From Myxococcaceae bacterium (GTDB lineage Bacteria > Myxococcota > Myxococcia > Myxococcales > Myxococcaceae): 35,095 nt of DNA. The stretch covers positions 1 through 35,095 of the forward strand of contig JAIBBQ010000052.1 of the NCBI GenBank assembly GCA_019694595.1, given 5' to 3'. Of the stretch, positions 1-35,095 are shown one piece after another. Position 1 is the first letter of the stretch; each line of letters opens with the position of its first letter. Below the pieces are notes generated by a model, which was given only the letters and a program-made list of their open reading frames with translations, was not told where the DNA came from and ran no database searches. A program made the position numbers and the translations under genes.

Positions 1-1026
1 GCCTCCGGCAGCGCCACCGCCCGAGCCGCCTCCCGCGCCACCGCCGGCAGAGCCACCGGCCCCGCCACCGGCGCCACCGCCCTCGCCTCCGCCGCCGCCA
101 CCGGCCCCACCGCCGCTCCCGGTGCCGAGCACCAGGTCAGGGAGCGTGACGTCGACCCCGCTGACCAGGAGGTTCACGAAGCGGGCGCTGGCTGCGCCCG
201 TGCGACTGGCGGTGACGGTGTAGAGGCCCGTCTGCACGTCCATGAAGGTGAAGGCGCCGTCGCTCCCGGCGGTGGCGTTGAGCGCAGGGCCGGTGCCCTG
301 CAGCGCGACGGAAGCGCCGGCGGCCGCAGAGCCGTCGGAGACGAGCACCCGGCCCTTCACCGTGGCGGGCGGCGAGGCCATGGTGGCCACCTTGAGGCGC
401 ACCGTGCGCAGCGTCAGCTCCTGGCCGCCGGACAGCGTCAGGTTGTCGAAGCCATCGGGCGCGTGGCCCTGGGCGAAGAACGCGATGCTCACCGAGCCTT
501 CGGGCAAGTCGGTGAGCACGAAGCTCCCGTCGTCGCCGGTGGTCGTCTTGTACGGGCCGACGGGCACGAAGATCAGCGTGCCGGCGTGGCCGCTCGCGGT
601 GGCGACCTCGTCGAGCAGCACCTTGCCTCGAATGGTGGCGTTCTCGGACAGGAGCACGTCGCCCAGGGCCACGTTCTTGTCGGGGCCGGCCTTGAGCGCC
701 TTGAGCGACAGCAGCTTCTGGCGGTCGGGCTTCCCGTCGTGGTCGGAGTCGAAGCGGAAGAGAATCTGCCCGGCATCGGTGGTGACGCCGTCGATGCGGA
801 AGTAGCCGTCGGAGTCGGTCACCGTGGTGAGGCCGAGCCCCAGCACCTCGACCTGCACGCCGGCGAGCGGCTTGGTCCCCGGGCGTCCAGGCTCGGAGCC
901 GACCACCTTGCCTTGAATGGAGCCCGGCTTGGGCGCCCCGGGCTCCGGCGGAATGACGAGATCGCGACACCCTGCCCCTGCGAGCACCCCCACCAGGGTG
1001 AAGGCCACTGCCAGTGAGCGCCGCAT
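1..1026 (-). CDS. Carboxypeptidase-regulatory-like lipoprotein, 3' end outside window
   Basis: An open frame reads from ATG at 1026 through the left edge with no stop (342 codons visible). Residues 1-20 form a short signal peptide (MRRSLAVAF...) ending at Cys20 in the context LAGAGC, a lipobox with an atypical -3 Gly, so a lipoprotein is likely but not certain. The body contains about three repeats of the form GxVxG...G...T.DSDGYFRIDGV and ATIRGKVLLDEVA...DGSFVLTDLPEG, typical of carboxypeptidase-regulatory-like / prealbumin-like beta-sandwich repeats in surface proteins. From about residue 300 the chain becomes almost pure Gly with Ala/Ser/Glu, probably a flexible linker to a further domain. 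A strong SD (AGAAGGGGG) precedes the ATG. The start is only 25 nt downstream of the tRNA-Arg(UCG) 3' end on the same strand. No enzymatic motif is visible; a surface or adhesion role is inference. Confidence 0.85.
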   Translation of the reverse strand, partial: MRRSLAVAFTLVGVLAGAGCRDLVIPPEPGAPKPGSIQGKVVGSEPGRPGTKPLAGVQVEVLGLGLTTVTDSDGYFRIDGVTTDAGQILFRFDSDHDGKPDRQKLLSLKALKAGPDKNVALGDVLLSENATIRGKVLLDEVATASGHAGTLIFVPVGPYKTTTGDDGSFVLTDLPEGSVSIAFFAQGHAPDGFDNLTLSGGQELTLRTVRLKVATMASPPATVKGRVLVSDGSAAAGASVALQGTGPALNATAGSDGAFTFMDVQTGLYTVTASRTGAASARFVNLLVSGVDVTLPDLVLGTGSGGGAGGGGGGEGGGAGGGAGGSAGGGAGGGSGGGAAGG

Positions 1027-1033
1027 GTCGGAC

Positions 1034-1048
1034 CCCCTTCTCGGGTTG
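1034..1048 (-). promoter_or_regulatory. Extended Shine-Dalgarno leader element, copy 1
   Basis: On the minus strand this reads CAACCCGAGAAGGGG, ending 7 nt before the ATG at 1026. The same 15-mer with a single change (GAG-G-AGGGG) occurs at the equivalent place before the next minus-strand protein gene (1971-1985). It includes the ribosome binding site, but identity extends upstream of what an SD requires. Confidence 0.45.
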
Positions 1049-1051
1049 CTG

Positions 1052-1125
1052 CGCGCCCAGAGGGATTCGAACCCCCGACCCTCGGCTTCGAAGGCCGATG
1101 CTCTATCCAGCTGAGCTATGGGCGC
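1052..1125 (-). tRNA. tRNA-Arg(UCG)
   Basis: A complete 74-nt cloverleaf. The acceptor stem GCGCCCA/TGGGCGC is perfect, the D arm is GCTC..GAGC, the anticodon loop is CTTCGAA with anticodon UCG, the T loop is TTCGAAT and the discriminator is G. The 3' CCA is not encoded (the following bases are CAG). It would read CGA and possibly CGG codons. It lies 12 nt downstream of tRNA-His and is 68/74 identical to the tRNA-Arg(UCU) at 2038-2111. Confidence 0.97.
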
Positions 1126-1137
1126 GGGTGAAGCTTG

Positions 1138-1211
1138 GGCGACTGACCGGGTTTGAACCGGCAACCCCTGGAGTCACAGTCCAGTGCTCTGCCAATTGAG
1201 CTACAGTCGCC
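1138..1211 (-). tRNA. tRNA-His(GUG)
   Basis: A complete cloverleaf with the eight-base-pair acceptor stem diagnostic of tRNA-His: encoded G-1 pairs with C73 (GGCGACTG/CAGTCGCC). The anticodon loop is CTGTGAC with anticodon GUG, and the T loop is TTCAAAC. CCA is not encoded. It probably shares a transcript with the tRNA-Arg 12 nt downstream. Confidence 0.97.
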
Positions 1212-1238
1212 GTGCGGCGTTCGTCACGAGTACCTACG

Positions 1239-1272
1239 AAAAGGCCCCGCGTCAACGCTGACGCAGGGCCTT
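1239..1272 (-). terminator. Rho-independent terminator of the secreted-protein gene
   Basis: A 13-bp stem with one mismatch and a 4-nt loop (1255-1258) lies 29 nt past the stop codon at 1302. On the minus strand the 3' arm GGGCCTT runs into TTTT (1242-1239). The hairpin plus T-run sits between this gene and tRNA-His, so the tRNA-His/Arg pair probably has its own promoter or depends on readthrough. Confidence 0.75.
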
Positions 1273-1301
1273 CGGTGAAGCTGAAACGCTCCGGACCTGC
1301 C

Positions 1302-1964
1302 TCAGAGCTTGATGGCGATGCCCATCAGGGTCTTGAAGGCGAAGCCGGCGCCCGCGCCGCCGCCCGCGGCGATGATGCCCGGGCCGAAGCGCATGTTGAA
1401 GGTCAGCTGCAGGTTGGGGGCGATGGCGAACTCGACGCCGGGGCCGAAGCCCATGGGCAGGCCGAACACCACGCCGCCGCCGTTGAACGAGAAGCCGATC
1501 TGGAACGGCAGGTCGGCGCCCAGCACGATGCCCACCTGGGGCGCGGGGTGGATGCCGAAGGACAGGTACGCGGGGAAGAAGATGACCATGCCCGCGCCGC
1601 CGCCCACGAAGATGAAGCCGATGCCGGGCTCGGTGGAGATGGCCATGCTGAACTTGTCGCGGTCCAGCAGCTTGAACTTCAGCAGGCCGGTCATCTTGAT
1701 TTCCGGCGCGATGACGGTGGCCAGCTCGGAGCCGTAGTTGAAGGTGAAGCGACCGCCCACGTCGAAGGCGTCGCCCGCGCCGTAGATGAAGCCGGAGCCG
1801 ATGCCCGGCCAGCCGAACTCGGGGTGAATCACGAAGTTGCTGCGGCCGACGGTACGGCCCGTCACCACGCCCCAGTCGACCGCGGCGCCCGGCGCCTCGT
1901 CGGCCATCGCCTGGCTCGACGCGAGAACTGCCACGGTGGCCAACACTGCAAGACGATTGCTCAT
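1302..1964 (-). CDS. Secreted Gly-rich beta-strand protein of unknown function
   Basis: This 220-aa protein starts at ATG 1964, chosen because it follows an SD (GAGGAGGGG) and begins a clean Sec signal peptide, MSNRLAVLATVAVLASSQAMA, cleaved before DEAP. An in-frame ATG farther upstream would put 23 charged residues ahead of the signal. The mature chain is dominated by alternating hydrophobic/polar stretches and Gly-rich turns (FGWPGIGSGFIYGAGDAFDVGG, then repeated G-F-G-P-G patterns), as in small outer-membrane beta-barrels, but the C-terminus (...IAIKL) lacks the classical terminal Phe. No known family was recognised. It lies between tRNA-Arg(UCU) upstream and tRNA-His downstream, on the same strand as all four tRNAs, and ends at a good terminator (1239-1272). 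An outer-membrane location is inference. Confidence 0.85.
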   Translation of the reverse strand: MSNRLAVLATVAVLASSQAMADEAPGAAVDWGVVTGRTVGRSNFVIHPEFGWPGIGSGFIYGAGDAFDVGGRFTFNYGSELATVIAPEIKMTGLLKFKLLDRDKFSMAISTEPGIGFIFVGGGAGMVIFFPAYLSFGIHPAPQVGIVLGADLPFQIGFSFNGGGVVFGLPMGFGPGVEFAIAPNLQLTFNMRFGPGIIAAGGGAGAGFAFKTLMGIAIKL

Positions 1965-1970
1965 GTGTGT

Positions 1971-1985
1971 CCCCTCCTCGGGTTG
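1971..1985 (-). promoter_or_regulatory. Extended Shine-Dalgarno leader element, copy 2
   Basis: On the minus strand this reads CAACCCGAGGAGGGG, 6 nt before the ATG at 1964. It is 14/15 identical to the element at 1034-1048, which also stands between a tRNA-Arg and a secreted-protein gene. Confidence 0.45.
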
Positions 1986-2037
1986 AACCTGAGCGCGCGC
2001 TAACTCAACGCGCTGGGTCATGTCCAGCCCCAAGCAG

Positions 2038-2111
2038 CGCGCCCGGCGGGACTCGAACCCACGACCCTCGGCTTAGAAGGCCGATGCTCTATCCAGCTGA
2101 GCTACGGGCGC
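2038..2111 (-). tRNA. tRNA-Arg(UCU)
   Basis: A complete 74-nt cloverleaf with acceptor stem GCGCCCG/CGGGCGC, anticodon loop CTTCTAA (anticodon UCU, reading AGA/AGG), T loop TTCGAGT and discriminator G. CCA is not encoded. It lies 20 nt downstream of tRNA-Pro and 73 nt upstream of the secreted-protein start at 1964. Confidence 0.97.
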
Positions 2112-2131
2112 GAACGACCGTTTCCACACTG

Positions 2132-2205
2132 TCGGGGCGAGAGGATTCGAACCTCCGACTTCCTGCGCCCAAGGCAGGCGCGCTACCAGGCTGCGCTACG
2201 CCCCG
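2132..2205 (-). tRNA. tRNA-Pro(UGG)
   Basis: A complete cloverleaf: acceptor stem CGGGGCG/CGCCCCG with the C1-G72 pair usual for bacterial tRNA-Pro, D arm GCGC..GCGC, anticodon loop CTTGGGC (anticodon UGG), T loop TTCGAAT and discriminator A. CCA is not encoded. It is the first tRNA of the minus-strand Pro-Arg pair. Confidence 0.97.
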
Positions 2206-2304
2206 TTTCCAACGCGCGCACCATGAACCAGCGCCACCGGACGCGCAAGCCCGAGCTGCCTGAAAGAGGTCCGAAGTCCGCAGGGTTCTCGGCCCGAGGT
2301 CCCA

Positions 2305-2321
2305 GGGTGCTCCGGGCACCC
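2305..2321. other. Short perfect hairpin ahead of the caleosin gene
   Basis: GGGTGC and GCACCC form a perfect 6-bp stem around the loop TCCGG, 26 nt before the ATG at 2348. There is no T-run on either side. The rest of the 142-nt gap 2206-2347 separates the divergent tRNA-Pro and caleosin genes and must hold both promoters; I could not identify either with confidence. Confidence 0.35.
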
Positions 2322-2347
2322 ACAACTCCATACCCCGAGGACGGATA

Positions 2348-2908
2348 ATGAATTCACCTATGGCCACCCCGACCCTGAGTTCCGCGCTCCAGAAGCACGC
2401 CGCCTTCTTCGACGGCAACCGCAACGGGAAGATCACCGTGCGGGAGACCTACGACGGCCTGCGGAAGCTCGGCATGCAGGCGCCGACGGCGGCGGGCGCG
2501 GCGGTGGCGATCAACGCGGGCCTGGCGCCGCTGACCAGCCGGGGCCTCGACAAGTTCGACTTCACCATCGACATCGCCAACATCAAGGCGGGCAAGCACT
2601 CCGGGGACTCGGGGCTCTTCGACCAGGACGGCCACTTCGACCGCAAGGCCTTCGACGCCAAGTTCGCCAAGGCGAGCGGCGACGGCAAGACGCTCACCGA
2701 GGCGGAGCTGCTGTCGCTGCGCAGCGCGCCCACCGACGTGGCGGGCAAGGTGGCCTCGAACGCGGAGTTCCCCCTGCTCTTCAAGCTCGCCAAGGACGGC
2801 ACCGCCCAGCGCGGCGGCAAGACGGTGCCGGTGATGTCCAAGGCGGCGCTGCTGTCGTTCTACGACGGCACGCTGTTCCCCCGGCTGGCGGCGCAGCGCG
2901 CGAAGTAG
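2348..2908 (+). CDS. Caleosin-family protein (EF-hand, putative haem peroxygenase)
   Basis: This 186-aa protein matches the caleosin family of plants and fungi. Residues 13-33 (start ALQKHAAFF) align with the plant block LQKHVAFFDRNKDG, including a canonical 12-residue EF-hand loop D22-x-N-x-N-G-x-I-x-x-x-E33. GKHSGDSGLFD (82-92) matches the second block GKHGSDSGtyD, and FYDGTLF near the C-terminus matches the terminal yDGSLF block. His17 and His84 correspond to the two invariant histidines that bind haem in plant caleosin peroxygenases. No signal peptide is seen, and the region 50-75 is too polar for the membrane-inserting proline-knot hairpin of lipid-droplet caleosins, so it may be soluble. 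ATG 2348 follows GAGGACGG; ATG 2360 has no SD. It converges with the M23 gene, 7 nt between stops. Peroxygenase activity is family-based inference. Confidence 0.85.
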   Translation: MNSPMATPTLSSALQKHAAFFDGNRNGKITVRETYDGLRKLGMQAPTAAGAAVAINAGLAPLTSRGLDKFDFTIDIANIKAGKHSGDSGLFDQDGHFDRKAFDAKFAKASGDGKTLTEAELLSLRSAPTDVAGKVASNAEFPLLFKLAKDGTAQRGGKTVPVMSKAALLSFYDGTLFPRLAAQRAK

Positions 2909-2915
2909 CCGCCGG

Positions 2916-3890
2916 TCAGCGGCAGGTGGGCAGGTCGTGGCCGGCGTTGTCCTTGGCCACGTCGTTGCCCCACTTCGACAGGGAGTAGGCCGACACCCAG
3001 GCGCGCCGCGACTGGCCGGGGTTCACCTGGTCCAGGTCGGTGAGCATCCACCAGTGGTTGTACGAGTTGCCCACCCGCACCATCGCTCCGGCGCGCTTGC
3101 AGAAGACGTAGTTGGTGCCCCCGTAGAGCGTGCCGCGGCGGGTGCTGGCGAAGCTGGTGCCGCTGAAGCCCCCGGCCGACGCGAAGGTGTTGACGTAGTG
3201 CTTGGTCAGCGTGGGCAGCGGGTGCGCAGTGCCGCCCGACGGGGCGTGGCCGACCGACGGCAACAAGCAGGTGTTGGTCTCCACCGCGTGCAGGTAGCGG
3301 AAGGGGTCGGTGCCGGCGTTGTAGTTGTTGTTCGGGTAGACCGAGAAGTGCAGGTGCACCACGCCGTTGGACGCGGTGCCCGTCTTGCCCACGTAGCCGA
3401 TGACCTGCCCCGCGGTGACGTGCGCCCCGTTGCGGATGCCGGGCGCCAGGTGATCGAGGTGGCAGAAGAAGTGGTACCAGCCGCAGGCGTCGATGATGGT
3501 GACCTTGTTGCCCGAGTAGCTCGAGTACCCGGTCTCCACCAGCCGGCCGGTGGTGGTGGCGACGACCGGGGTGCCGCGCGCCGCCCAGATGTCGTTGCCC
3601 AGGTGGTCGCCGGGCACGAAGTCGCTGTTGCTGTGCGCGTTGCCGCACGTCCACTGGCTCGAGTTGCCGGCGGTGGAGTCGTAGCCGTTGTTGTGGCGGC
3701 CGCGCACCGGGTAGTACTGCACGCGCGGGCCGCACGAGACGTCTTGCTCGGCGCTGTCCACCACGTCGTCGGCGGAGTCGCCGGCCTCCGCGGTGACCGC
3801 CTGCTCGTCGGCGAGCGGGTCGCCGATGGGGCCGCAGGCGGTGAACGCCAGCGGGGCCGCGAACATCCACACCTTCAGGTCGAAGCGCAT
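2916..3890 (-). CDS. M23-family (LytM-like) metallopeptidase lipoprotein
   Basis: This 324-aa protein starts at ATG 3890 after GAGGAG. The N-terminus (MRFDLKVWMFAAPLAFTAC) is a lipoprotein signal with Cys19 as modified residue and a slightly unusual lipobox (F-T-A-C). A low-complexity acidic linker (about 25-52) leads to an M23 domain at about 90-205. Within it, the first zinc ligands are His96/Asp100 (HLGND), followed by the beta-rich core (VVATTTGRLVE...GNKVTIID) and the terminal HxH, His179-L-His181. The set H-x3-D plus HxH matches active M23 endopeptidases, so cleavage of peptidoglycan cross-links or cell-wall peptides is likely. Several Cys residues in the mature part could form disulfides outside the cytoplasm. 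Residues 225-324 form a separate domain resembling an SH3-like wall-binding module (NHWWMLTDLD...), function not established. A 166-nt gap separates it from parE. Confidence 0.85.
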   Translation of the reverse strand: MRFDLKVWMFAAPLAFTACGPIGDPLADEQAVTAEAGDSADDVVDSAEQDVSCGPRVQYYPVRGRHNNGYDSTAGNSSQWTCGNAHSNSDFVPGDHLGNDIWAARGTPVVATTTGRLVETGYSSYSGNKVTIIDACGWYHFFCHLDHLAPGIRNGAHVTAGQVIGYVGKTGTASNGVVHLHFSVYPNNNYNAGTDPFRYLHAVETNTCLLPSVGHAPSGGTAHPLPTLTKHYVNTFASAGGFSGTSFASTRRGTLYGGTNYVFCKRAGAMVRVGNSYNHWWMLTDLDQVNPGQSRRAWVSAYSLSKWGNDVAKDNAGHDLPTCR

Positions 3891-4056
3891 GTCGATCGTC
3901 TCCTCGTCGGGGCGAACAAGACGCCCCCATGACGGGACTGACCGGCACCACGCTGAACCGTCGCGCTGATTCCGCGGGGTTGAAACGTCTCGACTGCTTG
4001 CACCGCGTCGCGCGGGCGCGTCTGGGCCGCGCACCCACACGAGCGGTGACGAGGCC

Positions 4057-5985
<1,929 letters not shown>

Positions 5986-5996
5986 GGCGGTCCCCG

Positions 5997-8426
<2,430 letters not shown>

Positions 8427-8449
8427 TGTCGTTCCCGACGGTTGGACAG

Positions 8450-8469
8450 CCTGTGGCACGTGCTACAGG
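8450..8469. promoter_or_regulatory. 20-bp near-perfect palindrome centred on CACGTG
   Basis: The arms CCTGT-x-GCAC and GTGC-x-ACAGG are symmetric at 9 of 10 paired positions, with centre between 8459 and 8460. The palindrome starts 24 nt upstream of the parC ATG and lies in the 115-bp divergent gap with the propeller gene. The size and symmetry fit a dimeric repressor operator overlapping the parC promoter. No protein partner is identified. Confidence 0.5.
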
Positions 8470-8527
8470 TCTGATGGACCGGCGACTGTAACAGCCGAAG
8501 ATCCGAAGGCAAGAAACGGAACGTTGG

Positions 8528-8533
8528 TAAGGT
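8528..8533 (+). promoter_or_regulatory. Putative -10 box (TAAGGT) for a short or leaderless transcript
   Basis: A TANNNT box lies 8 nt before the ATG at 8542. No recognisable -35 is present. The AAGG inside the same stretch could alternatively act as a weak SD. Confidence 0.3.
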
Positions 8534-8541
8534 TTTCCCCC

Positions 8542-11307
8542 ATGACGTGGACGATGGACCCCGAGGGGAAGCGAATCCTGGAAGCGGCCTTCGCGGCGCT
8601 GCTGGCGGGCGATGGCGAAGGCTTCCGGAAGCGGAACGCCGAGCTCAAGTCGCTGCGGCTGAAGGAAGGCAGCGAGTACCTGCGACGGGTGGCCGCCGCG
8701 GCCTGGGCGCACGAGGTGGTGTTCCACTTCCGGCAGCTCGCCTGGTTCGCGAAGTTCGACGCCTCGGCGGAGCTGCTCGAGACGCGCGACGCCGCCCTCG
8801 ATGCGCTGGAAGCACCGTTCGAATACGAGCGCTGGCCGGCCCTGGTGTTCCCCGTACGCCCGCCCAAAGCGCCGCCGATCGTCTTCGACACCACGCTGAA
8901 GGAAAAGCCGCCCGAGGTGGTGAAGGCCGAGCTCGCGCGACTCTCGCGGCTCGACCAGGTCCACGGGAGCGGGCTGAACGGCTGCTTCCACACCCTCTTT
9001 CCCAAGCAGCCCAGGCCCCCCGGGATCCCGCTGCGGGTCAAGGACCTGACGGCGAACCTGATGAACTTGATGTCGTACCCGCCGACGGCGATCCGCCCCG
9101 TGAGCCCTCGGTACGCCCAGGTGCTCCGGCTCTACCTGAGTCAATACGGCGAGGAATACAGCGCCGAGCGCATCGCGTGGCTCGCGGAGCTCGGGCTCGA
9201 GCGCCCGGCGTACGCACCGCGCTTGGACCCGAGCACGGTGTTCACCATCTCCGCGACCGGCACCATCGAAGGGCCGACCCGCGTGTCGAGCGGCGCCGCC
9301 GAAGGACCAGCGCGGGCCGCGCCGGCCGTGCAGCGGCCGGCCTCGCCCGCGCCGCACGCCCCGCCTCCCAGGGACGTTCCGGCGGCGAAGGCGCCCGCCC
9401 CGCGGCCTGCGAGCGCCGTGGCTTCGCCGGTCGAGCTGCCCCTGACCGGCCGGCTGCTGGTCGACTTCCGCACCAGGGAGGTGCAGTTCGCGGGGGACAC
9501 CGACGATGGCTGGTTCGTCAGTCAGCGCCACGAGCCCGACCTGCTGCTCCTGGACCAGGGAGGCTCGCTGCTGGAGCGGTTCCCCTGCCCGCGCGTCGAC
9601 CGGGTGGCCAAGGTCGGCCTGCAGCTCGTCGGACTGAAGTGGCCGAGCGCCTGGGGCCACTGGTTCGAGGCGGGGAGCGCCCCCGGCGTGGGGTACGACG
9701 CCCGGACCGGGCAGACGCTGTGGACGATGGCCGGGGGCCTCCACGCGCTCGTGGGCGAGCGCCACGCGCTCGGCGCCCCCGAGACCGCCACGCCGACGAC
9801 GGCGGTCCTCTTCGAGCTGACGACCGGCGAGCAGCGCTGGTCGGTGAACGCCAGCAAGCCCACCGTCGCGTCCGACGAGGAACACGTCTTCCTGAGCGAG
9901 CAGGACGGGACCTTCCGGGCGCTCGACCTGCGCACCGGGGCCGAGCGCTGGAAGGTGTCGGCCCGGAGCGATCGCCGGCCAGCGAGCGCGGTCAAGCGCC
10001 CCTTCGTCTCGACCCGCCAGGGCCTCTGGTACCCGGTGCCCGCCGGGCGCGAGCGCTCGCTGCTGGTGTGCCTCTCGCGCGAGACCGGGTCGACCATCGC
10101 CGAGGTCCCCTTCGACGGCGCGATCGTGGACCTGGCGGCCTCCGGAGACCGGCTGCTCATCTTCCACCAGTTCGGGATGGCCACGCTGATCGGAGGAACC
10201 GTCTCGCCTGGGCTGGACGGCGTCTCCACCGGGTGGGCGTCGTTCGATGGGCAGGGGTTCGCGCTCTACGATCTGCAGACCCGCCGGCTCCTGTGGGGCA
10301 CCGACCCCGTGGGGCGAACGTTCGGGGCGACGCTGTCCACCCCCTGGAACGGGCTGCGGACGAGTGGCGGGTTCGCCACGCTCTGGGGACAGAGCGAGTT
10401 CCTGCGGTGGCCGCTCACGGGCCGCGACACCGAAGGCGCCATCGAGGCGCCGCGCGTGCTGCCTCGGCTCGACCGGGGGGGCGCGCTCGAGGACGCCCGG
10501 GTCGTCTTCGGGGGCCCGTCGATGCTCATCGTCGAGCACGCCACCCGCGGGCGCTTCACGCTGACTGTGCCGGACACGGGACTCGCGCCCGGAGCCGCGA
10601 TCCAGCTCGGCGGGTTCATCACGGGGCCTGGCGGGCAGCCGACGCCGTCGGTCGTCGCCTACGTGGCCCCCGACGGCACGCCGATCCGGACCGAGGTGGG
10701 CGCTGCCGGCCGGGGCGCCGCCCGCGAGGAGCGTGGACGCGTCGAGGTCGGGCGCGCGTTGACGAACACCAAGGCCCAGCCGCCCGAGTCGTTCGTGGCG
10801 CTGGTCTCGGCGCTCACCGCCGCGGGGCTGTTGCCACCGCTGCTCGACGCGGAGATCACCCGGTTGCACGCGCTCCTCGCGCCGATCGACGAACTCGGGG
10901 ACTGCCTCACCGCCGAACTGCTGCAGGCCGCCCACGAAGGGCGCACCGGGCTCGAGCACGGGTATCTGTCGCACGACCACCGCTTCGGCAACGAGACCGA
11001 CGACGTGATCGCCGAGTTCGCGCGCTGCCTGCCCGGCGAGCCCATCGCCTTCAAGCAGCTCGAGTTCGCGCGCACGTCGATCCACGTCTCCACGACCATC
11101 GACGGGCAGGAGACGACCGAGTGGGTCGACTTCAAGGAAGAAGGGCTCGACGCGATCGCCCACTTCATCAACCGCAAGCTCGCCGCCGCGGGGGCAGCGC
11201 GGCGGGTCATCCCGCTGCAGACGGGTGGGGACTGGCTCCCCTACATCGTGCGGACGCCGGCCGAGGTCGCGGCGCTGAAGGCGCGCGGCGTGCCCGGGTT
11301 GCTCTAG
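8542..11307 (+). CDS. Large cytoplasmic protein with PQQ-like beta-propeller, unknown function
   Basis: This 921-aa protein has no signal peptide or membrane segment. Four regions can be seen. Residues 1-230 are helical (FAALLAGDGEGFRKRNAELKSL; AWAHEVVFHFRQLAWF). Residues 245-298 are an Ala/Pro linker. Residues about 300-700 contain repeats of the type TGEQRWSVNASKPTVASDEEHVF and DLRTGAERWKVSA, the W/DxxTGxxxW pattern of PQQ-like (quinoprotein/BamB-type) propeller blades. Residues about 745-921 form a separate domain (EFARCLPGEPIAFKQLEF...). The PQQ-like fold does not imply PQQ binding. The 5' part of the gene uses A/T-ending codons slightly more than its neighbours. It is divergent from parC and convergent with the next gene (10 nt between stops). 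The ATG 8542 was chosen because translation farther upstream would run antisense through the parC start; ATG 8554 is possible. Function unknown. Confidence 0.85.
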   Translation: MTWTMDPEGKRILEAAFAALLAGDGEGFRKRNAELKSLRLKEGSEYLRRVAAAAWAHEVVFHFRQLAWFAKFDASAELLETRDAALDALEAPFEYERWPALVFPVRPPKAPPIVFDTTLKEKPPEVVKAELARLSRLDQVHGSGLNGCFHTLFPKQPRPPGIPLRVKDLTANLMNLMSYPPTAIRPVSPRYAQVLRLYLSQYGEEYSAERIAWLAELGLERPAYAPRLDPSTVFTISATGTIEGPTRVSSGAAEGPARAAPAVQRPASPAPHAPPPRDVPAAKAPAPRPASAVASPVELPLTGRLLVDFRTREVQFAGDTDDGWFVSQRHEPDLLLLDQGGSLLERFPCPRVDRVAKVGLQLVGLKWPSAWGHWFEAGSAPGVGYDARTGQTLWTMAGGLHALVGERHALGAPETATPTTAVLFELTTGEQRWSVNASKPTVASDEEHVFLSEQDGTFRALDLRTGAERWKVSARSDRRPASAVKRPFVSTRQGLWYPVPAGRERSLLVCLSRETGSTIAEVPFDGAIVDLAASGDRLLIFHQFGMATLIGGTVSPGLDGVSTGWASFDGQGFALYDLQTRRLLWGTDPVGRTFGATLSTPWNGLRTSGGFATLWGQSEFLRWPLTGRDTEGAIEAPRVLPRLDRGGALEDARVVFGGPSMLIVEHATRGRFTLTVPDTGLAPGAAIQLGGFITGPGGQPTPSVVAYVAPDGTPIRTEVGAAGRGAAREERGRVEVGRALTNTKAQPPESFVALVSALTAAGLLPPLLDAEITRLHALLAPIDELGDCLTAELLQAAHEGRTGLEHGYLSHDHRFGNETDDVIAEFARCLPGEPIAFKQLEFARTSIHVSTTIDGQETTEWVDFKEEGLDAIAHFINRKLAAAGAARRVIPLQTGGDWLPYIVRTPAEVAALKARGVPGLL

Positions 11308-11317
11308 CGCCTCGGGC

Positions 11318-12202
11318 TCAGGGCGAGACGACGGGGTTCTTGTCGGTGACCGCGCGCTGGTCGAACCCGTGCAGGTCGAAGCTCACCGCCGCCAGCAGGT
11401 AGACGAAGTGCTGCACCAGCCCGCCGCGGTCGATGGGCATGTCGCGCTCGTAGGCGAGGTGCAGCTCCACCGGCGCCCAGTGAAAGATGAGCTCCGGGGT
11501 GAAGTCGAGCTCGCTGGGCACCACCACGCCCGCGGTGCGATCGGTGAAGAAGCAGGCGTCGAGCCCCAGCGACACCAGGTCGTCGAGCACCGAGACCTCG
11601 GCGTGCAGCCCGTAGCGGAAGAGCGCCAGGCCGGTGTTGTCGGGCCGCGCGGCGTAGGACGGGTTCACCGCGAACACGCCCAGGGTGGCCCAGCCGGACA
11701 CGTCGCCCCCGCGCAGCGCCCCCGCGAGGCCGTCGACGTGATCGGCGAGCGAGACCATGTAGCGGGCACGCGCGTCGACGTAGGTCTGGGTGAAGGTGCC
11801 GGTGTCGACCGGGCGGTCGTGCTCCACGCGCACGCCGGCTTCCAGATCGCCGGGGCCGACGCGGTTGGTGGAAGTGAGCCCCCCGATGACGTCGAACTCG
11901 CTGGGCGCCAGCACCAGCGCGCCGGGGCGGTCGCGGTCGGTGAAGAGGTTCAGGTCGATGGGGATCGACAGCTTGGGCCCCAGGATGTCCACGTCGACGT
12001 GGGTCGCGTAGCGCATCAGCGCGTGGCCGCTGTTGTCGGGCCGGGCGCCGTAGGTGGGGTTGAAGACCGCCACCCCCATGAGCACCGAGGCGCTGACGTT
12101 GAAGGCGGTGTCGTCGGCGTCGGCGCCGTCGCGCTTGCCCTGCTTGTCGAGGGCGAGCGCGGGGACCGCGACCAAGAGGGCGAGCAAGGCGAGGTGCTTC
12201 AC
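11318..12202 (-). CDS. Secreted protein with two homologous halves, unknown function
   Basis: This 294-aa protein uses GTG at 12202, which begins a clear signal peptide (VKHLALLALLVAVPALA|LDKQG). No SD is visible, but a TACAGT box lies 8 nt upstream. The mature chain carries an internal duplication: GVAVFNPTYGARPDNSGHALMR in the first half corresponds to GVFAVNPSYAARPDNTGLALFR in the second, and each is followed by a related strand-rich stretch with LFTDRDRPGALVLAPSEFDV or FFTDRTAGVVVPSELDF. Alternating hydrophobic strands suggest a beta-barrel or exported beta-domain, 12 or more strands if the duplication is symmetric. The C-terminus (VVSP) is not a typical BAM signal. It diverges from the PEGA operon across 34 bp and may be expressed with it. 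Confidence 0.8.
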   Translation of the reverse strand: MKHLALLALLVAVPALALDKQGKRDGADADDTAFNVSASVLMGVAVFNPTYGARPDNSGHALMRYATHVDVDILGPKLSIPIDLNLFTDRDRPGALVLAPSEFDVIGGLTSTNRVGPGDLEAGVRVEHDRPVDTGTFTQTYVDARARYMVSLADHVDGLAGALRGGDVSGWATLGVFAVNPSYAARPDNTGLALFRYGLHAEVSVLDDLVSLGLDACFFTDRTAGVVVPSELDFTPELIFHWAPVELHLAYERDMPIDRGGLVQHFVYLLAAVSFDLHGFDQRAVTDKNPVVSP

Positions 12203-12210
12203 GCGCGGGC

Positions 12211-12216
12211 ACTGTA
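12211..12216 (-). promoter_or_regulatory. Putative -10 box (TACAGT) of the duplicated secreted-protein gene
   Basis: The minus-strand TACAGT lies 8 nt before GTG 12202. No SD fits in this leader. The facing gene has its own box at 12224-12229, so two promoters would be packed back to back in a 34-bp gap. Confidence 0.35.
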
Positions 12217-12223
12217 CGTGGAC

Positions 12224-12229
12224 TAGGCT
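12224..12229 (+). promoter_or_regulatory. Putative -10 box (TAGGCT) of the first PEGA gene
   Basis: A plus-strand TANNNT box lies 7 nt before GTG 12237, consistent with leaderless initiation. No -35 consensus is seen. Confidence 0.3.
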
Positions 12230-12236
12230 TTCCGTC

Positions 12237-13400
12237 GTGACCTTCCTGCTCCTGGCGGTGCTCGGCGCGACGCCGCCGGCCGCTCCGTCACCCGGCCCGA
12301 TCGCGGTGGTGACCCGGGCCAAGACGCCCGCCTCCGAGGTGGCGGCCGCCTCGCTCGAGGCCGAGCTCACCGCGGCGCTGGAGGCCCAGGGGCTCACCGT
12401 GGTCGCGGTCGGCGAGCGCTTCCCTGCCCCGGCGCCCGACGGGACCGCGGCGGCGAAGGCGCTGCAGACGGGCAAGGACGCGTACGACAACCTCGACTTC
12501 GACGCGGCGGTGACGGCGCTGTCCGACGCCGCCTCGCAGTGGACCAAGGCGCCCGCCAGCGCCCCGCCCGCGCAGCTCGCCGAGGCCTTTCTGCTCCTCG
12601 GCGCGGCGCGCCTGCAGGCCGGCGCCAAGGCCGACGCCGTCGCCGACTTGACCCGGGCGCAGGAGCTCGAGCCCGCGCTCGCCCCCGACTGGCGGCTCTA
12701 CGGCGCCGACGTGAAGAAGGTCTTCGACGACGTGCGCAAGTCGCTCGCCGCGCGGCCTTTGGTGAAGGTGCAGCTGGTCTCGAGCCCTCCGGGGGCGACG
12801 GTCAAGGAGCGCGGCGCGGCGCTGGGGGTGACACCCTGCGAGGTCTCGCTCCCGCAAGGCCGCCACCTGCTGGTCTTCACCCGCCCTGGGCATTCGCCCG
12901 GCGGCGTGCTGCAGGAGCTCAAGGGCGGCGAGCTCACGGTGACCTTGAGCCCCGCGCCCGCCTACCAGAAGGCCCGGGACCTCGCGGCGCGGGCGGTGAC
13001 GGCGGAGGCGTTCGCCGCCCCGACGCTGTCCCCGGCCGCGGCCGAGCTGGGCCAGGCCTACGGCGCCCAGGTGGTGGTGGCGGCGGTGGTCGACGGCCCG
13101 GGCGCTGCGCTCCAGGCCTGGAACGCAGGCTCCAGGGCCCGGCTGACCGACGTCTCCCTGGCGGGCCTGGGCCCGGAGGCGGCCCGGGGGGCAGCGGGCA
13201 AAGTGGCGTCGTGGATGAAGAATTCCCTGGTGGCGCGCGTCGACGACGGTACGAAACCGGACGCGCCCACCCCGGTGTTCAAGCAGTGGTGGTTCTGGAC
13301 GGGCGTGGGGGTGGTCGCCGCCGGGGCGGCCGTCACCGCGGTGGCCGTGGCCGTACCCAAGGGGCCCAAGGTGCCCATCGTGGTCCTGACTTCGCCGTGA
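12237..13400 (+). CDS. PEGA-domain exported protein with C-terminal membrane anchor
   Basis: This 387-aa protein starts at GTG 12237, the codon that opens a short signal/anchor sequence (VTFLLLAVLGATPPAA); farther upstream the frame runs antisense through the divergent gene. Residues 20-65 form a small alpha/beta segment (IAVVTRAKTPASEV...LTVVAVGE). TPR-like helices follow at about 70-170 (LLLGAARLQAGAKADAVADLTRAQEL). A PEGA domain spans about 176-238 (VKVQLVSSPPGATV...GVTPCEVSLPQGRHLLVFTRPGH). The chain ends with a hydrophobic segment (WWFWTGVGVVAAGAAV..., about 351-374), probably a single membrane helix. PEGA domains occur in extracytoplasmic bacterial proteins and are thought to bind surface layers or other proteins; the role here is unknown. 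It is the first gene of an apparent operon with the next PEGA paralogue and the SppA fusion. Confidence 0.82.
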   Translation: MTFLLLAVLGATPPAAPSPGPIAVVTRAKTPASEVAAASLEAELTAALEAQGLTVVAVGERFPAPAPDGTAAAKALQTGKDAYDNLDFDAAVTALSDAASQWTKAPASAPPAQLAEAFLLLGAARLQAGAKADAVADLTRAQELEPALAPDWRLYGADVKKVFDDVRKSLAARPLVKVQLVSSPPGATVKERGAALGVTPCEVSLPQGRHLLVFTRPGHSPGGVLQELKGGELTVTLSPAPAYQKARDLAARAVTAEAFAAPTLSPAAAELGQAYGAQVVVAAVVDGPGAALQAWNAGSRARLTDVSLAGLGPEAARGAAGKVASWMKNSLVARVDDGTKPDAPTPVFKQWWFWTGVGVVAAGAAVTAVAVAVPKGPKVPIVVLTSP

Positions 13401-13405
13401 GGGTC

Positions 13406-13411
13406 TACACT
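13406..13411 (+). promoter_or_regulatory. Putative -10 box (TACACT) of the second PEGA gene
   Basis: TACACT lies 9 nt before ATG 13421, in the 20-nt gap behind the first PEGA gene. The longer string CTACACTGTG also occurs before the SpoIIM-like gene on the minus strand. No SD is present ahead of this ATG. Confidence 0.35.
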
Positions 13412-13420
13412 GTGGCCTCC

Positions 13421-14638
13421 ATGTTCCGACGCGCGTTCCTGCTCGCCGTAGTGCCCACGCTGGTGTGGGCGGCTCCTCCTCCCACTGCCCGGCGCATCAG
13501 CGTGCTCCTGGTGCCGATGGACCGCGGCGCCGAGGCGCAGCAGGTGAAGCTGGAGCGGTACATCACCGACGCGCTCGCCGAGTTCCAGGGCCTCACGGTG
13601 AAGCCGACCAGCGACCTGTTCGGCCTGCCGCCCGACGACGAGGCCGAGGCGTCGTTCAAGCGCGCGGAGACCGGCTTCAAGGAGAGCAAGGACGCCTTCG
13701 ACGGCAAGAACTTCGAGGACGCCGAGCGGAAGCTGCGGGCGACCATCAAGGAATACGGGCGCGCGGCGGCGGCGATCCACAAGTGCGCTCACCTCTGCGA
13801 CGCGGTGGCGATGTACGCCGCCTCGCTGCAGGCGCGCGGCGATCTGGAAGAAGCGAAGATCGCCCTGCTCGACCTGCTGGCGCTGGGGCCGACGTACGAG
13901 CTCGATCGCAAGAAGTTCCCCCAGGAGTTCATCTCCCTGCGCACCCAGGTGGCGACCAGCCGCAACGCCCAGCTGCGCGGCAACGTGAACGTGAAGTCGA
14001 AGCCCGCGGGCGCCGCGGTGCTGCTCGACGGCGATCTCATGGGCTACACGCCGATGAGCCTGCAGACGCTGGCCGTGGGCAAGCACGTGGTGCGGCTCGA
14101 GCGCCCGGGCTTCAAGCAGTGGGGCGCGGTGGTGGAGGTGACGCCGGAAGACTCCGAGCTCACCCCCGAGCTCGTCGCCACCCCCGGCTACAAGGCCTAC
14201 GACACGGTGATGGACAAGCTGGCCGCGGAGTCGGCGAAGGACAAGGGCGGGCAGACGATGACCTCGCTCGGCAAGTCGCTGGGCATCGACCGGGCCATCG
14301 TCGGGGTGGTGAAGGAGCTCGACGACAGCGGCAAGACCGAGCTGTCGCTCAGCGTGTTCGACCTGCGCTCGGGCGCGCGCCAGGCGAACAAGCGCAGCAC
14401 CTTCCAGGGCGACGAGTTCGGCCAGCTCAAGAGCGAGCTGGGCCGGGTGGTGAACCAGCTGATGATCACCGCGGAAGGCGGCGGCGAGACGGTGTCCAAG
14501 GGCGGCGACCCGCTCAAGGGCAAGCACGGCACCGAGGACTGGAACGAAGAGGACAAGGGCGGCTCGCGCACCCAGAAGGAAAAGAAGAAGAAGAAGGGCG
14601 ACCCGCTCGATGGCGTGAACGGCACCGAGGACTGGTAA
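13421..14638 (+). CDS. PEGA-domain exported protein, paralogue of upstream gene
   Basis: This 405-aa protein begins with the signal peptide MFRRAFLLAVVPTLVWA|APPP. Its architecture repeats that of the upstream gene: alpha/beta segment (ISVLLVPMDRGAE..., 26-65), TPR-like helices (about 75-175), and PEGA domain (187-245; VKSKPAGAAVLLDGDLMGYTPMSLQTLAVGKHVVRLERPGF). A C-terminal alpha/beta domain follows (about 255-360; SLGKSLGIDRAIVGVV...LSLSVFDLRSGAR). Unlike the paralogue it has no terminal membrane helix. Instead the tail is charged and contains two copies of GDPLxGxxGTEDW separated by a Lys run (KEKKKKK), the second copy forming the very C-terminus. It lies 20 nt after the first PEGA gene and 12 nt before the SppA fusion. 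A periplasmic envelope role is inferred; the tail motif may be a docking tag. Confidence 0.85.
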   Translation: MFRRAFLLAVVPTLVWAAPPPTARRISVLLVPMDRGAEAQQVKLERYITDALAEFQGLTVKPTSDLFGLPPDDEAEASFKRAETGFKESKDAFDGKNFEDAERKLRATIKEYGRAAAAIHKCAHLCDAVAMYAASLQARGDLEEAKIALLDLLALGPTYELDRKKFPQEFISLRTQVATSRNAQLRGNVNVKSKPAGAAVLLDGDLMGYTPMSLQTLAVGKHVVRLERPGFKQWGAVVEVTPEDSELTPELVATPGYKAYDTVMDKLAAESAKDKGGQTMTSLGKSLGIDRAIVGVVKELDDSGKTELSLSVFDLRSGARQANKRSTFQGDEFGQLKSELGRVVNQLMITAEGGGETVSKGGDPLKGKHGTEDWNEEDKGGSRTQKEKKKKKGDPLDGVNGTEDW

Positions 14639-14650
14639 GAGCGTGCGCCC

Positions 14651-17122
14651 ATGGCGCGCGCGACCCTGTTCGCTTCCTTCCTGATCACCTCCACCGCGCT
14701 GGCGCAGGTCGCCTCGGTGGAGCATGCCGACCCCTCTCGCGGGCTGACGCTGCTCGGCGGCGGCGCCGCGCTGGCCGACGACGCGTCCGCGGGTGCGTGG
14801 AACCCCGCCGGCCTCGCGCGGGTGCACGGCGCGGAGCTGCTCTACGCCCACGAGCGCAGCGTGGCGCGCGACACGCTGGGCGACGGGCTCTACGCGGCGG
14901 TGGCGCCGTTCGACCTGGTGTCGCTGGGGCTGTCGCTGGAGTTCGTCCGCGACGGCAACGGCTCGAACCCCTTCCGCAAGACGACGTTCGCGCTCGCCCT
15001 GGGCAACGAGACGCTGGCGGTGGGCGCGGGGGTGAACGGCTTCGCGGGTGGCCCGCGCGACGGGCTGGTGTCGTTCGACCTCGGCGTGCAGCTGTCGCCG
15101 TGGCGCTTCCTCTCCGCGGGCATCGCGCTGCGCAACGTCGACGCGCCGGAGCGCGGCGGGCTGCGGCTGGCGCGGAGCATCGACTTCGGGCTCGGGGTGC
15201 GCCCGTTCGGCGAGCGGCTGACGGTGAGCGCCGACTTCGCGCTCGACGACCAGCAGGGCCTCGACGGGGCGCGCCTGGCGTACACCGCGCGCGGCGAGCT
15301 GCTGCGCGGGCTGTGGCTCACCGCGGGGTTCAGCCACGGGGTGACCCCGGGCGCGGCGACGTACTTCCAGGCCGGGCTCCAGGTGGACCTGGGGCACGTG
15401 GGCGCGGGCTACGGCTTCTCGTACTCGGCGCGCGGGCCGGGGCACCTCTTCACCGGGCGACTGTCGACCGACGACCACCGCGCGCTGCTGAAGCGGCCGC
15501 AGATCGCGGTGATCTCGCTCGACGGCGTGGGGGAGTCGGGCTCGCAGGGCTCGGTGGCCTCGCTCCTGGGCATTCCCACCGAGGACCGCTACCTGCGGCT
15601 GTGGCGGGCGCTCGAGGCCGCGCGCCGCGACGACCGGCTCGCCGGCGTGGTGCTCAAGGTGGAGACCGCGGGCGTGGGCATGGCGCGCGCCCAGGAGCTG
15701 CGGCAGGCGGTGCTGGCGCTGCGCGCCCAGGGCAAGGTGGTGGTCGCGCTGCTGCTGTCGGCCACCGACGCCGACTACCTGTACGCCTCGGCGGCGGACA
15801 AGGTGTACGCGGTGCCCGAGGCGATGCTGCAGCTCGACGGGCTGCAGGCGAGCGCGCTCTTCTTCGGCGACGCGGCGGCGAAGCTCGGGGTGGCGGTCGA
15901 CGTGGCGCGGGTGGGCGCGTACAAGAACTCGCCCGACCAGTTCACCCGCTCGTCGATGAGCGAGGAGCAGAAGGAAGCGCTCAACGCGCTGCTCGACGCG
16001 CAGGTGAAGGTGGCGCAGGAAGCGGCGAGCGAGTCGCGCCAGCTCGGCGCCGAGCAGTGGCAGGCGGCGCTCGACCAGGGGCTCAAGTCGGTGAAGAAGT
16101 GCCAGGCGCTGGGGCTCATCGACGGCGTGGTGAGCGCCTCCCAGCTCGACGAGCAGCTGCGCGAGCTGGTGCCCGGGGCGCAGGTGAACCCGCAGTACTC
16201 GCCGTTCGGCGACCACAGCACGCGCTGGGCGTCGCGGCCGAAGATCGCCATCGTGCCGGTGCTGGGCACCATCTCCGGGGGCAGCGATTCCGCCGACCCG
16301 CTGGGCCTGATGGCGAGCGCGGGCGCAGAGACCTTCATCCGTTCGCTGGACGCGGCGGTGGCGGACCCCGACGTGAAGGCGATCGTGCTGCGGGTGGACT
16401 CGCCGGGCGGCGACGGGCTCGCGTCGGACCTGATGTACCGGGCGGTGCTGGAGGCGCGGAAGCGCAAGCCGGTGATCGCCTCCATGGGCGACGTGGCGGC
16501 CTCGGGCGGCTACTACGTGGCGATGGGCGCGGAGCAGATCTTCGCTCAGCGCGCGACGGTGACCGGCAGCATCGGCGTGTTCGTCATCAAGCCGGGGCTC
16601 AAGCCGCTCGCGGAGTCGCTCGGGGTGCACCAGGAGGTGCTGCGGCGCGCGGCGCTGTCGGGCAGCTTCGAGTTCTTCGAGCCGTGGAGCGACGCCCAGC
16701 GCACCGCGATGCAGGCGTGGGTCGAGGACTTCTACGACACGTTCATCACCGAGGCCGCCGCGAGCCGCAAGCGCACCAAGGAGCAGATCGACGCGGTGGC
16801 CCGCGGCCGGGTGTGGAGCGGCGCCGACGCGCAGGCCAAGGGCCTGGTCGACACCCTGGGCGGCCTCACCGAGGCGCTGGAGGCCGCGCGCGCGCGCGCC
16901 GAGCTGGGCACCGACGCGGAGGTGGTGATCGCCCACCCGTCTGGCGGGCTGCTGGGCGCGGCGCTCGGCGGCGGGCTGCTCGCGGAGGTGCTGGAGAAGA
17001 CCGCCGCCCCGGGCACTCCCAGCCCCGCCGCCCAGCGGCTGCTGCGCGCGGTGGCGCCCTCGCTGCCGGGCATCGACGGCCGCGCCCAGGCGCGGATGGA
17101 AGACGACATCCAGATCCGGTGA
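14651..17122 (+). CDS. sppA: SppA-type (S49) protease fused to a porin-like N-terminal domain
   Basis: This 823-aa protein has a signal peptide (MARATLFASFLITSTALA|QV). Residues about 28-270 look like an outer-membrane barrel of the FadL/PorV type: GGGAALADDASAGAWNPAGLA (residues 36-56) is the typical N-terminal signature, followed by many short amphipathic strands (LSLGLSLEF, FALALGN, LTVSADFAL). Residues about 283-770 are a complete tandem S49 peptidase: KRPQIAVISLDG opens the first half, Lys425 (VGAYKNSPDQF) matches the catalytic lysine, and Ser618 (GDVAASGGYYVAM) matches the nucleophile of E. coli SppA. Ordinary SppA is an inner-membrane enzyme that degrades signal peptides; here a barrel would place the protease at the outer membrane facing the periplasm. 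It is the last gene of the PEGA operon. Both catalytic residues are present. The barrel assignment is inference from sequence pattern. Confidence 0.87.
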   Translation: MARATLFASFLITSTALAQVASVEHADPSRGLTLLGGGAALADDASAGAWNPAGLARVHGAELLYAHERSVARDTLGDGLYAAVAPFDLVSLGLSLEFVRDGNGSNPFRKTTFALALGNETLAVGAGVNGFAGGPRDGLVSFDLGVQLSPWRFLSAGIALRNVDAPERGGLRLARSIDFGLGVRPFGERLTVSADFALDDQQGLDGARLAYTARGELLRGLWLTAGFSHGVTPGAATYFQAGLQVDLGHVGAGYGFSYSARGPGHLFTGRLSTDDHRALLKRPQIAVISLDGVGESGSQGSVASLLGIPTEDRYLRLWRALEAARRDDRLAGVVLKVETAGVGMARAQELRQAVLALRAQGKVVVALLLSATDADYLYASAADKVYAVPEAMLQLDGLQASALFFGDAAAKLGVAVDVARVGAYKNSPDQFTRSSMSEEQKEALNALLDAQVKVAQEAASESRQLGAEQWQAALDQGLKSVKKCQALGLIDGVVSASQLDEQLRELVPGAQVNPQYSPFGDHSTRWASRPKIAIVPVLGTISGGSDSADPLGLMASAGAETFIRSLDAAVADPDVKAIVLRVDSPGGDGLASDLMYRAVLEARKRKPVIASMGDVAASGGYYVAMGAEQIFAQRATVTGSIGVFVIKPGLKPLAESLGVHQEVLRRAALSGSFEFFEPWSDAQRTAMQAWVEDFYDTFITEAAASRKRTKEQIDAVARGRVWSGADAQAKGLVDTLGGLTEALEAARARAELGTDAEVVIAHPSGGLLGAALGGGLLAEVLEKTAAPGTPSPAAQRLLRAVAPSLPGIDGRAQARMEDDIQIR

Positions 17123-17171
17123 GGTAACCGGCTGATTCGGCGTCGTTTTTCTCGAAAGCAACTTGGTGGTT

Positions 17172-17196
17172 GGTTTCCCGACAATGTAGGGAAACC
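17172..17196. promoter_or_regulatory. Perfect inverted repeat upstream of the desaturase operon
   Basis: GGTTTCCC and GGGAAACC form a perfect 8-bp inverted repeat with a 9-nt spacer (GACAATGTA), ending 14 nt before GTG 17211 and 3 nt before the SD GGGGAG (17200-17205). No T-run follows, so a terminator of the SppA gene is less likely than an operator or an RNA hairpin close to the ribosome site. The spacing resembles TetR-type operators. The rest of the 88-nt gap shows a T-run (17146-17150) without a proper stem before it. Confidence 0.55.
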
Positions 17197-17210
17197 TTCG
17201 GGGAGCCACC

Positions 17211-18035
17211 GTGACCGCCACGACGTCCTGGATGTACCGACTCGAGCGCCGCCATTCCATCTGGGCGAGCCGCGTGGTGATCCTGTTGGTGGTCTCGCTC
17301 GCGCTCTGGAGCTACTTCTGGAAGCCGCTCGGGCTGCTGGCGATCCTCGGGGATCTGCTGCTGCGGCCGTACCTGCACTTCGTGGCCGGCGCCATCGCGC
17401 ACGAGGGGACCCACGGCCACCTGGGCAACAGCAAGGCCGCGAACTCGTGGTGGGGCCGCCTCGCGCTGGTGCCCACGGGCTGCGCGTGGATCACCTTCGC
17501 CAAGACGCACCACGCGCACCACGCGCACACCAACGTCGAAGGTGACGACCCCGACGCGTTTCTGCACAGCAGCAAGAAGTGGCAGCTCCCGCTCCGGGTG
17601 CTGGCGATGCCGCACCGCTGGTTCCACTGGCTCTACGTGCGCGGCAAGGTCACGCGCGCGGTGGCGGTGGAGTACGTGCTCACGTACGTGGCGTACGTCG
17701 CCATCTACGGCGGCATCGCGGCGGTGGTCGGTCCGGCGCGGGTGCTCTACGGCCTCTTGACGGCCGCCTTCATCCACTCGTTCCTGCTCTGGGTGCCCTT
17801 CGCCATGAAGACGCACGAGGGCTACCGCACGGGCGCGCACGAGGAGCGCTCGCACAACTATTACGGCTACCTCCCCTTCTTCTTTTCCTTCAGCCTTTCG
17901 CTGCACCGGGTGCACCACCTGAAGCCGAAGCTGAGCTGGCTGGAGATGCTGCGGTACGTCGAGCCGGGCACGCTCTGGCAGAGCCTCACCTTCCGCCGGG
18001 ACGTGGGTCGCTTCGATGCGGGCGTCACTGGCTGA
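17211..18035 (+). CDS. Membrane fatty-acid desaturase / hydroxylase family protein
   Basis: This 274-aa protein starts at GTG 17211 after GGGGAG. It has the three histidine boxes of membrane di-iron desaturases: HEGTH (64-68), HHAHH (100-104, HxxHH) and HRVHH (232-236, HxxHH). Hydrophobic stretches at about 22-60, 154-200 and 219-231 would make about four membrane helices, with the boxes on the cytoplasmic face. The family uses O2 and an electron donor to desaturate or hydroxylate acyl chains, carotenoids or related lipids; the substrate cannot be read from sequence. No fused cytochrome b5 or ferredoxin domain is present. The 3' end overlaps the start of the next gene by 20 nt, so the two are translationally coupled. 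The regulator is unknown; the upstream inverted repeat is the likely control site. Confidence 0.88.
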   Translation: MTATTSWMYRLERRHSIWASRVVILLVVSLALWSYFWKPLGLLAILGDLLLRPYLHFVAGAIAHEGTHGHLGNSKAANSWWGRLALVPTGCAWITFAKTHHAHHAHTNVEGDDPDAFLHSSKKWQLPLRVLAMPHRWFHWLYVRGKVTRAVAVEYVLTYVAYVAIYGGIAAVVGPARVLYGLLTAAFIHSFLLWVPFAMKTHEGYRTGAHEERSHNYYGYLPFFFSFSLSLHRVHHLKPKLSWLEMLRYVEPGTLWQSLTFRRDVGRFDAGVTG

Positions 18036-19203
18036 CCTCGCCTTCGCGGCGGTCGACGGCGCGACCTCGCCGGCCGACGTCGCGGTGGTGCTGAACTTCG
18101 CCGAGGGCTGCGGGCTGAGCCCCGAGCAGCTCGAGGCCGGCGCGGCGCGGGCCAACGCGGCCTACCCCCGCGCGACCCAGCGGCTCGTCGGGAGCCGGTG
18201 GCGCGACGGCGAGGCGGCCCCGCGGCGGCTCCAGGTGGCGGAGGCGGCCCAGGGCGCGCTCGAGGCATGCATCGCGCAGTTCCTCGCGGAACCCTTCCGG
18301 CTGAGCGACGGGGGCGCCCCGCCGCAGCTGCTGGTGCGGTCAGGCGCCGCCGAGCACCTGGTGACCCGCCTGCACCACGCCCAGGCGGACATGCAGAGCA
18401 TCTTCCTCTGGCTGCGCGCGCAGCTCGAAGCCCAGGCCGCGCCCGCGGCGCTGACGCTGCGGGAGCACCCGCGCCCGGCGCGCCGCAGCGTGCACGCTCC
18501 GGCCGGCCCGTCGTCGCGGCTCGCGGGCGGCGACGTCACGCGCAGCACCGGCGTGCGAGCCTGGGCGCTGCGCTCCTGGCCGGAGCGGACGACGCCCGAC
18601 GGCTTCACCTGGAACGATCTGCTGGCGGCGATCGCGCTCACCGCGGTGGAGCGCTGGAACGCCGCGCGCGGCGGCGGCGCCGAGGTCGGCCTGTGGATGC
18701 CGGTGGGCGCGCGGGTCGATCACTTCGCGGGCTTCGGCAACGGCTCGGGCCGCATCCGGGTGTACGCGAAGCCGTTCACCACCTTCGCCGCGCGCGCCAG
18801 GGCGGTGCGGGAGCAGCTCACCTGGAGCCGCGAGCATGGCGAGTGGGCGACGCCCCGGTGGGCCGAGCGCCTGCTCCTGCTGCCGTCGCCCTGGGTGCGG
18901 TGGATCCTGCGGCGGCAGGCGAGCTCGCCCGGCGTGGACATGGGCACCACGCTCTTCACCCACCTCCAGCGGCTGGTGCCCCGCGGGGCGCCGGAGCCAC
19001 TGCCCGCGGTGAGCTCGGTCGCGCTGATCTCCCACCTGCTGCCGGCGCACCCCATCTCGATGTCGGCGATGGGACTGCGCGGCACCACCCACCTCACCTT
19101 CACCTGGGACGCGGGCCGCTTCAGCCCCGACGAGGCGCGCGCGTTCATCGAGGGCTTCGAGGCCACCCGGGACCAAGCGTTCGCCGAGCTCGACCATGCG
19201 TGA
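18016..19203 (+). CDS. Condensation-domain-like acyltransferase (HHxxxD)
   Basis: This 395-aa protein is built like the CoA-dependent acyltransferase / condensation superfamily (NRPS condensation, wax-ester synthase and PapA-type proteins). The key motif is HLVTRLHHAQADMQS, with H120-H121-x3-D125; His121 would be the catalytic base. The Gly usual after Asp is replaced by Met. Later parts fit the family: NDLLAAIALTAVERWN (helix lining the second half), LWMPVGARVDHFAGFGNGSG (counterpart of the N/DFGW-type region) and LISHLLPAHPISMSAMG near the end. It would join an acyl group to an amine or alcohol acceptor. It is a single free-standing domain without carrier-protein or adenylation modules, and its partner adenylating enzyme may be the GH3 protein immediately downstream (8-nt overlap). 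Substrates are unknown, and the departure from HHxxxDG makes activity uncertain. Confidence 0.72.
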   Translation: MRASLADLAFAAVDGATSPADVAVVLNFAEGCGLSPEQLEAGAARANAAYPRATQRLVGSRWRDGEAAPRRLQVAEAAQGALEACIAQFLAEPFRLSDGGAPPQLLVRSGAAEHLVTRLHHAQADMQSIFLWLRAQLEAQAAPAALTLREHPRPARRSVHAPAGPSSRLAGGDVTRSTGVRAWALRSWPERTTPDGFTWNDLLAAIALTAVERWNAARGGGAEVGLWMPVGARVDHFAGFGNGSGRIRVYAKPFTTFAARARAVREQLTWSREHGEWATPRWAERLLLLPSPWVRWILRRQASSPGVDMGTTLFTHLQRLVPRGAPEPLPAVSSVALISHLLPAHPISMSAMGLRGTTHLTFTWDAGRFSPDEARAFIEGFEATRDQAFAELDHA

Positions 19204-20767
19204 GCGGCTGAACGAGGCGCTGCTGGGCCTCATCGCCCTGCTCTTCCGGGCCTTCGCCTGGGTGCTGGAGCAGCGGCTGCGCATGCGCCTCGAAGGCTTC
19301 CGGGAAGCGCAGCGGGCCCTCCGCGCCGAGCTCGAGGTGCGCGACGAGACGCCGGTCGCCACCTTCGCCGAGCTCGGGCCGTCGCTCGAGCGGGCGCGCG
19401 TGCGCCACGGCCGCCGCGCGGTGGAGGTGACCACCTCGGGCTCGACGAGCGCGGCCAAGCGCCTCGTCTACACGCGGGGCCGTCTGATCCTGACGCGCTT
19501 CCTCTTCATCGACGTCTTCGCGCGGCTGATGCGCGCGGCGCGGTGCCGGCGCTGGAGCCTCTTCGTGCTCGCGCCGCGCGGCGACGACGACTCGCTGAGC
19601 TCGGCGCTCAACCGGGAGACGCGGGCGCCGACCTACCCCGAGGCGCTCGAAGGGCCGTACCGGGTGATGCGCGACGCCGCGTTCGCCGAGGCCTGCGCGC
19701 GGCACGGCGAGACCGCGGCGCGCGCCTGGCTGCTCGCGGTGTCCAACCCCGGGTTCCTCTACGCCACCAACCCGTCGACGCTGGCGGTGTTCTTCGAGTC
19801 GCTGGGGCCCGAGTGGTCGCGGGTGTCGGCGCTCGCCGCGGCCTTCCTGCGCGGCGAGGAGCCCGGGCTTGCGCGCCTGTTCCGGCAGACCGCGACGCTG
19901 GGCGCCCGCGCGCGGCTCGAGCGCATGGCCGGCTCGGCGGCGCCGCTGGCGGTCACCGAGCTCGCGCCGGGCCTCGAGGTGTTCGCGTGCTGGGACGGCG
20001 GCTACGTGCGGCCCTTCCTGGAGCGCGCGCGCCGGCACCTCCCGGAGTCGAAGGTTCGCTTCCTTCCGATGTACTCGATGTCCACCGAGGTGGTGGAGAC
20101 GCTCGGGGTGGCAGTGGGCGAAGGCGCGGCGTTCGACGTGGCCTACCTGCCCTGCGCGCCGGGGGTGCTCTACGAGTTCGCCCCCGAAGGCGACGGGCCG
20201 CCGCGATTGCTTTCGCCCTGGGAGCTCGAGCCAGGGAAGTCGTACGGCCTGGTGGTGAGCGACCGCTTCGGGCTCACCCGCTACCAGACCGACGACGTGT
20301 TCGAGTGCCGCCGGCTCGTCGACGGCCACCCCGACCTGCGCTTCCTGCGGCGGCGGGGCCTGAGCTACTCGTTCACCGGCGAGAAGCTGACCGCGGAGCA
20401 CCTCACCGCGGCCTACGCGCTGGCGCGGGCGCGGCTCGGCGTGGGGAGCGACGACACCCACTGGTGCGCCTTCCCCACCCTGGGCCGCGACGGTGCCACG
20501 CCGGGGTACCGGCTCATCCGCGTGGGCCAGGCGAAGGGGCCGGCCACCGCGGAGGTGGCGCGCGCGGTCGACGAGGCGCTGGCCGAGGTCAACGGGGAGT
20601 ACCGGCAGAAGCGGCAGACCGGCCGGCTGGCGCCGCTCGAAGGCCTGGAGCTCGACGTGCAGCGGTTCGTCGCCGCGGTGGCCGGCCCGAGCGCGGTGGG
20701 CACCTGGGAGAACCAGTTCAAGTTTCTCCCCCTGTCGCCCCGGCTGTGGGACGAGGGCGTGCGATGA
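19196..20767 (+). CDS. GH3-family adenylating acyl-amide synthetase
   Basis: This 523-aa protein is the length typical of GH3 enzymes, best known in plants, where they adenylate a carboxylic acid and transfer it to an amino acid. The three ATP/AMP motifs are recognisable: TTSGSTSAAKRLVYT (79-93, phosphate loop), MYSMSTE (292-298, position of the YxSSEG-type motif) and RYQTDDVFE (362-370, position of the YRxGD motif). GEKLTAEHL (395-403) marks the hinge to the C-terminal domain. The N-terminal 30 residues are a hydrophobic/amphipathic helix (LNEALLGLIALLFRAFAWVLE) that may associate with membrane. The gene overlaps both neighbours (8 nt with the condensation-like gene, ATGA with the HAD gene). 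The acid and the acceptor are unknown; a lipid-derived acid from the desaturase step is inference. Confidence 0.82.
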   Translation: MRERLNEALLGLIALLFRAFAWVLEQRLRMRLEGFREAQRALRAELEVRDETPVATFAELGPSLERARVRHGRRAVEVTTSGSTSAAKRLVYTRGRLILTRFLFIDVFARLMRAARCRRWSLFVLAPRGDDDSLSSALNRETRAPTYPEALEGPYRVMRDAAFAEACARHGETAARAWLLAVSNPGFLYATNPSTLAVFFESLGPEWSRVSALAAAFLRGEEPGLARLFRQTATLGARARLERMAGSAAPLAVTELAPGLEVFACWDGGYVRPFLERARRHLPESKVRFLPMYSMSTEVVETLGVAVGEGAAFDVAYLPCAPGVLYEFAPEGDGPPRLLSPWELEPGKSYGLVVSDRFGLTRYQTDDVFECRRLVDGHPDLRFLRRRGLSYSFTGEKLTAEHLTAAYALARARLGVGSDDTHWCAFPTLGRDGATPGYRLIRVGQAKGPATAEVARAVDEALAEVNGEYRQKRQTGRLAPLEGLELDVQRFVAAVAGPSAVGTWENQFKFLPLSPRLWDEGVR

Positions 20768-21324
20768 CGCCGCGCCTCGAAGGCGTGCGGCTGGTGACGT
20801 GGGACGTCGACGGCACGCTCTACGACGCCGCCCGGCTGCGCGCGGTGCTGCGGCGGCGGGCGCTGCGGCTGCAGCACCTGGGTGCGCTCTGGGCGGTGCT
20901 CTCGACCCAGCGCGCGGTGAAGGCGCAGCGGTCGGGTGACGGGCGAGTGCTGGCCGACGTGCGCGCCACCAGCCTGCCGCGGCTCGAGGCGCAGGACGCG
21001 TTCCTCGCCGAGCAGCTGCGCACCATCGGCGCCCGGCGCGAGGCCCTGGCGCTGCTCGAAGCGGTGCGCGGGGCGGGCATCGCGCAAGCGGCGCTGAGCG
21101 ACTTTCCCTGCCGTAGGAAGATCGCGGCGCTGGGGCTCGACCGCTACTTCGAGCGCCGCCACGATGCGGCCTCGCTGGGCTTCTGGAAGCCGTCGCGCGC
21201 GCTCTTTGCCGAGGTGGAACGGCTGCACGGGGTGACTCCCGGGGAACACCTCCACGTGGGCGACCGGGACGACACCGACGGTGCCGGCGCCCGGGCGGTG
21301 GGCTGCGCCTTCCACCTGCTGTGA
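20764..21324 (+). CDS. HAD-superfamily hydrolase
   Basis: This 186-aa protein has all four HAD motifs: DVDGT (14-18, Asp14 nucleophile and Asp16 acid/base), Ser112 in ALSDF, Lys142 in GFWKPS and GDRDDTD (166-172, Mg2+ ligands). The helical cap lies between motifs I and II (about 22-95). It is probably a small-molecule phosphatase; the spacing and cap resemble phosphoglycolate-phosphatase-like (subfamily IA) enzymes, but the substrate is not predictable. ATG overlaps the GH3 stop (ATGA), making it the fourth coupled gene of the desaturase operon. An alternative is a general housekeeping phosphatase caught in the operon, though the strict overlap argues for a joint function. Confidence 0.86.
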   Translation: MTPRLEGVRLVTWDVDGTLYDAARLRAVLRRRALRLQHLGALWAVLSTQRAVKAQRSGDGRVLADVRATSLPRLEAQDAFLAEQLRTIGARREALALLEAVRGAGIAQAALSDFPCRRKIAALGLDRYFERRHDAASLGFWKPSRALFAEVERLHGVTPGEHLHVGDRDDTDGAGARAVGCAFHLL

Positions 21325-21346
21325 CGGGCCTGCTAGGAGCCTGTCC

Positions 21347-22819
21347 ATGTTCGGCATCGGAAAGAAGCCCGTGGCGGGCGACGAGGCCTCGCTGACCCAG
21401 CCGATCCCGGCGGGGTGGCAGATCGTGGACCTGGGGCTGCTCGGCAAAGGCGGCATGTCGCGCGTCTACCGGGTGCGCGACGAGACGCTGGGCCGCGAGG
21501 TGGCCTTCAAGGTGCTGCGGCCGGAGCTGGCGAGCGAGAGCCAGGCGCTGGATCGCTTCGTGGAAGAGGCGCGCATCACCGCGCAGCTCGATCACCCGAA
21601 CATCCCCCCCGTCTACGCGCTGGCGGCGGACAAGAAGAAGACCACCTGCTTCACCATGAAGGTGCTGTCGGGCCAGACGCTGCAGCAGCTGCTGGTCGAC
21701 GGCCAGGTGGCGCCCAACGAGACGCTCTTCCGCGCGCTCGAGGTGCTGGTCCGGGTGTGCGACGCCATGGCGTACGCGCACTCCAAGGGCATCATCCACT
21801 GCGACCTCAAGCCGACCAACGTGATGGTGGGCGACTTCGGGCAGATCTACGTCGTCGACTGGGGCCTGGCGATGCGCAAGGCCGACCTGCCGAGCGAGAA
21901 GGACGACCACGGCGCGGCGATCGGCACCCCGGCGTACATGGCGCCCGAGCAGGCCCGGGGCAAGAACCACGCGCTCGACGAGCGCACCGACATCTTCCAG
22001 CTGGGCGGCATCCTCTACCGGATGCTCGCGGGGCGGCCGCCGTACGTGGCGAACACCGCCGAGGCCACGGTGAAGCTCGCGGAGAAGGCGGAGTGGACCT
22101 CGCCCACGCTCTTCGCGCGCGCAGGGCAGCTGATGCCCGGCCGCCTGGTGACCATGGCCAAGCGGGCGCTGGAGCCCAATCCGGCCGACCGCTACCAGAC
22201 GGTGGCCGACTTCAAGAGCGACCTCGAAGACTTCATCAAGGGCACCGCGCGGCTGCCGGAGAAGCGGTACCAGGCCGGCGAGGTGATCATCCAGGAAGGC
22301 GACGTGGGCGACTGCGCCTACGTGATCCTCGACGGGCACTGCCAGGCGAACCGCATGGTGGCGGGCAAGAAGCAGCTGCTGCGGCTGATGGGCCCGGGCG
22401 AGATGTTCGGCGAGGCAGCGGTGCTCACCGGCACGCCGCGGACCGCGACGGTGACCGCGCTCATCGACACCACGCTGGCGGTGGTGGACGCGACCTACCT
22501 GACCGAGGAGATGGAGCGCACCTCGCTCATCGCGCTCGCCATTCGCGCGGTGGCCTCGAGCTTCCTCGACCTGCACGCGCAGACCGCGACCCTCATCAAG
22601 GAGCAGACGCTGGCGCGCGCGGTGGAGCTGGTGCTCACCGAGCTGGTCTTCCACAGCCGGGTGGAGGCCGACGGCTCGCACTCCGTGCCGTGGAAGGCGC
22701 TGCTCGACAAGGTCACCCAGAAGACCGGGCTGGCGGCCGACCTCATCACCCAGCGGGTGGCGCGGCAGCCGGGCGTGAAGATCGACGTGGCGGGCGACCG
22801 GCTGCGGCTGGCGCAGTAG
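21347..22819 (+). CDS. Ser/Thr protein kinase fused to a CRP-like cyclic-nucleotide-binding region
   Basis: This 490-aa protein starts at ATG 21347 after AGGAG. Residues about 25-295 are an STPK domain: GKGGMSRVY (33-41), catalytic Lys55 in VAFKVL, HCDLKPTN (151-158) with Asp153, DWG (171-173) in place of DFG, and APE (199-201). Residues about 305-390 are a cyclic-nucleotide-binding domain with FGEAAVLTGTPRTATV (354-369), whose Glu356 and Arg365 match the ribose/phosphate contacts in CRP and PKA-type pockets. Residues about 420-490 are a small helical plus strand segment (VTQKTGLAADLITQRVA...VKIDVAGDRLRLA) that resembles a CRP winged helix, though this is tentative. No transmembrane segment is seen. 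The Cys in place of the Arg of HRD means activation-loop control may differ from RD kinases. Its start is 22 nt after the HAD stop, so readthrough is possible. Role: cNMP-controlled phosphorylation, inferred. Confidence 0.9.
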   Translation: MFGIGKKPVAGDEASLTQPIPAGWQIVDLGLLGKGGMSRVYRVRDETLGREVAFKVLRPELASESQALDRFVEEARITAQLDHPNIPPVYALAADKKKTTCFTMKVLSGQTLQQLLVDGQVAPNETLFRALEVLVRVCDAMAYAHSKGIIHCDLKPTNVMVGDFGQIYVVDWGLAMRKADLPSEKDDHGAAIGTPAYMAPEQARGKNHALDERTDIFQLGGILYRMLAGRPPYVANTAEATVKLAEKAEWTSPTLFARAGQLMPGRLVTMAKRALEPNPADRYQTVADFKSDLEDFIKGTARLPEKRYQAGEVIIQEGDVGDCAYVILDGHCQANRMVAGKKQLLRLMGPGEMFGEAAVLTGTPRTATVTALIDTTLAVVDATYLTEEMERTSLIALAIRAVASSFLDLHAQTATLIKEQTLARAVELVLTELVFHSRVEADGSHSVPWKALLDKVTQKTGLAADLITQRVARQPGVKIDVAGDRLRLAQ

Positions 22820-24373
22820 TCAGCGCTTGCCCTTCTTCTTGATGGGCTTCTTGAGCGTCCCCGGCCGGGTGGCCGGAGCGGGCTTGGGCGTGGGCGCGGG
22901 CGTGGGTGCTGCGGGCACCACGGCGGGCTCGGGCGCGGGTGCCGCGGCGAGCACGGCGAGCTTTCCGGCCGCGGCGCAGAGCTCGGAGCCGCCGGCCTCG
23001 CAGAGCGCGAGGAAGGGCGTGCCGGAGAAGGCGCTCTTGGTGTTCCAGTCGGACTCGGCCTTCACCGGCCGCGCGCCGTTGACCGGCAGGCTGCCGCGGC
23101 AGACGGTGGCGCCGTCGGGCAAGCGCAGCACGGCGACGTCGTAGAGCGCGCTCACCGGCTTCGACAGCGTCGACGAGCCCGCCTCGAAGGCGAGCTCCTT
23201 CACCTGCACCACGGCGAGGAACCGCGCGCTGGAGACCGGCACGTGCTGCCACGCGAAGTCGGCCTCCACCCGGGCCGTCCCCTCGGGGCCGTGGTACATG
23301 ACCTCGCTGAGCGCACCGCGCAGGCCCTTGCGACGGCGCCCCCAGGTGTCGTGCTCGACCTCTTCCTTGAGGGTGCCGTTCTCGGCGAGCCCCACCAGCG
23401 TCTCGATGGGCACGTCGGGGTTGTACGAGTAGAGCTTCGACTTCCACTCCTCGCGCAGGGGGCCGAACCAGACCACCAGGCTGCCGGGCGCTCCGGCCTC
23501 GAGCTTGCCGGCGCACGCGGCGGAGAGGGGTTGCTCGCCGCCGCCCGGCGGCACCGCCTTGGCCTGGGCCACGAGCTTCTCGAAGCGGGCGTTGAAGTCC
23601 TGCTGCAGGCCGTTGAGCTTCAGCGCGGAAGGCAGGCTCACCAGCGCGTAGACGACGAGCGCCAGCAGCGCGAGCCCGGGCAGCGCGAAGAGGATCGCCA
23701 GGCGGGTCCGCGCGGTCGGGCCGCCCGGGTAGTGGGTGGCGGCGGTGGCCTTGCTGAAGAACCACTGGCCCGCCTTGGCCTTCACCTGCTCGCGGTTGGC
23801 GTCGATCGACAGGTCGGCCTCGGGGCGCTCGTGGGCGAGCACCGCGGTGAGGCCAGCGAGGTTGGTGATGGCGCCCACGCTCCACTTGCCGACCAGGTGC
23901 GGGGACTCGGGGTCGCGATCGACCATCAGGGCGCCATCGCGCACGTCGAACGCGGCGAGCTCGGCCAGCGGCAGCACCTTGGCGCCGAAGATCGTCTTCC
24001 ACCGCAGCTCGCCGTTCTCGAGCTTCACCGCGCCGAAGTCGAGCGCCTCGCCCCGGCGGAACGCGGCGAGCGCCCGCGCCGCCAGCGCCGGCCCCGAACG
24101 CGCCACCAGGGTGAGGCAGGTGGTGCGCGACTCCTGCTTGTAGGTGCTGGTCTTGAAGACGCGGCCGTCGCGCAGCGTGAGCGTCAGGTGCACCACGTCG
24201 CTGACGTGGGCGCCCTGCACCTTGAGGCGCACGTTGGAGAAGGTGACGGCCTGGAGGTCGTCGAACCCACCCTCGAAGCTCAAGGCCCCCTGGCGCAGCG
24301 AGAAGCCGTCCTCGAACACCGCGAGGGACTCCTGGCCGGCGACGTACTGGGCGATGGGGGGCGTGGAGGGCAT
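22820..24373 (-). CDS. Membrane protein with N-terminal PH-like repeats, unknown function
   Basis: This 517-aa protein starts at ATG 24373 (weak AGAGG upstream). Residues about 10-200 are strand-rich and cytoplasmic in composition, with two similar-looking blocks (FEDGFSLRQGALSFEGGFDDLQAVTF and GELRWKTIFGAKVLPLAELAAFDVRDGALMV) resembling PH-like beta domains. One membrane helix is clear at about 224-247 (LAILFALPGLALLALVVYALV). The C-terminal part (about 255-455) contains CAGKLEAG, TVCRGSL and ALCEAGG with several Cys, suggesting a disulfide-bonded periplasmic domain. The last 45 residues are Ala/Pro-rich and end in a Lys/Arg tail (KKPIKKKGKR). No known family was recognised. Its stop codon abuts that of the kinase gene directly (22819/22820), a convergent pair with no room for a terminator between them. 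Confidence 0.82.
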   Translation of the reverse strand: MPSTPPIAQYVAGQESLAVFEDGFSLRQGALSFEGGFDDLQAVTFSNVRLKVQGAHVSDVVHLTLTLRDGRVFKTSTYKQESRTTCLTLVARSGPALAARALAAFRRGEALDFGAVKLENGELRWKTIFGAKVLPLAELAAFDVRDGALMVDRDPESPHLVGKWSVGAITNLAGLTAVLAHERPEADLSIDANREQVKAKAGQWFFSKATAATHYPGGPTARTRLAILFALPGLALLALVVYALVSLPSALKLNGLQQDFNARFEKLVAQAKAVPPGGGEQPLSAACAGKLEAGAPGSLVVWFGPLREEWKSKLYSYNPDVPIETLVGLAENGTLKEEVEHDTWGRRRKGLRGALSEVMYHGPEGTARVEADFAWQHVPVSSARFLAVVQVKELAFEAGSSTLSKPVSALYDVAVLRLPDGATVCRGSLPVNGARPVKAESDWNTKSAFSGTPFLALCEAGGSELCAAAGKLAVLAAAPAPEPAVVPAAPTPAPTPKPAPATRPGTLKKPIKKKGKR

Positions 24374-24509
24374 CGGTGGGTGCCTCTTTGTGGTTCCGGC
24401 GGGGGAATGGCAAGCGGCGCCTGACGGGCCTGGGCGCTCGGAAATTCAGGTGGAAAAGGCTGGCCAGGGCGACCCCGGCGGCGCTACAGACCGACCTGCT
24501 CGTTCGCTT

Positions 24510-24583
24510 GGCCCTTTGGAAAGGCCCGGACGGGTCCAGGAACCGGGTGGTTCGGTCGCACTGACCCCGCCTTTTGGTTCCTG
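24510..24583 (+). other. Structured region in the leader of rho
   Basis: The 264-nt gap before rho (24374-24637) is noncoding. It contains a 7-pair hairpin with one mismatch (GGCCCTT with AAGGCCC, 24510-24527) and a larger element in which CAGGAACC (24537-24544) pairs perfectly with GGTTCCTG (24576-24583), enclosing a small GGTC/GACC hairpin (24554-24566). Rho genes are often autoregulated by termination in their leader, so this may be part of such a control. No promoter or SD before ATG 24638 could be recognised. Confidence 0.35.
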
Positions 24584-24637
24584 CCCCAGCAACGGAGGCG
24601 TACCGCGACAGGGCCCCCTGCTCGCCACGCATGCAGC

Positions 24638-26176
24638 ATGACTTTCGACGAGACGCTCGACCTCGACCCCACCGATCCCCCCGATCCGCCGGAGGCTGGC
24701 GACGACGGTGGTGACGACGGCGGCGACGATGGTGGCGACGACGGCGGTGACGACGCGGCGCCCAACGCGGGTCCGGGGCAGCAGGGTCCCGGCGGTCCGG
24801 GCGGCCAGGGTGGGCAGCCAGGCCAGGGCGGTTTCCCGGGCCACGGCCAGGGCCGCAAGAAGCGGCGGCGGCGCCGTCGCAAGGGCAACCCGGTCTTCTT
24901 CAACCCCGAAGGCCAGGCGTACCGCATGGTCACGCAGCCCGACGGGCAGCAGGTGCAGGTCTTCCTGACGCCGCAGGAAGTGCAGCAGTACCAGCAGCGC
25001 ATCGCGCAGCAGCAGCTGGTGAACCAGCAGCGCCAGGCCCAGGGCCCGGTGGTGCCCGGTCAGCCCGCGCCGGCGGCGCCGGTGTCGGCGGTGGAAGGCG
25101 TGCTGGACACCGAGGTCAAGGGTCCCAACGCGTTCCTTCGGCAGCTGAAGAAGAACCTGCTCGCCTCGCCCGAGGACCCCGAGCTCCCCAAGAACCTGGT
25201 GCAGAAGCTGCGGCTGCGGCCCGGCCAGTACCTGACCGCGCAGGCGCAGATGCGCGGCTTCAAGGGCACCATCCAGCGCATCGACACCGTCGACGGCAAC
25301 CCGGTGGACGCGGCGACCCGGCTGGCGCACTTCCAGGACCTGACGTCGATCGACCCGGTCGATCGCATCAAGCTGGAGCACCAGCCCAAGGAGTACCTCA
25401 CCCGCGTGCTCGACCTCATCGCGCCGCTGGGCAAGGGGCAGCGCGCGCTGATCACCGCGCCGCCGAAGACCGGCAAGACGATCATGCTGCAGAAGATCGC
25501 CCAGGCGATCATCGAGAACCACCCCGAGATTCACCTCATGGTGGTGCTGATCGACGAGCGGCCGGAAGAGGTCACCGACATGCGGCGCGGCATCAAGGCC
25601 GAGGTGATCGCCTCGAGCTCCGACCGCCCCACGCCCGACCACCTCAAGGTGGCCGAGCTCGCCTTCGAGCGCGCGCGGCGCCTGGTGGAGTCCGGCAAGG
25701 ACGTGGTCGTCCTGCTCGACTCGATCACCCGCCTGGCGCGCGCCTACAACAAGGAAGTCGAGTCGTCGGGCCGCACCATGACCGGCGGCGTCGATTCCCG
25801 CGCGCTGGAGCGCCCCAAGCGCCTGTTCGGCGCCGCCCGCGCCACCGAGGAAGCCGGCTCGCTCACCGTCATCGGCACCGCGCTCATCGACACCGGCAGC
25901 CGCATGGACGAGGTCATCTTCGAGGAGTTCAAGGGCACCGGGAACTCCGAGGTGACCCTCGACCGCTTGCTCGCCGAGAAGCGCGTGTGGCCGGCGATCA
26001 ACATTCCCCAGTCGGGAACGCGCAAGGAAGAGAAGCTCTTCACCCACAAGGAATACGAGAAGGTGAAGAAGCTGCGGCAGATGCTCTTCTCGGTGAAGCC
26101 GGTGGAGGCGATGGAGGCCCTGGTGAAGCGCCTCGGCCGCTACACCTACAACGACGAGTTCCTCGACGAGCTGTAG
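24638..26176 (+). CDS. rho: Transcription termination factor Rho, divergent N-terminus
   Basis: This 512-aa protein is a hexameric RNA-dependent ATPase that ends transcription. The core is canonical: Walker A APPKTGKT (274-281), catalytic-Glu segment LIDERPEEVTDM (304-315), Walker B VVVLLDSITRLARAYN (356-371), Q/R-loop regions (SGRTMTGGVDSRAL; RPKRLFGAAR) and the C-terminal block DEVIFEEFKGTGNSE. The first 150 residues are atypical. They contain no recognisable Rho_N helical domain, but an acidic Gly/Asp repeat (21-39), a Gly/Gln stretch (45-70), a basic KKRRRRRRK block (74-82) and a Gln-rich helix. In the primary RNA-binding domain the usual GFGFLR motif reads PNAFLR (163-168). The start ATG 24638 has no clear SD; an alternative start upstream was not found. 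It is followed 18 nt later by the B-box gene. Identity as Rho is secure; altered RNA binding is inference. Confidence 0.96.
   Translation: MTFDETLDLDPTDPPDPPEAGDDGGDDGGDDGGDDGGDDAAPNAGPGQQGPGGPGGQGGQPGQGGFPGHGQGRKKRRRRRRKGNPVFFNPEGQAYRMVTQPDGQQVQVFLTPQEVQQYQQRIAQQQLVNQQRQAQGPVVPGQPAPAAPVSAVEGVLDTEVKGPNAFLRQLKKNLLASPEDPELPKNLVQKLRLRPGQYLTAQAQMRGFKGTIQRIDTVDGNPVDAATRLAHFQDLTSIDPVDRIKLEHQPKEYLTRVLDLIAPLGKGQRALITAPPKTGKTIMLQKIAQAIIENHPEIHLMVVLIDERPEEVTDMRRGIKAEVIASSSDRPTPDHLKVAELAFERARRLVESGKDVVVLLDSITRLARAYNKEVESSGRTMTGGVDSRALERPKRLFGAARATEEAGSLTVIGTALIDTGSRMDEVIFEEFKGTGNSEVTLDRLLAEKRVWPAINIPQSGTRKEEKLFTHKEYEKVKKLRQMLFSVKPVEAMEALVKRLGRYTYNDEFLDEL
24698..24754 (+). repeat. 12-bp tandem repeat encoding (GDDG)n in Rho
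   Basis: Nearly five copies of GGCGACGACGGT, with third-base changes only, encode the acidic GDDG repeat of the Rho N-terminus (residues 21-39). Copy number could vary by slippage. All copies stay in frame. Confidence 0.85.
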
Positions 26177-26194
26177 TCGAAAGGAGCGGGTGCG

Positions 26195-26461
26195 ATGACG
26201 GGGTCAGGCCGGTGTCACTACCACCCGCAGCGGGCCGGCATCGGCATCTGCGTGGAGTGCCGCCACGTCATCTGCACCGAGTGCACCACCCAGTTCGAAG
26301 GCATCAACCGGTGCGCGCAGTGCCTGGCGAAGCGGCTCAAGGCCGCCACCACGCTCAAGGGGCGCAACGACTTCAGCGCGGCCAACCTGATGCTCGCCGT
26401 GCTGTGCGCGGCGGTGCTGTGGGGCGTGCTCGAGCTGGCGGTGCGCGCCGCCAACCGATGA
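26195..26461 (+). CDS. B-box-type zinc-finger membrane protein
   Basis: This 88-aa protein starts at ATG 26195 after AAAGGAG. Residues 7-43 carry eight Cys/His ligands (C7, H10, C19, C22, C27, C30, C40, C43) in the spacing of a B-box zinc finger that binds two zinc ions (CHYHPQRAGIGICVECRHVIC). A single membrane helix follows at about 60-82 (AANLMLAVLCAAVLWGVLELA). The finger would face the cytoplasm. Bacterial B-box/TM proteins are common but uncharacterised. It sits 18 nt behind rho and overlaps the next gene by ATGA, so it is probably in the rho transcript. Confidence 0.85.
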   Translation: MTGSGRCHYHPQRAGIGICVECRHVICTECTTQFEGINRCAQCLAKRLKAATTLKGRNDFSAANLMLAVLCAAVLWGVLELAVRAANR

Positions 26462-26823
26462 CCCGGGCGGAGGCGGTCCGCCACGTGCGCGCCCGGCTCA
26501 AGCCGTTCGCCCTGGAGCGAGACCCGGTGGCCGCGCTGGTCGCGATCACCGACGAGCAGGCGAGTGACTGGGAGCGGGTGCAGGCCGCGGTGCTGCTCGC
26601 CTTGCAAGGCCGGCGCGAGGCGATCCCGCTGTTGCTGCTGGTGCTGGCGGAGCGGTCCTTCGCGGACACCGCGCGCAGCGACGCCGGGCTGCTCGCCGCG
26701 CTGGCGCTCTCGCTCCTGGAAGGTCCGGCGGCGGCGGCGGCGGTGGCGGCCACCACGCGCCCGTTCGCCTCGGCCACGGCGGTCGATCGCGACGCGCTCT
26801 CGGCGCTCACCGCCCTGCCCTGA
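26458..26823 (+). CDS. Small Ala/Leu-rich helical protein, unknown function
   Basis: This 121-aa protein begins with an ATGA overlap of the B-box stop. It is made of amphipathic helices (AEAVRHVRARLKPFALERDP, AAVLLALQGRREAIPLLLLVLAE), resembling a short HEAT-like alpha solenoid, with no signal peptide or obvious catalytic motif. Its coupling to the B-box gene suggests a partner protein of that membrane factor. The frame is open well upstream, but the overlap with the B-box stop and the normal composition after 26458 fix the start. No family was recognised. Confidence 0.7.
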   Translation: MTRAEAVRHVRARLKPFALERDPVAALVAITDEQASDWERVQAAVLLALQGRREAIPLLLLVLAERSFADTARSDAGLLAALALSLLEGPAAAAAVAATTRPFASATAVDRDALSALTALP

Positions 26824-26886
26824 CCGCGCCGGCCGGGCGAAAAATCAACGCGGGCGCCCGGGGCCTGCATCTGAGAATCTCTCCCC

Positions 26887-28782
26887 ATGGCGGTCGAGGC
26901 CATCGAGCTCAAGCCCCGGGGGGTGGTCTCGCTCTACGACGCGGCGCTGCGGCTGTGCGCGCGCACCGGCGGGCTGTGGGCGCTCACCCTGCCCGCGGGC
27001 GCGTTGCTGCTCTGGGCGGTCTTCGCGCTGGCCGAGGCGCTGCGCCGCCACCACGACGCCACGCTGCCGGTGATCGCGGTGGTGGGCGCCTGGCTGGTGC
27101 GCGCGGTGGCGATGGGCGCGGCGAGCCACCACGCGGAAGCGCTGCTGCTCGCGGACACCGAGCCCACCACCTACGGCTCGTTGCGGGCGGCGCTCGCGCG
27201 GGCGCCGTCGCTGATCATCACCACCACCTTCTGTCTGGCGTTCAACGCGCTGCTCCTGGTGTGCACCGCCGGCCTGGGCTTCATCTTCTTCGGCGCGCAC
27301 GCGGCAGCCTACGCGGTCACCATGCGCGGCCAGGGGGCGGCGCTGGCGGTGTACCAGACGTCGGCCAAGCTGCTCGGGCCCACCCGGCAGACGGGCGCGG
27401 TGATCCGCGTGACGGCGGTGGTGCAGCTGCTCGCCTTCTTCAACCTCCACGTGGCGATGCAGGTGCTGCTGTACCTGGCGAAGAACCTGCTGGCGCTGAA
27501 CCTGAGCTTCGTCGACCGCTTCGCCTCGTTCGACAACCCGGTCTGGGTCGCGGTGCTCGCGGCGGCCACCTTCGTGATCTTCGACCCGGTGCGGGCGGCG
27601 GTGGGCGCCCTGCTGCTGGTCGACGGCCGGGTGCGGCAGGAAGGGCTCGATCTCAAGGCCGCGGTGGAGCAGCTGCCGGCCCGGGCCCGGCGGGTGGCCG
27701 GCGTGGTGGCGGGCGCGCTGGTGCTGCTGCTGGGGGCTTCGGCCCAGGCCACCGAGCCCGCGGGCGACGACTGGTCGGGGGTCTACGCGCCCGGTGCCCC
27801 CGAGGCCTCCGAGGCGACCAGCGCGATGCGCGGCCGGCTCGAGGCGCTGATCGACGAGTGCGAGCTCGAGGATCCGGCGATGGCGCAGCGGCTCGGCCAG
27901 GTGGACCGCCTGGCGGAGCGCCAGAGCGCGGCGCTGAGCCGCTTCGTGAGTCGCATGGAGCGGCTGCTCGACCAGGGCGACGACGACGGGTGCCGCACGC
28001 TGGAAGCGACGCTGGGCCCCGGGCTCGCGCTGATGGAGGAGACGGACGCCGACGCGGTCGCGGAGAGCGAGGCGGCGCGCAAGGCGGCGGCGGCGATCCT
28101 CGCGCGGCCGGAGTTCGAGGTGGTGACCGACACCCCCAAGGAGAAGGACGCCCCGGAGCAGGACGAGGGCCCGGGCTGGTTCTCCAAGTGGTGGGACGAC
28201 CTCTGGAAGTCGCTCGCCCGCTGGCTGCGCGGCCTCAAGGGGCCCGACGCGCCCGACATGCCGCTCTCGGTGCCGTCCGGTGGCCTGGGCTTGAGCAACC
28301 TCATCATTCCCCTCGCCATCGCCCTGGTGCTGGCGCTCATCGTGGTGCTGGTGGCCCGGCTGCGCGGCGAGCGCGACGACGGCAGCCAGGACGAAGGGGG
28401 CAGCGGCCCCGGGGTGCGGGCGCTGGAGGCCGACCCGATGAGCGCGCTCACCCGGCCGCCCGAGTCCTGGGCGGGCCTGGCCGACGAGCTCGCGGCGCGC
28501 GGCGAGTACCGGGAAGCCATTCGCCACCTGTACCTGGCGCTGCTGTCTCGGCTGCACCGCGACGGGGCCATCGACTACGACCCGGCGAAGAGCAACTGGG
28601 ACTACCTGCGCGCCTTCAAGGGCGCGACGAGCACCAAGGGCCCGTTCCGCGACCTCACACGGCGCTTCGACTTCGCCTGGTACGGCCGCCTGGAGACCGA
28701 CCCCGACTCGTGGAAGACGTTCCGCCGCATCACCGAGCCGCTCCTGGTGAGCGCCGCCGTCGAGGCCAGCGCCGGTGCGTGA
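26887..28782 (+). CDS. Multi-pass membrane protein with C-terminal DUF4129 domain
   Basis: This 631-aa protein has several N-terminal membrane helices (about 33-52, 60-78, 107-145, 173-200, 218-246), then a hydrophobic segment (269-288) ending in an ASAQA|TE cleavage-like site. An extracytoplasmic helical region with acidic and Trp-rich stretches follows (about 290-465), then a membrane helix (470-491) and a cytoplasmic DUF4129 domain (about 525-625; ARGEYREAIRHLYLALLSRLHRDG, DYDPAKSNWDYLR). DUF4129 proteins habitually neighbour MoxR ATPases and DUF58 proteins, as here. No SD precedes ATG 26887; the 63-nt gap to the previous gene probably holds the operon promoter, but no convincing -10 is seen. 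It overlaps the next gene by 8 nt. The fusion of an N-terminal membrane domain to DUF4129 could also be described as two ancestral proteins joined. Confidence 0.85.
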   Translation: MAVEAIELKPRGVVSLYDAALRLCARTGGLWALTLPAGALLLWAVFALAEALRRHHDATLPVIAVVGAWLVRAVAMGAASHHAEALLLADTEPTTYGSLRAALARAPSLIITTTFCLAFNALLLVCTAGLGFIFFGAHAAAYAVTMRGQGAALAVYQTSAKLLGPTRQTGAVIRVTAVVQLLAFFNLHVAMQVLLYLAKNLLALNLSFVDRFASFDNPVWVAVLAAATFVIFDPVRAAVGALLLVDGRVRQEGLDLKAAVEQLPARARRVAGVVAGALVLLLGASAQATEPAGDDWSGVYAPGAPEASEATSAMRGRLEALIDECELEDPAMAQRLGQVDRLAERQSAALSRFVSRMERLLDQGDDDGCRTLEATLGPGLALMEETDADAVAESEAARKAAAAILARPEFEVVTDTPKEKDAPEQDEGPGWFSKWWDDLWKSLARWLRGLKGPDAPDMPLSVPSGGLGLSNLIIPLAIALVLALIVVLVARLRGERDDGSQDEGGSGPGVRALEADPMSALTRPPESWAGLADELAARGEYREAIRHLYLALLSRLHRDGAIDYDPAKSNWDYLRAFKGATSTKGPFRDLTRRFDFAWYGRLETDPDSWKTFRRITEPLLVSAAVEASAGA

Positions 28783-30127
28783 CCGTTTCCCGCTGCTGCT
28801 GATCGGCTTCGTGCTGCTGGTGGGCGGCGCGGGCACCACCGTGCTCCAGGGGGCGGCGCGGGGCTCGTTCGCCGACGTGCTGTCGACGTACCGCAGCGAG
28901 CCCGACGGCTCCCGCGGGCTCTACCTGCTGCTCGAGGGCGCGAAGGTGCCGGTGACGCGCACCCAGACCAGCCTGGACATCGTCGACGAGACCACCACGC
29001 CGGTGCTCCTGGGCGTCGACTTCCGCGACTCGCACCGCGGCAAGGTGGGGCTCTTCGGGCTGCAGCTCGACGGTGGGTTCTCCGCCCCCGACGACGACGA
29101 GCCGACGGTCGACGAGGACCCGGAGAAGGACGTGCAGCACCGCGGCGCCAACGTGATGCTCGCCCAGGCGGCGACGTCGAAGGAGCGCGAGCGCCTGCTG
29201 GACCACGTCCGCGAAGGGGGCACGCTGATCTACGTGCCCTGGGGCCACCGCGACCACGCCCTGCTCCAGGCGCTGCAGATCGAGCTGTGGAGGGCCGACC
29301 CTGCGCTGGGCATGCGCACCCTGGTGCCGGCGCAGCCCGCTCCGCACGTCGCCGGGGTGGAGAAGGTGGAAGCGAAGGTGCAGGCCTTCCTCGGGCTGCC
29401 GCCGGGCGCGGTGCCGCTGCTGGTCGACGATCGGCTGGGCGAGGCGGTGGCCGGGCTCGTCCACTACGGGCAAGGCACGGCGATCGTCATCGGCGCCCCC
29501 GAGCTGGCGATGAACAAGGCGCTGGCCCGGGCGGACAACGCGCTCTTCTGGCGCTCGCTGGCCCGCGCCGCGTCGAAGACCGGGAAGCTGGCCTTCGACG
29601 AGCACCACCACGGCTTCGACGACGAGCGCTCGGTGGCGGACTTCGCGGCGCGCTACGGGCTGCAGTTCGCCATCGCCCAGCTGGTGCTGGGGGTCTGCCT
29701 GTGGGCGGCGGCGCTGCGGCGCTTCGGCCGGCCCCAGCCTCCGCACGAGGAAGCGCGGGTGGGTGGCACCGACGTGCTGCTGGCGACCAGCCGCCTGTAC
29801 CGCGAAGGCAAGCACGGGGCGCACGCCGCGCAGAGCATCGTGCGCGAGCTGTGCGCGGAGCTGGCGCCGCTCGCCGGGGCCCGCGCGCGCGCCACGCCGG
29901 GCGAGGTGTCCACCGCGCTCGCCCGCCGCGCCCGGCCGGAGCTCGCCCAGGCGCTCGACCGGGTGACGGTGCTGGCCGCCGACGCGGACACCGACCGCGA
30001 GGTGCTGGAGGTGGCGAAGGAAGCCGCACACCTCCGCCGGCTGGCCCACGCCAAGAGGCTTTCGAAAGCCAGAGGGGCGACGCATGCTGCGCCGCCCGTG
30101 ACGCAGTCCAAAGGAGCCGCTTCGTGA
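28775..30127 (+). CDS. DUF4350-domain membrane protein
   Basis: This 450-aa protein uses GTG 28775, overlapping the previous stop by 8 nt. An N-terminal membrane helix (6-24) is followed by an extracytoplasmic alpha/beta domain like a glutamine-amidotransferase fold ([38 protein letters not shown]). It ends in the DUF4350 hallmark FDEHHHGF (274-281) and a second membrane helix (296-315). The C-terminal part (about 320-450) is cytoplasmic and helical. No catalytic Cys of a true amidotransferase is visible, so it is probably a binding or scaffold protein. It belongs to the MoxR/DUF58/DUF4129 block; the MoxR gene overlaps its stop (GTGA). Confidence 0.87.
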
Positions 30128-31137
30128 CGCCTTCCGTGCCAGCAGGTCCGACGAGCCCGATTCCACCGGCTCCCGGGAGCGCCGCGGTGTCGACCGCCAA
30201 CGCCCTGCGTGAGCGCTCGCTCGCCGAGGTGCGCCGTGCGGTGGTCGGCCAGGACGACGCGCTCGAGCTGATGCTCTGCGGGCTCCTCGCGGGCGGCCAC
30301 GTGCTGCTCGAAGGCGTGCCCGGGGTGGCCAAGACGCTGATGGCCAAGGCGCTGGCGATGAGCATCGGCGCCGACTTCAAGCGCATCCAGTTCACGCCCG
30401 ACCTGATGCCCGCGGACATCCTGGGCACGAGCATCTTCGACCTGAAGACGCAGCAGTTCGTGCTGACGCGGGGGCCGATCTTCACCGACCTCCTGCTGGC
30501 CGACGAGATCAACCGCGCGCCGGCGAAGACGCAGTCGGCGCTGCTGGAAGCGATGCAGGAGCGCACGGTGTCGCTCGAAGGCCGGCTGCAGCCGCTCTCG
30601 CCGCTCTTCACGGTGTTCGCCACCCAGAACCCGGTGGAGTCCGAAGGCACCTACCCGCTGCCGGAAGCCCAGCTCGACCGCTTCCTGTTCAAGATCGACG
30701 TCGGCTACCCCAACGACGACGAGGAACGGCAGATCTTGCAGGCGGTGCACCAGGGCTTCGATTCCGGGAACCTGGCGCGGGCGGGCGTGCAGGCGGCGGT
30801 GAGCCGCGAGCAGGTGCTGGAAGCGCAGAAGGCGCTGCCGCAGATCGCGGTGGAGCCGGCGGTGCTCGACTACGTGCGCAAGCTGGTGCAGGCGACGCGC
30901 TCGTCGCCCCGCATCCGCCTGGGCGCGGGCCCCCGGGCGGCGGTGCACCTCCTGCTCGCTTCCAAGGCGGTGGCGGCGCTGCGCGGCCGCGGCTTCGTGA
31001 CGCCCGACGACGTGCGCGGCCTGGCGGCCCCGGTGCTCAAGCACCGCCTGCTCCTCTCGGCCGACGCGGAGCTCGACGGCGCCACCCCGGCCGACGTGCT
31101 CAAGGAAGTGGTCGCCGCGGTGGAAGTGCCGAGGTAG
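30124..31137 (+). CDS. MoxR-family AAA+ ATPase
   Basis: This 337-aa protein starts at GTG 30124 after AAAGGAG, overlapping the DUF4350 stop. A Pro/Ser-rich leader of about 25 residues precedes the AAA+ core: VVGQDDAL, Walker A GVPGVAKT (64-71), [12 protein letters not shown] (pre-sensor insert of MoxR), Walker B LLLADEIN (123-130), the [14 protein letters not shown] helix, sensor [23 protein letters not shown], and the C-terminal lid ([10 protein letters not shown], with the sensor-2 Arg). MoxR ATPases act as chaperones that load cofactors or assemble complexes, usually with a von Willebrand A partner; the adjacent DUF58 protein contains such a domain. Likely a cytoplasmic hexamer; the client is unknown. 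Confidence 0.94.
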
Positions 31138-31140
31138 CGG

Positions 31141-32448
31141 TTGGTCCCTTCGCCTCGCCTCTGGGTGCTGGTCTGCGCGCTCGCGCTGCCGACCATGGCT
31201 GCGGGCTTCGTGCCCGGGCTGTGGCCGCTGGTGCTGGCGGTGGACGCGGTGCTGCTCGCCCTGGGCTTCGCCGACTGGTGGCTGGCGCGGAGCACCCGGC
31301 TCAAGGTGTGGCGGGTGCTGCCCACCCGGCTGCAGGTGGGCGTGCCGGTGGACATCGCGGTGGAGGTGATGAACCCCGGCGGCCGTGCGGTGCGCTTCCA
31401 GGTGCGCGACGACGTGCCCGAGGCGCTGGCGCCGTCGCCCGAGCAGCTCGAAGGGCTGCTGCCGCGCCGCAGCCGCATCCAGCTCACCTACCGGGTGCAG
31501 CCGAGCCGGCGGGGCCGCTTCGACCTGGGCGATCTCCACGTGCGGGTGCGCGGCCCGTTCGGCTTCTCGTGGCAGCAGCGGCTGGTGCCGGCGCAGGCGA
31601 AGCTCTCGGTCTTCCCCGACATGCGCGGGGCGAGCCGGCTGCTGCTGTCGGACGCGGCGCTCGACCTGGTGAACCTGGGCCTGCGGCAGCTGCGCCGCGA
31701 CGGCCGGGGCTCGGAGTTCTCCCGTCTGCGCGACTACGCCCAGGGCGACACCCTGCGCGACGTGGACTGGAAGGCGACCGCCCGGCGCGGCAAGCCGGTG
31801 ACGCGGGTGATGGAGTCGGAGCGTTGCCAGACGGTGCTCATCGGCGTCGACGCCGGCCGCTCGATGGCCGCCCAGGCGGCGGGGCTCACCAAGCTCGACC
31901 ACGCGGTGAACGCGGCGCTCTTCCTGGCCTTCGTGGCGGTGCGCAACGGCGACCGCGTGGGCCTGGTGGTCTTCGCCGACGGGGTGAAGTCCTTCGTGGC
32001 GCCGGCGGCGGGCCGCGCGCAGTACCGCAAGATCGTCGACACGCTCTATTCCGCGAAGCCGCACCTGACCTACGTGGACTACGTCGCGCTCTTCAAGGAG
32101 CTCGACGTGCGGCTGCTGCGCCGGAGCATGCTGGCGGTCTTCACCGACTTCCTCGACGAGGACCAGGCGAGCACCATGATCGAGCCGATGCGGCGGCTGG
32201 CGAAGCGCCACGTGCCGGTCTGCCTGTCGGTGAAGGACGTCGCGCTGGCGCAGCTGCTCGAGTCCAACCCCGGCGACGCGGAGCTCGCCTACCAGCACGC
32301 GGTGGCGAGCGAGCTCTTGCTCGAGCGCGAGAGCCTGAAGCGGAAGATCAGCCAGCACGGCGTGCGCCTGCTCGACGTGGACCCCGACGCGCTCTCGCTG
32401 GCGGCGGTGAACACGTATCTCGAGATCAAGGCCCGGGGGACCCTGTGA
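31141..32448 (+). CDS. DUF58 / von Willebrand A-like protein, partner of MoxR
   Basis: This 435-aa protein starts at TTG 31141, 3 nt after the moxR stop and behind GAGG; no better start exists before the first membrane helix. Two helices anchor the N-terminus (8-25, 27-46). A beta-sandwich domain follows (about 55-160; [14 protein letters not shown]), then the DUF58 core with [20 protein letters not shown] (191-210) and KATARRGKP. The vWA-like region opens with VDAGRSM, in which Asp237-x-Gly-x-Ser241 matches the MIDAS DxGxS motif. DUF58-MoxR pairs are widespread, and the vWA part is expected to be the ATPase contact or the client grip. It is followed by the zinc-ribbon gene with a GTGA overlap. 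Confidence 0.92.
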
Positions 32449-32930
32449 GCACCATCTACTGTCCGAGCTGCGGCACGCCCAACGAGGCCAAGGGCGCACG
32501 GGTCACCTGCGTGGCCTGCGCGGTGACCTTCGAGGTGAGCCAGGGCCTCTCGCCGGGCAAGCCGTCGGGCGACGTGCCGCCGGCGCTGACGCCGGACAAG
32601 CCCGAGGTGCGGCCCGCGGTGCTGAGCGCGGTCGCCTCGCCGGGCGCCCGCCAGGCCCCGGTCCGGCCGCTCGCCCAGGGTGCTTCCGGCGCCTCGACCA
32701 ACCCGCTGGCCATCACCTCGCTGGTGTTCGGCGTGCTGTGCTGCATTCCGCTGGTCTCGCCGGCGGTGGCGCTGGGCTGTGGCATCGCCGCGCTGAAGCA
32801 GATCAACGCGGCCACCCCGGAGCAGCCGGGCAAGCCGCTCGCCATCGCGGGCATCGTGCTGGGCGGCATCCAGCTGGTGTTGAACCTGCTCGGGCTGATC
32901 GGCGCCCTCGCGGCGCCGCACCCGCATTGA
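32445..32930 (+). CDS. Zinc-ribbon DUF4190 membrane protein
   Basis: This 161-aa protein starts at GTG 32445 in a GTGA overlap. A four-Cys zinc ribbon (C6, C9, C22, C25; CPSC...CVAC) is linked by a Pro/Ala-rich stretch (34-95) to two membrane helices in the DUF4190 pattern (NPLAITSLVFGVLCCIPL...ALGCGIAALKQI, then GKPLAIAGIVLGGIQLVLNLLG). The ribbon would be cytoplasmic. It is the last gene of the MoxR operon and converges with the SpoIIM-like gene (12 nt between stops). It may be an accessory of the DUF58-MoxR complex; there is no direct evidence. Confidence 0.88.
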   Translation: MSTIYCPSCGTPNEAKGARVTCVACAVTFEVSQGLSPGKPSGDVPPALTPDKPEVRPAVLSAVASPGARQAPVRPLAQGASGASTNPLAITSLVFGVLCCIPLVSPAVALGCGIAALKQINAATPEQPGKPLAIAGIVLGGIQLVLNLLGLIGALAAPHPH

Positions 32931-32942
32931 CCGGCGAGGTGG

Positions 32943-33935
32943 TCAGGCCCGCTGGGCCTCGCCGCGCTGGGCGTAACCGGACAGCAGGTAGAGGTAGACG
33001 CCGGTGCCCACCACCAGGGCGAAGGTGATCTTGAAGGCCACCGAGAGCCTGGGCGGGTGAATCTGCGACACCGTGCCTTCGATGAGGCCGGCGAGCACGA
33101 AGAGCGCCAGGGTGCCCAGGAGCAGCTTCACCGCGGTGATGCCTTCCTTGCGCAGCGCCTGGCGACGCGAGAGCCCCTTGGGCGCCGCGAGCCCGCGGGC
33201 GATGACGAACCCGGCGGCGCCGGCGATGCAGATCGCGGAGAGCTCGGGAATGCCGTGGGGGAGGATCCACGCCCAGAACCACCCGGTGAGCCCCTTGGAC
33301 GCGTAGGCCCAGGCGAGCGAGCCCAGCAGCAGCCCGTTGCCGAAGAGCATGATGGCGGTGCCGATGCCGGCGGTGATGCCCAGGGCGAAGGCGAGGAACG
33401 CGACCTGGATGTTGTGGGTGTAGAGGAAGCTGGCGAACGCGGCCTGCTCCTGGGTGGACGCGGAGTCCTTCTTGGCCTCGTCGGCGGCGCGCTTCACCGG
33501 GTCGAGTTCCTGGTGCTGCGACGGCATCAGGTACGGGGCGGCCTCGGGGTCCATCTCCATGCCGATCCACCCGAAGGCGAAGCCCCCGAAGGTGATGAGC
33601 ACGCTCGCGGCGTAGGCGCGCATCTCCTTGCGCATCAGCGCCGGGAAGCCGCGGGTGACGAAGGCGAGGATCGCGCGCGGGCGCAGCCTTTGGCCCGGGT
33701 AGGTGAGCGCGTAGGCGCGGCCCACGAGATCGTTGAGGTACTCCGACACCTCGGCGGCGCCGCCCCGGGCGCGGACCTGGAGCAGGTCCGACGAGGCGCT
33801 GCGGTACAGCCGCGACAGCTCCCGGGCCTCTTCCAGCGCGAGCACGGTGAGCCCCTGGGTCTCCGCCTTCTGCAGGAGCAGCTCGAGGGCCACCCAGCGG
33901 GGCCGGCGCTGATCGACGAAGTGGGCGATCTCCAT
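32943..33935 (-). CDS. SpoIIM / DUF95-family membrane protein
   Basis: This 330-aa protein (ATG 33935; GTG 33941 would add two residues) has a cytoplasmic N-terminal helical domain (about 1-95; WVALELLLQKAETQGL, SRLYRSASSDLLQVRA) and a DUF95/SpoIIM membrane domain of about five helices (107-125, 170-215, 231-245, 260-285, 300-320). The family signature is GNGLLLGSLAWAYASKG and WILPHGIPELSAICIAGAAG. In Bacillus SpoIIM takes part in engulfment. In non-sporulating and myxobacterial genomes, homologues sit next to RDD and MoxR/DUF58 genes, as here, and probably have an envelope role. No SD is visible, but a TACACT box lies 6 nt upstream of ATG, so the message may be leaderless. It diverges from the RDD gene across 34 bp. 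Confidence 0.9.
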   Translation of the reverse strand: MEIAHFVDQRRPRWVALELLLQKAETQGLTVLALEEARELSRLYRSASSDLLQVRARGGAAEVSEYLNDLVGRAYALTYPGQRLRPRAILAFVTRGFPALMRKEMRAYAASVLITFGGFAFGWIGMEMDPEAAPYLMPSQHQELDPVKRAADEAKKDSASTQEQAAFASFLYTHNIQVAFLAFALGITAGIGTAIMLFGNGLLLGSLAWAYASKGLTGWFWAWILPHGIPELSAICIAGAAGFVIARGLAAPKGLSRRQALRKEGITAVKLLLGTLALFVLAGLIEGTVSQIHPPRLSVAFKITFALVVGTGVYLYLLSGYAQRGEAQRA

Positions 33936-33941
33936 GGGCAC

Positions 33942-33947
33942 AGTGTA
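33942..33947 (-). promoter_or_regulatory. Putative -10 box (TACACT) of the SpoIIM-like gene
   Basis: The minus-strand TACACT lies 6 nt before ATG 33935. It shares the string CTACACTGTG with the box ahead of the second PEGA gene (13406). No -35 consensus or SD is seen. Confidence 0.35.
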
Positions 33948-33951
33948 GGGC

Positions 33952-33957
33952 TAGAGT
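33952..33957 (+). promoter_or_regulatory. Putative -10 box (TAGAGT) of the RDD gene
   Basis: A plus-strand TANNNT box lies 12 nt before ATG 33970, giving a leader of a few nucleotides at most. It sits back to back with the SpoIIM box in the same 34-bp gap. Confidence 0.3.
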
Positions 33958-33969
33958 CGGCGGCCCGGC

Positions 33970-34788
33970 ATGGCGAACTCACGCGCACTCCTCGACGGCA
34001 GCCACAGGGTGCTGACCCCCGAGTACGTGGAGTTCAACTTCGTCATCGCGGGCCTCTTCAGTCGCTTCCTGGCGTGGATGCTCGACACGCTGGTGACCAT
34101 GATGCTGGCCACCATCGTCATCACCGCGGTGTCGGTGGCCTTCATCGCCTTCCCCGGCTTCGGCGCGGCGCTCGGGCTCACCATCTGGTTCCTCATCGAC
34201 TGGGGCTACGGCATCGTGCTCGAGGCGGCGTGGTCGGGGCAGACCATCGGCAAGCGCGCGCTCGGCCTGCGGGTGCTGCAGGAGTCCGGCGTGCGCATCA
34301 CCTGGCTGCAGGCGGTGATCCGCAACCTGGTGCGCCCGGTGGACCGGCTCCCCCTGATGTACGGGGTGGGCGGGGCGGCGGCGCTCTTCACCGAGTCGCA
34401 CCAGCGGCTGGGCGACCTCGTCGCGGGCACCATCGTGGTGCGGGAGCGCAAGCTCACCGTGCCGTCGGGGCTGGCGACCGACGCGGCGCAGGCGGCGCTG
34501 CTCGAGGACCCCTTGTTCCGCCAGCGGGTGGCGCGCATCTCCGCCGAGGAAGAGGCGCTCATCTACTCGGCGGCGCTGCGCCGCGAGGAGCTCGGCATGG
34601 AGGCGCGGCTGTCGCTCTTCGCCGCGCTCGCCGGCCGGCTCATCGAGGCGCACGACCTCTACAAGCCCGAGCACCTGTCCGACGAGAAGCTGGTGCTGCT
34701 GGTGGCGGCGGAGCTGTCGCGGCGGAGCGCGGCGAAGGCGCGGCCGACCAAGGGCCGCCTGCGCAACATGCTGCGCCGCACGGCCTAG
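33970..34788 (+). CDS. RDD-family membrane protein
   Basis: This 272-aa protein shows the RDD pattern: FSRFLAWMLDTLV (conserved Arg and Asp in the first helix, about 29-41), helices at about 36-68 and 69-88, then WSGQTIGKRALGLRVL and LQAVIRNLVRPVDRLP, with the conserved LGDLVAGTIVV at about 151-161. After the membrane domain is a cytoplasmic helical tail (about 175-272) rich in Ala/Glu/Arg, longer than in minimal RDD proteins. RDD proteins are thought to be transporters or membrane organisers, mostly uncharacterised. It faces the SpoIIM gene, with which RDD genes are commonly paired. Its TAG stop is shared within CTAG with the stop of the next convergent gene. Confidence 0.9.
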   Translation: MANSRALLDGSHRVLTPEYVEFNFVIAGLFSRFLAWMLDTLVTMMLATIVITAVSVAFIAFPGFGAALGLTIWFLIDWGYGIVLEAAWSGQTIGKRALGLRVLQESGVRITWLQAVIRNLVRPVDRLPLMYGVGGAAALFTESHQRLGDLVAGTIVVRERKLTVPSGLATDAAQAALLEDPLFRQRVARISAEEEALIYSAALRREELGMEARLSLFAALAGRLIEAHDLYKPEHLSDEKLVLLVAAELSRRSAAKARPTKGRLRNMLRRTA

Positions 34789-35095
34789 CGCTTCTTCTTC
34801 TTGGCGGGCTGGGGCGCCGCGGGAGCGGGCGTGGCCTTCTTGTGCGCGCTGCCGGGAGCCGCGCGCTGGCCCGGCTCGGAGCCGCCGAGCACGTTGATGG
34901 CCTCGATCTGCACCTGGGCCTGCCCGTCGGCCGGGCGGGCCACTTCTTCTGCCGCGACGACGGGAGCGGCCTCGACGGTGGCGGCCGGCGCGGCCGGCGC
35001 CGTCGCGGGAGCGCTCGCCGGCCCCTGGGACCACCAGCCGAAGAGCGCGGCGGCGAGCACCACGGCCCCGGCGCCGGCGGTCATCGCCCAGCGGG
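34785..35095 (-). CDS. C-terminal part of a membrane-anchored protein, 5' end outside window
   Basis: The frame is open from the right edge to TAG at 34785-34787 (about 102 codons visible). It shows a hydrophobic segment (VVLAAALFGWW) followed by an Ala/Pro-rich stretch, a short region QVQIEAINVLGG and a Lys-rich tail ending in PAKKKKR. An ATG at 35084 could start a 99-aa protein, but the residues before it continue in frame (RWA) and the ATG has no SD. I therefore prefer a truncated larger protein, such as a kinase or other protein with a juxtamembrane tail. The stop overlaps that of the RDD gene by 3 nt within CTAG. Confidence 0.55.
   Translation of the reverse strand, partial: RWAMTAGAGAVVLAAALFGWWSQGPASAPATAPAAPAATVEAAPVVAAEEVARPADGQAQVQIEAINVLGGSEPGQRAAPGSAHKKATPAPAAPQPAKKKKR

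Follow-up and report, generated by a model that had tools for sequence, protein, structure and literature searches.

Gene content of the locus

The window analysed here, a stretch of 35,095 nt from a Myxococcaceae bacterium (contig JAIBBQ010000052.1), carries four consecutive genes on the forward strand whose reading frames overlap head to tail. The first (17211..18035; 274 aa, GTG start) encodes a predicted membrane di-iron enzyme of the fatty-acid desaturase/hydroxylase type, and the second (18016..19203; 395 aa) encodes a putative condensation-fold acyltransferase with an HHxxxD motif and no Pfam family. The third (19196..20767; 523 aa) specifies a divergent GH3-type acyl-acid amido synthetase, a member of the group termed clade W below, and the fourth (20764..21324; 186 aa) a HAD phosphatase-like protein from a HAD family that partners GH3 enzymes. 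An initial annotation had described four same-strand genes with overlaps of 20, 8 and 4 nt, which the ORF coordinates bear out exactly: the desaturase and HHxxxD genes share 18016..18035 (20 nt), the HHxxxD and GH3 genes 19196..19203 (8 nt) and the GH3 and HAD genes 20764..20767 (4 nt, ATGA), all on the forward strand. The motifs it named, i.e. the desaturase histidine boxes, HHAQAD, the GH3 motifs and four HAD motifs, are all present as well. The 20-nt overlap probably reflects translational coupling. A ribosome-binding-like GGGGAG lies just 5' of the desaturase GTG start, while a scan for sigma-70 promoters found none and is uninformative for this organism. Values of GC3 lie between 0.93 and 0.97 across all four genes and at 0.98 in the two flanking genes; this similarity argues that the four ORFs are real genes of native composition and not shadow ORFs.

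On the 5' side, the operon is flanked by a gene for an SppA-type (S49) peptidase (14651-17122; 823 aa) whose matched peptidase region is preceded by an N-terminal extension of roughly 300 residues. On the 3' side, a gene for a Ser/Thr kinase with a cyclic-nucleotide-binding (cNMP) domain (21347-22819) starts 22 nt after the HAD gene on the same strand. The kinase was rejected as a fifth operon member because it occurs in relatives that lack the four genes, one of which carries a 69% identical copy. In relatives with the kinase gene, where an empty site for the operon was sought, SppA does not adjoin the kinase. No carrier protein, PKS/NRPS, exporter, transporter, dedicated regulator or head-group gene was recognised beside the operon.

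The product of the first gene matches the Pfam family FA_desaturase (PF00487; 2.4e-16, 60.7 bits with a cut-off of 29.7) and contains the histidine boxes H64EGTH, H100HAHH and H232RVHH. Judged by its sequence, it is a member of this membrane fatty-acid desaturase family and would act as a desaturase or hydroxylase. Its structure prediction (pLDDT 50) returned no fold matches and is uninformative.

The second protein carries the motif H120HAQAD and has no credible Pfam family; the Pfam WS/DGAT family is matched neither by it nor by the single orthologue described below. Outside this orthologue, a profile of the HHxxxD protein gives weak matches to two WS/DGAT proteins, over the region of the GFGNGS stretch, and to a 1726-aa ORF, at the HHxxxD region. 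We read this ORF, which has the size of an NRPS, as one. PDB sequence searches with the HHxxxD protein, its profile and the desaturase profile gave nothing useful, and a search of plasmids returned no HHxxxD relative. An AlphaFold model built from two sequences has low confidence (pLDDT 50), and all 50 of its best PDB matches listed by Foldseek are condensation, cyclization, epimerization or WS/DGAT-type structures (best 8e-7, TM about 0.3), including the WS/DGAT 6chj and the free-standing enzymes VibH (1l5a) and SgcC5 (4znm). The protein shares the HHxxxD motif and, going by this low-confidence model, the predicted fold with these last three, but differs from them in having no sequence-level family match and in being linked to GH3 and desaturase genes instead of NRPS/PKS or neutral-lipid genes. 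Motif and fold matches of this low-confidence model support the earlier proposal of a condensation-fold acyltransferase outside any assembly line, and the protein likely belongs to the condensation-domain/CoA-dependent acyltransferase superfamily.

Conservation of the desaturase, HHxxxD and GH3 genes

When 195 genomes of the phylum were searched with the window GH3 as query, one strong relative outside the window emerged, in a genome from another family (G163). Its contig JAUHYN010000333.1 (L075) carries desaturase, HHxxxD and GH3 genes in the same order and strand arrangement as in the window, with identities of 43%, 39% and 44% and phmmer E-values of 6e-68, 7e-46 and 2e-84, respectively. The junctions overlap here as well, by 17 nt between desaturase and HHxxxD and by 4 nt (GTGA) between HHxxxD and GH3. 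Active sites are kept throughout: all three histidine boxes of the desaturase, the HHAxxD motif (here HHAAGD) with the GFGNGS stretch, and the GH3 motifs. The genome is fragmented (75% complete, about 1480 contigs) and the GH3 gene runs off the contig end. A short contig, C696, carries the matching C-terminus followed by a gene that is not a HAD; if this contig continues the G163 operon, the operon probably lacks the HAD.

The full trio is found in 2 of the 195 genomes and the full quartet in the window only. Strong matches to the desaturase and HHxxxD profiles are likewise limited to the window genome and G163; nearer relatives have no HHxxxD counterpart and contain desaturase and GH3 proteins as distant family members only. 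A scan of genome contigs for close relatives with single proteins returned none, and a search of contigs with two-row alignments yielded the G163 contig and one Planctomycetota metagenome-assembled genome (MAG). By these sequence comparisons, the trio is a conserved yet rare unit that is absent, not scattered, in nearer relatives. The four-gene arrangement as a whole is judged to be more than chance, given that a distant genome repeats the order of its first three genes, again with overlaps. Scattering of the genes among relatives and degenerate HHxxxD or GH3 active sites in orthologues were both sought as evidence against a joint pathway; neither was seen, the sites being conserved in the orthologues found. 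The joint pathway proposed initially is thus favoured by the order, overlaps and active sites of the trio and by the HAD-GH3 linkage in about 20 genomes described below, but it is no phylum-wide feature.

Clade W and the HAD partner

The window GH3 matches the Pfam models GH3_M (1.4e-11, 44.7 bits with a cut-off of 23.6) and GH3_C (8.8e-5, 23.6 bits, equal to its cut-off of 23.6), while the N-terminal model PF03321 falls below the reporting limit and reaches 19.3-19.5 bits in two other clade W members. Its motifs are TSGST (80-84), YSMSTE (293) and RYQTDD (362-367). Similarity to plant GH3 structures is weak (phmmer, best 3e-6 to 4b2g). The protein shares family and nucleotide-binding motifs I and III with the plant enzymes JAR1, GH3.1 and GH3.12, but it has a shorter N-terminal part, an altered motif II (YSMSTE) and no hormone context. 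The initial assignment as a GH3-type acyl-acid ligase is thereby upheld: by curated domain models and motifs I and III, the protein is a GH3 family member for which amide formation is predicted.

In a tree of 41 GH3 sequences, the window GH3 groups with those of G163 and the Planctomycetota MAG with full support (100/100) on a stem of 2.77 changes per site. This group, clade W, lies far from the GH3s that accompany HAD genes elsewhere in the phylum and from the other GH3s of the window's own genome. Two more members, from the same small class, were detected among 343 Planctomycetota genomes, which brings clade W to five members, one of them incomplete. Motif I (T-S-G-S/T-T) and YxTxD are kept in all five, and the motif I serine (S81 in the window) is invariant; it is the counterpart of S115, which is essential in the T-S-G-T-T motif I of OlsH (PMC12493201). 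No HHxxxD gene is present in the Planctomycetota genome examined for it. At two Planctomycetota loci, the clade W GH3 is followed by a fatty-acyl-AMP ligase (FAAL) fused to an AurF-like diiron domain, the latter recognised by a weak Pfam match. One of them (L153:2-4939, reverse strand) also has a HAD related to that of the window (1.5e-16) directly 5' of the GH3, and in the other (L154:141-4440, forward strand) the GH3 lies beside the fusion. Both resemble an uncharacterised biosynthetic cluster and are broken off by contig ends.

Further GH3 genes were noted in the course of these searches. The window genome encodes two on contigs C59 and C209 and another on contig C111 (L037:3364-7572), about 2.3 kb from an acyl-carrier-protein-like ORF. 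The plasmid search gave two distant GH3s in unrelated clusters, one of them next to a type I PKS on a Streptomyces plasmid.

The fourth protein of the operon matches the Pfam family Hydrolase (PF00702; 8.5e-12) and contains the HAD motifs DVDGT (14), SDF (112), KP (142) and GDRDDTD (166). When the phylum was searched with it, the 24 best matches outside the window (E < 1e-6) included 19 encoded right next to the 3' end of a GH3 gene in the same orientation. In a HAD tree that also took in unlinked HADs, the window HAD, itself on a long branch, falls within a GH3-linked group (94/94) that comprises 21 linked and three unlinked HADs besides the window protein. The two-gene GH3-HAD unit occurs in many families of the phylum (L078, L081-L086, L100-L102, L106-L113 and L115), usually with the two genes touching or overlapping and mostly with no other biosynthetic genes alongside; no description of it was found in the literature searched. 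These units resemble the window in having a HAD of the same family beside the GH3, on the same strand and often overlapping, but differ in that their GH3s form another clade and mostly stand alone or with a PlsC-type acyltransferase. Descent of the window GH3 from this clade is unsupported, and its position in a clade of its own implies either that the HAD was kept during extreme GH3 divergence or that it came to join a second lineage of GH3s. The GH3s linked to HADs elsewhere and those of clade W belong to different clades, so that the HAD family, as judged from sequence, accompanies at least two GH3 lineages; with the other partners differing between them, it can be argued to serve the GH3 step in general. 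The idea that the HAD dephosphorylates an acceptor is possible, but such a role would not be specific to this pathway, as the HAD is a recurrent partner of GH3s in general.

In another family of the window's order, a PlsC-type acyltransferase gene (PF01553) lies 5' of GH3 and HAD genes in two genomes, G037 and G056 (loci L033:5928-9305 and L034:3-3155, both on the reverse strand). The HHxxxD protein of the window occupies the place of PlsC in these operons, which by sequence follow the same plan of ligase, acyltransferase and HAD with a different acyltransferase. A HAD of the same family is also encoded at L103:4160-5907 with no GH3 alongside, where its gene overlaps one read from its sequence as a UbiA-like prenyltransferase gene; this pair possibly represents a different use of the HAD family.

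A candidate acyl-amide lipid pathway and its alternatives

The closest published counterpart is OlsH/OlsI, which carries out GH3-dependent ornithine-lipid synthesis in Singulisphaera acidiphila (PMC12493201). The two systems share an operon with a GH3-type ligase and a second acyltransferase, the conserved motif I serine and acyl chemistry without a carrier-protein assembly line. However, OlsI is an alpha/beta-hydrolase, whereas the second acyltransferase of the window is predicted to have a condensation fold; moreover, the window adds a desaturase and a HAD and lacks the N-methyltransferase OlsG. The window GH3 scores 27.9 bits against the NCBIfam OlsH equivalog, for which the cut-off is 620, and its neighbours are the desaturase, HHxxxD, HAD, kinase and SppA genes instead of olsI and olsG. 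Given this low score and the different partners, it is not filed as OlsH, although by analogy it may work like it. The earlier statement that no named pathway contains this set therefore stands for the gene set, but the logic has a published counterpart in OlsH/OlsI (PMC12493201). No relevant paper on a GH3 pathway with a desaturase and a condensation enzyme was found in the literature searched, and OlsH/OlsI was the only bacterial GH3 pathway for a lipid found there. A 2024 review of aminolipids leaves GH3 unmentioned and regards the use of FAAL/FACL in aminolipid synthesis as not yet established (PMC11631085), and the authors of the OlsH/OlsI study leave it undecided which substrates most other bacterial GH3s use (PMC12493201).

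By analogy with OlsH and OlsI, the four genes may constitute a single operon, coupled in translation, that makes an acyl-amide lipid, a reading to which we give an even chance. Here, the GH3 would use ATP-Mg to adenylate a free carboxylic acid, fatty or other, and transfer the acyl group to an amine, with an amino acid as the likeliest acceptor, yielding an N-acyl compound and AMP, as its family and conserved motifs suggest. The HHxxxD protein would then transfer a second acyl group, for which a thioester is the probable donor, onto a hydroxyl or amine of this product. This second-acyl role is played by OlsI in Singulisphaera (PMC12493201), and in the PlsC-GH3-HAD operons it may fall to the PlsC-type protein. 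The membrane desaturase, as a PF00487 member, would desaturate or hydroxylate an acyl chain, and the linkage of the HAD suggests that it serves the GH3 step, dephosphorylating the acceptor, the product or a phosphorylated by-product.

In favour of this lipid pathway are the ordered, overlapping trio with intact active sites at 39-44% identity in a distant genome, the motif I serine that is invariant in clade W and essential in OlsH, the tie of the HAD to GH3 genes in about 20 genomes and to a clade W GH3 in one Planctomycetota genome, the PlsC-GH3-HAD units and the condensation/WS-DGAT fold of the low-confidence HHxxxD model. The FAAL/diiron fusion beside Planctomycetota clade W GH3s points to acyl-chain chemistry as well. 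Against it count the conservation of subsets only (the HAD absent from the G163 operon if C696 continues it, the HHxxxD gene from the Planctomycetota genome tested), the low confidence of the HHxxxD model (pLDDT 50, TM about 0.3) and the lack of a recognised carrier protein, transporter or head-group gene alongside. In addition, the great distance of the GH3 from OlsH and the long stem of clade W (2.77) mean that the substrates may differ completely.

Part of this evidence can be read differently. The operon could make a small secreted acyl-amide natural product or signal instead of a membrane lipid, with the GH3 coupling an amine and a modified acyl group, the HHxxxD protein working as a stand-alone condensation enzyme in the manner of VibH or SgcC5, both among the best matches of its model, and the desaturase tailoring the chain. 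The FAAL-diiron oxygenase fusion beside the Planctomycetota GH3s recalls lipopeptide-type clusters, other GH3s lie in biosynthetic clusters (e.g. on the Streptomyces plasmid) and the very patchy distribution suits a secondary pathway. Nevertheless, the genes have neither a carrier protein nor a PKS/NRPS, exporter or dedicated regulator next to them, and the membrane desaturase and the PlsC-GH3-HAD analogue point to membrane lipids; on balance, we regard a secreted product as possible but doubtful. A further reading confines the GH3 to supplying an acyl-AMP or thioester and makes the HHxxxD protein a wax-ester/diacylglycerol-type acyltransferase, so that the product would be an unsaturated ester, a storage or surface lipid, and not an amide. 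Neutral lipids are a common target of desaturases, WS/DGAT proteins make up two of the few weak HHxxxD-profile matches and 6chj is among the fold matches; yet the protein has no sequence-level Pfam match to WS/DGAT, the HAD is linked to GH3 and not to WS/DGAT genes, and characterised GH3 enzymes, OlsH included, form amides (PMC12493201), which makes an ester product quite improbable. That the four genes are accidental neighbours, or share transcription without a joint pathway, would fit the restriction of the complete quartet to the window and the absence of the HAD or HHxxxD gene from some clade W loci. This reading is hard to reconcile with a distant genome that keeps the order and overlaps of three genes at about 40% identity and with the strong tie of the HAD family to GH3 genes, and it is already close to refuted.

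A broader and rather unlikely proposal can also be put forward. Clade W, a GH3 subfamily without earlier description that is common to two bacterial phyla, would drive acyl-amide lipid pathways with interchangeable partners, either a condensation-fold acyltransferase and a membrane desaturase or a FAAL-diiron oxygenase fusion; the dedicated HAD phosphatase would be a required partner of bacterial GH3 chemistry that acts on a phosphorylated acceptor or product, and the lipids would constitute new classes with unrecorded head groups. The operon represents a compact, testable case that combines a new GH3 branch with a second acyltransferase of another kind. The link between GH3 and HAD, observed in about 20 genomes, provides a handle on the acceptor of bacterial GH3s, which may follow once the substrate of the HAD is found.
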